Shown here: positions 1 through 64,000 of the stretch, in pieces
Layout of the letters: the number at the start of each line of letters is the position of its first letter
Numbering within the stretch: position 1 is the stretch's first letter
Source of the DNA: Streptomyces bathyalis
Lineage (GTDB): Bacteria; Actinomycetota; Actinomycetes; Streptomycetales; Streptomycetaceae
DNA length: 64,000 bases
Assembly (NCBI RefSeq): GCF_015910445.1
Contig: NZ_CP048882.1
Location: 4,650,001 to 4,714,000, forward strand
Direction: 5' to 3'
Made by a program: the position numbers and the translations under genes
Notes under the pieces: generated by a model
What the model was told of the DNA's origin: nothing
Seen by the model: only the letters and a program-made list of their open reading frames with translations
Database searches by the model: none

Positions 1-50
1 TAGCAGTAGAGGATGAGGAACTTCACGGACCCGACTCGAGGAGTCCCAGC

Positions 51-965
51 ATGACCGCCAGCATCCCGCGACAGGAGACCACGAGCCGCACGCCCGAGGA
101 CGACATCGCGCGGCGGCTGCTCGACTCGTCCGCGCAACTCTCCTACGACCCGCTCACCGAGGTCGACTGGGAGACCCCGCTGGACAAGGACTTCCACGGG
201 GCCAGCCCGGAATGGAGCACCCTCTACGGCACCGCGTACTGGAACGAACTGACCGACGCGCAGCGCAAGGCGCTGACCCGGCAGGAGGCCGCGTCAGTGG
301 CCAGCACCGGTATCTGGTTCGAGATGATCCTTCAGCAGATGATGCTGCGGGACATGTACGCAAAGGACCCGACCGAGGACGCCTTCCAGTGGGCGCTCAC
401 CGAGATCGCCGACGAGTGCCGCCACTCGATCATGTTCGCCCGCGGCGCGAAGAAGCTCCGGGCGCCGGCCTACCGCCCGCACCGGGTGGCGATCGAACTC
501 GGCCGCTTCTTCAAGACCGTCGCGTTCGGTGAGGCTGCGTACGGGGCGATCCTTGTCGCCGAGGAGGTCCTCGACGTCATGCAGCGCGACTGGATGCGCG
601 ACGAACGGGTCGTGCCGTTCGTCCGCACCATCAACAACATCCATGTCGTCGAGGAATCACGGCACATGAAGTTCGCCCGCGACGAGACGCGCAGGCACCT
701 CGCGCGCGCCGGACGGGTGCGCCGTCACATTCACTCTCTCCTGATCTCCGTGGCTGCCTACGTCATCGTGACCAGCATGGTGAACCGGAAGGTGTATGCC
801 AACGCCGGACTGGACGAGGCGCGCGCCCTGCGCGAGGCGAAGGCCAACGAGCACCACAAGTCGATGATGCGCTCAAGCTGTTCGGGCCTGATGGAGTTCC
901 TGACGTCGGTCGGGCTGCTCACCAAGCCCGCGCTGTTCTTCTACAAGCGCGCCAACCTGATCTGA
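51..965 (+). CDS. AurF-like diiron oxygenase
   Basis: A 304-residue soluble protein of the AurF (p-aminobenzoate N-oxygenase) diiron family, which uses a carboxylate-bridged di-iron centre to oxygenate amines or other small substrates. Metal-ligand patterns are visible: Glu91, an ExxH at 122-125 (DECRH), Glu171/172, His198 and a second ExxH at 202-205 (EESRH). The length is typical. The ATG at 51 follows a GAGGAG ribosome site. The gene lies 21 bp upstream of a ferredoxin/ferredoxin-reductase fusion that could supply its electrons, so the two probably form one operon and one redox system. The substrate cannot be read from the sequence. Promoter elements would lie mostly outside the window. 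Confidence 0.88.
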   Translation: MTASIPRQETTSRTPEDDIARRLLDSSAQLSYDPLTEVDWETPLDKDFHGASPEWSTLYGTAYWNELTDAQRKALTRQEAASVASTGIWFEMILQQMMLRDMYAKDPTEDAFQWALTEIADECRHSIMFARGAKKLRAPAYRPHRVAIELGRFFKTVAFGEAAYGAILVAEEVLDVMQRDWMRDERVVPFVRTINNIHVVEESRHMKFARDETRRHLARAGRVRRHIHSLLISVAAYVIVTSMVNRKVYANAGLDEARALREAKANEHHKSMMRSSCSGLMEFLTSVGLLTKPALFFYKRANLI

Positions 966-986
966 CGACTCACGCGAGCGGACGAC

Positions 987-2519
987 ATGGCTTACGCGAT
1001 CACCCAGACCTGCTGCAAGGACGCCAGTTGCGTGTCCGTCTGCCCGGTCAACTGCATACGCCCCACGCCCGAGGAGCGGGACTTCGGCAGTACGGAGATG
1101 CTGCACGTCGACCCGCAGACCTGCATCGACTGCGGCGCATGCGCCGACGCCTGCCCGGTTGACGCCGTCCTCCCGGTCGACAGCCTGGGTGCCGCACAGC
1201 GGGAGTACGCCGACATCAACGCGGCCTACTTCGAGCACGCCGAGGAGGAGTCGGAGGCACGGTCGGCTGAAACCGACGGCCACGGACCGATCTTCCACGC
1301 CTGGGGTGAGCCGGCCTTCGAACGCGTCCTGCCGCCGGACTTCGGGCCGCTGCGCGTCGCGATCGTCGGAACCGGGCCGGCGGGCATGTACGCCGCCGAG
1401 GATCTGCTGCTGCACACCAGGGCCGAAGTGACGCTCGTCGACCGGCTTCCGGCCGCCGGCGGTCTCGTGCGCTACGGCGTGGCTCCGGACCATCCGGCAA
1501 CGAAGAAGGCCGGCGACACCTTCGCCCGCTTCCACACGCATCCTCGCGTGCGGATGCACCTCGGCCTGGAGGTGGGCAGGGACGTCACGGCGGAGGAACT
1601 CGCCGCACACCACGATGCGGTGATCTACGCGGTGGGCGCCGCCGCCGACCGGCGACTGGGGATCCCCGGCGAGGACCGGACGGGCAGCCTCGCCGCGACC
1701 ACCGTCGTCGCCTGGTACAACGCACACCCGGAGGTCGCGCCGGACGCCGTCGATCTCTCGGCCGAACGAGTCGTCGTGGTCGGTAACGGCAACGTCGCCC
1801 TCGACGTCGCCCGCATCCTCGTCTCCGACCCGGAGGCACTGGCCGGCACCGGGATCGCGCGCCACGCGCTGGCGGAGCTGCGCCGCAGCAAGGTGCGCGA
1901 GGTGGTGGTGCTCGGGCGCCGCGATCCGGACCATGCGGCGTACACCCGATCCGAACTGCGCGCTCTGAAGCACCTTCCCGAGGTGGACCTGGTCGTGGAC
2001 GACCACGACCCGCGCATCGGTGCGGTGATCGACGCCGCCGGGCCGAAGGACAAGGCGGCCGTACTGCGGGGTGTGACGCGGGAGGCGGTCGACTGGTCCG
2101 TGGCACCGGATGCGGCCGGGGGGCGGCGCCGCATCGTGTTCCGCTTCCTGTCCGCGCCGATGGAGATGTGCGGGGACGAACACATCCGCGCCGTGCGGGT
2201 CACCGGCGGGAACGGGGAGCTGCAGATCCCGGCCGGCATGGCGCTGCGCGCGATCGGCTACCGCGGAGTGCCCCCCGCGGGGCTGCCGTTCGACGAGGCG
2301 GCCGGGACCGTCCGGCACGAGCACGGCCGGGTGACCGGCAGAGCCGGGACGTACGTGGTGGGTTGGATCAAACGCGGGCCTTCGGGCGGGATCGGAGTCA
2401 ACCGCGCCTGCGCGGCCGAGACGGTCGGCACCTTGCTGGCCGACGCGGTCGCGGGCGTACTGCCCGCGCCGACCGGCAGGCCGAAGGCATTTCACCGCCT
2501 CGCACGCCGCCGCCGATGA
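987..2519 (+). CDS. Ferredoxin-fused ferredoxin-NADP reductase (FprA/FprB type)
   Basis: A 510-residue flavoprotein with an N-terminal bacterial ferredoxin of about 65 residues fused to a glutathione-reductase-fold reductase. Cluster cysteines lie at 9/10, 15, 19 and 23, then in a classical CxxCxxCxxxCP motif at 46-56. The FAD site is the GTGPAG motif near residue 117 and the NADP site is GNGNVALD near 265. The C-terminal flavin-contact region (GWIKRGPSGGIG) is present. Mycobacterial FprB has the same order of domains. The enzyme moves electrons between NADPH and iron-sulfur proteins. Its position directly behind the AurF-like gene suggests it reduces that diiron enzyme. Confidence 0.9.
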   Translation: MAYAITQTCCKDASCVSVCPVNCIRPTPEERDFGSTEMLHVDPQTCIDCGACADACPVDAVLPVDSLGAAQREYADINAAYFEHAEEESEARSAETDGHGPIFHAWGEPAFERVLPPDFGPLRVAIVGTGPAGMYAAEDLLLHTRAEVTLVDRLPAAGGLVRYGVAPDHPATKKAGDTFARFHTHPRVRMHLGLEVGRDVTAEELAAHHDAVIYAVGAAADRRLGIPGEDRTGSLAATTVVAWYNAHPEVAPDAVDLSAERVVVVGNGNVALDVARILVSDPEALAGTGIARHALAELRRSKVREVVVLGRRDPDHAAYTRSELRALKHLPEVDLVVDDHDPRIGAVIDAAGPKDKAAVLRGVTREAVDWSVAPDAAGGRRRIVFRFLSAPMEMCGDEHIRAVRVTGGNGELQIPAGMALRAIGYRGVPPAGLPFDEAAGTVRHEHGRVTGRAGTYVVGWIKRGPSGGIGVNRACAAETVGTLLADAVAGVLPAPTGRPKAFHRLARRRR

Positions 2520-2611
2520 CCCGCTCTCCGGGCGAGCCTCTCCGCGTGGCGGCCGGCCCCCGGCGCCGCTGATGACCGCGGCGCCCGACTCGGGTGGCGC
2601 CCGGGTGGCCC

Positions 2612-5218
2612 CTATCGCAGCCGTGCCACGAAGCTCCGCCCGTACGAGTGCCGCGTGGTGACCTCGATACGGGTGGCGCCGGGAAGCCGGGTGATGCGCA
2701 CACCGTCGTCCGCGGAGACCGGGCGCAAGGAGCGGCCGCGCAGTGTAATGGCGACCGTGTCGCGTTCGGTGGTCGGATCCGAGACGGCGACCGAAGTGAT
2801 GCCGTCGCCGCCGCGCCGCACGAGCGCCGACGCGGGACCGTCCACGGCGAGGTGCCCGGCGATGTGGGTGCCGGGAGCGAAGGTGTTGGCGGCGAGCAGG
2901 CCCAGGCGGGCGTGACCGATGGCCTGGACGTCAGGGGTGTTGGCGAGGACCCTCAGCGGGCCGTGCGCGTAGCGGCGCAACTGCCGTTCGGTGGCGCCCG
3001 GTACCAGGGCGCAGGCCAGCGTGGTGGTCGGTGCGCCGGGCGGCTGCTCGAAGACGACGCTGAAGACCTGCTTGGTGATCCGGGTGTCGGGGTTGGCGGC
3101 GTTGACGTCCCGGCGGCTGCGGCTGACGGTGTCGAGCGTGACGGTGGGTCGGGGGCCGCGAGGTACGTCTGGGGAGTCCAGGAAGACATAGCCGACTGCC
3201 GTTTTCTCGTCGGCGTTGGCGTAACGCAGCCAGGCGAGCGGCGCCGTACCGGGCCCCCGCCAGCGCGTGGCGTCGCGCAGGCATCCCGTGAGGGAGACGG
3301 CATCCGATTCGGCGGCGATGCGGCTGTCCACCGTGGTGGTCACCGCCCGGCCCGCCGGATCGTGCACCCCGGACGCCAGCACCACGATCTCGTCGTCCAG
3401 CAGGAACCACGACTTGGTGGCACGGGCGTTGCGGTAGGCCACGAAGTCGTCCGGAAGCCGCCCGGCCTGCTTCGCCGCGTAGGCAACGTCGTCGGACAGG
3501 ACCAGCGACGCCGTTCCGTAGGATCCCAGCGTGGCGCCGCCGGAGTGGGAGTCCGTGCCGCACGGGAAGTAGACGTAGGTGTTCTGCTTCTCGGACGAGG
3601 CGGTGAATCCGGCGTCGGGGTTGTCGTACCACTGTGTGCCGTACAGCTCGGGGATCGTCTTGCGGGTCTCCACCGGGGCGGTGACGCCGGCCAGCCGGTA
3701 AGGGGAGACGGCCGTGAAGTAGTCGACGCCGAAGGCATGCGTCTGGTCCTGCCCTGACAGATACAGGTAGTGGGCGCCGTCGCCCTGGAACCACGGCTTG
3801 AGGTTCTCGCCGCTCATGTACTCGTACTTGCTGATCCGGTCCGAACTGCGGGCCAGCGCGAACGACCAGCCAGGGCGGTGGTGGACGGTGCGGTCCATGG
3901 CGTTGAACGCCGTCGTGTACGAGGCGTCCCTGAGGTCGCGGGCGGGGATGGAGTCGTCGGCGAGGATGTCGGCGTATCGGGCGACGGTCACCGGCGAGAC
4001 GAACGCGGTCGGGTCGAGCGGCGCCCTCGCGGACTCGCGTACGAACTTCACATACCCCTTGAGAGCTGTGGCGTCGTCGCCGGAGGAGTGGGCTGCGAGG
4101 TCGCTGACGGCCTCCACCACGGTGGTCGCGTCGCGGTATCCGCTCTTTTCGCGTGACATCCCGCGGCCCTTGACCACCTCCATCATCCAGCCCTCGAAGA
4201 TCACCGGCGCGAAACCGTCCACCACCCACCTGCGCACCACGCCGGCCATGTCGTCCTGCGGCAGGTACGCCGTGCCGTCCAGGATCTTCAGGGTCTGCAC
4301 GACGCGGCTGAGCAACCCCGTTCCGTAGGTACCGGTGTAGGCGACGGAGGCGTGCTGGATGAAGGAGCCGTCGGCGTAGAAGCCGTCCGTGACGCCGTGC
4401 TGGAGGCGGTACGGGTCGATGGTGGCCAGCACGGTGAGCTGGTCGGCGACGGCCTTGCTGACCCGGGCGTCGTCGCCGAGGGCGGCGCCCTGCATGATCC
4501 GGTCGGTGGTGATGTCGGCGAGGTTGGCGCCGGTGTGGAAGCGGGAGTCGAGGTCGACGTCGCCGTCCTTGCCGTTGCGCAGATAGCCGTCCATGGCGGC
4601 GACGTAGGTGGCGGCCAGTTCCGGGCGGTAGGCGGCGAGTTGGTCCCGCAGCAGCACCAGGACCTTGCTCACCTGCTGGGAGATGCCGATCTCCCAGTTG
4701 AACCAGTTGCCGTAGTAACCCTTCGACTGGTCGCCGTAGTAGTGGTCGTACAGCCAGGTCAGGCCGTCGATCACGCGCCGCTGGACGGCCTCGTTGCCGT
4801 GCAGGGGGTTGTCGTCCGCGGGGGTGCGGGTGGCGAGCGCGACCTCGTAGAGGTACTGGAAGGACTTCGTCAGGTTCCGGTCGCTGGTGTCGAGGTCGCC
4901 GAGCCCCTGGAAAAGCTCGCCGTCACCGGCCGCGTCCATCGCGTCCAGATGGTCCTGGGCGGCACCCGTGATGGCCGACACCTTGCCGGCCACCTCGGGG
5001 CGGGCGTCGACCTCGGCAGTGCCCGCTAAGACGGCGACCGTGTTGTCGATGAGCCGGGCCAGGTCTCCCCCTGGCTGCGCCGGGAGGTGCCCCCTGGCAC
5101 CTCTCCCGGTGGCGGGGTCGCGGGGGGCGGCTGCCGCCCGGGCGCGCAGCGGATCGGCGAGGGCGAGCAGCGCACTCGCGGGGACCATGGACAACAGGGC
5201 GCGGCGCGACAGTTCCAT
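2612..5218 (-). CDS. Secreted polysaccharide lyase family 8 (hyaluronate/xanthan/chondroitin lyase type)
   Basis: An 868-residue exported lyase that would cleave uronic-acid polysaccharides by beta-elimination. The start at 5218 puts a GGAG ribosome site about 7 bases upstream and leaves the N-terminus MELSRRALLS followed by a hydrophobic stretch, a Tat-like signal; an upstream start at 5269 would bury it. Family 8 landmarks are visible in order: the helical-domain motif NWFNWEIG with the catalytic Asn, then DGSFIQH with the catalytic His and the following YxGxYG Tyr, then a beta-sandwich C-terminal half. The precise polymer (hyaluronan, xanthan or chondroitin) cannot be decided. The gene stands alone, convergent with the ferredoxin-reductase gene. 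Confidence 0.9.
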   Translation of the reverse strand: MELSRRALLSMVPASALLALADPLRARAAAAPRDPATGRGARGHLPAQPGGDLARLIDNTVAVLAGTAEVDARPEVAGKVSAITGAAQDHLDAMDAAGDGELFQGLGDLDTSDRNLTKSFQYLYEVALATRTPADDNPLHGNEAVQRRVIDGLTWLYDHYYGDQSKGYYGNWFNWEIGISQQVSKVLVLLRDQLAAYRPELAATYVAAMDGYLRNGKDGDVDLDSRFHTGANLADITTDRIMQGAALGDDARVSKAVADQLTVLATIDPYRLQHGVTDGFYADGSFIQHASVAYTGTYGTGLLSRVVQTLKILDGTAYLPQDDMAGVVRRWVVDGFAPVIFEGWMMEVVKGRGMSREKSGYRDATTVVEAVSDLAAHSSGDDATALKGYVKFVRESARAPLDPTAFVSPVTVARYADILADDSIPARDLRDASYTTAFNAMDRTVHHRPGWSFALARSSDRISKYEYMSGENLKPWFQGDGAHYLYLSGQDQTHAFGVDYFTAVSPYRLAGVTAPVETRKTIPELYGTQWYDNPDAGFTASSEKQNTYVYFPCGTDSHSGGATLGSYGTASLVLSDDVAYAAKQAGRLPDDFVAYRNARATKSWFLLDDEIVVLASGVHDPAGRAVTTTVDSRIAAESDAVSLTGCLRDATRWRGPGTAPLAWLRYANADEKTAVGYVFLDSPDVPRGPRPTVTLDTVSRSRRDVNAANPDTRITKQVFSVVFEQPPGAPTTTLACALVPGATERQLRRYAHGPLRVLANTPDVQAIGHARLGLLAANTFAPGTHIAGHLAVDGPASALVRRGGDGITSVAVSDPTTERDTVAITLRGRSLRPVSADDGVRITRLPGATRIEVTTRHSYGRSFVARLR

Positions 5219-5466
5219 GGGGCGCTCCACTTTTTGGGCCGTATGCCGGAAAAGGCTCGCCGTATCCAAGCAACGGGGCCCGGTGGTGTCAACGCGTCAG
5301 TACCACCGGGAGCACACTCCGCAGCCGGATCACGGCTCTGAACTCGGGGCCCTGGTCGGGCGGTTGGACCTGCCGGGGGCACAACCAGGAGGGCAAGCTC
5401 AGTGACGGCGCGACCGGCGCCCGATCACCTCTGCATCGCGCATCAGGTCCTGGCGTGGCCGGCTGA

Positions 5467-6873
5467 TCAGGGCGTCTCTGCCCTGGCCCGGCTGTATACC
5501 CCGAGTGTCAGGCCCCGTGGTGAGGTTCCTTTCGAACCCGAGCCCGTAAGCAGGTCTGACGCCCTGATGCGATGCAGGTGGATCAAGACGTCGTAGGACC
5601 GTCCCAGAGTGACCATGTTCTCGGGGTCGGGGTAGTCGGTGCCGATGCTGCGGGTGGGCCGGGCTTGGTCCAGCCAGGTGCGTGCCGGGGCAGGCGCGGT
5701 GCGCATGTCCAGGAAGTAGTCCTGGGGACGCACCCTGTGCAAGGTGTGCTCGTTGTTGCCGGCCTTCGCCGGTCCGACCGTGAAGGGCTTCCACTCACGG
5801 TCCGCTCCCATCGCGTTGAACGAGCCCTCGTTGAAGGTGAATCCCGCACTGACATATCGCGTGCCGAGACGCTCGCGCAGGAAGGCGCCTTGCGTCTTGG
5901 GATACCACTCGGGCCGGTCGCTTCGGTAGGCGACGTGTCCGTTGTGAGCGGACAGCAGAATCTTGTGCCCGGTCTGCTGATGCCACCAGACGGTGTTGTC
6001 GGCCATGGCCTCGTCGCGATACAGCAGGGCCTGTTTCAGCCCGTTCGTGGTCGCCAGATCGTAGGAGAGCCAGGTGGCGGTCTGGGCTAGGGAACGCGCG
6101 TGCTGCACGGTCCAGGTGAACTCCTCCGGATTCGATCCCGGAAACCGTTGCAGGAGTGTCAGTGCCTGGCGAACCTGACCGGCGATCGCCTGGCGCTGGG
6201 ACAGCGGTTGGCGCAGGTATGCGTCCATGTCGGGGAAGGACTGGAACTTCCTGTACATGGTGTTGAACGTCGGCAGCATCGTCGGGGCGTTGCGCTGGAT
6301 GTACTCGGTCACCCTGTCGACGAGTTCCTCGCCCAAGGTGGGGTAGTTGATGTCGTCGCCCATGAATTGGACCTTGTTCGGGTTCTGGGTGTTGTGGGCG
6401 CGCATCCATTCGACGAGGTCCAGGTATTCGCGCGCGTTCCACGGTGTCTGCTTCGGGAACTCCTCACGCATGATCTCGCGCGCGTCGCCCTCTCCGTGAA
6501 GGACGTAGTCATTGAGCTTCAGTCCGGCACTCCAGCCCGTCTCGAGCGAGAACGTCGTGAATCCCTTCTCCTTGACCAGGTATCGGAAGACACGGTCCTT
6601 CATGGTGAAGAACTCACGTGAACCGTGCGTGGCTTCGCCCAGCCCCAGCACCTTGGCGTCACCGACCATCTGACCGAGGGTCTCCAAGTCGCTTACGTCG
6701 CCGTCGGGTTCGGTGGATTGCAGCGTGTGAGCGTGTTGGTTCAAAGCGGGCAGGGGATCGTCCCCGGCGGGGCTCGCCTGGGCGGGCAGTACAGCCGCCT
6801 CCGTGCTCATGCCCACCAGCACCGGTGTGAGCAGCAGCGGCAGAAACCGACGTCGATCGAGCAGATACGGCAT
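5467..6873 (-). CDS. Secreted erythromycin esterase family protein
   Basis: A 468-residue member of the erythromycin esterase (EreA/B-like) family. The start at 6873 follows a GGGAG ribosome site and gives an N-terminus with a DRRRF twin-arginine-like patch and a hydrophobic segment (LLLTPVLVGM), so the mature enzyme is probably exported. The family motif GEATHGSREFF, with the catalytic-site Glu and His, lies near residue 75. Many family members hydrolyse macrolactones, but most environmental homologues have no proven substrate, so macrolide resistance should not be assumed. Neighbouring genes on the same strand are also secreted hydrolases, but with gaps too large for a clear operon. Confidence 0.85.
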   Translation of the reverse strand: MPYLLDRRRFLPLLLTPVLVGMSTEAAVLPAQASPAGDDPLPALNQHAHTLQSTEPDGDVSDLETLGQMVGDAKVLGLGEATHGSREFFTMKDRVFRYLVKEKGFTTFSLETGWSAGLKLNDYVLHGEGDAREIMREEFPKQTPWNAREYLDLVEWMRAHNTQNPNKVQFMGDDINYPTLGEELVDRVTEYIQRNAPTMLPTFNTMYRKFQSFPDMDAYLRQPLSQRQAIAGQVRQALTLLQRFPGSNPEEFTWTVQHARSLAQTATWLSYDLATTNGLKQALLYRDEAMADNTVWWHQQTGHKILLSAHNGHVAYRSDRPEWYPKTQGAFLRERLGTRYVSAGFTFNEGSFNAMGADREWKPFTVGPAKAGNNEHTLHRVRPQDYFLDMRTAPAPARTWLDQARPTRSIGTDYPDPENMVTLGRSYDVLIHLHRIRASDLLTGSGSKGTSPRGLTLGVYSRARAETP

Positions 6874-7209
6874 ACAATGCTCCCTGGTATCAAGTCGAAT
6901 CCATCGCCATATCCCCGGCTTCGAATGTGCGAAGGGGAATCGGAGCTTCCATACGGCTGCACCTACGGGTCGTGCCGACGTAATCACCGTCGTGGTTCCG
7001 AGATCGGGCGACGGACATTGCGAGATGTGCGCCGGTTGCGACAAGCTGAATCGCTTGGCGGGCAGACCCCTGTGAGCGAACTCCTCGATGCTCTGGCGGG
7101 TTTCGAGCGGGAACTCCGTCCTCTTCGCGCTGGGCTTTGACGATCAGCTCGGGGTCAACCCGGTGGTGTCCCCTGCCGGTCGCAACCGGCAGGGGACGGT
7201 CGATCCCGG
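6874..7209. other. Intergenic region, 336 bp
   Basis: The stretch between the erythromycin esterase-like gene and the esterase gene. It holds the esterase terminator hairpin at 7170-7195 and presumably the promoter of the erythromycin esterase-like gene. I see no convincing coding sequence. Confidence 0.6.
7170..7195 (-). terminator. Hairpin terminator of the PHB-depolymerase-like gene
   Basis: A perfect 11-bp inverted repeat (CCCCTGCCGGT / ACCGGCAGGGG) with a 4-base loop, 15 bases past the stop codon of the esterase gene. It lacks a clear U tract, as is usual in Streptomyces. Confidence 0.75.
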
Positions 7210-8256
7210 TCAGCCTCCCAATCCCCAGTCCTTCGCGATGTATTGGCTGGAGCAGATGGTGTCGAAGAAGTTCGCGCCGGTCTTCCCGCACCCTTCGCTG
7301 GGCTTCACGGGTGTGCCGTGTGCCATGCCTTCGATGCTGTAGTTGCGTACGACGACGTCACCGTTGCCGTCCTTGTAGTCGGAGCGGGTGGTGCCGCCCG
7401 GCAGCGACTCGGTGCCGTCGGCTTCCTGATCGGCGCCCAGCACGTTCGTCCACTGCTTCACGGACTCGGTGGCGTTCTTCGGGACCACCTTCGTGTCCGC
7501 CGTACCGTGCCAGATCGACACCTTGGGCCGGGGGCCCGAGTGGCCCGGGGCGGCCTTCTTGGCGATGTCGCCCCACTGGGCCGCGGACTTGCTGACGCCG
7601 GGGCTCATGCAAGTCCACGCTTCCGCCGAGCTGTTGGCGCAGCCGTGCGGCAGCCCGGCTATCACGGCACCGCCCGCGAAGACGTCCGGGTAGGACGCCA
7701 TCATCGACGACGTCATGCCGCCGCCCGCCGACAGCCCTGTGATGAAGACCCTCTTCGGGTCCGCCTTCAGGTCGGCGATGGTCTTGTCCACCATCTGCTT
7801 GATCGACAGTGCTTCGCCCTTGTCACGCCCGACGTCGCCGGGCTCGAACCAGTTGAAGCACTTCAGACCGTTGTTGGCCAGTTCCTGCTGTGGCGCGACG
7901 ACGGAGAACTTGCCGGCGTCGGCGAACTTCTGCCAGCCCGCGTTGTCGAAGTACATCTGCGCGTCCTGATTGCAGCCGTGCAGTGCGAGGACGACGGGGC
8001 TGCCTTCGGGCAGTCCGTCCGGCTTGTAGCGGAACATGCTGAGCGCGCCGGGATTCGAGCCGAAGTTGCTGACCTTCTCCAACCCTGCGGCTGCCTTCCC
8101 TTCCGTCACGCCTGCGTTGCTCGCATCGGACAACTCGGTGGACGGGGCGCTGTCGGCTCCGTAGCTGACGGCCTGTGAGGTGCCCACCAGAGTGGCGAGC
8201 CCGACGGCTGTGACGGTTGTGATCAGTAGAGCTGCCTTTCGAAATGCCACTTTCAT
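7210..8256 (-). CDS. Secreted PHB depolymerase/feruloyl esterase-type hydrolase
   Basis: A 348-residue alpha/beta hydrolase of the extracellular PHB-depolymerase (PhaZ/LpqC-like) family. The start at 8256 has a strong GAAGGAG ribosome site and reveals a Sec signal peptide (MKVAFRKAALLITTVTAVGLA). The oxyanion-hole region LALHGCNQD, the nucleophile elbow GLSAGGG and a C-terminal catalytic His in EGMAHGTPV are all present. Six cysteines, several near the C-terminus, suggest disulfides in the secreted form. Likely substrates are short-chain polyesters or feruloyl/acetyl esters of plant polymers; the sequence does not decide. A perfect hairpin ends the transcript. Confidence 0.88.
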   Translation of the reverse strand: MKVAFRKAALLITTVTAVGLATLVGTSQAVSYGADSAPSTELSDASNAGVTEGKAAAGLEKVSNFGSNPGALSMFRYKPDGLPEGSPVVLALHGCNQDAQMYFDNAGWQKFADAGKFSVVAPQQELANNGLKCFNWFEPGDVGRDKGEALSIKQMVDKTIADLKADPKRVFITGLSAGGGMTSSMMASYPDVFAGGAVIAGLPHGCANSSAEAWTCMSPGVSKSAAQWGDIAKKAAPGHSGPRPKVSIWHGTADTKVVPKNATESVKQWTNVLGADQEADGTESLPGGTTRSDYKDGNGDVVVRNYSIEGMAHGTPVKPSEGCGKTGANFFDTICSSQYIAKDWGLGG

Positions 8257-8640
8257 TGCGACTCCTTCTGTGGGAATCCCGTGGGGGGATCGTGGTGACC
8301 GTAAGGGCTTTCCAGGTCGGTGCCGAACGTGGCGTACGTCCAAATGTGACGGGCCGTGAGTGTGGATCCGACACACTGGGCGGACATGTGCCAGCTTGGC
8401 TCTGCGGCATGGAACCGCAGGTCACACCCGCACTCGAATCCCGTCTTCTCGGCCACGGTCAACTACGAGCAACTCGTCACCAGACTCGGTGGCGGCGTCG
8501 TACGCCGGAAGCAACGGGCGGAGCCCTCGCCAGAGGCGAAGGGCTCCGCTGGCCGATTGAGGCCCGGGGCCCGTCAGTTGTCCCACGTGTCGACCCCGAT
8601 GACCTTGCAGTGGGCGTCGAGGGCCTCGAACCTGGGTTGC
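8257..8640. other. Intergenic region upstream of the recombinase remnant
   Basis: About 380 bp containing the promoter side of the esterase gene and a terminator-like inverted repeat at about 8518-8550 (CGGAGCCCT / AGGGCTCCG with a short loop). No intact gene is recognisable. The hairpin may have ended a gene now lost by decay. Confidence 0.45.
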
Positions 8641-9030
8641 GATTCGGTGAGCATGGTCGGAAGCGTCTCGTGCGCCACCTCGAGCGCGTGGACGAGCCGG
8701 ACGCAGACCTCATCCGGGACATCAACGCACGACGGGCGGAGCTCCGCGCCGAACGGGACCGTCTCCAGCAGCTCGATGGTCCGAAAGACGAGATCCACAA
8801 GGCGCCGAATCCAGCACTGCTGCGACAGCTGCCCGTCTTCCCGCTGGACCCTTGCCAGCCTGCCGGACGACATCTCGCGCCGGCTCTTCGAAGCACTCCG
8901 GTTGGAGATCCGCTACGAGCCAACCACGAACATTGCCGCCGGCAGGGTCACGCTGGCTGACGAAACGATCAAGGCTGTCGCTCAGGCCAGCCAGGACGAC
9001 TCGGTCGTCCCGCTGGAACCTCGAAGGGCA
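8640..9030 (+). pseudogene. Serine recombinase C-terminal remnant, frameshifted
   Basis: Two adjacent reading frames together read like the coiled-coil and C-terminal end of a large serine recombinase. The first gives ADLIRDINARRAELRAERDRLQQ and then PALLRQLP, up to about 8845. The sense then continues in the next frame as LPDDISRRLFEALRLEIRYEPTTN. A single-base change near 8845 splits it, and no N-terminal catalytic domain is present. It lies immediately outside the left att site of the AICE, so it is probably debris of an earlier mobile element at this locus. The exact 5' limit is uncertain. Confidence 0.6.
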
Positions 9031-9045
9031 GCGCAGGCGATAAAG

Positions 9046-9082
9046 GACGAGGTGAGGCCTGCTTCTGAGACCTCACCTCGTC
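9046..9082 (-). terminator. Chromosomal terminator hairpin next to the left att site
   Basis: A perfect 12-bp inverted repeat (GACGAGGTGAGG / CCTCACCTCGTC) with a 13-base loop, about 12 bases from the duplicated tRNA 3' end. Before the AICE arrived it would have lain directly downstream of the tRNA-Arg gene and probably ended its transcript. Confidence 0.65.
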
Positions 9083-9093
9083 ATCCTTCTGTG

Positions 9094-9138
9094 TGGTGCC
9101 CCCGGCAGGATTCGAACCTGCGACACCCGCTTTAGGAG
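9094..9138. repeat. Left attachment site (duplicate of the tRNA-Arg 3' end)
   Basis: A 45-bp sequence identical to 21882-21926. It covers the tRNA 3' terminus, T arm, variable region and anticodon-stem side through TTTAGGAG, after which the two copies diverge. It is the left boundary produced by site-specific integration into tRNA-Arg(CCU). Confidence 0.93.
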
Positions 9139-9223
9139 CTAGATCGGGGTATCGCTCTGGGGCTGATCTGCCGGTGAACTCGGTGCCTCTGGGGGTGCCT
9201 CGATGCGTCGGTGTGCATGGGTG

Positions 9224-9246
9224 TTGATGTCAGTCGTGGATGTCAG
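9224..9246. repeat. Integrase arm-type site, left end
   Basis: TTGATGTCAG, 5 bases, then GATGTCA: two GATGTCA motifs 13 bp apart. The same arrangement with two mismatches in 22 bp occurs at 21822-21843 inside the right end. The pairing and position are as expected for arm-type binding sites of a tyrosine integrase or Xis. Confidence 0.6.
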
Positions 9247-9267
9247 CCGCATGCCACTCGCGGGTCC

Positions 9268-10206
9268 CTACGGGAGAGCAGCGGGAACCGTGCTCGTGAA
9301 GCCCTTCCCCTCCGGCCAGAGCACCGCGCACTCCTGCGATTCCGCCAGTGCGAGAAGGTCCTCGCGGGGCTTGGAGGGCACCAGGATCGCCCGCGTCGTG
9401 TGCTCCACGAACCGGCTGTAGTCCGCCAACTGACCAAGCGCCATACGGATGTTCTCGCGTGTGACGCTGCCCTTGCTCTCGACGAGAAGACCGAGCCCCT
9501 TGCAGTACAGGTCGGTGAACAGGGGGCGACTCTCACCGGACGGCAGCATTCGGTGCCGGCACGAGGTGTACCCCGTGCTCGTGAGGTAGTCGGCGAATTC
9601 CTTGACCAGACGGGCTTCCTTCCGCTCGGCCTCGTAGGGTTCGCGGTTGGGGTTGACGAACGACTTTTCCGTCTCGTTGCGCTCCAGGGGCAGTTCGTCC
9701 ACGGAATGCGGGGAGCTCTCCAGGAGACGGCCGAGCTTCGTCGCAGGCTGTCCGGGCTCGGCGTCGATGGGCTTGAGACGGAACACGATCACCTTGCGCA
9801 GGGGGCCGTCGTTCGTCTCCGGGGCGTCGGCTTCGTACCAGGGGTTCTTCTGGTCCACGACGAACTCGCCGCGGTAGGTGATGGTGCCGCGGGCGCCTCG
9901 GAATACGCGTAGTGCGCGGCCCTCAGCTTCGTGGTTGAGGATGCTGGCGTTGCCGGAGAGCATCCGCTGATCCCCGTACTGGCCTTCGCCGCTGTAGTGG
10001 AAGCGACCGTCCGGCATCCAGTCGTCGTAGTACCCGTGCTTCTCGCCGGCCACCGGATCGGTGAACACGAAGACGTTCGGGGTCTTGGCCGACGGACCGA
10101 TGCCGCCCTGCGTCCTCCCCCCGAACTTGCTGTGCAGCTGCTTGCGTTCGATCGCGTCGCCCGGCTTGAGCGTCCACTCGGGCGCCGGGTCGGTCGTCTC
10201 GGTCAT
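9268..10206 (-). CDS. SRA-like domain/PD-(D/E)XK nuclease, putative modification-dependent restriction enzyme
   Basis: A 312-residue protein. Residues 20-145 resemble the SRA (YDG) fold seen in ScoMcrA-type enzymes: YYDDWMPDGRFHY, GEGQYGDQ, then an H..GR.L..F strand. Residues 195-300 carry a PD-(D/E)XK nuclease core: Asp232 in FTDLY, Glu243-x-Lys245 in VESKG, and a QLADYSRF helix. SRA domains flip out modified cytosines, so the likely job is cutting foreign methylated (or phosphorothioated) DNA as a type IV-like restriction enzyme. The start at 10206 follows a GGGAGGGG ribosome site. It is AICE cargo, divergent from the next gene across a long palindrome. Confidence 0.75.
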   Translation of the reverse strand: MTETTDPAPEWTLKPGDAIERKQLHSKFGGRTQGGIGPSAKTPNVFVFTDPVAGEKHGYYDDWMPDGRFHYSGEGQYGDQRMLSGNASILNHEAEGRALRVFRGARGTITYRGEFVVDQKNPWYEADAPETNDGPLRKVIVFRLKPIDAEPGQPATKLGRLLESSPHSVDELPLERNETEKSFVNPNREPYEAERKEARLVKEFADYLTSTGYTSCRHRMLPSGESRPLFTDLYCKGLGLLVESKGSVTRENIRMALGQLADYSRFVEHTTRAILVPSKPREDLLALAESQECAVLWPEGKGFTSTVPAALP

Positions 10207-10285
10207 GGGCCCCTCCCGTTGGTCCGATGCCTCCTGTGGCCGTGGTAGCCGTGGTGGCCTTGGCGGCTGAGGGAGGATCATTGCA

Positions 10286-10326
10286 CACCAGAATCGGATA
10301 CCGAAAATGGGTATCCGATTCTGGTG
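10286..10326. promoter_or_regulatory. Long palindrome between divergent cargo genes
   Basis: A perfect 17-bp inverted repeat (CACCAGAATCGGATACC and its complement) around a 7-base GAAAATG spacer, 80 bp upstream of the nuclease gene and 115 bp upstream of the divergent unknown gene. Because both genes point away from it, it is better explained as an operator or bidirectional control site than as a terminator. Confidence 0.55.
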
Positions 10327-10440
10327 CCAGATGCCATGTGCGCCTTGCCGTGCGCTGGATGCTCACTTGTGTGCCCCGCATGCAAGGCGTCTTCCTGTGA
10401 GGGGCGGGGCGCGCCGGGGGCACTGACGGAAGGGGAGCGC

Positions 10441-11028
10441 ATGGGGTCGGCAACTCGATGGGCACGAGAGACCTTCGGTGAAGTCGCCGGAGAGCTGGCA
10501 GACATCGTGCCGGCTTGCCTCGCGCGGGCCCACGAACGGGCCCGTAACGGCCAAGAAGGGGTGCACACGCAGACCCTTGAAGCGTATGGCCACGGACTTC
10601 ACGCCGTGCAGTACGAGGAGTTGGCCTCGGGCCTGGAGTCGTACGGGAACCCGGTGCGGCTCCAGGGACGAACCGTGGTGATCGTGCGCAGCAACGTGAT
10701 CTTCCCGTTCCGGTACGCCAAGAGGGACGTACCGGTGACTGCCGCTCGCTTACGTCGAGCCACTGGCTTCCGGGCAGAGTTGATACGTCGTCATGGTCCG
10801 GAGCCTATGCAACAAGAGTTCGACCTTGGCCTTGACGAGATCGAGGACGTCGAGCCGAGGTTGGGGCTCGAAATGTTGCCGGAGGACGTGGGCCTTGTGC
10901 TGGTCGCCTACGCATGTTCCATGAGGCAAGGTGTGTTGCGTATCGAATGGGGCTCCGCTGAACTGCGCAAGGAGGACAGGTACCTGATCTGGCACCATCA
11001 CGAAGCGCTGGGCCCCGGAAAGCATTGA
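10441..11028 (+). CDS. Unknown AICE cargo protein
   Basis: A 195-residue protein I do not recognise. The ATG at 10441 has a GGAAGGGGAG ribosome site; a longer reading from 10324 would start inside the palindrome. It has no signal peptide or membrane segment. A central segment (GRTVVIVRSNVIFPFRYAK) looks like a beta-rich core and the C-terminal half is acidic. It contains a TTA leucine codon at 10750-10752, so translation may depend on bldA tRNA. Divergent from the SRA-like nuclease gene and inside a cluster of defence genes, it could be a partner or control protein of that nuclease, but this is inference from position only. Confidence 0.6.
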   Translation: MGSATRWARETFGEVAGELADIVPACLARAHERARNGQEGVHTQTLEAYGHGLHAVQYEELASGLESYGNPVRLQGRTVVIVRSNVIFPFRYAKRDVPVTAARLRRATGFRAELIRRHGPEPMQQEFDLGLDEIEDVEPRLGLEMLPEDVGLVLVAYACSMRQGVLRIEWGSAELRKEDRYLIWHHHEALGPGKH

Positions 11029-11176
11029 GCCTGGGAATCACGTGCGTTCCGTGTCAATTGTGGGACTGAGCCGCGTCGACAAGGCCTTGTAGCTATTGAC
11101 GCACAAATGAACAAGGTCGGATGCCACTTACCCATTACCTAAGATTGGATCTATGAGAACTCGTCTCGTTCGGTCG

Positions 11177-12037
11177 TCACAATGAGGCAAGGAACGCCTG
11201 GACTTCGTGAATGTTCACTTGATCTGCATCCTTGGGGTGGATCACCACAGACAGCCGTCGTGATACCAAGTCCACTCGCGATCTAGACACGAATGAGAGC
11301 ACGATCATCTTGACTAGGCTCTCGCGGTCGAGACTCCCAATTCGTGCGAGGTCTGACCCAAGGACGGGAACCGCTACGGGGTCCAAATTCCCATGTGAGA
11401 CCACCGCCGACCAAGTGCTATCAAGACTCTGCCATAAATGATCGACGCTCGATCGAGCCGTGAGGTCGTTGCTCATATGTGAATATGCGACACAGTAATA
11501 TTTGTAAGGCTCGCTACCTATAACAGCAACGGTTCCCAGCGGATAGCGGTCGCGCTTGCCCTGTGGCTTTCCTACTTCGGTCTCCGATCTGAGTATGGAC
11601 GCATCTTGCAGCGACTCCTGTAGCGCGGTATCGAGAGAAGTCACGTTCCCGTTGAATACCCTCTGAAGGAGTTGGCCCTGTACGCTCCTAGGGTGGATTA
11701 TTTCACGTCCTGCAACGGAAGTGTCGAATACGTCGGTGAACCCGATAATTCGATCAGACTCTTCAGTGAATAAGTCTCCCACCTTCACCACTACAGAAAA
11801 GTCCGGATGACTAAAGTCGCGAGTAGCTGTACTGCGAGGAACGGCTCGCGCGGTCGCCCACAGGCAAGATAGGGCCACCATGCCAGACAGTGTCTGTATT
11901 CCTCGTAGCCCAATCGTTGGGCTAACAGCTAAGAGCAACTGCACCACTCCCGCTAATGCGGCAAAGGCGAAGGAGAAATTTGCTAGGAGAAGACCCCATC
12001 CCCTTCGTGATCCAAATACGGCTGTCAGGCGGTACAT
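11177..12037 (-). CDS. thsA: ThsA-like transmembrane macro-domain effector (type II Thoeris)
   Basis: A 286-residue membrane protein matching the ThsA-macro (DUF6430) architecture. Two N-terminal hydrophobic helices (GWGLLLANFSFAFAALAG... and GMVALSCLWAT) are followed by a macro-type domain with the hallmarks VKVGDLF, IIGFTDVFDT, HPRSVQGQLL and RYPLGT. In type II Thoeris the macro domain binds the histidine-ADP-ribose signal made by the TIR partner and the membrane part then kills the infected cell. The ATG at 12037 follows GGAGG; a GTG at 12055 would add six residues without a good ribosome site. The gene lies just behind the TIR gene, is AT-richer than its surroundings and contains a TTA codon at 11930-11932. 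Confidence 0.82.
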   Translation of the reverse strand: MYRLTAVFGSRRGWGLLLANFSFAFAALAGVVQLLLAVSPTIGLRGIQTLSGMVALSCLWATARAVPRSTATRDFSHPDFSVVVKVGDLFTEESDRIIGFTDVFDTSVAGREIIHPRSVQGQLLQRVFNGNVTSLDTALQESLQDASILRSETEVGKPQGKRDRYPLGTVAVIGSEPYKYYCVAYSHMSNDLTARSSVDHLWQSLDSTWSAVVSHGNLDPVAVPVLGSDLARIGSLDRESLVKMIVLSFVSRSRVDLVSRRLSVVIHPKDADQVNIHEVQAFLASL

Positions 12038-12067
12038 CCTAATAGAGTCCTCCACGCCTAGGAGTGA

Positions 12068-12979
12068 CTAGAATGGGGGATGATACTTCACAAGATCACC
12101 GTCGGACCCGAAGACGGTTATGGAGACTTCGCGATCTGCCGCCAATCTAGCCAGTTGATGATTCACTTCGTGAACTCGCGAGGTTCCTTCGGTCGTGCAG
12201 TGCAATTCGACTTCCGAACTATGGAGTATAAGTCGCTGTATATTCTCGGATCCGACGATCTTGCGAGCCATACTGGCGCAGCCCCTGACTCGACTCCCAG
12301 TTTTAGTTGCGTCCTCTGCTCCGGCAGTGATGCGCACATCTTTTGGATCATTTATGGTATACGAAGAAACGGTACTAGTTGCTTCGCCCACTGACTTCTC
12401 CAGGGAGCCGATGCGCGTGCTTTGTTCGCGCACCAGTTTGACTAGTTCATCGAGAACGTCTGAAACCTCACGCTGAGGACCTCCCGGGGATGCGTTTCTC
12501 TCCCGAGCTATGGTCAGTTGGCTTGTCAAGTCACCCCAGAATCTATCGAACGTCGTTTGTAGTCTTTCAGCTTCGACCTTGGTTTCGCACTTGCTGTTGA
12601 TGGACTTAACCATTGCCAGTACGTCTTCTTCATGGGAACTGTCAGTGGCCTGGAATTGGGTTAGGGGTCCGGACGATAGGTCTTTCACCTGCATGTCGAT
12701 GAGGAAGGGTATAAGTGAACTCTCGCCTAGCTCGCGGGATAGGGCCCCCGATTCAAAGTTGATCCAAGGTGCGGACTGATTATCACGAGTTACGCAGACA
12801 ATGCCAAACGAGCATTCCTGGAGCCGGTCTGCAATCTTGTTGAGTCCGCGCTCCCCTTTCGAAATATCCTGAGATGAGACGAAGGGTGAAATCGTTGGAT
12901 TCATGTAAGGTAGCCAGTCTCGAAGTATTTCCGCGCTCCGTTTGGACATGTCCCCCGACCAGCTGATGAAGATCTGCAT
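12068..12979 (-). CDS. thsB: TIR-domain signal-producing protein (ThsB-like)
   Basis: A 303-residue protein with an N-terminal TIR domain of about 135 residues: FISWSGD at 4-10, SPFVSSQDISKGERG at 31-45 and APWINFESGAL at 70-80, where Glu76 is the expected NADase catalytic residue. In Thoeris the TIR enzyme converts NAD+ into an ADP-ribose-derived messenger after phage sensing. A coiled-coil-like segment near 170-200 and a further domain of about 90 residues follow, making the protein longer than typical ThsB proteins. Its stop lies about 30 bp before the preferred thsA start, so the two form one operon. Codon use is less GC-rich than in the backbone genes. Confidence 0.82.
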   Translation of the reverse strand: MQIFISWSGDMSKRSAEILRDWLPYMNPTISPFVSSQDISKGERGLNKIADRLQECSFGIVCVTRDNQSAPWINFESGALSRELGESSLIPFLIDMQVKDLSSGPLTQFQATDSSHEEDVLAMVKSINSKCETKVEAERLQTTFDRFWGDLTSQLTIARERNASPGGPQREVSDVLDELVKLVREQSTRIGSLEKSVGEATSTVSSYTINDPKDVRITAGAEDATKTGSRVRGCASMARKIVGSENIQRLILHSSEVELHCTTEGTSRVHEVNHQLARLAADREVSITVFGSDGDLVKYHPPF

Positions 12980-13395
12980 GTAGCACTACCCCCTAGACCG
13001 TCTAGTAGATAGTCATGATGCCTCACTCATCGGTGGGCTCCTAGTGAGCACACGCAGAGGTCGGTGGAGTGGCTTTGGGCTGGAGCTGCCTTGGGGCGAG
13101 AGATCAGGGGCTCGTAAGCTTGCCGCGACTCGGGCAGCACCTTGCCTGCCCGCAATAGCCCGAAGTGAGCCCCTGATCTTCGAGGCTCGCCCCAAGGTGG
13201 CTGCCTAAAGCCGTGGAGCCGACCGACCCCGCCGGCACCCTTCTTCTCTTCTGGGCCGCGTCTGCGCGCGGAACGGCGGCCGGGCCGGAGCGGGGCGGAG
13301 ACAGGAGCGTCGGCCCGGCGGCAAGCCGGGCCGCGCGGCGAGCGGAGCGAGCCCTTGATTAAGTAGGGAAAGTCTTACCGCGTCTGGGAGTTGTG
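12980..13395. other. Non-coding interval between the TIR operon and the XRE gene
   Basis: About 415 bp with no convincing gene. It holds the promoter side of the TIR operon, the large imperfect hairpin at 13059-13228, a smaller GGCCCGGC/GCCGGGCC hairpin near 13313-13333 and an AT-rich spot near 13350. Confidence 0.6.
13059..13228. repeat. Large imperfect hairpin, candidate single-strand origin
   Basis: Two arms of about 55-60 bases can pair across roughly 170 bp. The best blocks are CTTGGGGCGAG (13090-13100) with CTCGCCCCAAG (13186-13196) and AGATCAGGGGCTC (13101-13113) with GAGCCCCTGATCT (13167-13179), with flanking pairs out to GGTCGGT/ACCGACC. It is non-coding and lies inside an element with a rolling-circle type initiator. 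Such structures often serve as single-strand replication origins. Confidence 0.5.
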
Positions 13396-14619
13396 TCAGC
13401 TGACCGCGGACCGCTCGGCAAGCTCCGTGAGTTGTGCCGGGGGCCGGGAGCCCGAGAGTTGGATCAGCTCGCGCATAACGTCACGGGCGTGGTGATGCGT
13501 GCGGATCTGCTCTGGGGCCAGTAGTTCGGCCTCGACCAGTGCGGCTACGGCTTCGCCGACGTGTCGCCGCTGCGCGTGTGCCCGCGCCACGTCAAGCAGG
13601 AAACGTGACTGACGCTCAGGGGACAGTCCCGATGCGTCGACGTCTGCTGCGACTTCCAGCGCTAGGCCGGCATCTCCAAGGTCGACGGCCGTGCTGACCG
13701 CATGCAGTTCCACGTTCGTGGGGCCGAACTCGGTGTCGAAGTCGTTGCGGTCCTCGCCGATGCGCTTGGCGATCCTTCGCGCGTTCTCGATGTGCTGGTG
13801 TGTCTGCTTGCGGTTGCCTTCGCGGGAGCAGATCACGGCGAGCACGAGGTTCATGGCTCCAAGCAGAGACAGCTCTTCAGGCGGACACGTTGCAGCCTCC
13901 GCCCGAGGTGCGAGCACGCTAACCGCGGACGATGCGGCGTGTTCAGCCTGTTCGACGTGCTGCTGTCGAATGAAGGCATGAGCCATCCGAAACAGGCTCG
14001 CCACCACCTCAAGTGGCTTGCCTGCCTGTTCTGCTGCCTGAAGGGCGCGGTCCGCAGCCACCCATGCCGCGTCGGGCTCGTCCTGCCGTACGAAGCTGGC
14101 TGCTGCTACTTGGTAGGCCCGCGCGCGCAGCTCGTGAAGTTCACCAAGGTCTGCTGCGGGAGCATGACGGACGGCAGCCTCCAGCTTGGGAAGCAACGTC
14201 GAGATGCGGTCGCTGAGTGCTGCGTAGCTGGACTCGTGTACCAGTTCCCAGACCTGATCGACTTCCTGTCGGAAGTCCCTCAGTGAAGTCTGTTCGCCCG
14301 GCGTGTGCTCACCAAAGAGAGAGGCAAGGGCGGGGTGTCCCGTCAGTGCGACTCGCAGGGCATCAAGATCGTTGCTTGCGGGGCGCTCTGGCTCTGGCTC
14401 CGGCTCTGCTTCGGATGCTGAATCCGGCCTGATGTCACGTGTGGCTACGCCGAGAGCGTCAGCCAAAGCCTGGAGGACAGACAGCCGTTCGACGGGTTGC
14501 ACCCCGCGCTCGACCTGGGAAACCCAGCTCTCCGAGCGATTCATGGCGGTAGCGAGATCAGCTTGCGACATGCGCTGAGCGCGTCGCAGTTCCTTGATCC
14601 GTTGGCCGGTGCTGGTCAC
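13396..14619 (-). CDS. XRE-family regulator with helical-repeat C-terminus
   Basis: A 407-residue protein. Residues 5-60 form a helix-turn-helix of the XRE/Cro type (IKELRRAQRMSQADLATAMNRSESWVSQVERG), and the long C-terminal part is alpha-helical with TPR-like repeats. Such regulators are frequent in Streptomyces mobile elements and bind operators near their own promoter. The GTG start at 14619 overlaps the stop of the monooxygenase gene by 4 bases, so the two are translationally coupled. As no GntR-type KorSA is seen in the element, this is the best candidate for the regulator that keeps transfer and replication silent, perhaps through the palindromes at 14969-15028. Confidence 0.8.
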   Translation of the reverse strand: MTSTGQRIKELRRAQRMSQADLATAMNRSESWVSQVERGVQPVERLSVLQALADALGVATRDIRPDSASEAEPEPEPERPASNDLDALRVALTGHPALASLFGEHTPGEQTSLRDFRQEVDQVWELVHESSYAALSDRISTLLPKLEAAVRHAPAADLGELHELRARAYQVAAASFVRQDEPDAAWVAADRALQAAEQAGKPLEVVASLFRMAHAFIRQQHVEQAEHAASSAVSVLAPRAEAATCPPEELSLLGAMNLVLAVICSREGNRKQTHQHIENARRIAKRIGEDRNDFDTEFGPTNVELHAVSTAVDLGDAGLALEVAADVDASGLSPERQSRFLLDVARAHAQRRHVGEAVAALVEAELLAPEQIRTHHHARDVMRELIQLSGSRPPAQLTELAERSAVS

Positions 14620-14936
14620 GTCTGCACCTCGGACGGGTACTTCCCGGCGTACGGGGCCAGTCGATCAACGTCCGTGTTGGCAACGTACCGATCGCGCTCC
14701 TCAAGGAAGCGGCGGGTATGCGGCTGCCGCTCATGCTCCTCGAACGCGGCGTAGTCGGCGTAGAGCTCGAAGAAGATCCGTTGCTCCGGAGCTCCGTCCA
14801 CCTCGTGGCACGCGTACACGAGAGTTCCCGGCTCCTTCTGCTGGATGGCCGCCGTGGTTTCACGCACGAGAGCGTCGAAGCCTTCCGCAGCGCCATCGCG
14901 AAGCGTGAAGCGGACGAATAGCCCGAAGTTGCTCAT
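14616..14936 (-). CDS. Antibiotic biosynthesis monooxygenase (ABM)-domain protein
   Basis: A 106-residue protein with the compact alpha/beta ABM fold: FGLFVRFTLRDGAAEGFDAL, then GTLVYACHEVDG and RIFFELYADYAAFEEHERQPHTRRF. Family members are cofactor-free monooxygenases (quinol oxidases such as YgiN) or stress proteins. The ATG at 14936 has an AGGAGGAG ribosome site. It is the first gene of an operon with the XRE regulator and is transcribed divergently from the transfer operon. Its role within a mobile element is unknown; a small-molecule-sensing partner for the regulator is possible. Confidence 0.75.
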   Translation of the reverse strand: MSNFGLFVRFTLRDGAAEGFDALVRETTAAIQQKEPGTLVYACHEVDGAPEQRIFFELYADYAAFEEHERQPHTRRFLEERDRYVANTDVDRLAPYAGKYPSEVQT

Positions 14937-14968
14937 CTCTCCTCCTGTGGTGTCGCAGTCCAGCATCG

Positions 14969-15034
14969 CAGAGGGAAAGTTTCTCTGCTAGTCACAGTTT
15001 TTCTGTTGACCCGCAGAAAGTCTGCGGGTAGCTT
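14969..15034 (+). promoter_or_regulatory. Divergent control region with two palindromes and a promoter
   Basis: Two related palindromes lie between the XRE operon and the transfer operon: GCAGAG-N9-CTCTGC (14969-14989) and CCCGCAG-AAAGT-CTGCGGG (15010-15028). The second fills the 17-base spacer of a sigma-70-type promoter with -35 TTGACC (15006-15011) and -10 TAGCTT (15029-15034), about 100 bp upstream of the transfer operon. A repressor bound there would block RNA polymerase directly. Confidence 0.55.
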
Positions 15035-15133
15035 CAAGTTACTGCTCCACTACAAGAACGCCTCTGGGCGGTGCGCTCTCTGCCAGGATCACGACACCGC
15101 CCAGGGGCTCCCCTCCGAAAAGGGAGTTCCATC

Positions 15134-15490
15134 ATGCGTCAGATCCCCGTCGACACCACATCCGCCGCCGTGATGGTGGCTCAGCCTGCGCAGCCGAAGC
15201 TGAAGGACCGGCGTACCGGTGAGCGGGCAATGGACACCGAGACCGGTGCCGCGCTGATGACCGTGGACGTCATGTTCGCCATGGACGGCAACGCTGAGGT
15301 TCTGTCCGTGACCGTGCCGGAGACCGGCATCACGGGTGAGCTGGTCATGGGTACTCCGGTCGCGCTGACCGGTCTGATTGCCCGGCCGTGGGAGAACGAG
15401 TTCAACGGCCAGAAGCGGCACGGGATCGCCTTCCGCGCCGTGGCGGTCACCTCTCTGGCTGCGGACGCCGGCAACGCTGAGGCGGCCTGA
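15134..15490 (+). CDS. SCO3933-family AICE regulatory protein
   Basis: A 118-residue protein resembling the small proteins that open AICE transfer operons (the SCO3933 group in S. coelicolor): a TGERAMDTETGA motif, then short beta strands (VMFAMDGNAEVLSVTVPETG, VALTGLIARPWE) suggesting an OB-like barrel. The ATG at 15134 is preceded by AGGGAG. It stands 2 bp before the FtsK/TraB gene, so the two are co-transcribed from the promoter at 15006. Its function is not well defined; single-strand-binding or regulatory roles fit the fold impression. Confidence 0.7.
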   Translation: MRQIPVDTTSAAVMVAQPAQPKLKDRRTGERAMDTETGAALMTVDVMFAMDGNAEVLSVTVPETGITGELVMGTPVALTGLIARPWENEFNGQKRHGIAFRAVAVTSLAADAGNAEAA

Positions 15491-15492
15491 TC

Positions 15493-16848
15493 ATGACCGG
15501 CATCCTGATCACAGTGGTGATCGTGGGCGGGCTGGCGCTGCTGCTCAAGTGGCGTCGCCCGGCCTGGTACTGGCTGACCTTCGGTGCCGTGATCGCCGTG
15601 GTGCGGCTGCTGCTGCGCTACAGCTCGGTCATGGAAGCCTGCGGGCTGACGGTCCCGCCCTCACGGCTGCGGATGATGGCCGCACGGGCGACCCGTACCG
15701 AGGTGCCTTCCGCTCGGGTTCCGCGGATAAGGCGCTTGCGCGTGACCCGTACCGGGATCGTGCTGCGGCTCAAACTGCGGCCCGGACAGGACGTCTTCGA
15801 CTTCGCCGCTTCGACGGACCGGCTTCGGCACTCCTTCTCCATGCAGGGTGTGACGTGCCGGGAGGTCAAGGCAAGTGTGGTCGAGCTGCGGATGACCGGC
15901 TACGACGTGCTCAAGCGCGTGCACATGCCGGCCAGCACCAAGGCGGAGACCCTGCGGATTCCGGTGTCGCTGTGCGAGGACGGCAGTGTCCACTACCGCG
16001 ACTATCGGCAGGTTCCGCACGAGCTGAACATCGGCGCGAACCAGTCCGGGAAGTCGGTCCATCAACGCAAGCTCGTTGCCGAACTGGCCACGCAGCAGGT
16101 GGCGTTGGTCGGGATCGACTGCAAGAAGGGCGTGGAGCTGTACCCGCTCGCGCGTCGCTTCTCCGCTCTGGCCGACAATCCCGATGACGCTCTCGGTGTG
16201 CTCGAAGCGCTCATCGCCCGGATGCACGGCATCTACGACGTGATCCGGTCCGAGCAGCGCATCAGCTCCGACGTGCCCGATGCGGAGATCACCGCCGACA
16301 TCTGGGGACTGCCGGAACACCTTCGGCCCACCCCGGTGGTGCTACTGGTGGACGAGGTCGCCGAACTGGCCCTGTATGCCGGCAAGGCGGAGGAGAAGCG
16401 ACGGGATGCGATCATCACTGCGCTGATCCGCCTGGCTCAGCTCGGACGAGCCGCCGGCATCTTCATGGAGGTCTGCGGCCAGCGCTTCGGCTCCGACCTG
16501 GGCGATGGGATCACGCTGCTGCGCTCGCAGTTGACCGGCCGCGTCTCCCACCGCGTCAACGACGAAGGCTCCGCCAAGATGGCCTTCGCCGACATTGCCC
16601 CCGATGCCGTGCTCGCCGCGGTGCACATCCCCACCGACCGGCCCGGCACCTCCGTGATCGCAGAGTCCTCCGGCGGCTGGGCACTGACCCGCACGCCGCA
16701 CATCACGCTCCGCCAGGCCGTCAACGCCTGCAACCGCAACGCGCATCTGACCCCTGACCTGCCTGAGCTGTCGGCCTACCGCCCGGCTCTGGATCTGGCA
16801 CAACTCAAGGCTGCCCCGGCCATCGAGCCGGTCACCGAAGCGGCCTGA
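15493..16848 (+). CDS. FtsK/SpoIIIE-type conjugative DNA translocase (TraB/TraSA)
   Basis: A 451-residue motor protein for conjugal transfer of double-stranded DNA between mycelia, the single transfer protein that AICEs need. An N-terminal hydrophobic segment (LITVVIVGGLALLL) and a second near 30-40 anchor it. Walker A GANQSGKS is at 181-188 and Walker B LLVDE at about 284-288, followed by the ring-forming FtsK core. The start at 15493 overlaps nothing and follows a TGATC spacer after the upstream stop. In pSAM2, TraSA does this work by binding 8-bp repeats at the clt locus; no clt was identified here. Confidence 0.9.
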   Translation: MTGILITVVIVGGLALLLKWRRPAWYWLTFGAVIAVVRLLLRYSSVMEACGLTVPPSRLRMMAARATRTEVPSARVPRIRRLRVTRTGIVLRLKLRPGQDVFDFAASTDRLRHSFSMQGVTCREVKASVVELRMTGYDVLKRVHMPASTKAETLRIPVSLCEDGSVHYRDYRQVPHELNIGANQSGKSVHQRKLVAELATQQVALVGIDCKKGVELYPLARRFSALADNPDDALGVLEALIARMHGIYDVIRSEQRISSDVPDAEITADIWGLPEHLRPTPVVLLVDEVAELALYAGKAEEKRRDAIITALIRLAQLGRAAGIFMEVCGQRFGSDLGDGITLLRSQLTGRVSHRVNDEGSAKMAFADIAPDAVLAAVHIPTDRPGTSVIAESSGGWALTRTPHITLRQAVNACNRNAHLTPDLPELSAYRPALDLAQLKAAPAIEPVTEAA

Positions 16849-16929
16849 CCCCTCCAACCACAACGGTCCGGCGCACCGGCAACGCGCCACGTCCCTACCC
16901 CTTCCATGCCAGAAACCAGAGGTCAGCCC

Positions 16930-17103
16930 ATGTGCCAGCTCTGCGACCAGCGCCGCACCGTGCTGTTGCTGATCGACCTGTCCGCCTACGCCGACCGCCC
17001 CGGAGCGGACCAGGAGTTCGCCGACATCGTCGGCTTGGCCCTCTCCGCTTCCCTCCCTGCCGGCCAGCACAGCTCCACCTGCTCCGGCGAGACGGGGTGC
17101 TGA
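16930..17103 (+). CDS. Small AICE protein (unknown)
   Basis: A 57-residue protein beginning MCQLCDQRRTVLLLIDLSAYADR, with an N-terminal CxxC pair and further Cys near the end (STCSGETGC). The start at 16930 follows AGAGG; an earlier ATG at 16906 is possible. It sits between the TraB-like gene and a zinc-motif protein in the transfer operon. Function unknown. Confidence 0.5.
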   Translation: MCQLCDQRRTVLLLIDLSAYADRPGADQEFADIVGLALSASLPAGQHSSTCSGETGC

Positions 17104-17105
17104 CC

Positions 17106-17273
17106 ATGCCCGCCACCCGCAAGCCCACCAGGGCCAAGGCACCGGAGAAATGCGATACGTGCAAGGGCACCGGCGAGGTCTCCAAGACCGTCCGCGTCGG
17201 TCGGCGACAACGCACGGTCGGCCAGCAAACCGGACTGTGCCTCACCTGCCTCGGCTCCGGCGAAGCCAACTGA
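17106..17273 (+). CDS. Small CxxCxGxG zinc-motif protein
   Basis: A 55-residue protein with two DnaJ-like zinc motifs, CDTCKGTGEV and CLTCLGSGEA, flanking a basic stretch (TVRVGRRQRTV). It starts 2 bp after the preceding small gene. Such small zinc proteins are common in Streptomyces AICE operons; a second member lies at 18891. Nucleic-acid or protein-partner binding is plausible but unproven. Confidence 0.6.
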   Translation: MPATRKPTRAKAPEKCDTCKGTGEVSKTVRVGRRQRTVGQQTGLCLTCLGSGEAN

Positions 17274-17348
17274 CCACTTGCGGCCAGGCGGCAGAACACA
17301 GCTCAACTGCCGCCCGGCCCCCGCTCCCCAGAAAGGAGGAGATCCGAG

Positions 17349-18053
17349 ATGACCAAGAACCAGGCAGAGCGGGCCGCGATCCTCACCGCAGGCATCGTCA
17401 TCATCGCCCTGACCGTGGCCGCGTTCTGGCTCTCCTACGCACACCTCGCTGACGTGGCCAGGCAACACGGCCTGGCCAAGAGCCCGGAACGCGCATGGGC
17501 CTGGCCCGGCACCATCGACCTGTTCATCCTCGCCGGCGAAGTCCTCATGTTCCGCGCCGCACTCCGCGGAGCCTGGGACGGCTGGGCCTTCGCTCTCACT
17601 GCCGCTGGCTCACTCGGCTCGATCGCGCTGAACGTCGCCGGTGTCGGCACCGACACCCTTAGCCTCGATCACGTTGTCGCAGCCGTCCCCCCGACCGCTG
17701 CCCTCCTCGCCTTCGGCGCCCTCATGCGGCAGGTACACGGCCTGGTCACCGGCACAGCCGACGCACCCGAACCGGTCGATGAGTCCGTAGCTGTGGTGGC
17801 CATCGAGCGTCCCCAACCGGGCGACCCTGCACCCGAGATCGCTCCCGCACCGGCGCCGGCCGAAGTCCCATCGACCGCTGTGCCGTCTCCTTCGGCCGCT
17901 CCGGCTGTGCCTCCGGCGCTTGTCACCCACGCACGCAAGCTCGCCGACGCTCACCGCGACAAGACGGGTGAGCCGATCGGCACCGACGTCCTGCGCGTAC
18001 GCCTCGGCGTCCCGGCCTCGATGGCGGACGCCATCGCAGCCCAACTCGCCTGA
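17349..18053 (+). CDS. DUF2637 membrane protein (SpdB-like spread protein)
   Basis: A 234-residue protein with four hydrophobic segments in the first 130 residues (ILTAGIVIIALTVAAFWLSY, TIDLFILAGEVLMF, WAFALTAAGSLGSIALNVAG, VAAVPPTAALLAFGALM), then a Pro/Ala-rich linker and a short helical C-terminal domain. This is the DUF2637 arrangement found in plasmid spread proteins, which help DNA move along the recipient mycelium and form pocks. The start has an AAAGGAGG ribosome site. It lies within the transfer operon, with small neighbours on both sides. Confidence 0.8.
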   Translation: MTKNQAERAAILTAGIVIIALTVAAFWLSYAHLADVARQHGLAKSPERAWAWPGTIDLFILAGEVLMFRAALRGAWDGWAFALTAAGSLGSIALNVAGVGTDTLSLDHVVAAVPPTAALLAFGALMRQVHGLVTGTADAPEPVDESVAVVAIERPQPGDPAPEIAPAPAPAEVPSTAVPSPSAAPAVPPALVTHARKLADAHRDKTGEPIGTDVLRVRLGVPASMADAIAAQLA

Positions 18054-18073
18054 TCAGAAAGGACAACCAGCTC

Positions 18074-18268
18074 ATGCCTGCCCGTGACTTCTTCCACTCG
18101 GTCGAGCGCATCGGCCCCGTACAGATCGGCACCCACCGCAACCGCCGCACCGGCCAGACCTCCCACGCCGCGGTGTGCACCGCAGAGCGCTGCGGATGGT
18201 CCGCCGACTACGGCTCCCGCTCCGCCGCACAACTCGCCGCCCGAACCCACCGCTGCCACATCCGCTGA
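18074..18268 (+). CDS. Mobile element transfer protein (SpdA-like)
   Basis: A 64-residue protein matching the short 'mobile element transfer' family of Streptomyces elements: RIGPVQIGTHRNRRTGQTSHAAVCTAERCGWSADY, then an ALA-rich helix ending in HRCHIR. The paired Cys and terminal His/Cys suggest a metal site. It follows the DUF2637 gene by 20 bp with an AAAGGA ribosome site. Its exact step in intramycelial spread is unknown. Confidence 0.75.
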   Translation: MPARDFFHSVERIGPVQIGTHRNRRTGQTSHAAVCTAERCGWSADYGSRSAAQLAARTHRCHIR

Positions 18269-18283
18269 AAGGAGACCACCACC

Positions 18284-18478
18284 GTGACCATCCACCTACC
18301 GCTCGTGCTGCTGCTGGTAATCGTCGGCTACTTCGGCATCAAGCTCTTCCGCCCCCCGACCTGGCTCGTCATCGTCCTGCTCCTGGGCGGCTTCCTGCTC
18401 GCCGACACCTTTCTCGCCCCGGCGATAGAGGACGGCACGCGCACCGGCACCCAGATCGTCAACGACACCAACGACTGA
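18284..18478 (+). CDS. Small two-helix membrane protein (Spd-type)
   Basis: A 64-residue protein that is almost entirely two membrane helices (LPLVLLLVIVGYFGIKLF and WLVIVLLLGGFLLADTF) with a polar tail. The GTG start at 18284 follows a GAAAGGAG site. Its place in the chain of Spd genes suggests it helps build the spread pore. Confidence 0.65.
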   Translation: MTIHLPLVLLLVIVGYFGIKLFRPPTWLVIVLLLGGFLLADTFLAPAIEDGTRTGTQIVNDTND

Positions 18479-18493
18479 CAGGAGAACCGGATC

Positions 18494-18799
18494 ATGCTCC
18501 GTCCCAAGTACCCCAACCCGCCCGCTCCGGTGACGACTTCACGGCCGACCGTGATCACACCCACGGCCATCCACACCCATCAGCCGTCAGCCCCGGTGCC
18601 CGCCCCGGCTCCCACCGCTCCGCAGGCACGGCTTACGCCTGGCTCGATCGCCGCCCTGGTGGCCGGGGGAGCGGGCGCCGTGCTCGTCATCGGCACCGTC
18701 CTGGTCTCCCTGCTGCTGGCCGTCGCCATCACCGCAGGGTCCGTAGCGATCTGTGCCGTGGTGCTCCGCTCGCTCCTCAAACAGCACACCCGCCACTGA
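18494..18799 (+). CDS. SpdD-like membrane protein
   Basis: A 101-residue protein with a Pro/Thr-rich N-terminal half and a long hydrophobic C-terminal stretch (IAALVAGGAGAVLVIGTVLVSLLLAV...), the pattern of SpdD spread proteins. It follows the two-helix protein by 15 bp with an AGGAG site. A role in intramycelial plasmid spread is inferred from family and context. Confidence 0.7.
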   Translation: MLRPKYPNPPAPVTTSRPTVITPTAIHTHQPSAPVPAPAPTAPQARLTPGSIAALVAGGAGAVLVIGTVLVSLLLAVAITAGSVAICAVVLRSLLKQHTRH

Positions 18800-18890
18800 C
18801 CGGCCTCCGGGCAGCGCCAAGCCGGCAAGCAACGCCGCTGCCCGGACGGTCCAGCCCCTCCCGAATCCGCAGATCAGAAGGAGAACCATC

Positions 18891-19088
18891 ATGACCCAGC
18901 CCACCCCTGCCCGCACACGCCGCTGCCCCGACTGCGACGGCCAGGCAACTGCCCACATCGACACCGGCACCCGCCACACCGACGGCAGCCGCGTCACCCT
19001 CCGAGTCGACTGCCCCGCCTGCCGCGGCACCGGCACCCTGCCCCTGCCCGCTCGCCTCGTCTCCCGGCGACGCGAGGTGGCCGCATGA
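18891..19088 (+). CDS. Small CxxCxGxG-type zinc protein
   Basis: A 65-residue protein with CPDCDGQA and CPACRGTG motifs spaced by about 30 residues, related in design to the protein at 17106. The ATG at 18891 follows AGAAGGAG. Its stop overlaps the start of the replication initiator gene by 4 bases (ATGA), so the two are translationally coupled, which suggests a role near replication. Confidence 0.65.
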   Translation: MTQPTPARTRRCPDCDGQATAHIDTGTRHTDGSRVTLRVDCPACRGTGTLPLPARLVSRRREVAA

Positions 19089-20476
19089 CCGACACCGCGA
19101 CCTTCGCGGGCCTGGACCCGATCACCCTTGGCGACGCGCTGAGGGTGGCCGGGTCCCCTGGCTTCGCCCGCTGGGAAGACCAGATCCGCCGAACCGGAGG
19201 CTGCTCCAAGCCCATCCACCTCACCGGCTGGACCCTCACCAAAGACAAGACCACCGGCCAGACCCTGTACCGCTACTCCACCGAGGACGAGCCCGGCGGA
19301 CACCTCCGCGTCGCCTGCGGCAACCGCCGCGCCTCACGCTGCCCCGCCTGCGCCCGCACCTACTCCGCGGACACCTACCACCTCATCCGCGCCGGCCTCG
19401 CCGGAGACGACACCAAGGAAATCCCCGCCACCGTGCGGGACCATCCGCGGGTCTTTGCCACCCTGACCGCACCGAGCTTCGGCTCGGTCCACAACCAGCC
19501 CGGCAACCGGGCCTGCCGCTGCGGCACCCGCCACCGCGAGGAGGATCTCGCCCTCGGCACACCGCTAGATCCCGACTCCTACGACTACGCGGGGGCGGTG
19601 CTGTTCAACAACCACGCCGGCCAGCTCTGGCAGCGCTTCACCAACCGCCTCCGCCGGGAGATCGCCGGCCGCGCTGGCGTCACCCAGGTCGAGTTGAAGG
19701 AATCCGCGCGTATCTCCTACGGCAAGGTCGCCGAATTCCAGAAGCGCGGCGCGATCCACTTCCACGTCATCGTCCGCATCGACGGACCCGACGGACCCGA
19801 GACCCCGCCGCCGCACTGGGCCAGCCCCGTGCTGCTCGAGGACGCGATCCGCGCTGCCGCCGCGCACTCCTACACCACCATCACCGTCCCCGCGGCCGGT
19901 GACGAGCCCTCACGCACCCTGCGCTGGGGTGACCAGCTCGACGTGCGCCCGGTCAAAGCCTTCGGGGACGGCTCGGAGTTGACCGAACAGGCCGTGGCCT
20001 CCTACGTGGCCAAGTACGCGACCAAAGCGGCCGAGAACACCGGCACTCTCGACCGTCGCATCGGCGAACTCGCCGAACTCGACCGGCACGACGTGCCCGA
20101 CCACACCCGCTGCCTCATCCGAGCCTGCAAGGAACTCGATCCGCTGTATCCGGATCGGCGGTTGTGGGCGTGGGCTCACATGCTCGGCTTCCGCGGCCAC
20201 TTCTCCACCAAGTCCCGCCGCTACTCCATCACCCTCGGCGCCCTCCGGCAGGCACGCGCCGACTACCGCGCCGCCGAACAAGCCGAAGTTCTCGGCCTGG
20301 ACGACGTCGATCCCGACACCGTGCTCGTCCTCGCCGACTGGCAATACGCCGGCAACGGCCACAGCCCTGGTGAGTCCGCCCTCGCCGCCACCATCGCCCG
20401 CGACTTGCAACTCAACCGCGACACCGCCCGCGAAGCCCTACACGACCTACGCGCACAGAAAGGAGCCGAACAGTGA
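19085..20476 (+). CDS. RepSA-like replication initiator
   Basis: A 463-residue initiator of the actinobacterial RepSA family, which starts rolling-circle replication of the excised element. It carries an N-terminal CxxC zinc region (CGNRRASRCPACARTY) and the HUH metal motif IHFHVIV near residues 222-228. A candidate nicking Tyr lies in ASYVAKYATKAAE near 307-311, and TLTAPSFGSVH precedes a Cys-rich loop. In pSAM2 the double-strand origin lies within repSA; none was located here. The gene is coupled to the zinc-protein gene upstream and to xis downstream (GTGA overlap), so excision and replication are expressed together. Confidence 0.88.
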   Translation: MTDTATFAGLDPITLGDALRVAGSPGFARWEDQIRRTGGCSKPIHLTGWTLTKDKTTGQTLYRYSTEDEPGGHLRVACGNRRASRCPACARTYSADTYHLIRAGLAGDDTKEIPATVRDHPRVFATLTAPSFGSVHNQPGNRACRCGTRHREEDLALGTPLDPDSYDYAGAVLFNNHAGQLWQRFTNRLRREIAGRAGVTQVELKESARISYGKVAEFQKRGAIHFHVIVRIDGPDGPETPPPHWASPVLLEDAIRAAAAHSYTTITVPAAGDEPSRTLRWGDQLDVRPVKAFGDGSELTEQAVASYVAKYATKAAENTGTLDRRIGELAELDRHDVPDHTRCLIRACKELDPLYPDRRLWAWAHMLGFRGHFSTKSRRYSITLGALRQARADYRAAEQAEVLGLDDVDPDTVLVLADWQYAGNGHSPGESALAATIARDLQLNRDTAREALHDLRAQKGAEQ

Positions 20477-20661
20477 ATACCGCGACAGAGGAACTGCTGA
20501 CCGTGCCCGAGGTCATGCGAAGGCTTAAGGTCGGCCGCTCCACGGTCTACGACCTCATCCGCACACACCGGTTGGCTTCCATCACCATCGGACGCTCGCG
20601 CCGCATCCCTGACACAGCCATACGCGACTTCATCGCCGATCAGATGGAGGAGGCTGCCTGA
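20473..20661 (+). CDS. xis: Excisionase (Xis), MerR-like helix-turn-helix
   Basis: A 62-residue DNA-bending protein of the excisionase family. The sequence LTVPEVMRRLKVGRSTVYDLIRT is a winged helix-turn-helix followed by the wing (SITIGRSRRIP) and a final helix. It would bind near the att arms and direct the integrase toward excision. The GTG start overlaps the Rep stop by 4 bases behind AAAGGAG, and its own stop overlaps the integrase start (TGATG), so rep-xis-int are coupled as in pSAM2. Confidence 0.9.
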   Translation: MNTATEELLTVPEVMRRLKVGRSTVYDLIRTHRLASITIGRSRRIPDTAIRDFIADQMEEAA

Positions 20662-21812
20662 TGGCCAGTCAGCGCAAGCGCAACCCCAACGGCGGTGGCA
20701 CCATCACCAAACGCAAGGACGGCCGCTATCAGGCCGCTGTCTACGTGCTCCAGCCGGACGGCACCCGTGCCAGGAAGTTCGCCTACGGCAAGACCTGGAC
20801 CGAGTGCGACACCAAACGGCGCGCACTCCTCGACAAGGTCGCCAATGGGGTGCCCGTTCCCACGCGTTCGGAGAAGCTAGCCGACTGGCTGTCCTACTGG
20901 CTGGACAACATCGTCAAGACTCGACGCAAGCTCAGCACGTACGACAAGTACGAGGCTCACGTTCGGCTGCACCTGGTGCCGATGCTCGGGGCCAAGCGCC
21001 TGGAATCCCTGGCAGTTGCCGACGTCCGGCGCTTCCTCACCCGTCTGGAAAAGCAGACCACCGTCGCGACGGCCAAGGAAGGACACCGTGTCCTTCGTAC
21101 TGCTCTGACTGCTGCCTGCCGTGAGGAGTTGATCACGCGCAACGTGGCCAGCCTCGTGGAGCCGCCGCGTGTGGCCTCACGTGACCTGAATCCTTGGACG
21201 CTCGATGAAACGCTGAGCTTCCTCGCCGCAGCTCGCAGAGATCCGCTGTATGCCGCGTTCGTCCTGGCCATCACCATGGGCCTGCGTCGTGGCGAGATCA
21301 TCGGCCTCCGCTGGACTGATGTGGACCTCGAAAACCGAGTTCTCTACGTACGACAGCAGGTTCAGCGTCGGCGTGGTGTGCTGTATGACGATGATCCCAA
21401 GGGGCGCCGTCGCCGCGCTGTGCCGCTCCCGACCATGTGCGTGGCTCCGCTGCGCTGGCACCGCATGCGGCAGGCCGAGATCCGTGGCAAGGCGGGGGAG
21501 CGTTGGCAGGAGTCCGGTTATGTCTTCACCACGCGTACCGGCCGTCCGGTCGAGCCGCGCAACGTCTACCGCTCGTTCACTCGTGTCGCTCAGGATGCCA
21601 AGCTGCGGGTGATCCGTCTGCACGATGCCCGGCATGGCTGTGCCACGCTGCTTGTCGCTGCCGGGGTAGCTCCTCGCGTCGTGATGGAGATCCTCGGCCA
21701 CAGCCAGATCAGCATCACGATGGACGTGTACACGCACGTTGTGCAGGACACTCAGCGCGAAGCCATCAGTCACATGGACCGGCTGCTCAAGAGGCGGATT
21801 AACCGTGATTGA
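20661..21812 (+). CDS. int: Tyrosine integrase
   Basis: A 383-residue tyrosine recombinase that inserts the element into tRNA-Arg and, with Xis, excises it. The N-terminal arm-binding domain (GGTITKRKDGRYQAAVYV) and a SAM-like core-binding domain (about 70-170) precede the catalytic domain. The catalytic set is complete: Arg209 (GLRRGE), His321 and Arg324 (LHDARH), His347 (LGHSQ) and nucleophile Tyr357 (DVYTHV). The gene ends 30 bp before a bidirectional terminator and 69 bp before the att site in the intact tRNA gene, the usual AICE layout. Confidence 0.95.
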   Translation: MASQRKRNPNGGGTITKRKDGRYQAAVYVLQPDGTRARKFAYGKTWTECDTKRRALLDKVANGVPVPTRSEKLADWLSYWLDNIVKTRRKLSTYDKYEAHVRLHLVPMLGAKRLESLAVADVRRFLTRLEKQTTVATAKEGHRVLRTALTAACREELITRNVASLVEPPRVASRDLNPWTLDETLSFLAAARRDPLYAAFVLAITMGLRRGEIIGLRWTDVDLENRVLYVRQQVQRRRGVLYDDDPKGRRRRAVPLPTMCVAPLRWHRMRQAEIRGKAGERWQESGYVFTTRTGRPVEPRNVYRSFTRVAQDAKLRVIRLHDARHGCATLLVAAGVAPRVVMEILGHSQISITMDVYTHVVQDTQREAISHMDRLLKRRINRD

Positions 21813-21821
21813 CCGTCGCCG

Positions 21822-21843
21822 TTGATGTCAGACCTGGATGTCA
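21822..21843. repeat. Integrase arm-type site, right end
   Basis: TTGATGTCAG, 5 bases, GATGTCA: a direct repeat of the site at 9224-9246 in the same orientation, 39 bp inside the right att site. It overlaps the base of the terminator hairpin by one base. Confidence 0.6.
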
Positions 21844-21878
21844 AAAGGCCCCGGACCATGATCGGTCCGGGGCCTTTT
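21843..21878. terminator. Bidirectional terminator between int and tRNA-Arg
   Basis: A perfect 15-bp inverted repeat (AAAAGGCCCCGGACC and its complement) with a 6-base ATGATC loop. It has T runs on both strands and can end both the integrase transcript and the oppositely directed tRNA transcript. It is carried by the element and replaces the chromosomal hairpin at 9046-9082. Confidence 0.9.
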
Positions 21879-21881
21879 CGC

Positions 21882-21926
21882 TGGTGCCCCCGGCAGGATT
21901 CGAACCTGCGACACCCGCTTTAGGAG
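21882..21926. repeat. Right attachment site within the intact tRNA-Arg
   Basis: A 45-bp identical copy of 9094-9138 covering the 3' 45 bases of the intact tRNA gene (CCA end to the anticodon-loop region), so integration restored a functional tRNA. Confidence 0.93.
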
Positions 21927-21957
21927 AGCGGTGCTCTATCCCCTGAGCTACGGAGGC
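21882..21957 (-). tRNA. tRNA-Arg(CCU)
   Basis: A 76-base cloverleaf read on the minus strand. The acceptor GCCTCCG pairs with CGGGGGC (one G-U), the D stem is GCTC/GAGC and the anticodon arm CCGCT-CTCCTAA-AGCGG has anticodon CCT. The T arm is GCAGG-TTCGAAT-CCTGC, with an encoded CCA. It decodes AGG. It is the integration target of the AICE, which supplies its own copy of the 3' end. Confidence 0.96.
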
Positions 21958-22564
21958 GGCCCAGACAGGTTAGCTGATCGGGGGAGTGCCTCGCTCACAG
22001 TGGGGGCTGGCACGGTCGTGGTGAATGCTCCCGGCCCGCTTCCTTCCGTCACACACGAGGGATCACCGCCACAGGGCGCAGGGAGTGGGGGAGAGGAGCC
22101 TCTGATGCGGTGGCCGACCGCCAATAGGGAGGCGTCGAGGGTGACTTGGAGGAGGTACGGGCGACGGCGACCTCGTCCTCCGCGACGGCCAAGCTCTCGG
22201 CCCACGACCGTCCCGACCCACACCGTCCAGACTCATGGCCGCACCCCTCCAGCCGCACCCCTCAACTCGCGGCTCGTTCCCCTCCCGTAGCCCGCGCCAC
22301 CCACGTCGCCCCGCCAGACCGTGGTGCCATCACTCACCTGCACTCTCGTCGCACCGTGCCGGCACCGACCCGCAGTCGGCCCGTCACAGCGCCGATCCCG
22401 CCGTCACAGCACCGACCCGCAGTCCGCCCGTCACAGCGCCGATCCGCCGCCACAGCGGCCGAGCGTCACAGCGCCGATCCGCGTTACAGCACCGACCCGC
22501 AGTCCGCCCGTCACAGCGCCCATTCCGCCGCCACAGTGGCCGAGCCCGCCACAGCGGCCAAGCG
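21958..22564. other. Non-coding interval with a degenerate repeat array
   Basis: About 600 bp between the tRNA and the DUF1876 gene. The tRNA promoter should lie at the left end. The right third is the repeat block at 22361-22575. I see no credible gene; long open frames here arise from base composition. Confidence 0.6.
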
Positions 22565-22575
22565 TCACAGCGTCA
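22361..22575. repeat. Degenerate GTCACAGC-type tandem array
   Basis: About ten imperfect copies of a 13-20 bp unit around CGTCACAGCGCCGATCC, just past the DUF1876 stop. A larger block starting CACCGACCCGCAGTC recurs at about 22363, 22410 and 22489, the last two copies being identical over about 34 bases. It reads as slippage-prone non-coding DNA. Confidence 0.7.
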
Positions 22576-22864
22576 CATCCGGCCACCCGAACGCCGCCCG
22601 CGCCTTCGGCGGCAGCGGCCCCGCGCCGACGCCCTGCAGGTCGCGGTCGGCGGCGCGCATCATCTGGCGGCCGAGTTCGGCCATGGCGCGGCTGGCGGCG
22701 AGCTCGTCGCCGATCTCGGGGATGTCCACGTCCTCGGGGTTGCAGCGGGCGACCCCTCTGCCGGTGAGCGTCGTCTCGCCGGTGTCGAGGACCGCGCGTG
22801 CGGTGGTGGTGCCTTCGTCCTCGTAGAGGAATATCCGTACGTTCCATTCGCGTGTGTTCGGCAT
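22565..22864 (-). CDS. DUF1876 protein
   Basis: A 99-residue protein of the DUF1876 family (dsRBD-like fold), usually found in actinobacterial stress clusters. Typical features are WNVRIFLYEDEGTTTARAVLDTGETTLTGRGVARCNPED followed by EIGDELAASRAM, a strand-rich half and a helix. It is last in a probable operon with the universal stress protein and nicotinate phosphoribosyltransferase genes, 36 bp after the latter. No biochemical role is established for the family. Confidence 0.85.
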   Translation of the reverse strand: MPNTREWNVRIFLYEDEGTTTARAVLDTGETTLTGRGVARCNPEDVDIPEIGDELAASRAMAELGRQMMRAADRDLQGVGAGPLPPKARAAFGWPDVTL

Positions 22865-22900
22865 GGTGACCTCCTTGACGCCGGGCCCCGGGCGGGGAGT

Positions 22901-24244
22901 TCAGACCCGTTCCGGGGCGAGGATTTCGCTTGCGATGCGGCGGCGGACCTGGCTGGTCAGCGCCTTCAACTGGTCGGAGAATCCGGGACGGAGAGGCAGC
23001 GGACCGGTGATCCGCCGTGCCTCGGGCGGCAGTTGGGAGACCTCGGCGGCGAAGCGCTCCTGGGCCTCGCTGAGCGGCGGTGCGTCTGTGACGCGCTGTC
23101 CGTTCCGCATCACCGGACGCATCAGGGGCCGTACGTCGGACGCGGCCCGCTCCTGCCGGAGGGCGATGACGTCCGAGCAGCCGTGGCTGCGGAAGATCTG
23201 CTTCTGGCCGGGTGCGGTGGTCTTCGCCGAGGAGAGTTTCATGACGGGCCGGCCGTCGTAGGCGACCATTTTGTACGCGGAGTCGAGATAGGGCGCGTCC
23301 GCGGAGACGCCGACCCGGGTGCCGACGGCGTACACGTCGATGGGCGCGCCTTCCCGCACGAGCCGGTCGACGCGGTACTCGTCGAGTCCTCCGCTCGCCA
23401 CGATCAGTACGTCCGTCAGGCCCGCGGAGTCGAGGATGCGGCGCGCCCGGACGGCCTGGTCGGCGAGGTCGCCGCTGTCCAGCCGGATCGCCGAATCGGC
23501 GCCCAGCCCGCGGGACTTGATGACGCGCGCCGCGCTGCGGGTGCCGCCGTCCGTGTCGTAGGTGTCGACGAGGAACGTGAGGGGCCGCTCCGGGTGGGCG
23601 CGGGCGAAGGCGTGGAAGGCGCTCTCCTCCGAGTGGAACGCCTCGATGTAGGAGTGGGCCATCGTGCCGATCGCGGGCAGTCCGAGTGTGGCCGCCGCAT
23701 CCACGTTGCTCGTCCCGGAGAAGCCGACGAGGCTGCCGAGCCGGGCGGCGGCGTTGCCGGCCTCGAGGCCGTGGGTCCTGCGCATCGCGAAGTCCATGAC
23801 GGGGCGGCCTCCGGCGGCGAGCACGCACCTCGCCGACTTGGACGCGACGGCCGTCTGGTGGCTGAGCAGATTGAGCAGGTACGTCTCGACGAGCTGTGCG
23901 ACCGGGAGCGGCGCGGTGACCTCCAGCAGCGGCTCGTTCGCGAAGACGACGGTGCCCTCGGGGACGGCGCGCACCTCGCCGTCGAAGGACATGCCGAGCA
24001 GCGGCACCAGCTCACGGGTGGGGCGGCCGAGCGCGTTGGCGAAGGCGTCGAGGTCGCCGGGGCCGATGCGGAAGTCCGAGAGGTAGTCGAGCGCGGGTTC
24101 GAGCCCGGCGGCGACCAGGAAGCCGCGCTCGGGCGGCAGGTCACGCACGAAGAGGCTGAAGGTCGCGGGCGCTGTCATCCCTTCGTGTATGTAGGCCATG
24201 GCCATCGTCAGCTCGTACAGGTCCGTCTTCCTCGCCTCGGACAT
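22901..24244 (-). CDS. pncB: Nicotinate phosphoribosyltransferase
   Basis: A 447-residue enzyme that condenses nicotinate with PRPP, using ATP, to make nicotinate mononucleotide in NAD+ salvage. Family signatures are the N-terminal TDLYELTMA, VFANEPLLEV, the SHQTAVASKSAR loop, GFSGTSNVDAA and FLVDTYDT. It lies between a universal stress protein gene and DUF1876, so this is probably a stress-induced copy that rebuilds the NAD pool under respiratory limitation. The start has AGGAGGT upstream. Confidence 0.92.
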   Translation of the reverse strand: MSEARKTDLYELTMAMAYIHEGMTAPATFSLFVRDLPPERGFLVAAGLEPALDYLSDFRIGPGDLDAFANALGRPTRELVPLLGMSFDGEVRAVPEGTVVFANEPLLEVTAPLPVAQLVETYLLNLLSHQTAVASKSARCVLAAGGRPVMDFAMRRTHGLEAGNAAARLGSLVGFSGTSNVDAAATLGLPAIGTMAHSYIEAFHSEESAFHAFARAHPERPLTFLVDTYDTDGGTRSAARVIKSRGLGADSAIRLDSGDLADQAVRARRILDSAGLTDVLIVASGGLDEYRVDRLVREGAPIDVYAVGTRVGVSADAPYLDSAYKMVAYDGRPVMKLSSAKTTAPGQKQIFRSHGCSDVIALRQERAASDVRPLMRPVMRNGQRVTDAPPLSEAQERFAAEVSQLPPEARRITGPLPLRPGFSDQLKALTSQVRRRIASEILAPERV

Positions 24245-24267
24245 CTGGTGGCACCTCCTGGAAGCGA

Positions 24268-24290
24268 CCCGTCCGGCGGCGCCGGACGGG
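24268..24290 (-). terminator. Hairpin between the universal stress protein and pncB genes
   Basis: A 10-bp perfect inverted repeat (CCCGTCCGGC / GCCGGACGGG) with a 3-base GGC loop, 6 bases past the universal stress protein stop. With no U tract it may be only a partial terminator that lowers expression of the downstream genes. Confidence 0.55.
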
Positions 24291-24296
24291 CCCGTG

Positions 24297-25214
24297 TCAG
24301 TCGTGGGGTACGACCGCGACCGGCGTACGTGCGTGGTGCATGACGGCGTGGGCGACGGTCCCCACGTGAGTGCCGAGCCGGGAGCGGCGGTTTCGCCGGC
24401 CGACGAGCAGCATCGACGCCTGCGCCGCCGCCTCCACCAGCAACCGGGCCGGCTGCCCGATGACGGCTTCGGCCTGCACCTTGACGTCGGGCTGCGCGTC
24501 CTGCCAGGGGCGCAGCGCGGCTGTGAGTGCCTGGTTCTGGGCGGCGAGCAGCTCGTTGGTCATCGCGGGCGGTACGGGCAGGGGCCGCATCCCGTAGGTC
24601 GGGGGGAGGTCCCAGGCGTGCAGGACGCGCAGCTGCGCCGAGTGCCGTGCCGCGGTGTCGAACGCGAAGGCGATGAGCTCGTCGGAGGGACGGCCCAGGT
24701 CGAGCCCGAGCACGACGTCCCCGCCCGGGGTCTCGGACGCCGGGTAGGGGTCGGGCTCGAGGAGTCCCGCGTACGCGGGCTTCTCGTCCGGCCCCTGGGG
24801 ACGGGCGCGGACGAGGACGACGGGGCACACCGTGTGCGCGACGACGGGCAGCGCGGTCGAGCCGACGATGAACCCGAGGACGGTGCTGAGGCCGCGCGAG
24901 CCCAGTACGAGCAGGTCGGTCTCGGCGGACGCGTCGGCGAGCACGTGCGCGGGACGGCCGGAGACCATGTCGACCGTGACGGCCAGCTCGGGCATGCGGC
25001 TGTTGAGATCGTCGAGAGCTTCGTTCGTGATCGACTGTGCCCATTCCCGTTCGACCTCGTCGTCGGCGATGGGCGAGTACGGATAGGCGCCGGTCTCACG
25101 GACCTGGACGATGTTGAGCGTGACGCCGCGTCCCAGCGCTTCCCGCGCCGCCCAGTCGACGGCGGCCAGGCTCTCGCGCGTACCGTCCAGACCCACCGTG
25201 ACGGACTGGAACAT
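24297..25214 (-). CDS. Tandem universal stress protein
   Basis: A 305-residue protein with two UspA domains (about 1-145 and 160-300). The first has the ATP-binding pattern GSRGLSTVLGFIVGST before VCPVVLVR; the second has a matching RRNRRSRLGTHVGTVAHAV before TPVAVVP. The start at 25214 follows GGGAGGAG. Tandem Usp genes are core members of DosR/OsdR regulons. A GGGGCCGAAGGTCCC box lies 96 bp upstream, shared with the divergent alcohol dehydrogenase gene. Confidence 0.92.
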   Translation of the reverse strand: MFQSVTVGLDGTRESLAAVDWAAREALGRGVTLNIVQVRETGAYPYSPIADDEVEREWAQSITNEALDDLNSRMPELAVTVDMVSGRPAHVLADASAETDLLVLGSRGLSTVLGFIVGSTALPVVAHTVCPVVLVRARPQGPDEKPAYAGLLEPDPYPASETPGGDVVLGLDLGRPSDELIAFAFDTAARHSAQLRVLHAWDLPPTYGMRPLPVPPAMTNELLAAQNQALTAALRPWQDAQPDVKVQAEAVIGQPARLLVEAAAQASMLLVGRRNRRSRLGTHVGTVAHAVMHHARTPVAVVPHD

Positions 25215-25309
25215 GGCGTCTCCTCCCGGGACGGGCACGACACATGTGCTCTCAGTCAAAGAGTCCTGCGCCCGCGCCCCGCGACCGAGGGGCCGGGAGG
25301 CCTGAGGAA

Positions 25310-25324
25310 GGGGCCGAAGGTCCC
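25310..25324. promoter_or_regulatory. Putative OsdR/DevR box between usp and adh
   Basis: GGGGCCGAAGGTCCC, an imperfect palindrome between two divergent stress genes. Related motifs lie at 32824, 35564, 35618 and 37599, all in intergenic DNA of this cluster. Confidence 0.55.
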
Positions 25325-25480
25325 TGTGCGGGCGCTGCGCCGGGCCTCTCGGCCTCTGTGCATGGGCCGGGTGGCCCATGCGGGTGCCGCGAGCCGCAGA
25401 CCAGGCTGGGGGCAGGGTCCCCGCACGGACTCTCCGTGGCGCGGGGTCGTCGCCCGACGGGACACGGGAGGAGATCGACC

Positions 25481-26584
25481 ATGAAGGCGCTGGTCTTTCA
25501 TGAGCCCGGCAGGGCCGCCTGGGAGAGGGTGGCCGACCCGGACATCCACGACTCCCAGGACGTCGTCGTACGGGTGGAGACCACCACCGTCTGCGGCACC
25601 GATCTGCACATCCTGAGCGGCGACGTGCCCGACGTGGAGCCCGGCACGGTCCTGGGCCACGAGGCGGTGGGCGAGGTGGTCGAGGCCGGACGCGACGTAC
25701 GGACGGTCCGTCCCGGCGACCGGGTCCTGATCTCGTGCATCACCGCGTGCGGCCGCTGCCGGTACTGCCGCGAGGTCTCGTACGGGCAGTGCCGTGGAGG
25801 CGGCGGATGGATCCTCGGGCACCACATCGACGGCACACAGGCCGAGTACGTGCGCGTGCCGTTCGCGGACCACTCGCTGCACCTGCTGCAGGGCGGGATC
25901 GACAGCCAGGACGCGATTCTCTTCGCGGACGTCTTCCCCACCGGATACGAGGTGGGTGTGCTCAACGGGCAGGTGCGGCCCGGAGACACCGTCGTCGTGG
26001 TGGGGGCGGGTCCGGTCGGGCTGGCCGCGATCGCCACGGCACGGCTCTACTCGCCGGACAGGGTCGTCGCCGTCGATCTGACCTCGGAGCGGCTGGAGGC
26101 CGCGGGCCGTTTCGGTGCGGACGCGAAGGTGCTCGCCTCCGACGAGCCGGAACAGCTCGTCGACGACCTGACGCACGGTCTCGGCGCGGACGTCACGATC
26201 GAGGCCGTGGGAGCCCCGGAGACGTTCGAGATGTGCACGCGCATGGTGCGGCCCGGCGGCCACGTCGCCAACGTCGGAGTGCACGGCAAGCCGGCGGCGC
26301 TGCACCTGGAGGATCTGTGGATCAAGGACCTGACGATACGGATGGGTCTGGTCGATACCTCGTCGACACCGATGCTGCTGAGCATGCTCGCCGCTGGCCG
26401 GCTGCCGACGTCGTCGATGGTCACGCACGTCTTCGAGCTCGGGGCGATCGAGGAGGCGTACGAGGTCTTCGCGGGCGCCGCCGAGACGGGTGCGCTCAAG
26501 ATCGCGGTCAAGGGGGAGCAGGTCTACCGGGCGAACCGTTCCTCGCTCGTGACGACGGTGGGCGGCGGCAGCAGGCTCGGCTGA
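25481..26584 (+). CDS. Zinc-dependent alcohol dehydrogenase
   Basis: A 367-residue medium-chain dehydrogenase. The catalytic zinc site is Cys38 (VCGTD) and His/Glu in GHEAVGE; the structural zinc lobe has the Cys series in CITACGRCRYCREVSYGQC; the NAD site is GAGPVGLAA. The start at 25481 follows GGGAGGAG. Likely role: interconversion of alcohols and aldehydes to re-oxidise NADH when respiration is limited. It is divergent from the usp gene across the putative OsdR box. Confidence 0.9.
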   Translation: MKALVFHEPGRAAWERVADPDIHDSQDVVVRVETTTVCGTDLHILSGDVPDVEPGTVLGHEAVGEVVEAGRDVRTVRPGDRVLISCITACGRCRYCREVSYGQCRGGGGWILGHHIDGTQAEYVRVPFADHSLHLLQGGIDSQDAILFADVFPTGYEVGVLNGQVRPGDTVVVVGAGPVGLAAIATARLYSPDRVVAVDLTSERLEAAGRFGADAKVLASDEPEQLVDDLTHGLGADVTIEAVGAPETFEMCTRMVRPGGHVANVGVHGKPAALHLEDLWIKDLTIRMGLVDTSSTPMLLSMLAAGRLPTSSMVTHVFELGAIEEAYEVFAGAAETGALKIAVKGEQVYRANRSSLVTTVGGGSRLG

Positions 26585-26672
26585 CTCCGGTCACCGGGCT
26601 CCACCGGGTCCGCCTCGCGCGTCGCGCACTCGTCCCCGGGGCGTCTCCTTCGGTCCCGGCCCCGGAGCCGGG

Positions 26673-27137
26673 TCAGCGGCCGGGACCGCTGCCCTGCGGC
26701 CCGTAGAGGTCGAGCAGTCTGGTGCGGGCGGCGTGCAGGCGTCGCGCGATGTTCTCGGCGGTCTGGAGGTAGAGCGCCCGCCCGAGTTCCGCGTCCTCCT
26801 CGCACAGCCTTCGTACTTCTCTCGCGTCGAACTCCAGCGCCCGCACCGGTGCGAGTGCGGTGGCACCCAGGTGCCACACGTACGGCGGGAAGAGCCACGA
26901 CCACCCGAGCAGATCGTCCGGGCCGAGTGTGTCCACAGTCGCCGCATGGCGCCCGGGGACGTGGATGTCGAGGGTGACGGAGCCGCCGCGGATGATCCAG
27001 AACCGGTCCGCCGGGCGGCCCTCCTCGAAGATGCGCGTGCCGCCCGGGAACTGCACGTGCGCGGCCAGCCGCATGAGCCGGTCGCCGGCCTCGGGCGGAA
27101 GCTCGTTGATCAGCCGCGGGCGCGCGGTGGTCGTCAT
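26673..27137 (-). CDS. Stand-alone cyclic-nucleotide-binding-domain protein
   Basis: A 154-residue protein holding only the cNMP-binding domain of the Crp/Fnr family: a beta roll with FPGGTRIFEEGRPADRFWIIRGG and VDTLGPDDLLGWSWLFPP, and then the dimerisation helix. It ends before any helix-turn-helix could start, so it cannot act as a normal Crp regulator. It lies 75 bp after the cytochrome oxidase gene on the same strand. A sensor or adaptor role is possible. An earlier start at 27173 would add 12 residues. Confidence 0.8.
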   Translation of the reverse strand: MTTTARPRLINELPPEAGDRLMRLAAHVQFPGGTRIFEEGRPADRFWIIRGGSVTLDIHVPGRHAATVDTLGPDDLLGWSWLFPPYVWHLGATALAPVRALEFDAREVRRLCEEDAELGRALYLQTAENIARRLHAARTRLLDLYGPQGSGPGR

Positions 27138-27212
27138 GAGGTTCACGATGTGGCGGGGCGGTGGGGGCCGCAACTCGGTGCCGTCAGGTGCCTCCGCGGG
27201 TCCTCCGCCGCT

Positions 27213-28865
27213 TCACCCGGGGCTCTCGTCGGCGTTCTCCGGGTGGTGCAGGTCGAAGGCCGGCGACTCGGAGCGGATGCGCGGCAGCTCCCCGAAGTTG
27301 TGCCGCGGCGGAGGGCAGGACGTGGCCCACTCCAGGGAGCGCCCGTATCCCCAGGGGTCGAACCCCTCGACGTTCGGCGCGGAGACGGCCGTCCTCCACA
27401 CGTTGTAGAGGAAGGGCAGCGTCGACAGTCCGAGGACGAAGGCGCCGATCGTGGAGACCGTGTTCAGGGCCGTGTATCCGTCGGCCGCCAGATAGTCGGC
27501 GTAGCGGCGCGGCATCCCCTCGGCACCGAGCCAGTGGTGGACGAGGAACGTGGCGTGGAAGCCGGTGAACAGCGTCCAGAAGTGGACCTTGCCGAGGGTC
27601 TCGTCGAGCATCCGTCCCGTGAACTTGGGCCACCAGAAGTAGAAGCCGGCGAACATCGCGAAGACGACGGTGCCGAAGACGACGTAGTGGAAGTGGGCCA
27701 CGACGAAATAGCTGTCGGTGACGGGGAAGTCCATCGGCGGGGACGCGAGCAGAACACCCGTCAGGCCGCCGAAGAGGAACGTCACGAGGAAGCCGACGGC
27801 CCACAGCATCGGGGTCTCGAACGACAGCGACCCCCGCCACATGGTGCCGATCCAGTTGAAGAACTTCACGCCGGTCGGCACCGCGATCAGGAACGACATG
27901 AAGGAGAAGAACGGCAGCAGCACGGCCCCGGTCGCGAACATGTGGTGCGCCCAGACGGTGACGGACAGGCCGGTGATGGCGATGGTGGCCCCGACGAGGC
28001 CGACGTACCCGAAGATCGGCTTGCGGCTGAAGACGGGCAGGATCTCGGTCACGATGCCGAAGAACGGCAGCGCGATGATGTAGACCTCCGGATGCCCGAA
28101 GAACCAGAACAGGTGCTGCCACAGCAAGGCCCCGCCGTTGCCGGCGTCGTAGATGTGCGCGCCGAACTTGCGGTCGGCCTCCAGCGCGAAGAGGGCGGCG
28201 GCCAGCACGGGGAAGGCCAGGAGCACCAGCACGCTCGTCAGCAGGATGTTCCAGGTGAAGATCGGCATCCGGAACATCGTCATCCCCGGTGCCCGCATGC
28301 AGATGATCGTGGTGATGAAGTTGACCGCGCCGAGGATCGTGCCGAATCCGGAGAGGGCCAGCCCCATCACCCACAGGTCTCCGCCCAGGCCCGGGGTGTG
28401 GTCGCCGTCGGAGAGCGGCGTGTAGGCGAACCATCCGAAGTCGGCGGCCCCGCTGGGCGTGAGGAAGCCGATGACGGAGATGAGACCGCCGAAGAGATAG
28501 AGCCAGTACGACAGCATGTTCAGACGGGGGAACGCCACGTCCGGCGATCCGATCTGCAGCGGCATGATCGCGTTGGCGAAGCCCGCGAAGAGCGGTGTGG
28601 CGAAGAAGAGCATCATGATCGTGCCGTGCATCGTGAACGCCTGGTTGTACTGCTCGGCGGAGATCAACTGCATTCCCGGGCGGGCGAGTTCGGCCCTCAT
28701 GGCCATCGCCAGCAGGCCGCCGAGGAGGAAGAAGGCGAAGCCGCTCACCATGTAGAGGGCGCCGATCTTCTTGTGGTCCGTCGTCGAGAGCCAAGTGACC
28801 AGCACCGATCCCGGCCTGTGGCGGCGGGGCCCCGTCCGCGGCGGGGGTTCGGTCAGTACAGGCAT
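27213..28865 (-). CDS. ctaD: Cytochrome c oxidase subunit I, orphan copy
   Basis: A 550-residue integral membrane protein with the usual 12 or so helices. Key motifs of the heme-copper centre are intact: [11 protein letters not shown] (CuB His and cross-linked Tyr region), the HHMF His pair and HFHYVVFG with the heme ligands. It is the catalytic subunit of aa3-type oxidase. No other oxidase subunit or assembly gene is nearby, so this looks like an alternative subunit I for use with the main complex under low oxygen or stress. The cNMP-binding gene follows it. Confidence 0.93.
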
Positions 28866-29176
28866 GGCACGGCCCTTCCGGTGACTGCCCGTCCCCGAGG
28901 GAGGACGGGAGCCGGCGGCTCTTGGTGTGCCGCCGGTCGCAGGACGTTCGTACCGTCCGCCGCACCTGAACGGGGCATTTCACCCGTAAGTGGGCTGTTC
29001 GCGGGCGGCGCGAGCTCGATCACAGAGAGGTGCGAGCGCGTTGGCGGGGGTACACGGCAGCGGCTGAGCGCCCGTCAGGCGCAGCCCGGGCGCGGGGAGC
29101 CGTCCGCGGCTCGAGGTTCCGCGCGACCTGACCTCCGCAGGATCCGTACGTTTGCCGGACGGGGTCGAGCACAGTT
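28866..29176. other. Divergent promoter region of ctaD and the hydrolase
   Basis: About 310 bp between the two starts. I found no clear GGGGCCGAA box or hairpin, and no gene. Confidence 0.5.
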
Positions 29177-30136
29177 GTGGGGGTACTTGAGCAAGCCTTC
29201 GTGGAGTCCGCCGATTGGGGTGACGACGTGCCGAGCGTGAGCAGCCGTCTCTTGGGATGGGGCATAGCCGCGGTCGGAAACAGGCTCGGCTACCGCGACC
29301 TGGACGAGGTGCGCCGGAAGGTCGAGCGGCAACGGACCAGGCCCGCCCATTTCGGGCCGCCCAAGAAGCTGCAGAAGTCCTGCACGGTCACCCTCTCCTT
29401 CGAGCACGGCTGGCCGTGCTACGAGATCGCCCCACGCGGGCGCACCCCCGTCGCCCAGGTGCTGTATCTCCACGGCGGTGCCTACGTCGAGGAGGTCGGC
29501 TTCAACCACTGGGCGCTGGTCAAGGAGCTGGCCGTCGATGTGCCGGCCCGCGCAGTGGTGCCCGTCTATCCGCTCGCGCCCGCCGGTACCGCGCAGACGG
29601 TGCTGCCCCGACTGACGGCCCTCGCACGGGAGTTGAAGTCCGGGTCGTGCCTGCCCGTCGTATTCGCCGGTGACTCGGCGGGCGGTGCGCTCTCCCTGGC
29701 CGTCGCCCAACGCCTCCGGGACGAGGGGGAGACGACGGCCGACCGGCTGGTGCTCATCTCACCCTGGCTGGACGCCGTACTCGACGACCCCTTGCTGGAC
29801 GAGATCCAGCCGCACGACCCGATGCTCGCCGTGGAACCGTTGCGCTGGGCGGGTGCGTTGTGGGCGGGGGCCCTGCCCCTCTCCGACCCGTCGGTCAGCC
29901 CCCTGAACGGGAGCATGACCGGGCTTCCACCGGTACAGGTGTTCACCGGCACCCGGGACATCCTCCTTTCCGATGCCCGGCGCTTCCGGGACCGGGCGGC
30001 GGCCGCGGGGGTCTCCGTCGAGCTGCACGAGGAGGCGGGGCAGGTGCACGCCTATCCGCTGTGGCCCGTCACCGAGGGGCGGAGGGCGCGGGAGCAGATG
30101 CTCGCGGGCATCAGGCGGTCCCCGGGCCGGGCGTGA
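29177..30136 (+). CDS. Alpha/beta hydrolase (hormone-sensitive lipase-like)
   Basis: A 319-residue esterase. It has the HSL-family oxyanion motif YLHGGAY near residue 95, the nucleophile elbow GDSAGGA near 163-169, a catalytic Asp in FTGTRDIL and His in QVHAYPL near the C-terminus. There is no signal peptide, so it acts in the cytoplasm. The start used is GTG at 29177; a later GTG cannot be excluded. Mycobacterial Lip-type esterases occur in similar stress settings. The substrate is unknown. Confidence 0.85.
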   Translation: MGVLEQAFVESADWGDDVPSVSSRLLGWGIAAVGNRLGYRDLDEVRRKVERQRTRPAHFGPPKKLQKSCTVTLSFEHGWPCYEIAPRGRTPVAQVLYLHGGAYVEEVGFNHWALVKELAVDVPARAVVPVYPLAPAGTAQTVLPRLTALARELKSGSCLPVVFAGDSAGGALSLAVAQRLRDEGETTADRLVLISPWLDAVLDDPLLDEIQPHDPMLAVEPLRWAGALWAGALPLSDPSVSPLNGSMTGLPPVQVFTGTRDILLSDARRFRDRAAAAGVSVELHEEAGQVHAYPLWPVTEGRRAREQMLAGIRRSPGRA

Positions 30137-30272
30137 CCCCTACCCGCGAGGGGTTGCGGGCCGGCCGGTGTGTCGGACGGGATCTCGCGGTCACCCGGCA
30201 CCGAAGGAACGTACGTGCGGGCTGGGCGTGCGCACGGACCGCCGACCGGACCCGGAGGGGATGGCAGGAGCG

Positions 30273-30704
30273 ATGCGCTACGAGGACTTCACCGGGCAGG
30301 TGCAGGCGCGCGCGGACCTCGGGAGCAGGCAGGCAGCGGAGCAGGCCGTGCGCGCGACGCTCGAGACGGTCGCGGAGCGGGTGCCCGACGGCGTCGCCGA
30401 CCACCTCGCCGCGCAGCTGCCGCACGAAGCCGCCGAGTCGCTGCGCCGGATCGTCGCCGTGCACGAGACCTCTCCCCATGAGCGTGCCGAGGGCCGGGTC
30501 AGCGGAGAGCGTTTCGACCTGCCGGTCTTCGCGGGCCGCGTGGCATGGCGCGCGGAGACGTCCGAGGAGGAGGCCCTCCGACGGGCATCCGCCGTGCTCG
30601 AGGTGCTGGACGCGGCCGTCGCACCGGAACTGATGATCAAGCTGGCGGACGTTCTGCCGCCGGGCATCCGCGACGTGCTGCCCTCGGGGCGGGCACGGGG
30701 CTGA
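30273..30704 (+). CDS. DUF2267 protein
   Basis: A 143-residue protein. The N-terminal half matches DUF2267 (MRYEDFTGQVQARADL...AEQAVRATLETVAERVPDGVADHLAAQLP), an all-helical domain often found beside hypoxia and stress regulators. The C-terminal half repeats the pattern (EEEALRRASAVLEVLDAAVAPELMIKLADVLPPGIRDVLP). The ATG at 30273 has GGAG 6 bases upstream. It lies between the hydrolase and epimerase genes. Function unknown. Confidence 0.85.
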   Translation: MRYEDFTGQVQARADLGSRQAAEQAVRATLETVAERVPDGVADHLAAQLPHEAAESLRRIVAVHETSPHERAEGRVSGERFDLPVFAGRVAWRAETSEEEALRRASAVLEVLDAAVAPELMIKLADVLPPGIRDVLPSGRARG

Positions 30705-30782
30705 GCGTGACCCCGGCCAGGACGACAGGACAGCGGCCGGGCCGGAACAAGCCGGAACGCACGAGAACCGGGAGGTATCGGA

Positions 30783-31913
30783 GTGGCTTCTGAGGCTGAA
30801 ATTCCCGCCGGAGGAACGGACGGCACGAGGGGTGCCGGGCTGCGCGTCGCCGTCGTGGGCGCGACGGGCAACGTCGGCACGAGCGTGGTGCGCGCCCTCG
30901 CGAACGATCCGCAGGTCGGCTCCGTGCTCGGCATCGCGCGTCGCCTCCCGGCATGGTCGCCGCCGAAGACGACGTGGGTCTCCGCCGACATCGAGCGTGA
31001 GGATGCCCAGCGGGACGGGCGGACGGACGGGCTGGTGCGGCTCTTCCGCGGCGCGGACGCCGTCATCCACCTCGCGTGGCTCTTCCAGCCCACGCACAGT
31101 CCGGCCAGGACCTGGCGCACGAACGTCCTCGGCAGCCTTCGCGTCTTCGACGCGGTGGCGGACGCCGGGGTGCCGGCCCTGGTGCACGCATCGTCCGTCG
31201 GCGCGTACTCGCCGGGACCCAAGGACCGTCAGGTGGACGAGAGCTGGCCGACGCACGGCTGGCCGGAGGCCGCGTACTGCCTGGAGAAGGCATATCTGGA
31301 GCGCGCTCTGGACGGCTTCGAGCGCGAGCACCCCGACATGCGCGTGGTGCGCATGCGGCCGGGGTTCCTCTTCAAGGAGGAGGCTGCGACCGAGCAGCGG
31401 CGACTGTTCGCGGGCCCGTTCCTGCCGCAGCGGCTCGTGCGGCCTGGACTCGTGCCGCTCGTGCCCGACCTCCCCGGTCTGCGCATGCAGACGCTGCACA
31501 CGGACGACGCGGCCGAGGCCTACCGCGCCGCTGCCACCGGCACCGCACGTGGTGCCTTCAATCTCGCCGCCGACCCGGTGGTCGACGCCGAGGTCCTGGC
31601 AGGACTGCTCGGGGCCCGTGTCGTGCGGATGCCGCTGCGTCCGGTGCGTACGGCGCTCGCGGCGAGCTGGCACTCCCATCTGCTGCCCGCGTCCCCGCAT
31701 CTCTTCGACGCGGTGCTGAGGCTCCCGTTGATGGACGCCGGGCGGGCGAGGCAGGAACTCGGCTGGTCACCGCGGTGGACGGCGGACGAGGCGGTCGCGG
31801 CGTTCCTCAAGGGGCTGCGGAACGTGTCCGGACTGGCCACACCCACGCTGACGCGGCGGCTGCCCGGAGGCCGGCTGCGGGAGCTGCGCACAGGCGTGGG
31901 GGAACGGCCCTAG
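30783..31913 (+). CDS. NAD-dependent epimerase/dehydratase (extended SDR)
   Basis: A 376-residue Rossmann-fold protein. The nucleotide motif GATGNVG is at residues 24-30, followed by DAVIHLAW, the active-site Ser region (VHASSVGAYS) and a YCLEKAYLE motif in place of the classical YxxxK. It resembles nucleoside-sugar epimerases in actinobacterial stress clusters; the real substrate is unknown. The GTG start follows GGGAGG. Confidence 0.82.
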   Translation: MASEAEIPAGGTDGTRGAGLRVAVVGATGNVGTSVVRALANDPQVGSVLGIARRLPAWSPPKTTWVSADIEREDAQRDGRTDGLVRLFRGADAVIHLAWLFQPTHSPARTWRTNVLGSLRVFDAVADAGVPALVHASSVGAYSPGPKDRQVDESWPTHGWPEAAYCLEKAYLERALDGFEREHPDMRVVRMRPGFLFKEEAATEQRRLFAGPFLPQRLVRPGLVPLVPDLPGLRMQTLHTDDAAEAYRAAATGTARGAFNLAADPVVDAEVLAGLLGARVVRMPLRPVRTALAASWHSHLLPASPHLFDAVLRLPLMDAGRARQELGWSPRWTADEAVAAFLKGLRNVSGLATPTLTRRLPGGRLRELRTGVGERP

Positions 31914-31998
31914 CCGAGAGCCAGGGGACTTCTCGGGGCGGACGCCTCGCCGCCGAAGCTCCAGGCGGGCGCGCCCACTCCGGCGGGCGCGCTCGCGC

Positions 31999-32682
31999 TC
32001 ACCCCGGCGGACAGGCGGCGGACGTCACGCCCGGCGATGCGTCGTCGAGGCACGCCAGATGGTTGCGGACGTCGACGACGCCGTCCACGCCCCGCGTCAG
32101 CCGGTCCACGACCGGCAGCAGGGATCTGCTCTCGACGATGCCCTGGAGCGTGACCCGGCCCTCGGACACGGTGACGGTGACCTGGGTGGGACCGATGCCG
32201 AGCGTGCCCTTGAGCACGTCGCCCGCGATCTCCTGCCTGACGGCGGGGTCCGTACGGACGAAGACCCGCAGGAGGTCGCCTCTGCTGAGGAAGCCGACGA
32301 GCTTGTCCGTCACCTCGTCGACGACGGGCAGCCGTTTGACGCGCCGGCGGTCCATGGTGCGGGCGGCCTGTGAGACGGTCCAGCCGGGCCGGGCCGTGAC
32401 CGCGGGGCTCGTCATCACGTCGTCCGCGGTGATGACGCCGGGCCGGCGGCCGAGGCCGTGCGGAGCGTACGGACCGGACTCGTCCGCGGACCGGACGCGA
32501 CGCAGGCGCTTGTGCAGATCTCCCCGCGAGACGACGCCGACCGGGGAGCCGCCGTCGTCGACGACCGGCACGGCGGAGATGGCGTGCTCGTCCAGCAGCC
32601 CGCTGACTTCGTCGGCGGCGGTGCTCCGGGGCACGCCGAGACCCGGTGTGGCCATCAGCTCGCCGACTGTGCGGTACGGCAT
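31999..32682 (-). CDS. CBS-CBS-BON domain protein
   Basis: A 227-residue protein with two CBS motifs (about 5-60 and 90-145; VGELMATPGLGV, VGVVSRGDLHKRL, DVMTSPAVTARP, VGFLSRGDLLRVF) and a C-terminal BON domain (GRVTLQGIVESRSLLPVVDRLTRGVDGVVDVRN). CBS pairs sense adenine nucleotides and BON binds membranes or phospholipids. Such proteins are recurrent members of OsdR/DosR clusters. The start at 32682 follows GGAGG. It is divergent from the sensor kinase across a putative OsdR half-site. Confidence 0.92.
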   Translation of the reverse strand: MPYRTVGELMATPGLGVPRSTAADEVSGLLDEHAISAVPVVDDGGSPVGVVSRGDLHKRLRRVRSADESGPYAPHGLGRRPGVITADDVMTSPAVTARPGWTVSQAARTMDRRRVKRLPVVDEVTDKLVGFLSRGDLLRVFVRTDPAVRQEIAGDVLKGTLGIGPTQVTVTVSEGRVTLQGIVESRSLLPVVDRLTRGVDGVVDVRNHLACLDDASPGVTSAACPPG

Positions 32683-32823
32683 CTGCCCAACCTCCAAGCC
32701 CCCTCACGCTTCAGTGTCGGACCGGGCCCGGTGTGCGGGGGAGGGGCGGAGGAACCCCGGTGCACCGCCGGTCGTCCCGTCCGCGCGGGCCGTCCGGCGG
32801 CTGCCGGCCGGCCCGCGCCAGTG

Positions 32824-32835
32824 CCGTTCGGCCCC
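32824..32835. promoter_or_regulatory. Putative OsdR box upstream of the sensor kinase
   Basis: CCGTTCGGCCCC, i.e. GGGGCCGAACGG on the other strand, 60 bp before the kinase start and 142 bp before the divergent CBS-BON gene. The second half of the palindrome is weak. Confidence 0.4.
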
Positions 32836-32895
32836 TTCAGAGCTACTGTTTGGACTAGAGAAACGGACAAATCCCCCTATCCGTGCGGAGGGGTG

Positions 32896-34641
32896 ATGAG
32901 GGGCACTGTGCATCACACGGACGGCGACGGCCCCGGCCATCTGTCCCGTATGCAGCTCGACGACCTGCTGGAGGAACTCCAGGTCCGCATCGACGCCGTA
33001 CGCGGCACGCGGGACCGCATCCACGGCCTGCTCGACGCCGTTCTCTCCGTGGGCCGCGAACTCGAACTCTCCGAGGTGCTGAAGCGCATCACCGAGGCCG
33101 CCATGCTGCTCGTCGACGCCGAGTACGGCGCGCTCGGAGTGATCGGGGAGGACGGAAAGCTCTCCCAGTTCATACCCGTGGGTGTGACCGAGGAGCAGGC
33201 CCAGGCCATCGGCGTCCTCCCGAAGGGACGCGGGCTGCTGGGCGAACTGATACGGAACCCGGTGCCGCTGCGGCTTCCCGACCTGAGCCGGCATCCGTCC
33301 TCGGAGGGCTTTCCGCCGAACCATCCCCCGATGCGTTCCTTCCTCGGGGTCCCCATCTGGGTTCGCGACGAGGTGTTCGGCGACCTCTATCTGGCTGAGA
33401 AGCGGGAGGGCAAGGAGTTCGACAGTGAGGACGAGACCGTCCTGTCGACCCTGGCCGCGTCGGCGGGCGTCGCGATCGAGAACGCCCGGCTCTACGAGGA
33501 GGCCCGCTACCGCCAGCGCTGGATGGAGGCGAACGCCGAGGTCACAAGGGCCCTCCTGTCCGGAGTGGGGGAGCGGCGCGTCCTCGCGCTGATCGTGGAA
33601 CTGGCCCGCACGATCCTCTCCGCCGACCTCGGTGTGCTGGCGCTGCCGGAGGACGGCGGTGAGTCCTTCCGCATGGCGGTCGCGGCGGGCACCGACGCCG
33701 AACAGCACAGGGGGTTGCTGCTGCCCCGCGAGGGCTCCTTCGCCGGAGCCGCCGTCAAGGCGGGCGAGGGGATCACGAGCGCCGACGTGGAACACGATCC
33801 GCGCATCACGGTCGGGCCGCCTCGCTGGGCGGGCCTCGGGCCTGCCGTGGCGGTGCCGATGGTTGCCGAGGACGTGCCCAGGGGGGTGCTGCTGCTCGCC
33901 CGGGCCAAGCAGGGCCAGCCCTTCGCGGAGCCACAGATCGCGCCGCTGAGCGCCTTCGCCGCGCAGGCCGCGATCGCGATGGAGCTCGCTGAGCGGCGCC
34001 GGGACGCCGAACAGATCACGCTGCTCGAGGAGCGCGACCGCATCGCCCGTGACCTGCACGATCTGGCGATCCAGCGGCTGTTCGCGACGGGCATGACCCT
34101 GCAGAGCGCCACGCGTTTCGTCGACCACCCGAAGGCACGCGAGCGCCTGCTGAGGGCCGTCGAGGATCTCGACGCCACGATCAAGATCATCCGCTCGACG
34201 ATCTTCGGCCTGCGCGCGCACGAGAACGAACCGGGGGGCGGTGACGGGCTGCGCAGCCGCGTCACCCAGGCGGTGCAGGATGTCGCGTCGGCCCTGGGCT
34301 TCACGCCGATGCTCCGTATGGGCGGCCTGCTCGACACCGACGTGCCCGGTTCGGTCGCGGACGAGGCGGTGGCGGTGCTGCGGGAGGCCCTGTCGAACGT
34401 CGCACGGCATGCCGGGGCCACCAGCGTGGAGGTCGCGGCGGAGACGACGGGGGAGGCGTTCACGCTCAGCGTCGTCGACGACGGCTCCGGGATTCCGGAG
34501 GGCAGTCACCACAGCGGGCTGCAGAACCTCTCGGAGCGGGCGGAGCGGCTCGGCGGGGAGCTGCGCCTCGGCGCACCTTCCGGCGGCGGTACGAGGCTGA
34601 TCTGGCGTGTCCCGCTGAACGGCGCGGGCACGAGGATCTGA
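32896..34641 (+). CDS. osdK: GAF-GAF sensor histidine kinase (OsdK/DevS type)
   Basis: A 581-residue soluble kinase. Two GAF domains (about 60-195 and 215-370) are followed by a HisKA_3 dimerisation domain with the phosphorylation motif ERDRIARDLHDLAIQRLFATGM and an HATPase domain with REALSNVARHAGAT and VVDDGSGIP. This is the DevS/DosS architecture, in which the first GAF can bind heme and sense O2, NO or CO; whether heme binds here cannot be read. The ATG at 32896 follows GGAGGGG. Its partner regulator is the next gene, convergent. Confidence 0.88.
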   Translation: MRGTVHHTDGDGPGHLSRMQLDDLLEELQVRIDAVRGTRDRIHGLLDAVLSVGRELELSEVLKRITEAAMLLVDAEYGALGVIGEDGKLSQFIPVGVTEEQAQAIGVLPKGRGLLGELIRNPVPLRLPDLSRHPSSEGFPPNHPPMRSFLGVPIWVRDEVFGDLYLAEKREGKEFDSEDETVLSTLAASAGVAIENARLYEEARYRQRWMEANAEVTRALLSGVGERRVLALIVELARTILSADLGVLALPEDGGESFRMAVAAGTDAEQHRGLLLPREGSFAGAAVKAGEGITSADVEHDPRITVGPPRWAGLGPAVAVPMVAEDVPRGVLLLARAKQGQPFAEPQIAPLSAFAAQAAIAMELAERRRDAEQITLLEERDRIARDLHDLAIQRLFATGMTLQSATRFVDHPKARERLLRAVEDLDATIKIIRSTIFGLRAHENEPGGGDGLRSRVTQAVQDVASALGFTPMLRMGGLLDTDVPGSVADEAVAVLREALSNVARHAGATSVEVAAETTGEAFTLSVVDDGSGIPEGSHHSGLQNLSERAERLGGELRLGAPSGGGTRLIWRVPLNGAGTRI

Positions 34642-34730
34642 TCCGGCGGCCGGCTCGCGCCGGGCTCGGGATCTGAGCGGTCGGTTCACACCGGGATCAG
34701 GTCCGGCGGCGGACCACGGGCCGCGCATGG

Positions 34731-34790
34731 CGCCCGGTGACCAGTGTCGCCCGGTGACCGCCCTCGCCCGGTGAACGCCCTCGCCCGGTC
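34731..34790. repeat. CGCCCGGTGA tandem repeat
   Basis: Four imperfect copies of a roughly 17-bp unit with core CGCCCGGTGA, between the convergent kinase and response-regulator genes. It may be slippage-derived and has no obvious role. Confidence 0.5.
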
Positions 34791-34792
34791 AC

Positions 34793-35497
34793 TCAGTGAC
34801 GGCGGTGCCTCTCCTTCTCCTGTGCCTGCACCTGCGTCGCCATCACGGCCGCCTGCACCCGGCGCTCCACCCCGAGCTTCGCCAGGAGCCGCGAGATGTG
34901 GTTCTTCACCGTCTTCTCGGACAGGAAGAGCCGCTTGCCGATCTCCTGGTTGGTCATCCCCTCGCCGATCAGTTCCAGGATGTCCCGCTCCCGAGGGGAG
35001 AGGCCCGCGAAGGCGTCCTCCGGGTGCTCTTCCTCGCGGGCGTCCGGACCGCGCAGGCTGCCCATGAGCCGGGCCGTCGTCGCCGGGTCGAGCATGGACT
35101 GGCCGGCCGCGACCGTTCGTACGGCCGAGACGAGGTCCGAGCCGTTGATCTGCTTGAGCACATAGCCCGAGGCGCCCGCCATGATCGCGTCCAGCAGCGC
35201 GTCGTCGTCGTCGAACGACGTCAGCATCAGGCACGCCAGCTCGGGCATGCGTGAGCGCAGCTCGCGGCAGACGGTCACGCCGTCGCCGTCCGGCAGCCGC
35301 ACGTCGAGTACGGCCACGTGCGGGCGGAGCGCCGGGCCGCGGGCCAGGGCCTGCTCGGCGGTGGCGGCCTCGCCGATGACCTCGATGTCGGATTCGGACT
35401 CCAGTAGGTCGTGCACCCCGCGCCGTACCACTTCGTGGTCGTCGAGAAGGAGGACCCTGATGGGGTTCTGCTCGGAGTACGTCCGCAGTTCGCTCAT
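34793..35497 (-). CDS. osdR: NarL/LuxR-type response regulator (OsdR/DevR type)
   Basis: A 234-residue regulator. The receiver domain (13-130) has the acidic pocket LLLDDHE, phosphoacceptor Asp in VAVLDVRLPDGDG and Lys in YVLKQ. The C-terminal LuxR helix-turn-helix is LSPRERDILELIGEGMTNQEIGKRLFLSEKTVKNHISRLLAKLG. It is the expected partner of the GAF kinase and probable controller of the whole cluster. Start at 35497 after GGAAGGGG. Two putative boxes lie upstream, consistent with autoregulation. Confidence 0.9.
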   Translation of the reverse strand: MSELRTYSEQNPIRVLLLDDHEVVRRGVHDLLESESDIEVIGEAATAEQALARGPALRPHVAVLDVRLPDGDGVTVCRELRSRMPELACLMLTSFDDDDALLDAIMAGASGYVLKQINGSDLVSAVRTVAAGQSMLDPATTARLMGSLRGPDAREEEHPEDAFAGLSPRERDILELIGEGMTNQEIGKRLFLSEKTVKNHISRLLAKLGVERRVQAAVMATQVQAQEKERHRRH

Positions 35498-35563
35498 GTC
35501 GCACCCCTTCCCCTGGCGGATGCCGTTCTCCGCATCCTCGCCCTGCCGGGGACCGGCCGAATA

Positions 35564-35578
35564 GGGCCGAACGGACCC
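35564..35578. promoter_or_regulatory. Putative OsdR box 1 upstream of osdR
   Basis: GGGCCGAACGGACCC, an imperfect palindrome 67 bp upstream of the response regulator start and 122 bp upstream of the divergent Rv1733c-like gene. Confidence 0.5.
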
Positions 35579-35617
35579 GAGCGGGCGGCGGAGAGGGCCA
35601 CTCGTACCAGCATCGGT

Positions 35618-35633
35618 GGACCTTCCGGCCCCC
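35618..35633. promoter_or_regulatory. Putative OsdR box 2 upstream of the Rv1733c-like gene
   Basis: GGACCTTCCGGCCCCC (reverse complement GGGGGCCGGAAGGTCC), about 66 bp before the start of the membrane protein gene, close to a typical activator distance. Confidence 0.5.
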
Positions 35634-35699
35634 TTAGGCGACGCGCGGCAGATCACCTCGCTCCCGTGTCCGCTTTGCCGCCGCGAGGGGAGTCGCCGC

Positions 35700-36266
35700 A
35701 TGAGGGCGAGGAGATGGCTGTGGCGCTGGCGGAAGAACCCGCTCAGGCGCCGCTCCGACCGTGCCGAGGCATGGGCGGGCGTCGCAGCCGGAGTGATCAT
35801 GGCGGTGTGCGCGCCGCTCACCGGGGCGCTCACCTCGGACGCGGTCGCCGGCAACCTCAGCGAGCAGCCGGGCCTTCACCGCACGTCCGCAGTGCTGCGC
35901 GAGGACGCTCCCTCGACGGACGGCATCGCGACCGTCTCCGACGACCCCACGGTGCTCACGAAGGTCGAGTGGAGGACAGCCGACGGCCACACCCGCTCGG
36001 GCCGGGCGCCCGTGGAGGCCGGAACCCGGGAGGGCACGCACATACCGCTGTGGCTCGACCGTCAGGGCATGCCGCACCAGCCGCCCCCCGGCCCCGCCGA
36101 GGTGACCGTCCAGGGCGGTGCCGCCGGCGGTGCCATCGCCGTGGCCACGTGTTTCGCGGTGGGAAGCGGCTGCTGGGTGGTGCGCAGGCGTATGGACGCG
36201 GCGCGCTACAAGGCCTGGGAACGCGAGTGGGCCACGGTGGGGCCCAGGTGGAGCCGCCGCGAGTGA
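35700..36266 (+). CDS. Rv1733c-like two-helix membrane protein
   Basis: A 188-residue protein with a basic N-terminus (RARRWLWRWRKNPLRRRSDRAE), a membrane helix (AWAGVAAGVIMAVCAPLTGAL), an exported central domain with VEWRTADGHTRSGRAPV, and a second helix (GGAIAVATCFAVGSGCWVVRRR) before a basic tail. This is the layout of the Rv1733c family, a strongly DosR-induced protein in mycobacteria with no known activity. The ATG at 35700 follows GAGGGGAG. Two putative OsdR boxes precede it. Confidence 0.85.
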   Translation: MRARRWLWRWRKNPLRRRSDRAEAWAGVAAGVIMAVCAPLTGALTSDAVAGNLSEQPGLHRTSAVLREDAPSTDGIATVSDDPTVLTKVEWRTADGHTRSGRAPVEAGTREGTHIPLWLDRQGMPHQPPPGPAEVTVQGGAAGGAIAVATCFAVGSGCWVVRRRMDAARYKAWEREWATVGPRWSRRE

Positions 36267-36342
36267 GGGCCGGCCTCCAGGGAGCGGAGCCGCGCGCCGA
36301 GCGCTGAGACCTGGGCGACGGAACCGAGCGGTACGCCGGGCC

Positions 36343-36419
36343 TCAGAGCTCAGAGCTCAGAGCTCAGAGCTCAGAGCTCAGAGCTCAGAGCTCAGAGCTC
36401 AGAGCTCAGAGCTCAGAGC
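36343..36419. repeat. Perfect 7-bp tandem repeat, 11 copies
   Basis: Eleven exact copies of TCAGAGC, ending in a palindromic turn (TCAGAGCTCTGA at 36413-36424). It sits between two convergent genes. Because GAGCTC recurs in every unit the array may form alternative hairpins and act as a terminator; it is also a likely hypervariable tract. Confidence 0.9.
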
Positions 36420-36449
36420 TCTGAGCTGCGTCAGAACCTCCGCCGGACC

Positions 36450-37451
36450 TCACTGCACGACCTCGAGCACCTCACGCACCGGACGGCGCGGCGTGGGCCG
36501 CCCCAGCGGTCCGTATCCCAGCCGGATCACCATCTGGACCGGGCCCGCTCCCCACACTGGGTCGCGCAGCAGCCAGCGCAGCTCCGAGCGCTCCAGCGCC
36601 TGCGTGGCGAAGGAGGTGGCCAGACCCTCCCGCGTGGCCGTCAGCAGCGTCCGCTCCATGGCCTGTCCCGCGGCCAGCCAGTCGGACGGGTGGTCGTGCT
36701 CGGTGCAGAGCAGCCCCAGAAGCGGCATGTGCTCGAACGCAGCCGTGCCGGGGCCGGCGTCGCCCGTCTCGCTCCTGCCCCGTGCGAAGTCGCGCACCGG
36801 CGCCCTGCCGTCGCTCCTGCGGGGGCCGAAGCCGGTCTCCGGGATGCCGTCCGTGGCCGCGTCGGAGAGCTTCACGCCCGTACGCACCCAGCGCTGCTCG
36901 TCCGGGTCGCCCGAGTGCGCCGAACTCAGCTCCGCCTCCTCGATCACATCGAGTACCAGCGACAGGTGCCAGCCCGAGAGGAACGCCAGCCGGCCGCCCT
37001 CCGCGCGGGCCTGCGCGACAAGACGGTCCGCGAGCTCGTCGGGTATCGGCCGCTCGTCGAACGGGCGGCGGCTCGTGCGCCGCTCGGCGATCGCCGTGTG
37101 GAGGGCTGCCAGACCGGGGTCGATGGTCCCCGCCGACTCCCTCAGCGACACGTGCGCCAGGATCTGCCAGTCGTCCGGGTCGGGCAGAGTCGTCACAACG
37201 GGACGGAACCCCGCGTGCTGAGCTGCCACCCGCAGATTGAACAGCGCCGCGCCACAGCCCAGATGCAACGCTCGCAACTGCGGGTCGGCGTGCGGCATGG
37301 CCCGCTCCGGGTCGGCCCGCAGAGTGATCGAGTCGCCGGCGCGGCTGTACTGGAACCGCCACGGCTGCGCATTGTGCATGGACGGTGCCATGGACGCATC
37401 CCGGACGAGATTCTCGACCACCTCGCTCCGGGCGAATGAGGTGGAGGACAT
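36450..37451 (-). CDS. Acg-family FMN-binding nitroreductase-like protein
   Basis: A 333-residue protein of the Acg/Rv2032 group: an N-terminal nitroreductase motif (LVRDASMAPSMHNAQPWRF), TSRRPFDERPIP, and a C-terminal nitroreductase half (GQAMERTLLTATREGLATSF, VQMVIRLGYG). Mycobacterial Acg proteins bind FMN but lack activity and may sequester flavin in dormancy. They are classic DosR targets. The start at 37451 follows GGGAG. A GGGGCCGAACGTCCCC box lies about 150 bp upstream. Confidence 0.87.
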   Translation of the reverse strand: MSSTSFARSEVVENLVRDASMAPSMHNAQPWRFQYSRAGDSITLRADPERAMPHADPQLRALHLGCGAALFNLRVAAQHAGFRPVVTTLPDPDDWQILAHVSLRESAGTIDPGLAALHTAIAERRTSRRPFDERPIPDELADRLVAQARAEGGRLAFLSGWHLSLVLDVIEEAELSSAHSGDPDEQRWVRTGVKLSDAATDGIPETGFGPRRSDGRAPVRDFARGRSETGDAGPGTAAFEHMPLLGLLCTEHDHPSDWLAAGQAMERTLLTATREGLATSFATQALERSELRWLLRDPVWGAGPVQMVIRLGYGPLGRPTPRRPVREVLEVVQ

Positions 37452-37598
37452 GAACACTCCCTGCTGTTCGACTGCGGCGGCCACCGCCCTGGGGCCGTCG
37501 TCGACGAACCTCACGCGCCGGGCCCGCGGCGTCCGTCTACTCGCTCAACACTCCTGCCCGTGGTGGCACTGCGCCGAGGGCCCGTGAGGTCCCGTCGA

Positions 37599-37614
37599 GG
37601 GGCCGAACGTCCCC
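37599..37614. promoter_or_regulatory. Putative OsdR box upstream of the Acg-like gene
   Basis: GGGGCCGAACGTCCCC, the most symmetric copy of the motif in the window, in the 290-bp gap upstream of the Acg-like gene. Confidence 0.55.
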
Positions 37615-37741
37615 TTGTCAGGAGCACCGCACAGAGGACAGCGCCCCGTCCGAGGGAGGGACCGGGCGCTGCACCGGAGAGTTCCGCGGCCGTGGCACCC
37701 GGGCGGCGACGCACCGGCCGCCCGCGAGTCAGCGGCTGTGA

Positions 37742-39568
37742 TCAGTAGCCGAGGCCGTGCCCGTACTCGTAGAGGGTCCCGCCGCCGTCGCCGAGGGCCG
37801 GGATGCTGACCGGGAGCTTGCCCGCCGGGTCGATGTCGCCGTACAGGACCCGTACGAGGGACGTCAGTGACTGCTTCCCGTACGAGAACGTGGCCAGGTA
37901 GGCGGGCACGTCGGGGAAGCGGCGGATGTCGTAGGCGTTGCGCACGGCGACCGCGACGACCGGCCTGCCCGTCTTCATCAGCGCCTTGACCAGGTCCGCC
38001 TGCGCGGCGCCCTTGTCCTTGGGGGACGCGGCGGCGTTGGTCAGGACGACGGTCACGTCGTGCTGACCGGCCGCGGTGACGGCTTCCTCGATCTTCGCGG
38101 CGGCGGGAGTCGCGCCGGTCGCCAGCGGGGTGGCCCCCTGGCCCGACCGCTTGCCGACCGTGTCGGCGACGGTGCCGACCTGGCTCGCGTCCCAGCCGGT
38201 GACGAGGACTGTGCGCTTGGCGTCCGAGAGGGGCAGAGTGCCGCCCTCGTTGCGCACCAGCGTGACCGTGCGGTCGGTGATGCTGGCGCAGTCCGCGGCG
38301 TGGCGGCGGTTGCCGACGACGCGGGCGGCGCGCTTCTCGTCGACGTACGGACGCGGGAAGAGGCCGTTGCGCAGCTTGTGCTCCAGGATGCGCAGGACGG
38401 ACGCGTCGAGCCTGTCCTCGGTGACCTCGCCGCTCTCGACGGCCTTGAGGACGGCGGCGTGAGCGGTGTCGGCCTTCGGGGCGAGGACGAGCTGGTCGCA
38501 GCCGGCCTTGAGCGCCCGTACGGGAGCGACGTCCGGCGGGAAGTCCTCGGTGGCGCCGCCCATGTCGAGGGCGTCGGTCACGATGAGGCCGCGGAAGCCG
38601 AGCTCCTCGCGGAGCAGCCCCGTCACGATGGGCTTCGACATGGTCGCCGGGACGCCGCTGGAGTCCAGTGAGGGGACGACGATGTGGGCCGTCATGATCG
38701 TGTCGACGCCGCGTGCGATGGCGGCGCGGAACGGCGGCAGATCGATCTCGTCCAGCTCCGCGCGCGTGTGCTTGATGACGGGAAGGCCGGTGTGGCTGTC
38801 GACGTCGGTGTCACCGTGGCCCGGGAAGTGCTTTGCGGCGCTGGCCACTTCGCCGCGGTGGTAGCCGCGTACGGACTCGGCGACCAGCTGCGAGCACAGC
38901 GAGGGATCGGAGCCGAAGGAGCGGACGCCGATGATCGGGTTGTCCGGGTTGATGTTGACGTCGGCGACGGGCGCGTAGTTCTGGTTGATGCCCATCGCGG
39001 CCAGCTCGGTTCCGATGATCTCGGACGAGCGGCGGACGTCGCCCTGTGAACGGCCCGCCGCCAGCGCCATGTTGCCCGGCAGCTGGGTTGCCGGCTCCAG
39101 CATGCGGTAGACGACGCTGCCGCCCTCCTGGTCGATGGAGACCAGCAGCGGGATGCGGGCGCCCGTGCGGAGCGACGCGCGCTGAAGACCGTTGGAGAGG
39201 CCGGCGACCTGGCTCGGCTCCTTCAGGTTGTCCGGGCCGCGACGCGCGTCGAAGTAGATGACGCCGCCGGGACGGTACTTGGCGATGACCTCCGCCGGCG
39301 TCGAAACCCCGTACAGCTCCTTGTTCTTGGCGTGCTCGGTGTCCGCCGACTTCCCGTAGACCTCGACGACGAAGAGCTGCCCGATCTTCTCCTTGAGTGA
39401 CATGCGTCCGAGCAGGGCGCGTGCCGCGCGCCGGTTGCGCTCCTTGTCCTCGGCGGCCGCCTGTGCCGTGCTCCCAGGGAGGGCGAGGGCCGCCGCGATG
39501 CCGGCCGCTCCGGCTCCGGCGAGGATCTGTCTGCGGGTGGTGGGCTGTGACGGCGGCGTCTGCTGCAT
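37742..39568 (-). CDS. Secreted glycoside hydrolase family 3 (beta-N-acetylglucosaminidase-like)
   Basis: A 608-residue exported enzyme. The start at 39568 follows GAGGAG and gives a Tat signal (TTRRQILAGAGAAGIAAALAL) with an alanine-rich cleavage region. The GH3 barrel shows VSIDQEGG, the NagZ-type loop KHFPGHGDTDVDSH with the catalytic His, and the nucleophile Asp in VTDALDMGG. A C-terminal GH3 sandwich domain (about 420-600) follows. These features point to N-acetyl-beta-glucosaminidase activity on chitin or peptidoglycan fragments. Confidence 0.9.
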   Translation of the reverse strand: MQQTPPSQPTTRRQILAGAGAAGIAAALALPGSTAQAAAEDKERNRRAARALLGRMSLKEKIGQLFVVEVYGKSADTEHAKNKELYGVSTPAEVIAKYRPGGVIYFDARRGPDNLKEPSQVAGLSNGLQRASLRTGARIPLLVSIDQEGGSVVYRMLEPATQLPGNMALAAGRSQGDVRRSSEIIGTELAAMGINQNYAPVADVNINPDNPIIGVRSFGSDPSLCSQLVAESVRGYHRGEVASAAKHFPGHGDTDVDSHTGLPVIKHTRAELDEIDLPPFRAAIARGVDTIMTAHIVVPSLDSSGVPATMSKPIVTGLLREELGFRGLIVTDALDMGGATEDFPPDVAPVRALKAGCDQLVLAPKADTAHAAVLKAVESGEVTEDRLDASVLRILEHKLRNGLFPRPYVDEKRAARVVGNRRHAADCASITDRTVTLVRNEGGTLPLSDAKRTVLVTGWDASQVGTVADTVGKRSGQGATPLATGATPAAAKIEEAVTAAGQHDVTVVLTNAAASPKDKGAAQADLVKALMKTGRPVVAVAVRNAYDIRRFPDVPAYLATFSYGKQSLTSLVRVLYGDIDPAGKLPVSIPALGDGGGTLYEYGHGLGY

Positions 39569-39874
39569 ATGGGTGCTCCTCACACGGGTCCCATGAAGCC
39601 GGGCATACGGGAGCGCACATCGTTGCAGCGGGGCGATTGGAGGACCAGACGCCGCGCGGATGTTCATCGGTCCAGTCCACTGGCGGCGGGGGCGAGTTCA
39701 GCCCTGTCGGGTGCGGCCGGCGCGGGGTGCGAAGGCGTACGGGCCGACGAGGTGCAGTCGCGGGGGTTACCGGTGGCCGCACCCGGCCCGCAGGTGAGCG
39801 GGCCGGGTGCGCACGGGCCGATGAACCGTGTGCGTGGACCGGGCGCGCGTGGACCGTGTGCGGGTGCCGGGCCG
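39569..39874. other. Intergenic region between wrbA and the GH3 gene
   Basis: About 306 bp containing the wrbA terminator hairpin (39778-39811) and the GH3 promoter region. No gene is seen. Confidence 0.55.
39778..39811 (-). terminator. Hairpin terminator of wrbA
   Basis: A perfect 14-bp stem (core GCACCCGGCCCGC / GCGGGCCGGGTGC) with a 6-base AGGTGA loop, 63 bp after the wrbA stop. It lacks a U tract. Confidence 0.7.
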
Positions 39875-40519
39875 TCAGGCCGCCAGCCCGGACTTGACCC
39901 CGCGGGCTATGCGGACCACGCGTTCGGCCTGGACCCGCGCTGCCGTGCGTGCGGTCTCGTCCACCGGATTGGCGCCCTGAGCGTCGGTGTGCGACGTGCC
40001 GTACGGGTTGCCGTCGGCGAACTTGGACGGGTCGGTGTACCCCGGCGCGGCGATCAGCCCTCCGAAGTGGTGGATGGTCGTGTACAGGGCGAGCAGCGTC
40101 GATTCCTGGCCGCCGTGCTGCGAGGCGGAAGAGGTGAATCCGCTGTAGACCTTGTCGGCCAGCTTGCCCTCGGCCCACAAGCCGCCGAGCTGGTCGAGCA
40201 CCTGCTTCAGCTGTGACGAGACGTTCCCGAAACGGGTCGGCGTGCCGAAGAGCACGGCATCCGCCCAGTCCACGTCCTCGGGGGAGGCCTCGGGGATGTC
40301 GGCGGTCGCCCGCTGGTTCTCGGCCCAGGCGGGGTTGGAGTCGATCGCGGACTGGGGCGCCAGTTCCGGTGCGCGGCGCAGACGCACCTCTGCGCCCGCC
40401 TTCTCCGCGGTCTCGCCGATCTCCTTGGCGAGGGCGGCGATGGTGCCGGTGGAGGAGTAGTAGATGACGGCGACCTTGAGCTGGGCGGAGCCGGCGTCGG
40501 CCGTAGTCGGGGTGCTCAT
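39875..40519 (-). CDS. wrbA: NAD(P)H:quinone oxidoreductase, WrbA family
   Basis: A 214-residue flavodoxin-like enzyme that reduces quinones by two electrons using FMN, limiting redox cycling. Evidence: the FMN phosphate loop YYSSTGTIAALAKEI, DAVLFGTPTRFGNVSSQLKQVLDQ, and FTSSASQHGGQESTLL. The start at 40519 gives MSTPTT and removes a spurious N-terminal extension. Single gene. Confidence 0.92.
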   Translation of the reverse strand: MSTPTTADAGSAQLKVAVIYYSSTGTIAALAKEIGETAEKAGAEVRLRRAPELAPQSAIDSNPAWAENQRATADIPEASPEDVDWADAVLFGTPTRFGNVSSQLKQVLDQLGGLWAEGKLADKVYSGFTSSASQHGGQESTLLALYTTIHHFGGLIAAPGYTDPSKFADGNPYGTSHTDAQGANPVDETARTAARVQAERVVRIARGVKSGLAA

Positions 40520-41485
40520 GGAACTCCTGTCCAAGTGACGTGCGATTTCTGTGCGTTGCGGTACCACGGGCACACGCACGCACACGTCCTCCCGTCAGGG
40601 GGTCGTTGAAGCGGCAACTACCCTGTCTTCCGACGGCCATTCACCGTCACGCGGAGGGAGATGGCGGCTGCGGGGTCTACGAACCGCTCCCGCGGCGGTC
40701 ACCGGGCGGCCCATGGGGCGTACCTTCCCGGCGAGCGCGGGGGCGAGAGCAGGGGTCGGGGGTGCCGGCGGACCGGGGTCGGGGATTTCGGCGGACCGGT
40801 GTCGGGGGATTTCGGCGGACCGGCCTGTCCCCGGGACTCCCGCGTGGGGGCCGACGCGGGCGGGAGCCAGATCACCAGGGCTCGGGCCCGGCCGGCCCCC
40901 GGCACGCGTGATCGCGTCGGTCGGAGGGACTGGATCGCAGGAGTCGCGAGCCGCCGGACCGGAGGGCCTTCCCGGAGGTCCCCCGGGCCGAGGGCGACCC
41001 GGCAGGGCGACCCGGCAAGATTGGCCGGATGCGGTTCCACCGGTTCCGCTTCGTGGTGTGCGGTGGAGCTTTGCGGGCGGTCGCCACCGCCCCGGGTCGG
41101 CTTTTCCGGAAGACCGGGCGGTTCCGTGCAACTAACAGCCCCTCCGAGTCGTCTCTATGGGGGAGAGCCTTCGTCGAGGGTCCTGCTCAGCAGGCGTGAC
41201 GAATGGTGCCGAAGACGGCGGACGGCGCGCCGCGCGGACACCGCGACCACCGCGCGGCTCCTCTGATCTTCCCCCGGCACGCGCTCCGACCAGTGCCTTC
41301 AGGGCCCATCGGCCCCGGCTCCCCGATTGTGGCCGGACAGGGTACTGCATGATCAGGAAAATGACGCGCCGGTTGGGAATTAAGTCCGGTTTCCGCTCGT
41401 TGTTTCCTACGGATGGGGGCACCCGGGGGGTGTCCGACCCAAGCCACCGACCAGATTGAACGAGTCCACTCGCAAGGGAGCACGC
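40520..41485. other. Long non-coding interval upstream of hrdD
   Basis: About 965 bp without a convincing gene; the many open frames here have low-complexity Pro/Arg/Gly-rich products typical of GC bias. It holds a short tandem repeat (40753-40822) and, in the last 350 bp, an AT-richer stretch with the likely hrdD promoters. A small RNA cannot be excluded. Confidence 0.5.
40753..40822. repeat. Three-copy 22-24 bp tandem repeat
   Basis: Three imperfect copies of a unit ending GGCGGACCGG, the last two sharing TCGGGG(G)ATTTCGGCGGACC. Non-coding, upstream of hrdD. Confidence 0.6.
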
Positions 41486-42502
41486 ATGGCAACCCGTGCC
41501 GTCGCCCGTCGTCAGGCCACCGCGACCGGTGCCACTGACACGGCAAGCAGTGTTCGCGCCGCAGGCAGCGAAGTCGCGGACCGCGACCTGGTCGGCATGT
41601 ATCTCGACGAGATCGCGCGTACACCGCTCCTCGACGCGGCTAAGGAAGTCGAGCTGTCGCTCGCCATCGAGGCCGGGGTCTACGCCCGGCGAATACTGGA
41701 CAAGGACGAGGAGCCGCTGGGCACCGAGTCCGCGAGCGCGACAGCGACCCGCGAGGAGCTGGAAGCGATCGTCGCCGAGGGCGAGCGCGCCAAGGACGTA
41801 TTCATCCGCTCCAACCTCCGTCTCGTCGTGGCCGTGGCCCGGCGGTATCCGCGCAGCGGGCTGCCCCTGCTGGACCTGATCCAGGAGGGCAACGCCGGCC
41901 TCGTCCGCGCGGTCGAGAAGTTCGACTACCGCAAGGGCTTCAAGTTCTCCACGTACGCGACGTGGTGGATCCGGCAGGCCATCACGCGCTCCATCGCCGA
42001 CCAGTCCCGCACGATCCGGCTTCCCGTCCACCTCGTGGAGGAGCTGGGCCGCATCCGGCGCGTCCAGCGGGAGTTCAACCGCGAGAACGGGCGTGAGCCC
42101 GAGCCCGAGGAAGTCGCGGCCGAGCTGAGCTCCACGCCGGAGCGCGTCGTCGACGTCCTGGACTGGGCACGTGACCCGGTCAGCCTGAACATGTCCGTCG
42201 ACGAAGAGGGCGAGACGCAGTTCGGCGACCTGCTGGAGGACACCTCCGCGGCCTCGCCCGAGCAGTCGGTCCTGACGCTGCTGCGCCGCGAGGAGCTGGA
42301 CGGGCTCATCGGCCGCCTCGACTCCCGTACCGCCTCCATCATCAAGGCGCGCTACGGCATGGTCGACGGCCGGGAGCGCACGCTCACGGAGGTCGGCAAG
42401 CAGCACGGGCTGACGCGTGAGCGCATCCGGCAGATCGAGAAGCACGCCCTGCTGGAGCTGAAGAAGCTCGCCTCGGACACCGGCTTCGACGCGGCCGCCT
42501 GA
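41486..42502 (+). CDS. hrdD: RNA polymerase sigma factor HrdD (group 2 sigma-70)
   Basis: A 338-residue sigma factor. It has region 1.2 (DLVGMYLDEIARTPLLDAAKEVEL), region 2 (IRSNLRLVVAVARRYPRSGLPLLDLIQEGNAGLVRAVEKFDYRKGFKFSTYATWWIRQAI), region 3, and a complete region 4 (TLTEVGKQHGLTRERIRQIEKHALLELKKL). The N-terminus MATRAVARRQ and the short spacer are those of Streptomyces HrdD. It reads stationary-phase, stress and secondary-metabolite promoters. The ATG at 41486 follows AAGGGAG. It has a long upstream region suited to several promoters. Confidence 0.93.
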   Translation: MATRAVARRQATATGATDTASSVRAAGSEVADRDLVGMYLDEIARTPLLDAAKEVELSLAIEAGVYARRILDKDEEPLGTESASATATREELEAIVAEGERAKDVFIRSNLRLVVAVARRYPRSGLPLLDLIQEGNAGLVRAVEKFDYRKGFKFSTYATWWIRQAITRSIADQSRTIRLPVHLVEELGRIRRVQREFNRENGREPEPEEVAAELSSTPERVVDVLDWARDPVSLNMSVDEEGETQFGDLLEDTSAASPEQSVLTLLRREELDGLIGRLDSRTASIIKARYGMVDGRERTLTEVGKQHGLTRERIRQIEKHALLELKKLASDTGFDAAA

Positions 42503-42780
42503 CGGGCGAGCCGTGGTCCCGGCCGGAGCGGCCGGCCCGCGGCGTGATCGCGGAGACGGACGGCACGACGACAACCGCATATCGAGCGGCGGCGACCATG
42601 AGCCGCCCCAGGAACGAGTCCCGGTGCCTTCCCCCGAGCGCCGGGACTCTTCTCTGCCCGGGGCGATGCGGCAGGGCGGTGCGGCGATGCGGCCGTGCGG
42701 AAGCCCCGCCGCGCCGCCCCGACACGCCTCGCCCCGTGGCTGCCTTTCCAGCCGCCGCCGGGGCGGGAGGCTTCCGGTCC

Positions 42781-43842
42781 TCAGCCCTGGCGGCCAGAGC
42801 CGTACAGGTCCCCGTAGGAGGGGAACACGCCGCCTGGCCCGTCCACTCCCTCCGCCGCGAGTACGGCCTTGACCACCGCTCTCGTCAGCACGTCCGCCGC
42901 GGCAGCCAGGAGATCGTTCAACTCCCCGTCCTTCAGGGAGCGTTCGCAGGTGGCCAGGGTGAACACCGTGTCGCCGTCGTGCATGAGGTGCACCGGCCGC
43001 AGAGCCCGTGCCAGTCCGTCGTGGGCGGTGCCGGCCATCTTCTGGGCCTGGGCGCGCGTGATCGTGGCATCCGTGGCGACCACCGCCAGCGTCGTGTTGA
43101 GCGGGGGCCGCAGCACACCCGCCGACCGCCTGCCCGTCTCCTCCCGGGCCTCGGCAAGCCGTCGCTGCGCCTCCGAGTGCGTGCTGTCGTCCGGCACATG
43201 GGGCAGCCGGTCCCACATCTCTCCGTAGAGGACGCCCGTGGCCGGATCCACCGCCGAACCGGCCGCGTTGACCGCGGTGACCGCGCCGACGGTCACCCCT
43301 GAGCGGAGCACGGTGCTCGCCGTGCCGGTGCCGCCCTTGAGGCCACCGACAACCGCACCCGTGCCCGCACCGACATTGCCCTGTGGAACCGGTGCCCCGG
43401 CCTCCGTCGCTGCCGCGGCCTTCACGGCCTCGCGCCCCAGTGCCGGGTCGGGACGGGCCTGCCAGCGGCCGCCACGTCCGAGGTCGAAGAGGACGGCCGC
43501 CGGTACGACGGGCACGACCTGCGCCGGGTCGGGACCCACGGGCACGCCCCGGCCTTCCGCCTCCAGCCAGCTCACCACCCCCGAGGCCGAGTCGAGCCCG
43601 AAGGCGCTGCCACCGGTGAGCACCACCGCGTGGATGCGTTCCACGACGTTCCGTGGGTCCAACGCGTCCGTCTCCCGCGTGCCCGGGGCCCCGCCGCGGG
43701 AGTCGACCCCCGCCACGGCGCCGCTTTCCGGGGCAAGCACGACGGTCGTGCCGGTCAGCCAGCCGGGGCTGTCCGCTGCCGTCCGTTGGGCATGGCCGAC
43801 CCGCACACCCGGCACGTCCGTCAGAGCGTCCTGAGTAGTCAT
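42781..43842 (-). CDS. P1 (DmpA/S58) family peptidase
   Basis: A 353-residue Ntn-type aminopeptidase that self-cleaves into two chains. It shows the N-terminal LTDVPGVRVGHA, VVLTGGSAFGLD, GNVGAGTGA and the autocleavage site LNTTLAVVATDA, where a Thr becomes the new nucleophile. The start at 43842 gives MTTQDA. Physiological substrates are unknown; DmpA releases D- and L-residues from peptides. Confidence 0.9.
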   Translation of the reverse strand: MTTQDALTDVPGVRVGHAQRTAADSPGWLTGTTVVLAPESGAVAGVDSRGGAPGTRETDALDPRNVVERIHAVVLTGGSAFGLDSASGVVSWLEAEGRGVPVGPDPAQVVPVVPAAVLFDLGRGGRWQARPDPALGREAVKAAAATEAGAPVPQGNVGAGTGAVVGGLKGGTGTASTVLRSGVTVGAVTAVNAAGSAVDPATGVLYGEMWDRLPHVPDDSTHSEAQRRLAEAREETGRRSAGVLRPPLNTTLAVVATDATITRAQAQKMAGTAHDGLARALRPVHLMHDGDTVFTLATCERSLKDGELNDLLAAAADVLTRAVVKAVLAAEGVDGPGGVFPSYGDLYGSGRQG

Positions 43843-43886
43843 GCGGCATGGATACCAGGCGTGCCGGGACGCCGTAGGCTTCATGC

Positions 43887-44090
43887 ATGACCACCGGTTC
43901 GCAGCAGCCCCCCGACCCGGCTGCCCGGCTCTCGTTCGACGATCCGCTCAGCCTGCGCTCGGCGGACGACACCGACAGCGGCTGGGGCGAAGGCCAGGAG
44001 GGCGACGGCGGCACGTCCCGTGGCGGGCAGTCCGCGAGTGCCGCGGATCTGGCCCGCTTCCTGGAGGAGAAGCCGCCGCACCATCTGTGA
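43887..44090 (+). CDS. Small conserved actinobacterial protein
   Basis: A 67-residue acidic, probably disordered protein ending in a short conserved helix, ASAADLARFLEEKPPHHL. Proteins with this ending are common at this chromosomal position in Streptomyces but have no known role. It is divergent from the P1 peptidase gene and convergent with mscL. Confidence 0.6.
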   Translation: MTTGSQQPPDPAARLSFDDPLSLRSADDTDSGWGEGQEGDGGTSRGGQSASAADLARFLEEKPPHHL

Positions 44091-44097
44091 GGCCCGG

Positions 44098-44622
44098 CTA
44101 CTGCTTCTCCGTGCCCACCGTCCCGTCCTGACTCTCGCGCTGCCGGCCGACCGGTCCGTCCGAACCGGTGCGCTGCGCGGCGAGAAGATCGCGGATCTCC
44201 GTCAGCAGGTCCACCTCGTTCACCTCCGCAGGCGCCTCCGGGGTGCTGCTCTTCGCGGCCAGGCGCTCCTTGTACCTGGTCATCGGAAGGATCATGAGGA
44301 AGTAGACGACGGCCGCCGTGATCAGGAAGGTCAGCGAGGCGCTGAGCACCGGACCCCAGTTGATCGGGACGCCGCTCGTCACTTCGCCCGTCGTCTTGTT
44401 GATCTCGCAGGGTGCCTTCAGGCAGGACCTGTACTTGTCCAGGTCCTTCGTCCCTATCGCTCCCACAAGCGGGTTGATCAGACCCTTGACGACAGAATCC
44501 ACGATCTTGCTGAAAGCCGTGCCGATGACGACGGCAACGGCCAGTTCGACCACGTTGCCGCGCATCAGGAATTCCCTGAATCCCGTCAGCAGGCCCTTCT
44601 TCTCGCTCTCGACAGCTGTCAC
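44098..44622 (-). CDS. mscL: Large-conductance mechanosensitive channel
   Basis: A 174-residue membrane protein that opens a wide pore under membrane tension and releases solutes on osmotic downshock. The hallmark first helix GFREFLMRGNVVELAVAVVIGTAFSKIVDSVV, a periplasmic loop with a Cys pair (CLKAPC), a second helix (VLSASLTFLITAAVVYFLMI) and a cytoplasmic helix (LLTEIRDLLAAQ) are present. The start is GTG at 44622. The C-terminal tail is longer than in E. coli. Confidence 0.95.
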   Translation of the reverse strand: MTAVESEKKGLLTGFREFLMRGNVVELAVAVVIGTAFSKIVDSVVKGLINPLVGAIGTKDLDKYRSCLKAPCEINKTTGEVTSGVPINWGPVLSASLTFLITAAVVYFLMILPMTRYKERLAAKSSTPEAPAEVNEVDLLTEIRDLLAAQRTGSDGPVGRQRESQDGTVGTEKQ

Positions 44623-44694
44623 GCTCTTCGACCCGTCTCGTGTCGACTTCTGTGCGGTACGGACAGCGGCGCACGGGGCGGGCGGATCGCCGGC

Positions 44695-45345
44695 TCAGCA
44701 CAGCGTCACCGCCAGCCTGCCGGCGGCCCCCGCGCCCGCGAGCGCGGTGGCCGTCCCGCGCGGCACTCTGAGCACGACAAGTGCTCCTTCGTCCGCTGCG
44801 CCGACCGCGCCAGTCTCCACGGACCTGGGCACTCGATCCACCCGCGCGCCCCTGGCCACGACCCTGGCCCGCCCTGTCCCGTCCGGTCCGGCGATCACAT
44901 CGACCCGGTCTCCCGGGTGGAGCAGCCGCACGGACGCGGCGTCCGCGATCCGCACCGGAGCGGAGACGACGGGCCCCGGCTCCCGCCCGCCCGTGGGATG
45001 CCGATCTGGCAGTGACGTGGTGGCGGCCCGGCCCGGCGGCGACTCCCGTCCGGCGTGAGCGTGGGCCGGATCGGCACGCTCTCCGCGGGGGACCCAGACG
45101 GCGAGCGCCGCCGCTGCGACGGCGAGCCCGGCCGCCGTGACGCGCCGCCGTCCGCGCACGATCCTGCGCAGGCGGTGCCGGCCGCGGAAGGCAGGACGCA
45201 CCGGTGTCAGGTCAGGAACCGCGCGGGGGCCAGGAATGTGGCCGGAGCCGCGGCGGCTGCGGGACCGCGCGTCGCGGCCCTCACCGTGGCCGCCCATGCC
45301 ACCACCGTGGAACCGGTGTTGAGAATCCCGGGGCATCACGATCAC
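44695..45345 (-). CDS. SAF-domain protein (CpaB/RcpC-like)
   Basis: A 216-residue protein: a very basic N-terminus, one membrane helix (VTAAGLAVAAAALAVWV) and an exported SAF/beta-clip domain (APVRIADAASVRLLHPGDRVDVIAG...GALVVLRVPRGTATALAGA). The SAF fold occurs in CpaB/RcpC pilus-assembly proteins, but no pilus genes are next to it. The start is GTG at 45345; an ATG at 45336 is equally possible. Two DnaA-box-like sequences lie 86-112 bp upstream. Confidence 0.75.
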   Translation of the reverse strand: MIVMPRDSQHRFHGGGMGGHGEGRDARSRSRRGSGHIPGPRAVPDLTPVRPAFRGRHRLRRIVRGRRRVTAAGLAVAAAALAVWVPRGERADPAHAHAGRESPPGRAATTSLPDRHPTGGREPGPVVSAPVRIADAASVRLLHPGDRVDVIAGPDGTGRARVVARGARVDRVPRSVETGAVGAADEGALVVLRVPRGTATALAGAGAAGRLAVTLC

Positions 45346-45430
45346 CGCCTGCAGTCGGAGCGTCGGAGAATCCGTCTTCCGCTGCCAGACTGCAGGCTCG
45401 GCGCCGCCTCTGGAGAAATCGGCCGAGATC

Positions 45431-45457
45431 TGTGGATAAGCAGGCAGTTGTGGACAA
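45431..45457. promoter_or_regulatory. Pair of DnaA-box-like sequences
   Basis: TGTGGATAA (45431-45439) and TGTGGACAA (45449-45457), complements of TTATCCACA and TTGTCCACA, the E. coli and Streptomyces DnaA consensus forms. They share orientation and are 18 bp apart, in the non-coding gap upstream of the SAF gene and downstream of the MTA phosphorylase gene. Confidence 0.5.
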
Positions 45458-45561
45458 CCGCGTCACGAAGGGGAGTTGCCGCGACAGCGCCCGGGAGCAC
45501 CCGAGGGGCGACGCCCGACAGCACAGCCCGCGCCACCCGCCGCCTTCGCGGGCAGCAGCCC

Positions 45562-46407
45562 CTACTCCCGCGGAGCGCCCGGGAGTTCGATGCCCGGGTC
45601 CAGTCCGCCGAGCGAATCCGCGCAATGGCACTCGCGCTTCTCGGGCAGCTTCCCGACCGCGTCGAAGAGGACCTTCCGCAGCCGTCCGACGTTCTCCCCG
45701 AACACGCGCAGCACTTCCTCGTGCGAGACGCCCTCGCCGGTCTCCGCGCCCGCGTCCAGGTCCGTGACGAGATTCAGCGAGGAGTAGCAGAGCCGCAGTT
45801 CACGGGCGAGAACCGCCTCCGGGTGGCCGGTCATGCCGACGACGGACCAGCCCTGCGCGGCATGCCACCGCGACTCGGCGCGTGTGGAGAAGCGGGGGCC
45901 CTCGACCACGCACAGCGTGCCGCCGTCGACCGCCTCCCAGCCCTGCTCCCGCGCCGCGGCCAGCGATGCCTGCCGCCCGGCCTCGCAGTACGGGTCGGCG
46001 AAGGCCAGATGCACGACGTTCGGCACGGACCCGTCGGGCAGCGGCTCACCGTCGAAGTACGTCTGCGTACGCGACTTGGTGCGGTCCACGAGCTGGTCCG
46101 GCACGAGCAGCGTCCCCGGCCCGTACTCGGGGCGGAGACCGCCCACCGCGCACGGACCCAGCACCTGCCGCGCGCCGACGGAGGCCAACGCCCACATGTT
46201 CGCGCGGTAGTTGATGCGGTGCGGAGGCAGATGGTGCTTGCGGCCGTGCCGCGGCAGGAAGGCGACGCGACGGCCGGCCAGCTCACCGATGAACAGCGAG
46301 TCGCTCGGTGTGCCGTACGGGGTGTCGACCGTGACCTCGGTCACGTCGTCGAGGAAGGAGTAGAAGCCGGAACCGCCGATGACGCCGATCTCTGCCTGTT
46401 CACTCAT
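45562..46407 (-). CDS. mtnP: S-methyl-5'-thioadenosine phosphorylase
   Basis: A 281-residue enzyme that splits methylthioadenosine with phosphate into adenine and methylthioribose-1-phosphate for methionine salvage. Evidence: the phosphate loop IGGSGFYSF, FLPRHGRKHHLPPHRINYRANMWAL, VVEGPRFSTRAE and MTGHPEAVLARELRLCYSSL. It is a purine phosphorylase family 2 member. It is preceded on the same strand by the fmdB-type gene but separated by 120 bp. Confidence 0.93.
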   Translation of the reverse strand: MSEQAEIGVIGGSGFYSFLDDVTEVTVDTPYGTPSDSLFIGELAGRRVAFLPRHGRKHHLPPHRINYRANMWALASVGARQVLGPCAVGGLRPEYGPGTLLVPDQLVDRTKSRTQTYFDGEPLPDGSVPNVVHLAFADPYCEAGRQASLAAAREQGWEAVDGGTLCVVEGPRFSTRAESRWHAAQGWSVVGMTGHPEAVLARELRLCYSSLNLVTDLDAGAETGEGVSHEEVLRVFGENVGRLRKVLFDAVGKLPEKRECHCADSLGGLDPGIELPGAPRE

Positions 46408-46528
46408 GCGGCCACCCTAAGGGGAGCATGCGAACGCGCGCTGGCGGGCCGTGAAGCCCGCCACGGCAGTTCCGGGGCGGGCGCCCAGCAGGGGCCCGCC
46501 CGGTCCACGAGAGGTCTCGGCCGCGCTC

Positions 46529-46933
46529 TCAGGCGGCCGAACTGCCCGCCTTGCTCGTGCTCTTGGAGTCGTTGCTGCCGGACGAGTTCGACGAGGAGGA
46601 CGAGGAGCCCGCCTTCGCCGAGTCCGAGGAGCCCGAACCGGAGCCGGAGTCGGAGGACGAGGACGTCGAGGACGACCCGGAGGTCGATGAGGAGTCGCCG
46701 TTGCTCTTGGACGACGATTCGGAGGAGCCGGAGGACGACTTGCCGGAGTTCGCCGAACTGCGGCTGTCGTTCCGATAGAAGCCGGAGCCCTTGAAGACGA
46801 TGCCGACGGCCGAGAACACCTTCTTCAGGCGGCCCTCACAGCTGGGGCACTCGGTCAGCGAGTCATCGGTGAACTTCTGCACCACCTCGAGGCCCTCGCC
46901 GCACTCGGTGCACTGGTACTGGTACGTCGGCAC
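46529..46933 (-). CDS. FmdB-type zinc-ribbon protein with serine-rich tail
   Basis: A 134-residue protein. The first 45 residues are an FmdB zinc ribbon, MPTYQYQCTECGEGLEVVQ then CPSCEGRLKKVFSAVGIVFKGSGFY, with CxxC pairs for one zinc. The rest is a low-complexity Ser/Gly/Asp tail of about 75 residues, likely disordered. The start is GTG at 46933 behind AGGAGGAG. A CIRCE-like operator directly upstream suggests HrcA-controlled heat-shock expression. Family function is unclear, although FmdB was first linked to formamidase regulation. Confidence 0.88.
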   Translation of the reverse strand: MPTYQYQCTECGEGLEVVQKFTDDSLTECPSCEGRLKKVFSAVGIVFKGSGFYRNDSRSSANSGKSSSGSSESSSKSNGDSSSTSGSSSTSSSSDSGSGSGSSDSAKAGSSSSSSNSSGSNDSKSTSKAGSSAA

Positions 46934-46942
46934 GTTCTCCTC

Positions 46943-46969
46943 CTGGCACTCTTACTCGGTGAGTGCTAA
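46943..46969 (-). promoter_or_regulatory. CIRCE-like HrcA operator
   Basis: CTGGCACTC, 9 bases (TTACTCGGT), GAGTGCTAA. The second half matches the CIRCE consensus (TTAGCACTC-N9-GAGTGCTAA) at 9 of 9 positions, the first at 7 of 9, with exact spacing. It lies 10-36 bp upstream of the GTG start of the FmdB-type gene, overlapping its ribosome site. Confidence 0.75.
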
Positions 46970-46999
46970 CGACGCTCCATATTGCAGTATTCCCGCGCC

Positions 47000-48463
47000 T
47001 CAGTCCACCGGGACAGGTGGACGGTGACCCACCCCACCTCCGGACGAGCGATCTCCCGGGCGTATCGCGAGCCGGCGGCGGAAGACGACGAGTGCGGCCA
47101 GCGCCAGCCCCGTACCCGCGAGCGGCGCGAAGAAGCCCGCGCCGGCGCCCGCCGCATCCGTCAGCTGCCCCGCGGCCATCGAGCCGGACGCCTGCCCCAG
47201 CGCCACCGCGCCCGTCAGCCAGGTGAACGCCTCGGTGCGGAACGCCGCCGGGACCAGCAGCTCGACCAGCGTGAAGCCCGTGATCATGGACGGCGCGACC
47301 CACAGCCCCAGCACGAGTCCGAGCCCGCCCACCAGCGGCAGCCACGGCGTCAGTTGGGCCGTCACGGCCATCGCGAGCGCAGCCAGGACGAGCACCGGAT
47401 AGGCGATCAGCAGCCGCACGTCTGCGCTCCGTCTCCAGTGCACCGTGCCGACGGCGAGAGCGGCCGACATGTTGCCCGCGGCGAAGACCCCGTACAGCAC
47501 GCCGTTGAGTTCCGGGGCGCCCGCGGACTGCGTGAAGGCGGCGACCGAGACCTGCATGCCGCCGAAGACGGTGCCTATGCCCAGCAGCGCCGCGATCAGA
47601 ACCCGCACGCCCCTGACGCCGAGCGCCGAGTGGACGCCGCCTTCGCCGCCCGTGGCGTCGCCGCCGGAGCCCTCGCCGGTGGCGCTGCCGGCACGGCCGC
47701 CACGGCGCCGTGCCCCCGGGCGCACCTCCGGCTGGGTGCCTCGCTGCGCGGCGAAGAGCAGTCCGCTGCCCAGCATCAGGGCGACCTCCGCGGCGAGGCC
47801 GGCCGCCGGGTGCACCCCTGTGCACAGTGCCGTCGCGAGTACGGGGCCGACGACGAAGCTGAATTCGTCCGTCACCGACTCGAAGGCCGCCGCCGTCGTG
47901 ACGAGCGACGGGGCACCCCGATCGTCCCGGCCGCTCGTGCCGTCCGCGTCGCCGCTGCCGCCCTTGCCCTTCCGGCCCTCCGAACCGTCCGGGCCCTCCG
48001 ATCCGTCCAGGCCCTCCGAACCGCCCCGGCCGCTCAGGCAGGCCGACCAGCGCGCCCGCACCATCGGGCTGATCTGCGGGATGGTCGCACCGGCCGGCAC
48101 CGCGGCCGCGAACAACGTCCACAGCGGCGCCTCGCGCAGCGCCAGCACGATCAGCGCCGAGACCGACAACGCGTGCAGCAGCACGAGCGGAACCAGTACG
48201 GCCCCCTGCCCGAAGCGGTCGGTGAGCTTGCCGCCCTGCGGTGCGAGCAGGGCCATCGAGACCCCTGAGAGCGCGATGACGATGCCCGCTGCCCCGTACG
48301 AACCGGTGGTGTGCTCGACGAGCAGCACCGTGCCGACGCCGAGCATCGCGATCGGCTGCCGTGCCAGGAAGCCGGGTATCAGGAAGCGCCATGCGCCGGG
48401 TGTGCGCAGCAGTGCGCCGTAGCCGCTCCGGCGGTCGCCGGTCGCTGTGGCCGGGGTTGCCAC
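47000..48463 (-). CDS. MFS transporter
   Basis: A 487-residue exporter of the major facilitator superfamily. Twelve hydrophobic segments can be traced, split by a long Gly/Asp-rich loop near 170-195 and a basic loop near 245-275. The start motif FLARQPIAMLGVGTVLLVEHTTGSYGAAGIVIALSGVSMALLAPQGGKLTDRFG covers helices 1-2 and the A motif. It is similar to Streptomyces drug-efflux-type MFS proteins; the substrate is unknown. Confidence 0.88.
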   Translation of the reverse strand: MATPATATGDRRSGYGALLRTPGAWRFLIPGFLARQPIAMLGVGTVLLVEHTTGSYGAAGIVIALSGVSMALLAPQGGKLTDRFGQGAVLVPLVLLHALSVSALIVLALREAPLWTLFAAAVPAGATIPQISPMVRARWSACLSGRGGSEGLDGSEGPDGSEGRKGKGGSGDADGTSGRDDRGAPSLVTTAAAFESVTDEFSFVVGPVLATALCTGVHPAAGLAAEVALMLGSGLLFAAQRGTQPEVRPGARRRGGRAGSATGEGSGGDATGGEGGVHSALGVRGVRVLIAALLGIGTVFGGMQVSVAAFTQSAGAPELNGVLYGVFAAGNMSAALAVGTVHWRRSADVRLLIAYPVLVLAALAMAVTAQLTPWLPLVGGLGLVLGLWVAPSMITGFTLVELLVPAAFRTEAFTWLTGAVALGQASGSMAAGQLTDAAGAGAGFFAPLAGTGLALAALVVFRRRLAIRPGDRSSGGGVGHRPPVPVD

Positions 48464-48729
48464 GGCCGAGCCTCTCTGCCACCTGGTAGCGCGCTGCTGC
48501 GCCGAAGGCTGTCCTCTTGCGCGGTGCCGACCGGCCGCGCCAGCCCTGCGTCAGGCGGGAACGGTGAATTCTCTTGCCCTCTGGAGGATAACGGCCTCGT
48601 CGGCACTCGTGATCCCCGTGAACCAGCCCCGTGAGGCCCTGAAACCCCCGCCCCGAACGCCGTCCCGAACCCCGCCTCCGAACCCGCCCCGAAGTGGTCC
48701 GGATCCGCGCCCCGAACGGACCTCGCCCC

Positions 48730-50226
48730 TCAGTCCCGCATTGACCCGTGGAGCCAGCCCGCGAGCTTGCCGCCCCGGCCGACGTCCAGCAGCCGCTTCT
48801 CGGCCGCATCACGCACCGGGTCGGTCGCCACGACGAGCAGTTCGTCGCCGTGGCGCAGCATCGTCGTCGGCAGCGGTACGAAGCTCTTGTCGTCCCGTAC
48901 GACGAGCGTGACCGCCGCGCCCGGCGGGAGGCGCAGCTCGCCCACCTCGACGCCGTGCATCCTCGAGTGCGGGGGGATGGCCACCGACAACAGGTGTCCC
49001 CGCAGCCGTTCCAGGGGCGCGGACTCGATGTCGATGTCCATCGGTTCGTCGCTGTCGCTCAGGTTCAGCTTGCGCGCCAGCCAGGGCAGCGTCGGCCCCT
49101 GCACCGCCGTGAAGATGACCACGAGCATGAAGACGATGTTGAAGATGCGCTCGCTGCCCCCGACGTCGGCGACGCGTGGGATCGTCGCGAGCACGATCGG
49201 CACCGCTCCCCGCAGCCCCGCCCACGAGAGCAGCGCCTGGTCGCGCCAGCGCTGGTCGAAGGGGAGCAGGCTGCACATCACCGACAGCGGGCGGGCCACG
49301 ATCGTCAGCACGAGCCCGACGCCGATCGCCGGCCAGAAGTCGTCGACCAGGTCGTGCGGCGTGACCAACAGGCCGAGCAGCACGAAGAGTCCGATCTGCG
49401 CGATCCATGCCAGCCCGTCGGCGAAGCCCCGCACGGCGGGACGGTGGGGCAGCTTCGCGTTGCCCAGAATCAGCGCCGTGACGTAGACCGCGAGGAACCC
49501 GGAGCCGTGCAGCATCGCGCCGCTCGCGTACGACAGCACGCACAGCGCCATCACGGCGATCGGGTAGAGGCCCGAGGCGGGGAGTGCCACCCTGCCGAGC
49601 CCCATCGCGCCCAGCTTGCCCACCGCGAGCCCGATGACGAGTCCGATGGCGAGCTCCAGCAGGAGCTCGCCGACGAGCACGTACCAGTGGCTCGGCGAGA
49701 AGTGCAGCTGGGAGAAGGCGACGACGAGGATGACGACCGGAGCGTCGTTGAAGCCCGATTCCGCCTCCAGCACACCCGCCAGCCGCTTCGGGAGAGGCAC
49801 CTTGCGCAGCACGGAGAAGACGGCGGCCGCGTCGGTCGAGGAGACCACGGCGCCCACGAGCAGTGCCGTCTGCCAGGTGAGGCCGATGAGGTAGTGGGCC
49901 GCGGTCGCCGTGACCAGCACGCTCACGGCCACACCGACCGTCGAGAGGACGGCCGCGGCCGGTACCGAGGGGCGGATTTCACGCCACTTCGTGCTGAGGC
50001 CGCCCTCGGTCAGAATCACCACAAGGGCCGCGTAGCCGAGCGTGCGGGTCAGTTCGGCGTTGTCGAACTGCACGCCCAGGCCGTCCTGCCCCAGGGCGAT
50101 GCCGATTCCTAGATAGACCAGCAGGCTGGGAAGCCCGCTGCGCGATGAGAGTCTTACTGCGGCGACCGCGAACAGCAGGACGAGGGTGCTGAGGAGAAGC
50201 AGTTGGTTGAGGCGGTCGACACTCAG
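48730..50226 (-). CDS. CPA-type K+/H+ (or Na+/H+) antiporter with TrkA-C domain
   Basis: A 498-residue cation/proton antiporter. About 12 helices cover residues 5-390, with the ion-site region SSTDAAAVFSVLRK and ESGFNDAPVVILV; a C-terminal TrkA-C regulatory domain (LPPGAAVTLVVRDDKSFVPLP) follows. Homologous sense continues upstream of the first ATG (50073): (S)VDRLNQLLLLSTLVLLFAVAAVRLSS then GLPSLLVYLGIGIALGQDG. The only start-like codon in frame there is CTG at 50226, behind AGAGAGGA. Starting at 50073 would lose the first helix and part of the second. Confidence 0.85.
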   Translation of the reverse strand: MSVDRLNQLLLLSTLVLLFAVAAVRLSSRSGLPSLLVYLGIGIALGQDGLGVQFDNAELTRTLGYAALVVILTEGGLSTKWREIRPSVPAAAVLSTVGVAVSVLVTATAAHYLIGLTWQTALLVGAVVSSTDAAAVFSVLRKVPLPKRLAGVLEAESGFNDAPVVILVVAFSQLHFSPSHWYVLVGELLLELAIGLVIGLAVGKLGAMGLGRVALPASGLYPIAVMALCVLSYASGAMLHGSGFLAVYVTALILGNAKLPHRPAVRGFADGLAWIAQIGLFVLLGLLVTPHDLVDDFWPAIGVGLVLTIVARPLSVMCSLLPFDQRWRDQALLSWAGLRGAVPIVLATIPRVADVGGSERIFNIVFMLVVIFTAVQGPTLPWLARKLNLSDSDEPMDIDIESAPLERLRGHLLSVAIPPHSRMHGVEVGELRLPPGAAVTLVVRDDKSFVPLPTTMLRHGDELLVVATDPVRDAAEKRLLDVGRGGKLAGWLHGSMRD

Positions 50227-50446
50227 GGGCGGATCCTCTCTCTCGCTCGAACCGCGAAGTCCCTTCCACGTTCGTCAGTTCGTTCGCGTTGCTAACAATT
50301 TACCATTGCTTGAATGTCGTGGACGGCCGGGCTGTGACTCCCTGTGTAGCGCTGCTCCGGCTCCGCCTATGGTTGGTCCGGCGTGGCTCCGTCAGCTCCG
50401 CTCCGGTCCTCACGCCCAAGGTCCACCCTGCCCTCGAAGGACAGCG

Positions 50447-53149
50447 ATGCCCGCCAAGAAGACCTCGCGACGCGCCCGTCTGCTCGTGATCGCCGTCGTG
50501 CTGCTGCTCGTGGCCGGTGTCGGCGGCGGGACGTTCTGGACGATCAGCACGGTCCGCGACTCCTTCCCCCAGACCAGCGGCTCGCTGAAGCTGAAGGGCC
50601 TGGAGGACCCGGTGACCGTCCACCGTGACCGCGAGGGCATTCCGCAGGTGTACGCGGACAGTTCGAGCGACCTGTTCACCGCGCAGGGGTACGTCCAGGC
50701 ACAGGACCGCTTCTGGGAGATGGACGTACGGCGGCACATGACGTCCGGGCGGCTGTCGGAGATGTTCGGTCAGGGCCAGGTCAAGACGGACGCCTTCCTG
50801 CGCACCCTCGGATGGCGAAAGGTCGCCGAGCGCGAGTACGCGGGGCTGTCCAAGGAGACCAAGGCCAACCTCAAGTCGTACACCGCCGGCGTCAACGCCT
50901 ACCTCAAGGACCACAAGGGGTCCGCCGCCTCCCTCGAGTACGCCGCACTGGACCTCTCGAGCAGCTACTCCCCGGAGAAGTGGGACCCCGTCGACTCCGT
51001 GGCCTGGCTCAAGGCGATGGCATGGGACCTGCGCGCCAACATGTCGTCCGAGATCGACCGCGCGCTCATGGCCGGCCGCCTGTCCAGCAAGCAGATCGCC
51101 GAGCTGTACCCGGACTACCCGACCGAGCGGAACAAGCCGGTCACCGAGGGCGCGATAGACCCGGCCAACAAGGAGTTCGACCCCAAGGGCCGGTCGGCCG
51201 CCTCCGCGGACGGCGCCGCCGGCGCGCAGCAGGCCGTGCGGAGCGCGGGCTCGCAGCTCAGCTCCGTCGCCACCCGGCTCGACAAGATCCCCTCGCTGCT
51301 CGGCCCGAGCAACAGCGGGATCGGCTCCAACTCCTGGGTGGTGTCCGGGCAGCACACGACGACCGGCAAGCCGCTCCTCGCCAACGACCCCCATCTCTCA
51401 CCGCAGTTGCCGTCCATCTGGTACCAGATGGGGCTGCACTGCCGGAACGTCTCCAAGGCCTGCCCCTACGACGTCTCCGGGTTCACCTTCGCCGGGCTGC
51501 CGGGCGTCGTCATCGGGCACAACCAGGACATCTCCTGGGGCATGACGAACCTGGGCGCGGACGTGACCGACCTGTATCTGGAGAAGTTCAAGGACGGCGG
51601 TTACCTGTACGACGGCAGGCGCCGTTCGTACAAGACGCGCAAGGAGACCATCGAGGTCGCCGGCGGTGCGAACCGGGAGATAACGGTCCGCGAGACCAAC
51701 AACGGCCCGGTCCTCTCCGACCGGGACAGCGAACTGCGCAAGGTCGGCGAGGAGTCACCCGTCGACAACGTCGCACCGGACCGGGGCGACGGCTACGGGA
51801 TCTCGCTGCGGTGGACGGCGCTCAGCCCCACCAAGACCATGGACGCCGTCTTCAAGATCAACCGTGCCGCGGACTTCAAGCAGTTCCGTGCCGCCGCGAG
51901 CGACTTCGCGGTCCCCTCGCAGAACCTGATCTACGCCGACACCAAGGGCAACATCGGCTACCAGGCGCCCGGGCGCATCCCGGTGCGCGGCAAGGGCGAC
52001 GGACGCTACCCGGCGCCCGGCTGGGACTCGCGCTACCGGTGGAAGGGCTTCGTACCGCAGAAGGCGCTGCCATGGGAGTACAACCCCAGCCGCGGATACA
52101 TAGTCACCGCCAACCAGGCCGTGGTCGACGAGAAGAAGTACCCCTACATGCTGACCAAGGACTGGGGCTACGGCACACGCAGCCAGCGCATCAACGACCT
52201 GATCAGCTCGAAGATCGCCGACGGCGGCAAGATCTCCATGGGCGACATGCAGACCCTGCAGATGGACAACAGCAGCGAGATCGCGAAGCTGCTCGTGCCT
52301 CGCCTGCTGAAGATCAACATAGAGGACGGGTACGTGCGTGAGGCCCAGCAACTCCTCGAGGGCTGGAACTACACCCAGGACGCCGACTCGGCTCCCGCCG
52401 CGTACTTCAACGCCGTCTGGCGCAACATGCTGCTCCTCGCCTTCGGCAACAAGCTGCCCAAGGAACTGCGGGTCAAGGGCGACTGCCTCAACGTCCGTCC
52501 CACCGACGAGTCCGGCCCCGTCGAGGACCTCCGCGGCAAGCCCCGCCTGGTGCGCGAGTGCGGCATGCGGGACACGGCCTCGGCGCAGCCCGACGGAGGC
52601 GACCGCTGGTACGAGGTCGTGCGCAAGCTCATGAAGGACGAGGACAGCGACTGGTGGAAGACGCCGGGCAACAACGGCCGCCCGGGCGACCGGAACCTCG
52701 ACGACCTCCTCGCGCACGCGATGAAGAACGCGCGCTGGGAGCTGACGTCCAAGCTCGGCAAGGACATCGACTCCTGGAGCTGGGGCCGCCTGCACCACCT
52801 GATGCTGAAGAACCAGACCATAGGGACCGACGGTCCGGGCTTCATGCAGTTCCTGCTCAACCGCGGCCCGTGGGACCTCGGCGGCGGCAAGGACGCGGTC
52901 AACGCCACCGGCTGGAACGCCGCAGGTGGCTACGACGTGATCTGGGCGCCGTCGATGCGGATGGTCGTGAACCTCGACAACTTCGACAAGTCCCGCTGGA
53001 TCAACCTCACCGGCGCCTCGGGGCACGCCTACAACCCGCACTACGTGGACCAGATGGACAAGTGGTCCGAAGGGGCCCTGCTGCCCTGGGCGTTCAGCCA
53101 GCGGGCGGTGGAGAAGGGTACGGACGAGAAGATGGCGCTGACGCCGTAG
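50447..53149 (+). CDS. Penicillin acylase family (Ntn) amidohydrolase, membrane-anchored or secreted
   Basis: A 900-residue precursor of the S45 family. An N-terminal basic plus hydrophobic segment (RRARLLVIAVVLLLVAGVGGG) exports or anchors it. The alpha chain (DREGIPQVYADSSSDLFTAQGYVQAQDRFWEMD) precedes the autocleavage site GSNSW near residue 296, whose Ser becomes the beta-chain N-terminal nucleophile, followed by TTGKPLLANDPHLS. Homologues hydrolyse beta-lactam side chains or acyl-homoserine lactones; the substrate here is unknown. The ATG at 50447 follows GAAGGA. Confidence 0.92.
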   Translation: MPAKKTSRRARLLVIAVVLLLVAGVGGGTFWTISTVRDSFPQTSGSLKLKGLEDPVTVHRDREGIPQVYADSSSDLFTAQGYVQAQDRFWEMDVRRHMTSGRLSEMFGQGQVKTDAFLRTLGWRKVAEREYAGLSKETKANLKSYTAGVNAYLKDHKGSAASLEYAALDLSSSYSPEKWDPVDSVAWLKAMAWDLRANMSSEIDRALMAGRLSSKQIAELYPDYPTERNKPVTEGAIDPANKEFDPKGRSAASADGAAGAQQAVRSAGSQLSSVATRLDKIPSLLGPSNSGIGSNSWVVSGQHTTTGKPLLANDPHLSPQLPSIWYQMGLHCRNVSKACPYDVSGFTFAGLPGVVIGHNQDISWGMTNLGADVTDLYLEKFKDGGYLYDGRRRSYKTRKETIEVAGGANREITVRETNNGPVLSDRDSELRKVGEESPVDNVAPDRGDGYGISLRWTALSPTKTMDAVFKINRAADFKQFRAAASDFAVPSQNLIYADTKGNIGYQAPGRIPVRGKGDGRYPAPGWDSRYRWKGFVPQKALPWEYNPSRGYIVTANQAVVDEKKYPYMLTKDWGYGTRSQRINDLISSKIADGGKISMGDMQTLQMDNSSEIAKLLVPRLLKINIEDGYVREAQQLLEGWNYTQDADSAPAAYFNAVWRNMLLLAFGNKLPKELRVKGDCLNVRPTDESGPVEDLRGKPRLVRECGMRDTASAQPDGGDRWYEVVRKLMKDEDSDWWKTPGNNGRPGDRNLDDLLAHAMKNARWELTSKLGKDIDSWSWGRLHHLMLKNQTIGTDGPGFMQFLLNRGPWDLGGGKDAVNATGWNAAGGYDVIWAPSMRMVVNLDNFDKSRWINLTGASGHAYNPHYVDQMDKWSEGALLPWAFSQRAVEKGTDEKMALTP

Positions 53150-53238
53150 CCAGGAGCCGGTCCCGGTCCGGCCCCGTCCCGGGCCCGTGGCGGTCCGGAA
53201 CCGGTCACGGCGCCGCGGGGCGGGGTGGGGCCGGGCGC

Positions 53239-53850
53239 TCAGGCGTGGTGCGGCGGCGGCGCCGTGAAGCGGTGAACGGCCGAAGGCGTCACCGCCGCCG
53301 CCACGGGCAGGTCGTGCGGCTCCGCCGGTACGGCGCCCACCAGTTCGGCGTCGTACAGCAGCACGGCCAGCGCCGGGCGCGCGCCGGCCGCCCCGATCCG
53401 CGCCAGCACCCGGTCGTACGAGCCGCCGCCGCGGCCCAGCCGGATGCCCTCCCCGTCGACGGCCAGGCCGGGCAGCAGCACCGCGTCCGCCTCCGTGACC
53501 GCATCGGGCCCCAGGCGCGGGCCTTCCGGTTCCAACAGCCCTCTCCGGGCCTTCGCGAGCCTGTCGTGGCCCTCGTACACGCCCCAGTCCAGGTCGTTGT
53601 CCGGCAGCAGAACCGGGAGCAGCACACGCACGCCCTGCGCGCGCAGCGCTTCCAGAAGCGGGCCCGTGCCCGGCTCCCGTCCTATCGAGACATACGCCGC
53701 GACCGTGCGCGCCTCGGCCAGTTCCGGCAACTCCAGGGCGCGTTCGGCGAGTACGGTTGCCGTTGCTTCCGCGTCCCGCGCCGTCAACTTGGCCCTCACC
53801 GCGAGGATGCTCTCCCGCAACGCGTGCTTACTAGCGTCGTTTTCGCCCAC
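53239..53850 (-). CDS. 5-formyltetrahydrofolate cyclo-ligase
   Basis: A 203-residue enzyme that converts 5-formyl-THF and ATP to 5,10-methenyl-THF in folate recycling. Evidence: a KHALRESILAVRAKLT N-terminal helix, TVAAYVSIGREPGT, VLLPGLAVDGEGIRLGRGGGSYDRVLAR with the ATP/phosphate loop, and VAVLLYDAEL. It is divergent from galU, an arrangement common in Streptomyces. Confidence 0.93.
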   Translation of the reverse strand: MGENDASKHALRESILAVRAKLTARDAEATATVLAERALELPELAEARTVAAYVSIGREPGTGPLLEALRAQGVRVLLPVLLPDNDLDWGVYEGHDRLAKARRGLLEPEGPRLGPDAVTEADAVLLPGLAVDGEGIRLGRGGGSYDRVLARIGAAGARPALAVLLYDAELVGAVPAEPHDLPVAAAVTPSAVHRFTAPPPHHA

Positions 53851-53952
53851 TGCCGCTTCGGATCCCTTCCGCTCGCGCGCTGTTGCTCATAGCACTACAT
53901 ATCCGTGCGAAGCGTTGCCATCTGCACAAAGCCACCGGTTATCGTGCGGGAC

Positions 53953-54855
53953 ATGACTACTTCCCGAGCACGGATCAGCAAGGCTGTCATCCCGGCAGCG
54001 GGCCTGGGCACCCGCTTCCTGCCCGCCACCAAGGCAACGCCCAAGGAGATGCTTCCGGTCGTCGACAAGCCGGCGATCCAGTATGTGGTCGAGGAAGCGG
54101 TCACGGCCGGGCTGCCGGACGTTCTGATGGTCACGGGCCGCAACAAGCGCCCCCTTGAGGACCACTTCGACCGTAACTACGAGCTCGAGCAGGTCCTGCG
54201 CGACAAGGGCGACGAGACGAAGCTCAGCAGGGTCGAGGAGTCCAGCGACCTCGCCACCATGCACTACGTGCGCCAGGGCGACCCCCGCGGCCTCGGCCAC
54301 GCCGTTCTGTGCGCCGCCCCGCACGTGGGCGACCAGCCCTTCGCCGTGCTCCTGGGCGACGACCTCATCGACCCCCGGGACCCGCTGCTGACCCGCATGA
54401 TCGAGGTGCGCGAGGAGTTCGGCGGCAGCGTCATCGCGCTCATGGAGGTCCCCCGGGAGAGCATCCACCTCTACGGCTGCGCGGCCGCGGCGCCCACCGG
54501 GGAGCCGGACGTCGTCCAGGTCTCCGACCTCGTCGAGAAGCCGCGGGTGGAGGAGGCCCCGTCGAATCTCGCGATCCTCGGACGCTACGTGCTCGACCCG
54601 GCGGTCTTCGACGTGCTGCGCAAGACCGACCCCGGACGCGGAGGCGAGATCCAGCTCACCGACGCGCTGCAGACCCTCGCCGCCGAACCCTCGCTCGGCG
54701 GCCCGGTGCACGGCGTCGTCTTCCGCGGCCGCCGCTACGACACCGGTGACCGTGGCGACTATCTGCGGGCCATTGTCAGACTGGCATGCGAACGTGAGGA
54801 CCTGGGCCCGGACTTCCGGGACTGGCTGCGCGGCTTCGTCACCGAGGAGATGTGA
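53953..54855 (+). CDS. galU: UTP-glucose-1-phosphate uridylyltransferase
   Basis: A 300-residue nucleotidyltransferase that makes UDP-glucose for cell-wall and polysaccharide synthesis. Signatures: AVIPAAGLGTRFLPATKATPKEMLPVVDKP, VLLGDDLID, VEKP and GEIQLTDALQ, with the C-terminal YDTGDRGDYLRA. The start at 53953 gives MTTSRARISK. It opens the plus-strand cluster that runs through glp, moaC and mogA, 3 bp before the next start. Confidence 0.95.
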   Translation: MTTSRARISKAVIPAAGLGTRFLPATKATPKEMLPVVDKPAIQYVVEEAVTAGLPDVLMVTGRNKRPLEDHFDRNYELEQVLRDKGDETKLSRVEESSDLATMHYVRQGDPRGLGHAVLCAAPHVGDQPFAVLLGDDLIDPRDPLLTRMIEVREEFGGSVIALMEVPRESIHLYGCAAAAPTGEPDVVQVSDLVEKPRVEEAPSNLAILGRYVLDPAVFDVLRKTDPGRGGEIQLTDALQTLAAEPSLGGPVHGVVFRGRRYDTGDRGDYLRAIVRLACEREDLGPDFRDWLRGFVTEEM

Positions 54856-54858
54856 GGC

Positions 54859-56166
54859 TTGAGCGAGACCTGGTCGGTCGAGGAGCACCTGGACGACATC
54901 CTCAGCAGCATCCGCCCCCTTGAGCCCATCGAGCTGCAACTGCTCGACGCCCAGGGGTGCGTGCTCGTCGAGGACGTCACGGTGCCCGTCTCACTGCCCC
55001 CCTTCGACAACAGCTCGATGGACGGATACGCGGTGCGCACCGCCGATGTCCAGGGCGCCACGGAGGAGTTCCCCGCGGTGCTCACCGTCATAGGGGATGT
55101 GGCGGCCGGCGAGGGCGATCTGCCCGTGGTCGAGCGAGGCCAGGCGGCCCGCATCATGACGGGTGCGGCGCTGCCGCCGGGAGCCGAGGCCGTCGTCCCC
55201 GTGGAGTGGACGGACGGCGGCCTGGGCGGCGCCCCGGTCGAGACGATGAGAGCCCGCAGCCACGACCCCCGCGGAGCGGCCGGCGAGGTCCGCGTCCACC
55301 GTCCCGTCGAGGAGGGGCAGCATGTGCGCCCCCGGGGCAGCGATGTGCGGGCCGGTGCGATGGCCCTCAGCGCCGGCACGGTCCTCGGCCCGCCCCAGGT
55401 GGGCCTGCTCGCGGCGATCGGCCGCGGCACCGTGACGGTGCGTCCGCGCCCGCGCGTTGTCGTCGTCTCCACGGGAAGTGAACTCGTGCAGCCCGGGGAG
55501 CAGTTGGGCTCGGGCCAGATCTACGACTCCAACAGCTTCGTGCTCACCGCGGCCGCCCGGGACGCCGGCGCGATCGCCTACCGGGTGGGCGCCGTCGTGG
55601 ACGACGCGGACACCCTGCGCGCCACGATCGAGGACCAGCTGATCCGCGCGGACCTGGTCGTCACCAGTGGCGGCGTCAGCGTCGGTGCTTACGACGTGGT
55701 CAAGGAGGTCCTCTCGAGGATCGACGGCGGCAGCGGCAACGTGGAGTTCCGCCGGCTGGCGATGCAGCCCGGCAAACCGCAGGGTTTCGGCCTGATCGGC
55801 CCGGACCGCACACCCGTCCTCGCCCTGCCGGGCAATCCGGTGAGTTCGTACGTCTCTTTCGAGCTGTTCGTGAGACCCGCCGTGCGGGCGCTGATGGGCC
55901 GTGCCTCTGTGCGGCGCGAGACGGCCAGGGCCCGGCTGGAGTCGGAGGAGGCGCTGACGTCGCCCGACGGCAAGCGCCAGTTCCTGCGCGGTGGTTACCT
56001 TCCGCCGGAGGCGGGCGAGGCGGTGGGCACGGTCCGTCCCGTCGGGGGCGCCGGCTCGCATCTCGTCGCGGCCCTGGCGCAGGCGAATTCCTTGATCGAC
56101 GTCCCGGAGAAGACGACACGCCTCACTCCGGGGGAGGAAGTGACCGTCATCCCGCTCGACCAGTAG
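54859..56166 (+). CDS. glp: MoeA-like molybdotransferase Glp (gephyrin-like divisome protein)
   Basis: A 435-residue MoeA family protein: domain with SVEEHLDDIL...LLDAQGCVLVEDV, FDNSSMDGYAVR, AARIMTGAALPPGAEAVVPVEW, STGSELVQPGEQLGSGQIYDSN, VTSGGVSVGAYD and ALPGNPVSSYVSFELF, then the domain IV barrel. MoeA inserts molybdate into molybdopterin. In Corynebacterium the homologue Glp, encoded with the membrane receptor GlpR, joins the FtsZ ring; the GlpR/SepX gene lies at 58104, so this copy may serve division as well. It starts with TTG, 3 bp after galU. Confidence 0.88.
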   Translation: MSETWSVEEHLDDILSSIRPLEPIELQLLDAQGCVLVEDVTVPVSLPPFDNSSMDGYAVRTADVQGATEEFPAVLTVIGDVAAGEGDLPVVERGQAARIMTGAALPPGAEAVVPVEWTDGGLGGAPVETMRARSHDPRGAAGEVRVHRPVEEGQHVRPRGSDVRAGAMALSAGTVLGPPQVGLLAAIGRGTVTVRPRPRVVVVSTGSELVQPGEQLGSGQIYDSNSFVLTAAARDAGAIAYRVGAVVDDADTLRATIEDQLIRADLVVTSGGVSVGAYDVVKEVLSRIDGGSGNVEFRRLAMQPGKPQGFGLIGPDRTPVLALPGNPVSSYVSFELFVRPAVRALMGRASVRRETARARLESEEALTSPDGKRQFLRGGYLPPEAGEAVGTVRPVGGAGSHLVAALAQANSLIDVPEKTTRLTPGEEVTVIPLDQ

Positions 56167-56236
56167 CGACGAGGCGGAGCCTCCTCGCCGCATGCCCGGT
56201 ACCGTATCCGGACACAGGGACGGTTTCGGGAGCACG

Positions 56237-56806
56237 ATGAGCAGCGCAGAGCAGCAGCACCTCACCCACATCGACGAGGGCGGGGCCGCCCGCATGGTCG
56301 ACGTCTCAGCGAAGGACGTCACCGCCCGCACGGCCCGCGCGGCCGGGCGTGTGCTGGTCTCTCCCCGCGTGGTCGAGCTTCTTCGCGGCGAGGACGGCCA
56401 GGGGCTGCCGAAGGGAGACGCCCTGGCCACGGCCCGCATCGCGGGCATCATGGGAGCCAAGCGGACGCCGGACCTCATCCCGCTGTGCCATCCGCTCGCC
56501 GTCTCCGGCGTGGCGGTGGAGCTGTCGGTCACCGAGGAGGCCGTCGAGATCACCGCGCAGGTGAAGACGACGGACCGCACGGGCGTCGAGATGGAGGCCC
56601 TGACGGCGGTGACGGTCGCGGCCCTCACCGTGGTCGACATGGTCAAGGCCGTGGACAAGTCGGCAGTCATATCCGACATTCGCGTCGAGGAGAAGAGCGG
56701 CGGCCGCTCCGGGAACTGGACGCGTGCCGGGGCGAGTTCGTCCCGCGCCCGTCAGGGAGACAATGGCCGGCGCAGCGAGTCCAGCGAGGAGGAGTCAGCC
56801 GTATGA
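56237..56806 (+). CDS. moaC: Cyclic pyranopterin monophosphate synthase
   Basis: A 189-residue enzyme of molybdenum cofactor synthesis that forms cPMP from the MoaA product. Family motifs are intact: HIDEGGAARMVDVSAKDVTARTARA, KGDALATARIAGIMGAKRTPDLIPLCHPL, TTDRTGVEMEALTAVTVAALTVVDMVKAVDK. The start at 56237 gives MSSAEQQ. A Ser/Arg-rich tail of about 30 residues extends beyond the family core. The stop overlaps the mogA start by 4 bases. Confidence 0.95.
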   Translation: MSSAEQQHLTHIDEGGAARMVDVSAKDVTARTARAAGRVLVSPRVVELLRGEDGQGLPKGDALATARIAGIMGAKRTPDLIPLCHPLAVSGVAVELSVTEEAVEITAQVKTTDRTGVEMEALTAVTVAALTVVDMVKAVDKSAVISDIRVEEKSGGRSGNWTRAGASSSRARQGDNGRRSESSEEESAV

Positions 56807-57309
56807 GCCCAGCCCTGAATCCCTACCGCGCCCTCGCCGTCACGGCATCGAACCGCGCTGCAGAAGGTGTCTACGAGGACACGGGCGGCCCGTTGATCGT
56901 CGAGGCCCTGGCAGCTATGGGCTTCGAAGTGGACGGGCCGAGCGTCGTACCGGACGGCGAACCGGTCGCTGAAGTGCTCGGCGCCGCCGTCGCGGCCCGC
57001 TACGACGTCGTCGTCACCACCGGCGGCACCGGCGTCTCACCCACCGACTGCACCCCCGAAATGACGCGCCGCCTCTTGGACTACGAGGTTCCGGGCATCG
57101 CCGAGGCGATCCGCGCCCAGGGTGCGGAGAAGGTCCCGACGGCCGCCCTGTCGCGGGGGATCGCAGGCGTCGCCAACAGCACGCTGATCGTCAACCTTCC
57201 GGGTTCGTCTGGCGGAGTACGCGACGGACTCGTGGTGTTGGAACGGTTGTTGACGCATGCCGTCGACCAGATCCACGGTGGTGACCACCCCAGAGGGGAC
57301 CTCAACTGA
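56803..57309 (+). CDS. mogA: Molybdopterin adenylyltransferase family protein (MogA/MoaB)
   Basis: A 168-residue protein of the MoaB/Mog fold, which adenylates molybdopterin before metal insertion by MoeA. Seen: ALAVTASNRAAEGVYEDTGGPLI, VVVTTGGTGVSPTDCTPE, RGIAGVANSTLIVNLPGSSGGVRDGL. The ATG overlaps the moaC stop (ATGA), behind GAGGAG. It completes the moeA-moaC-mogA set in one transcription unit. Confidence 0.93.
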   Translation: MSPALNPYRALAVTASNRAAEGVYEDTGGPLIVEALAAMGFEVDGPSVVPDGEPVAEVLGAAVAARYDVVVTTGGTGVSPTDCTPEMTRRLLDYEVPGIAEAIRAQGAEKVPTAALSRGIAGVANSTLIVNLPGSSGGVRDGLVVLERLLTHAVDQIHGGDHPRGDLN

Positions 57310-57326
57310 ACGCTTCCTGGCCGATC

Positions 57327-57929
57327 GTGCTGACGGACGGTAAGACCACCCTCCGTCCCATAAAGCTGCGCGACCAGCGTGACTGGCGCGAAGTGAACCA
57401 GCGCAACCGCGAATGGCTGCGGCCCTGGGAAGCCACCATCCCGCCCGCACCGCCCGGGCTCACGCCGCCGAGCCGTCCCTCGTACCGGCAGATGGTCCGT
57501 CATCTGCGCGCCGAGGCGCAGGCGGGCCGGATGCTTCCCTTCGTCGTGGAGCATCAGGGGCGCCTCGCGGGCCAGTTGACGGTCGCGGGGATCACCTGGG
57601 GTTCGATGTGCTCCGGCCACATCGGCTACTGGGTCGACCGCGCGGTCGCCGGACGCGGTGTGATGCCGACGGCCGTCGCGCTCGCCACGGACCACTGTTT
57701 CCGTACGGTCGGGCTGCACCGCATCGAGATCTGCATCCGCCCCGAGAACGCGGCGAGCCGGCGCGTGGTGGAGAAACTCGGCTTCCGCGAGGAGGGGTTG
57801 AGGCCGCGCTATCTGCATATCGACGGTGCGTGGCGCGACCATCTCGTATTCGCCCTGACGGCAGAAGAAGTGCCGGAAGGACTCCTCACGCGTTGGCACC
57901 GAACGGCTCCGGGCGCCTCCAGAAAATAA
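57327..57929 (+). CDS. GNAT N-acetyltransferase (RimJ-like)
   Basis: A 200-residue GNAT enzyme resembling ribosomal-protein alanine acetyltransferases: TLRPIKLRDQRDWREVNQRNREWLRPWE, GHIGYWVDRAVAGRGVMPTAVALATDHCF with the acetyl-CoA loop, LHRIEICIRPENAASRRVVEKLGFREEGLRPRYLHIDGAWRDHLVFAL. The conservative start is GTG at 57327. In-frame sense (NASWPIVLTDG) extends back to a CTG at 57306 that would overlap the mogA stop. It lies between mogA and sepX, a conserved order. Confidence 0.85.
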   Translation: MLTDGKTTLRPIKLRDQRDWREVNQRNREWLRPWEATIPPAPPGLTPPSRPSYRQMVRHLRAEAQAGRMLPFVVEHQGRLAGQLTVAGITWGSMCSGHIGYWVDRAVAGRGVMPTAVALATDHCFRTVGLHRIEICIRPENAASRRVVEKLGFREEGLRPRYLHIDGAWRDHLVFALTAEEVPEGLLTRWHRTAPGASRK

Positions 57930-58103
57930 AATAGACGTTCGATATTATGGGGTTCCTGCTGAACACCCGGTGTGCGCCCGGGAATTGAACAGGCGCAGTT
58001 CCGCGCTCAACGGCGGTGAAAAACATGGAGAGATCAGCCGGATCATGCGACACACCGCCGTATTTGGCAGATGGGTGCGGCTCAACCCCTCTACCGTGTG
58101 AGG

Positions 58104-59315
58104 GTGAACAGCAGTGGCCTCATCTACGCAGTCATCGTCGGGGCCTGGGCTGCCTACTTGGTGCCGATGTGGCTCCGCAGGCAGGACGAGCTGAACGAAT
58201 CCCGTCCGACGGAACGCTTCAGCACCGCCATCCGTCTGCTGTCAGGCAAGGCGGCAATGGAAAGGCGCTACGCGAGGGAGAACGAGCGCCGCGACGGTGA
58301 AGTCCCCGAGGAACACGGCGATCTCTCGGCCCCCGGCACCGCCCCCGAGAACGCGGACGGCGCGGACGATTCCGCCGACGTCGACGAGTCGGTCGACGTA
58401 CGTGCCTACGCCGACCCAAAGACCATGGTGGGCCAGGGCGTTACGAGCGTTCCCACGGAGGTGCTCGGCGCCTCCGGCTCCGAGGCCGCGGATGCCGATG
58501 GTGCGAACGCCGACGGCCGGAGCGAGAACGGCCACAGCTCCTCCGAGCGGGACGGCGTCGAACGAGGCAAGGCGGAACGCGACAAGGCCCGGCAGAAGAG
58601 CAAGCGCGCCAAGGTGCTCGCCCGGCGCCGGCGCACCACGATGGTTCTCTTCCTCGCCTTCACCGCGGGCACGATCGTCGCTGCCGTCGGCGGCCTCGCC
58701 TTCCTGTGGGCCCCGGCGGCGCCCGGGCTGCTGCTGAGCACGTACATCGTCCATCTGCGCGTGCAGGAACGCCGGCGCTTCGCCGCCGTCATGGACAAGC
58801 GCCGAGCGAAGGCCGCGGCGAAGGAGAAGCGCGCCCGGAAGGCGGCGGATGAGGCGAAGGCCGGCGCGGGCGTCCCCACCGAGGCTCACCCCGGCCCCTC
58901 CGGGCAGGCTCCGGCGGCCGAGCCCGGCGCGACCGCGCACGAGGAGGAGCCCGCGGCGGCGGGCCGGCGCGCGCTCGTGGAGCAGACGGACCACGCGGAG
59001 TGGGTCGACCAGCAGCGCGACGGCGGCCGCGAGCCCGCAGAGGGCTGGGACCCCGTGCCGGTGCCGCTCCCGACGTACGTCAGCGCGCCCGTCGCCCCGC
59101 GCAGCACGCGTGGCGTGGACCTGGAGGCCCCCGGCACATGGAGCTCCGCGCGCTCCAGCAGCGCGAGCAGCGAGCCCCCGGCCACCTCCTCCGGGTCCGG
59201 CCAGGAGCAGGACGAGGAGCACGGCAGCGGGGCACGTCGCGGACGTGGACGGCGCCAGACGCCGCTCTTCGACCAGTACGAGGAAGACGGCCGCCCGCGC
59301 GCCGCCAACGAGTGA
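58104..59315 (+). CDS. sepX: SepX/GlpR membrane protein of the division machinery
   Basis: A 403-residue protein with an N-terminal membrane helix (SGLIYAVIVGAWAAYLVPMWLRR), a conserved ERFSTAIRLL segment, a long acidic low-complexity linker, two adjacent hydrophobic helices (TTMVLFLAFTAGTIVAAVGGL, LWAPAAPGLLLSTYIVHLRV), a basic helix and a disordered tail ending TPLFDQYEEDGRPRAANE. This matches SepX of Streptomyces and GlpR of corynebacteria, which bind gephyrin-like Glp and help place FtsZ. The GTG start at 58104 is chosen (another GTG two codons earlier). It is linked to glp upstream. Confidence 0.82.
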   Translation: MNSSGLIYAVIVGAWAAYLVPMWLRRQDELNESRPTERFSTAIRLLSGKAAMERRYARENERRDGEVPEEHGDLSAPGTAPENADGADDSADVDESVDVRAYADPKTMVGQGVTSVPTEVLGASGSEAADADGANADGRSENGHSSSERDGVERGKAERDKARQKSKRAKVLARRRRTTMVLFLAFTAGTIVAAVGGLAFLWAPAAPGLLLSTYIVHLRVQERRRFAAVMDKRRAKAAAKEKRARKAADEAKAGAGVPTEAHPGPSGQAPAAEPGATAHEEEPAAAGRRALVEQTDHAEWVDQQRDGGREPAEGWDPVPVPLPTYVSAPVAPRSTRGVDLEAPGTWSSARSSSASSEPPATSSGSGQEQDEEHGSGARRGRGRRQTPLFDQYEEDGRPRAANE

Positions 59316-59457
59316 CCCCCGGTGACCGGCACCGGCCCTCCGCCGGGCCCGGCACCGGGGCTCTGGGCCTGGTGAGAGAGCCGGGATGTGCGGTGACCAG
59401 CGCCGGAACCGATTAACGCCTGGCGCGGCCGGGATGCTAAGGTTTCATCCGTCGCAA

Positions 59458-59531
59458 GGGCCTGTGGCGCAGTCCGGTAGCGCATCTCGTTCGCAACGAG
59501 AGGGTCAGGGGTTCAAATCCCCTCAGGTCCA
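59458..59531 (+). tRNA. tRNA-Ala(CGC)
   Basis: A 74-base cloverleaf: acceptor GGGCCTG pairing with CAGGTCC, the D arm GGCGC-AGTCCGGTA-GCGC, anticodon arm TCTCG-TTCGCAA-CGAGA with anticodon CGC, T arm AGGGG-TTCAAAT-CCCCT, discriminator A. The following bases are CCT, so CCA is not encoded. It reads GCG codons. Confidence 0.93.
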
Positions 59532-59556
59532 CCTAACTCAGAGCAGCACCAGGTCG

Positions 59557-59588
59557 AGCCCCCGTCGGAGAGATCCAGCGGGGGCTTT
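59557..59588 (+). terminator. tRNA-Ala terminator
   Basis: Stem AGCCCCCG / CGGGGGCT with a 14-base loop followed by TT, about 25 bases past the tRNA. Confidence 0.75.
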
Positions 59589-59700
59589 GTCGTGCCGTAC
59601 AGCAGCGATGTACAGCAACTACGGTGACCGTCCTTGATCGCGCTGGACGGTCCGCCGAGATGCAGTTCAGGGGCTTGCGCCGACGGCCCGGTGGCCGGCA

Positions 59701-60441
59701 TCAGACCGGTTTGCGCCATACGGAGATGTGCTTCGTGGAGTCCTGCGTGAACGGTGCCCCGTCCCAGTCCTCGATGCGACGTTCCAGCTCGAGCCCGGCG
59801 ATCCGTGCCATCAGGTCGAGCTCTGCCGGCCAGGCGTAGCGGTGCCGGGAGCTGTCGCGGCGGTAGCGACCGTCGTCGCCGTCGCGGGTGAAGTGGTGGG
59901 AGACAAGAGTCTGCTCCACCAGGTCGAAGGTGTCGAAGCCGAGATGCTGCTCAGAGACGTCGAACGGCACCGCGACCTGGCCGGGCGGCAAGAACCGCAA
60001 CGGTGGCACGCCCAGCTCGATGACGAATCGACCCCCGGGCCTCAGATGACGGGCCGCGTTGCGGAAACACTCGACCTGCTCGTCCTGGGTGAGCAAGTTC
60101 GTGATGGTGTTGTAGACGACATAGACCAGGCTGAACTCGCCGGAGACCACGGTGGTTGCCATGTCCCCGATGGCAACCGGGAGCGTGTCCTCGTCGACCT
60201 TGCGCCGCAGAACCGCTGCCATGTGCTCGGACAGTTCGATACCGACCACCGGCACGCCACGTTCCCGGAGCGGGACCCCCACTCGTCCGGTTCCGATGGC
60301 GAACTCCAGCGCCCGGCCCGTTCCGGCGAGTTCGGCGAGGAAGGCGAGAGCCGGTCCGAGTACGTCGGCCGACGACCTCTCAGCCTCCGCGGCGTCGTAG
60401 CGCTCAGCGGTCTCACGGGTCCACAGCTCACTGCTCGTCAC
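59701..60441 (-). CDS. Class I SAM-dependent methyltransferase
   Basis: A 246-residue methyltransferase. Motif I is LEFAIGTGRVGVPL, motif post-I is VVGIELSEHM, followed by MATTVVSGEFSLVYVVYNTITNLLTQDEQVECFRNAARHLRPGGRFVIELG, the usual core. Substrate unknown. It is the first gene right of tRNA-Ala and points toward it. Nothing in the sequence ties it firmly to the racemase operon upstream. Confidence 0.85.
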   Translation of the reverse strand: MTSSELWTRETAERYDAAEAERSSADVLGPALAFLAELAGTGRALEFAIGTGRVGVPLRERGVPVVGIELSEHMAAVLRRKVDEDTLPVAIGDMATTVVSGEFSLVYVVYNTITNLLTQDEQVECFRNAARHLRPGGRFVIELGVPPLRFLPPGQVAVPFDVSEQHLGFDTFDLVEQTLVSHHFTRDGDDGRYRRDSSRHRYAWPAELDLMARIAGLELERRIEDWDGAPFTQDSTKHISVWRKPV

Positions 60442-60680
60442 GGGCGGCCACTCTGCCGGTTGCCGTGCGGCCTTGTCGACGCATTTACCTCAGTTCTGGA
60501 CGAGGCGCCCAGGAGCGACGGACTCGGGGACGTCTGACTTCTCGTCGGCAGGGGCGTGACGGTGGGCTTCGCGCCAACTGGGCTGCCCCGGCCGGCGGTC
60601 GATGCGATCCACGGTGCGTGCGCGAGTCGTGGAGCGCCCCCGAACTCGGTTCGGGCGCCGCCGTCCGCGTCCGTGCCCGC

Positions 60681-61814
60681 TCACGAAGGCGCGAGGTCGT
60701 TGTGGCCCGTGTGGTGGCGGGGGAGGCGGGATCGGCAGCCGAAGCCGGTGACGATGTCGTAGCTGACGGTGCCGAGGGTCGCGGCCCACGCGTCGGCGGT
60801 GGGGGCGTCGTCCCGGCCGTCGCCGAGGACGGTGACGACATCCCCGGCGGCGACGGGCAGGTCGCCGCAGTCGACGACGCACTGGTCCATGGAGATCCGG
60901 CCGGCGATCGGTCTGGGGACGCCGTGGACCAGGACCCGGCCCGCGGTGCCTGCCGCGCGGGGAAGGCCGTCGCCGTAGCCGAGGGGCACCACGGCGAGGG
61001 TGGCGGGGCGGTCGGTGGTGTAGTCGTGGGCGTAGGAGACGCCGCAGCCGGCCGGTACCCGCTTGGTCATCAGCACCCGGGCCCGGACGGTCATGGCCGG
61101 GCGTAGGCCGAAGTCGCGGCCCGGCATGGGCGGCAGGCCGTAGACGGCGGAGCCGACGCGGACGAGGTCGAGGTGCGTGGCGGGGGCGGCGAGGGCCGCG
61201 GCGGAGTTGGCTATGTGGCGCAGCGGGGGGTGGAGGCCGACCGACCGCAGGTCCTCCAGGGCCTCGGCGAAGAGGCTCAACTGCCGTACGCAGACAGGGT
61301 CTTCGGGGCGGTCCGTGTGCACCAGGTGGCTCCATGCCCCGACCGTCTCGACCAGGCCGTCCGCCTGGGTCTTCGCGGTGGCCTCCGCGAGCGTGAGCCA
61401 GTGCTCGGGCCTTGCGCCGCCGCGGCAAAGGCCGGTGTCGGCCTTGAGGTGCACGGCGGCAGGCCGGCCCGCGATGCGGGCGGCGGCACGTACCTCGGCC
61501 AGTTCGTCGAGGGAGGATACGGACAGCTCGACGCCGGCGGCCACGGCCTCGGCCCGTGGCATCCCGGGCCCCACCAGCCAGGCCAGGACAGGGGCCGTGA
61601 ACCCTGCCGTCCGCAGGCTCATGGCCTCCGCGAGGGTGGCGACGCCGAGCCGGTCGGCGCCCGCCTCGAGTGCGGCGCGGGCGACCTCCGGTGATCCGTG
61701 GCCGTAGGCGTCGGCCTTGACGACGGCCATCACCTGGGACGTGGTGGCGGCCCTGACCCGGGTGACGTTGTGCCGTACGGCGTCGAGGTCGACCCGTATC
61801 TCCGCCTGCCACAT
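60681..61814 (-). CDS. Alanine racemase
   Basis: A 377-residue PLP enzyme. The N-terminal barrel has the PLP Lys in VMAVVKADAYGHG near residue 35; HLKADTGLCRGG, HIANSAAAL, VRVGSAVYGLPP and the C-terminal catalytic Tyr region GVSYAHDYTTDRPATLAVVPLGYGDGLPR with ISMDQCVVD follow. It racemises L-alanine, or a similar amino acid such as serine. It is last in an operon with rhodanese and ATP-grasp genes (TGATG coupling), so it is probably a dedicated biosynthetic or resistance copy rather than the housekeeping racemase. The start at 61814 gives MWQAEIR. Confidence 0.92.
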   Translation of the reverse strand: MWQAEIRVDLDAVRHNVTRVRAATTSQVMAVVKADAYGHGSPEVARAALEAGADRLGVATLAEAMSLRTAGFTAPVLAWLVGPGMPRAEAVAAGVELSVSSLDELAEVRAAARIAGRPAAVHLKADTGLCRGGARPEHWLTLAEATAKTQADGLVETVGAWSHLVHTDRPEDPVCVRQLSLFAEALEDLRSVGLHPPLRHIANSAAALAAPATHLDLVRVGSAVYGLPPMPGRDFGLRPAMTVRARVLMTKRVPAGCGVSYAHDYTTDRPATLAVVPLGYGDGLPRAAGTAGRVLVHGVPRPIAGRISMDQCVVDCGDLPVAAGDVVTVLGDGRDDAPTADAWAATLGTVSYDIVTGFGCRSRLPRHHTGHNDLAPS

Positions 61815-62239
61815 CACTGCGCGGGGGCCGGGGAAGGCGCGCAGGCCGTTTCGTAGCCGGCGCGCTGCCAGTACTCGAGTCCGCCGATCATCTCCTTGAC
61901 CCGGAAGCCGTGTTCGGCCAGCCGGGCCGCCGCGCGGGTGCCGGCGTTGCACCCGGGCCCCCAGCCGTACGTGACGTACACGGTGTCCTTCGGCAGTGCG
62001 GCCAGAGCGGCGTCAGTCATCTCCTGGTGCGCGAAGGACCGTGCGCCGGGGATGTGGCAGCGGTCGTGGTCCGTGCGGCGGCGGCTGTCGAGCAGTACGA
62101 ATCCGGCGGCCCCGGCGGCCAGGTCGCAGTGGACGTCGTAGGGGTCCGTCTCGCAGGCCAGCCTGATGTCGCGGAAGTGGCGCAGGGCGTCCCGGGGTTC
62201 GGCCGGGGGAGTGCCGAGCACTCGCGTGTTCTCGTGCAC
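61814..62239 (-). CDS. Single-domain rhodanese-like protein
   Basis: A 141-residue rhodanese domain. It has FVLLDSRRRTDHDRCHIPGARS, the active-site loop GPGCNAGTRAA with the catalytic Cys (CxxGxR), and GFRVKEMIGGLEYW. Such proteins carry persulfide sulfur to acceptors. The GTG at 62239 has GAGGAG 6 bases upstream; a GTG at 62251 would overlap the ATP-grasp stop. It couples to the racemase gene by TGATG. Unlike many rhodaneses the loop contains an extra Gly-Pro before Cys. Confidence 0.85.
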   Translation of the reverse strand: MHENTRVLGTPPAEPRDALRHFRDIRLACETDPYDVHCDLAAGAAGFVLLDSRRRTDHDRCHIPGARSFAHQEMTDAALAALPKDTVYVTYGWGPGCNAGTRAAARLAEHGFRVKEMIGGLEYWQRAGYETACAPSPAPAQ

Positions 62240-62247
62240 AGCGCTCC

Positions 62248-63501
62248 TCACTGCCGGTAGGTGACGGGCGTGTAGTGGGCGAACCGCTGGAAGTCCCGGT
62301 AGATGGCCTCGTAGTCCTTGTTCCAGACGAGGAAGGTCCCGCCGTTGTCGGACAGCGACTCGCCCTGGCCGATGACCTGGCCGGGACGCAGCTTCCAGCT
62401 CATCTCGTAGTCGCTCTCGATGTCCGGTTCGACGAGGCTCTCCACGACTCCGGCGCGCTTGGGCAGTACGCCGTCGTAGCAGTAGATCTGCTCGCCGTCG
62501 TACGGCTCGGACTCCAGGCCCGACTCGATCTCCACGGACAGATTGACCAGCGCCACGCCGTAGTTGCGCTGCATCGCCTCCACGCCGGCCATGCCCTTGA
62601 AGCGGGCGGCCACTTCGAGGAAGACCAGTTCGTCGTCGGCGGTCCGGAACAGCTCCAGATGGGAGGCGCCGTCGGGGCGGCCCAGGGCGTCAAGTGCCCG
62701 CTCGCCGAAGGCGATCATGCGGGGAACGCGGGGGTCGGAGTCGATCAGGTTGACGTCGACGTTGGTGCGGCCCTCCTGTACCTGGGTCGAGTTCACCAGG
62801 TACTCGGTGACGCCGGCGAACACCGAACTCCCGCCCTGGGAGACGATGTTGACGCTGTACATCGTCCCCTTGACGAACTCCTCGTACTCGTAGGGGCGGT
62901 GGAAGCCACCGGCCGTCGCCGCGTCGTGGTCGGCGCGGGAGGAGATCATGAAGACGCCGTCGGCGGAGTTGCCGTCGACCGGCTTCAGCACGAAGGGCAG
63001 CCCGACCTCGTCGGCGATCTTCGCGTAGTAGGCGGCCGGGTCGGCTCCGGCGGCCTCCGTGTCGTAGCGGCCGAACGCCGGGACGCGGACGCCGGCGGCC
63101 CGCACCCTCTCCTTCATCAGGCACTTGTCGCGGAACGGCAGGATGTCCTCGTAGCGAGGGCCGGACAGGCCGAACTCTCCCCGGAGTTCGGCGGCGAGGA
63201 GCAGATTGCGCTCGTCGTAGCAGAGGATCGCCAGGTCCTCGCGGGAGGTCTCCTCCAGCAGGCCGTGGATCAGTGTGCGGGCACGGTCGCGGTCGATGAG
63301 CGAGGACTCGGCGACGGTCGGATCGGGCTGGCCGCACGGCAGCACATGGATCTCGTCGAGGTACGCGCGCTGGGCGTCGGTGACGTTGTCGACGTCGTAC
63401 TCGGAGTACATCCCGATGAAACGGGCGTTCTCCGGTGCCTTGAGCAGGTCGTGGCGGAACGCGCCGGAACCGCGCGTGGAGATCATGACAACGGTCTTCA
63501 C
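62248..63501 (-). CDS. ATP-grasp ligase
   Basis: A 417-residue ATP-grasp enzyme. It has a pre-grasp domain (1-110), DKCLMKERVRAAGVRVPAFGRY, the ATP-binding loop FVLKPVDGNSADGVFMI, the EFVKGTMYSVNIV motif and metal-binding HLELF...LVFLEVAARFKGMAG. Proteins of this kind join an amino acid or other carboxylate to an amine through an acyl-phosphate. With an alanine racemase next to it, a D-amino-acid-containing dipeptide is a reasonable guess, not a demonstration. It overlaps or nearly touches the rhodanese gene and follows an MFS gene by 78 bp. Confidence 0.88.
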   Translation of the reverse strand: MKTVVMISTRGSGAFRHDLLKAPENARFIGMYSEYDVDNVTDAQRAYLDEIHVLPCGQPDPTVAESSLIDRDRARTLIHGLLEETSREDLAILCYDERNLLLAAELRGEFGLSGPRYEDILPFRDKCLMKERVRAAGVRVPAFGRYDTEAAGADPAAYYAKIADEVGLPFVLKPVDGNSADGVFMISSRADHDAATAGGFHRPYEYEEFVKGTMYSVNIVSQGGSSVFAGVTEYLVNSTQVQEGRTNVDVNLIDSDPRVPRMIAFGERALDALGRPDGASHLELFRTADDELVFLEVAARFKGMAGVEAMQRNYGVALVNLSVEIESGLESEPYDGEQIYCYDGVLPKRAGVVESLVEPDIESDYEMSWKLRPGQVIGQGESLSDNGGTFLVWNKDYEAIYRDFQRFAHYTPVTYRQ

Positions 63502-63579
63502 GGTGTCTCGCTTCGCTAGAACGGGTTGCGCTCGGGCAGGAGCCGGCGGCGGGCGGCGGGGCCCGCCGGGCCGGGAGGG

Positions 63580-64000
63580 TCAGGGGGCGGTGTTGGCGGC
63601 GGGCTCGGTCGGCGCCGCCTTGTCCGCCTGGTCCGGGTCTGCGTCGTCCACGGGGCCCGCGGCGGGGCGGGCGATCATCCGCTCCAGCCACATGAGCATC
63701 GGCACGGCGACCGCGCTGAGCGCGATCAGGAACATCAGCGGCAGCACCGCCTGGCGTGCCAGCAGGAAGGTGAAGATCGCCGGGGCCGTCACCTGCCCGA
63801 ACGTCCAGGACAGCTGGTAGAGCGCCAGATAGCGGCCGCGTACGTGCTCGGGGGCCAGGTCGACGCTGAGCTGGTCGCCCGGTGCGGCCGAGACCGTCTC
63901 GCCCACCGACAGCACGATCATCGCCAGGAACAGTCCCGGCACCACGGCCCACACCGGAGCGATGTCCATCAGCGCGAACAGGGCGAACGCCAGCACGTTG
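63580..64000 (-). CDS. MFS transporter, C-terminal part (runs off the window)
   Basis: The last 140 or so residues of a major facilitator transporter; the gene starts beyond the right end. Helices MLAFALFALMDIAPVW, VVPGLFLAMIVLSVGETV, YQLSWTFGQVTAPAIFTFLL and VLPLMFLIALSAVAVPMLMWLE are visible, and PEHVRGRYLALYQ is a typical central-loop motif. A Pro/Ala/Asp-rich tail ends the protein. It is the upstream gene of the ATP-grasp operon and could export its product. Confidence 0.82.
   Translation of the reverse strand, partial: NVLAFALFALMDIAPVWAVVPGLFLAMIVLSVGETVSAAPGDQLSVDLAPEHVRGRYLALYQLSWTFGQVTAPAIFTFLLARQAVLPLMFLIALSAVAVPMLMWLERMIARPAAGPVDDADPDQADKAAPTEPAANTAP

What the first reader, a model, noticed from the sequence alone, without database searches (positions are those of the whole stretch)
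60681..64000. Coupled MFS - ATP-grasp - rhodanese - alanine racemase operon
Four minus-strand genes with overlapping or near-overlapping starts combine an exporter, a peptide-bond type ligase, a sulfur carrier and a D-amino-acid maker. I know of no named pathway with this exact set. Inference: it could make a small D-alanine-containing, possibly sulfur-bearing product, or provide self-resistance to a D-Ala analogue. The locus continues past the window.
Basis: inference. Interest (0 to 1): 0.6.

Follow-up and report, generated by a model that had tools for sequence, protein, structure and literature searches.

The report
Hybrid ligase-built peptide gene cluster
The four genes are the tail of a 12-gene bacterial cluster that probably builds a small, unusual peptide without the usual giant enzymes, with its own enzyme for making D-alanine; no product is known for it in the papers I could search.

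Summary
Four minus-strand genes (MFS, ATP-grasp, rhodanese, Alr) lie where stated, with two overlaps and one 78-bp gap; the Alr start is 61814, not 61952. They are the tail of a ~14-kb run of 12 genes that continues past the window to contig position 4,724,893. The run adds two ATP-grasp ligases, a PurD-like ligase, a NudC-like Nudix protein, an OCD-family enzyme, a DegT aminotransferase, a desaturase-like protein and a BesD-family oxygenase with HxD in place of the halogenases' HxG. Twelve other actinomycete loci carry the core (BesD-like, desaturase, PurD-like, this ATP-grasp). Alr is a dedicated extra copy: the host has another alr elsewhere, and the cluster Alrs (3 of 13 clusters) form their own clade. 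The cluster is a mosaic: the oxygenase pair follows one lineage, the ligase/exporter set another, with DegT and OCD between them. Best explanation: an NRPS-free, ATP-grasp-assembled small peptide with an oxidised amino acid. D-alanine as a building block is slightly favoured over Alr as self-resistance. A sulfur-bearing product is not supported.

The parts
60681..61814 (-). alr: PLP alanine racemase, 377 aa, dedicated extra copy
   Evidence: TIGR00492 289.4 bits vs cut-off 168; start corrected; 49% identical to the host's other Alr
61814..62251 (-). rhodanese-domain protein, 145 aa, loop cysteine kept (CNAGT)
   Evidence: PF00581 3.2e-10; Cys in 11 of 11 loci printed; a twelfth, L041, was not printed
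62248..63501 (-). AGr1: ATP-grasp ligase, 417 aa
   Evidence: PF13535 1.7e-7, PF02655 6.5e-7; model pLDDT 83.5 matches RizA, BL00235, YwfE/BacD first; 58-70% identical in 12 related clusters
63580..64000 (-). MFS transporter, 445 aa; 3' part inside the window, whole gene 63580-64917 in window numbering
   Evidence: PF07690 6.6e-38; gene extent

Best explanation
The four genes are the 3' part of a biosynthetic gene cluster for a small peptide-like metabolite assembled by stand-alone ATP-grasp ligases, without NRPS modules. Proposed order of events. (1) A small, probably basic amino acid is oxidised by a BesD-family Fe/2OG enzyme of hydroxylase type and by a membrane di-iron desaturase-like enzyme; terminal amine chemistry comes from an EctB-like transaminase in most relatives and perhaps from DegT/OCD here. 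(2) Three ATP-grasp ligases and a PurD-derived ligase form the amide bonds. (3) Alr supplies D-alanine (or another D-amino acid) to one of the ligases, in this sub-family only. (4) The MFS protein exports the product. Shown: gene content, overlapping genes, conservation, motifs, a separate Alr clade. Inferred: translational coupling, substrates, reaction order, the D-Ala unit and export of the product.
For: Gene layout with 1-4 bp overlaps; families; BesD-like, desaturase, PurD-like and AGr1 in 13 of 13 clusters, rhodanese 12, AGr3 12, EctB-like 11, AGr2, Nudix and own-type MFS 9 each. HGWHWDD in 13 of 13 BesD-like proteins, against HGWHWGD in the halogenases HalB and BesD. AGr1 fold closest to L-amino acid ligases. 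PurD-like proteins lack the host PurD's GPEAPL in 13 of 13, and its REHA reads RGHA or RGHG, while N-x-R-x-GD-x-E is kept. An extra Alr in 3 of 3 genomes with a cluster Alr, a single alr over cut-off in the 2 others tested; the cluster Alrs form one clade, 100/100.
Against: No product, no expression data. AGr1 matches ATP-grasp models only weakly by sequence. Substrates of the BesD-like, desaturase and EctB-like enzymes are family-level guesses. Nudix and rhodanese have no clear role, and the own Nudix box has Asp (GFVEVGD) where the other seven printed have Glu. EctB-like is missing here and in the stretch held of L042, so the building-block route cannot be identical in all clusters. Alr is absent from 10 of 13 clusters, so it cannot be needed for the core product.
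Confidence: 0.6

Rival explanations
1. Same peptide cluster, but Alr is a self-resistance copy: the product or an intermediate inhibits alanine racemase and the dedicated Alr is a less sensitive form that travels with the cluster.
For: Separate, divergent clade rather than a copy of the host's alr (49% identity; host-pair clade rejected, p-AU 3.9e-72); last gene after MFS, AGr1 and rhodanese in 3 of 3; extra copy in 3 of 3 genomes. The own copy differs near recalled catalytic positions (LCRGG and SYDIV where the other three aligned read LGRGG and SYE).
Against: 10 of 13 clusters lack it, so the common product would have to spare Alr; the catalytic residues themselves, as recalled, look unchanged in the alignment.
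Confidence: 0.3
2. The cluster makes a metallophore or other non-antibiotic amino-acid conjugate; Alr, Nudix and rhodanese are accessory metabolic genes.
For: Hydroxylated amino acids and ATP-grasp ligation would suit a chelator (inference); distant relatives of the desaturase lie beside methylaspartate mutase E in 6 of 7 loci opened (grp2, one member checked by Pfam).
Against: No siderophore receptor, binding protein, NIS synthetase or hydroxamate-forming enzyme matched among the 15 proteins scanned.
Confidence: 0.15
3. The rhodanese is a sulfur carrier and the product carries sulfur.
For: Rhodanese in 12 of 13 clusters with the loop cysteine in 11 of 11 printed.
Against: No sulfur-activating or sulfur-accepting partner over a cut-off among the 15 proteins scanned (the MoeB and cysteine-desulfurase-like matches of rhodanese and DegT lie far below theirs); L022 lacks the gene in the stretch held.
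Confidence: 0.1

Closest known systems
Bacilysin (BacD/YwfE) and related L-amino acid ligase pathways
   Same: Stand-alone ATP-grasp ligase next to an MFS transporter (pairing in bacilysin recalled); AGr1 model matches RizA, BL00235 and YwfE/BacD best; AGr2 has the LAL_C2 domain
   Different: Three such ligases plus a PurD-like one; BacD equivalog not met (AGr1 26.6, AGr2 57.2, AGr3 18.3 bits vs 850); different amino-acid chemistry
Dapdiamide cluster (DdaF; SbnA/SbnB-type building block)
   Same: ATP-grasp peptide ligase logic; an OCD-family enzyme
   Different: DdaF 32.7 (AGr2) and 21.8 (AGr3) vs 840 bits, SbnB 115.3 vs 326.9; no SbnA-type enzyme among the 15 proteins scanned
BesD/HalB lysine halogenases (beta-ethynylserine-type pathways)
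   Same: 74114-74893 belongs to PF23169, 325.6 bits; phmmer 3.4e-53 to HalB
   Different: HxD instead of HxG in 13 of 13; BesD equivalog 182.1 vs 450 bits
Negamycin-type clusters
   Same: Passages of PMC12154649 mention lysine hydroxylation and ATP-grasp for the neg cluster
   Different: Nothing described as a hydrazine-forming heme enzyme or lysine aminomutase matched among the 15 proteins scanned here

Membership tests
Alanine racemase (Alr) | TIGR00492 above its cut-off, N- and C-terminal domains complete | tested here: met
   289.4 bits vs 168; PF01168 1-220/220 and PF00842 1-122/127
Host's housekeeping alr | sole alr of the genome | tested here: not met
   PF01168 scores higher at C1:2786356, 236.9 vs 212.1 bits; full-length Alr there
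BesD lysine halogenase | HxG facial motif (no carboxylate) | tested here: not met
   HGWHWDD in 13 of 13
PurD (GAR synthetase) | curated score | tested here: met
   338.8-339.1 bits vs 288; host's own purD scores 470.4
PurD (GAR synthetase) | GPEAPL and REHA motifs of the host PurD (role in binding phosphoribosylamine recalled) | tested here: not met
   GPEAPL absent in 13 of 13; REHA becomes RGHA or RGHG
Bacilysin-type L-amino acid ligase pathway | ATP-grasp ligase of L-amino acid ligase fold | tested here: met
   Foldseek ranks 1-6 are RizA, BL00235, YwfE/BacD, TMq 0.69-0.75
Bacilysin-type L-amino acid ligase pathway | alanine-anticapsin ligase equivalog | tested here: not met
   26.6 (AGr1), 57.2 (AGr2), 18.3 (AGr3) vs 850 bits
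Dapdiamide/SbnB | SbnB and DdaF equivalogs | tested here: not met
   115.3 vs 326.9; 32.7 vs 840
D-cycloserine cluster (dcs) | its synthase, racemase and arginase-like genes | not tested
   gene list recalled only; not searched for
Sulfurtransferase (rhodanese) | active-loop cysteine | tested here: met
   CN[AG]GT in 11 of 11 printed
Sulfurtransferase (rhodanese) | sulfur transfer activity | not testable with these tools
   needs an assay
NudC NAD diphosphatase | curated score | tested here: met
   195.8 bits vs 158; host has another at C1:2384226, 240.5 bits

The most novel reading that the evidence does not exclude
An uncharacterised family of NRPS-free peptides in actinomycetes. A purine-pathway ligase (PurD) has been turned into a peptide ligase, an amino acid is oxidised in tandem by a BesD-type hydroxylase and a membrane di-iron enzyme, and sub-families gain D-alanine chemistry by swapping gene modules.
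Probability: 0.4. Interest if true: 0.68.

Novelty: new variant of a known kind. Interest (0 to 1): 0.52.

Why it matters
If right, this is a conserved but, as far as I could search, uncharacterised cluster family with an unusual enzyme set. A PurD descendant lacking two motifs of the host's PurD, a BesD relative predicted to hydroxylate instead of chlorinate, and a desaturase-like protein with no PDB sequence match at E <= 1 would act on the same small molecule. The three clusters with a dedicated alanine racemase make a testable point: either a D-amino acid is built in, or alanine racemase is the target. The natural module swap in this strain gives a direct comparison of building-block genes against assembly genes.

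Tried and rejected
Tried without result. A DNA search of AGr1 in 20 near relatives gave matches in 15, all short (124 bases or fewer), plus the own gene. PurD-like at E <= 1e-120 in 396 genomes of the phylum found only the own genome. Of 122 plasmid records matching AGr1, none reached 60% identity; the ten listed were 27-35%. Three of their neighbourhoods were opened: by annotated names none looks like this cluster, though the Burkholderia one pairs its ATP-grasp gene with a TauD-type dioxygenase and an aminotransferase, and the third has no annotation. The AlphaFold model of the L020 desaturase had pLDDT 43.6 and was not used. No sigma-70-like promoter and no terminator-like site in L008 9400-16000, i.e. 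window numbering 59400-66000; the start of the cluster was not scanned. No other match longer than 12 bases to window 59401-59700, which holds the tRNA-Ala, in the 34-kb region, so no attachment-site duplication seen. The tRNA scan inside one search printed nothing; the tRNA was placed in the relatives by blastn.

Considered and rejected or set aside. Halogenase: HxD in 13 of 13. Housekeeping alr. NAD-derived scaffold as in altemicidin, suggested by the Nudix protein: only a paper listing was seen and no SbzP-like enzyme was sought, so this is set aside, not tested. Methyltransferase 59701-60441 as part of the cluster: 239 bp away and not found at E <= 1e-30 in the 12 related stretches. Prumycin and negamycin as products: memory leads; none of the 15 papers shown of 110 holds the word prumycin.

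Literature. Ten paper searches, of which eight bear on this cluster family. Among the papers listed I saw none that describes this gene set, but two lists were cut (15 of 34, 10 of 21). Listings and starts of abstracts were seen, plus passages of PMC8473136, PMC6804068 and PMC12154649; no paper was read whole. The library holds open-licence papers only.
Full report
Observation. In the window, four minus-strand genes lie at 60681-64000: MFS (63580 to beyond the window), ATP-grasp 'AGr1' (62248-63501), rhodanese (61814-62251) and alanine racemase. AGr1 and rhodanese overlap by 4 bases. The long Alr frame starts at 61952, but the Alr domain begins at MWQAEI, whose ATG at 61814 overlaps the rhodanese stop by one base (TGATG); the Alrs of two related loci align from the same residues. 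MFS and AGr1 are separated by 78 bp.

Extent. The window is contig C1:4650001-4714000 of a 7.38-Mb genome. The same strand continues through ATP-grasp AGr2 (64921-66222, with LAL_C2), a NudC-like Nudix protein (66256-67299), a PurD-like ligase (67420-68763), ATP-grasp AGr3 (68760-70049), an OCD-family enzyme (70046-71134) and a DegT aminotransferase (71139-72566). After a 391-bp gap come a desaturase-like protein (72958-74151) and a BesD-family protein (74114-74893), all in window numbering. Upstream lie an allantoinase-like gene (name recalled, not scanned), an NCS1 permease and a GntR regulator; downstream a methyltransferase (239 bp away) and tRNA-Ala at 59458-59533.

Relatives. A pattern-based scan of one genome for each of 84,980 species with AGr1 gave 9 loci; 8 hold the core (L020-L027) and the ninth, Vibrio ouci at 33%, showed no other protein of the 15 tried. 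In Streptomyces, 9 of 392 genomes have AGr1 at E <= 1e-60: the own genome, six others with the core (two of them, G054 and G312, at the same coordinates as L026 and L027), and two (L043, L044) with a 52-53% paralogue in a different neighbourhood. That makes 13 distinct core clusters with the own one. Presence among the 13, in the stretches held: BesD-like, desaturase, PurD-like and AGr1 13; rhodanese 12; AGr3 12; EctB-like 11; AGr2 9; Nudix 9; own-type MFS 9; Alr 3; DegT+OCD 1. Some stretches end at contig ends, so absences are provisional. MFS, AGr1, rhodanese and Alr in a row occur in 3 of 13 (own, L020, L021).

Alr. The genome has a second, better-scoring alr at C1:2786356, beside genes I recognise as nnrE/nnrD-like (recalled). 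Cluster and host Alr are 49% identical. L020's genome has 2 alr genes over the cut-off and L021's has 3, each counting the cluster copy; the genomes of L022 and L023, whose clusters lack Alr, have 1 each (the other eight related genomes were not tested). Against six other Alrs of these five genomes, the three cluster Alrs form one clade (100/100), and joining the host's two Alrs is rejected (p-AU 3.9e-72; two cluster sequences entered twice under different locus ids, and L111 has a long branch). The same genome also holds separate, better-scoring purD, nudC and ectB genes.

Enzyme readings. The BesD-like proteins read HGWHWDD in 13 of 13, while the solved halogenases HalB and BesD read HGWHWGD in the alignments shown. 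That replacement restores the carboxylate ligand, and hydroxylation is the expected outcome (established knowledge of the family, recalled). The PurD-like proteins: the own one passes the purD cut-off (339.1 vs 288 bits). Against the host's PurD all 13 lack GPEAPL, and REHA reads RGHA or RGHG, while the N-x-R-x-GD-x-E stretch is kept; a changed amine substrate is my inference. The EctB-like protein of L021 scores 550.5 against an equivalog cut-off of 552.2 and passes the wider diaminobutyrate transaminase subfamily, 581.8 vs 438. The desaturase-like proteins keep their histidine clusters in the eight aligned (HxxxH, HxxHH, HxxHH); the own one has no PDB match at E <= 1. The AGr1 model (pLDDT 83.5, pTM 0.82) matches RizA, BL00235 and YwfE/BacD first (TMq 0.69-0.75).

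Mosaic. The BesD-like plus desaturase tree puts the own cluster with four Streptomyces clusters, L039-L042 (100/99); grouping it with L020+L021 is rejected (p-AU 9.3e-74). The AGr3+AGr2+Nudix+MFS tree puts it with L020+L021 (99); grouping it with L039-L042 is rejected (p-AU 1.7e-7), though four rows there are only about a quarter filled and L025 sits on a long branch. AGr1+PurD-like gives own with L020-L022 (97/96), with the alternative at p-AU 0.047, which is marginal. The groups were named after seeing identities, so the p-values are optimistic. In the own cluster DegT and OCD lie between the two modules (between desaturase and AGr3). The EctB-like gene, which in relatives usually follows the PurD-like gene, is missing from the own cluster. 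L042 also lacks EctB within its stretch, without DegT/OCD.

Mechanism. I commit to an NRPS-free, ATP-grasp-assembled small peptide: oxidised amino acid, several amide bonds by separate ligases, export by MFS. For Alr I slightly favour supply of a D-amino acid over self-resistance: its start overlaps the rhodanese stop and it sits in the clade of the ligase/exporter module, but both readings predict that. Sulfur incorporation lacks any partner enzyme among the 15 proteins scanned. Nudix and rhodanese remain unexplained; in the own Nudix box Asp stands where Glu stands in the other seven printed, and the ninth (L026) did not fit the pattern used.

Context. More distant desaturases (29-37% identity) in 20 further Streptomyces genomes (27 of 392 in all) lie, in 6 of the 7 loci opened, beside a protein group of which one member is methylaspartate mutase E by Pfam; proteins resembling AGr1 or AGr2 lie in 4 of those 7. 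So this oxygenase family recurs beside amino-acid-modifying and ligating enzymes.

Literature. No paper listed described this gene set; the searches, their cut lists and what was seen are given under Tried and rejected. The claim of novelty is limited to that library. I rate it a new variant of a known kind: ATP-grasp peptide clusters are known, but this combination fails the equivalog tests of those I could test.

On holding the report against the calls I mended the number of proteins scanned (15), the place of the missing EctB-like gene, the cut paper lists, the plasmid identities and the limits of the promoter scan. The odds did not need changing.

Noticed in passing
window 59458-59533: tRNA-Ala (CGC) directly downstream of the cluster, after a gene conserved in Streptomyces relatives (58071-59315). 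In 5 of 5 relatives opened the same gene and a 92-95% identical tRNA are present, but none of the cluster genes is in the 11-12 kb held; no attachment-site repeat seen.
   Followed up: partly
L043 9794-13582, L044 9758-13549: AGr1 paralogues (52-53%) in another small cluster. Both loci have an MFS10-type transporter; in L044 there are an asparagine-synthetase-A-like protein (220 vs cut-off 322) and a CobD-like PLP enzyme (210.7 vs 290.55), both below their cut-offs.
   Followed up: partly
L026 1028-3384: Between rhodanese and Nudix lie an asparagine synthetase A gene (429.5 bits vs cut-off 368) and a gene with only weak FMN-oxidoreductase matches, not seen in the other core clusters.
   Followed up: no
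L081-L087: Distant relatives of the cluster desaturase beside a group containing methylaspartate mutase E in 6 of 7 loci; L086 also has a PLP decarboxylase and a class III aminotransferase.
   Followed up: partly
window numbering 75000-75500 (L009 11000-11500): GC is 0.60 in this 500-bp step just upstream of the cluster's first gene, against 0.63-0.72 in the other eleven steps from 74000 to 80000; may hold the promoter or mark a junction.
   Followed up: no
L024, L025, L027: A long regulator (SARP-type, label recalled) lies divergent to the cluster in 3 loci, with a 37% partial match in L022; not found in the own stretch at E <= 1e-10.
   Followed up: no
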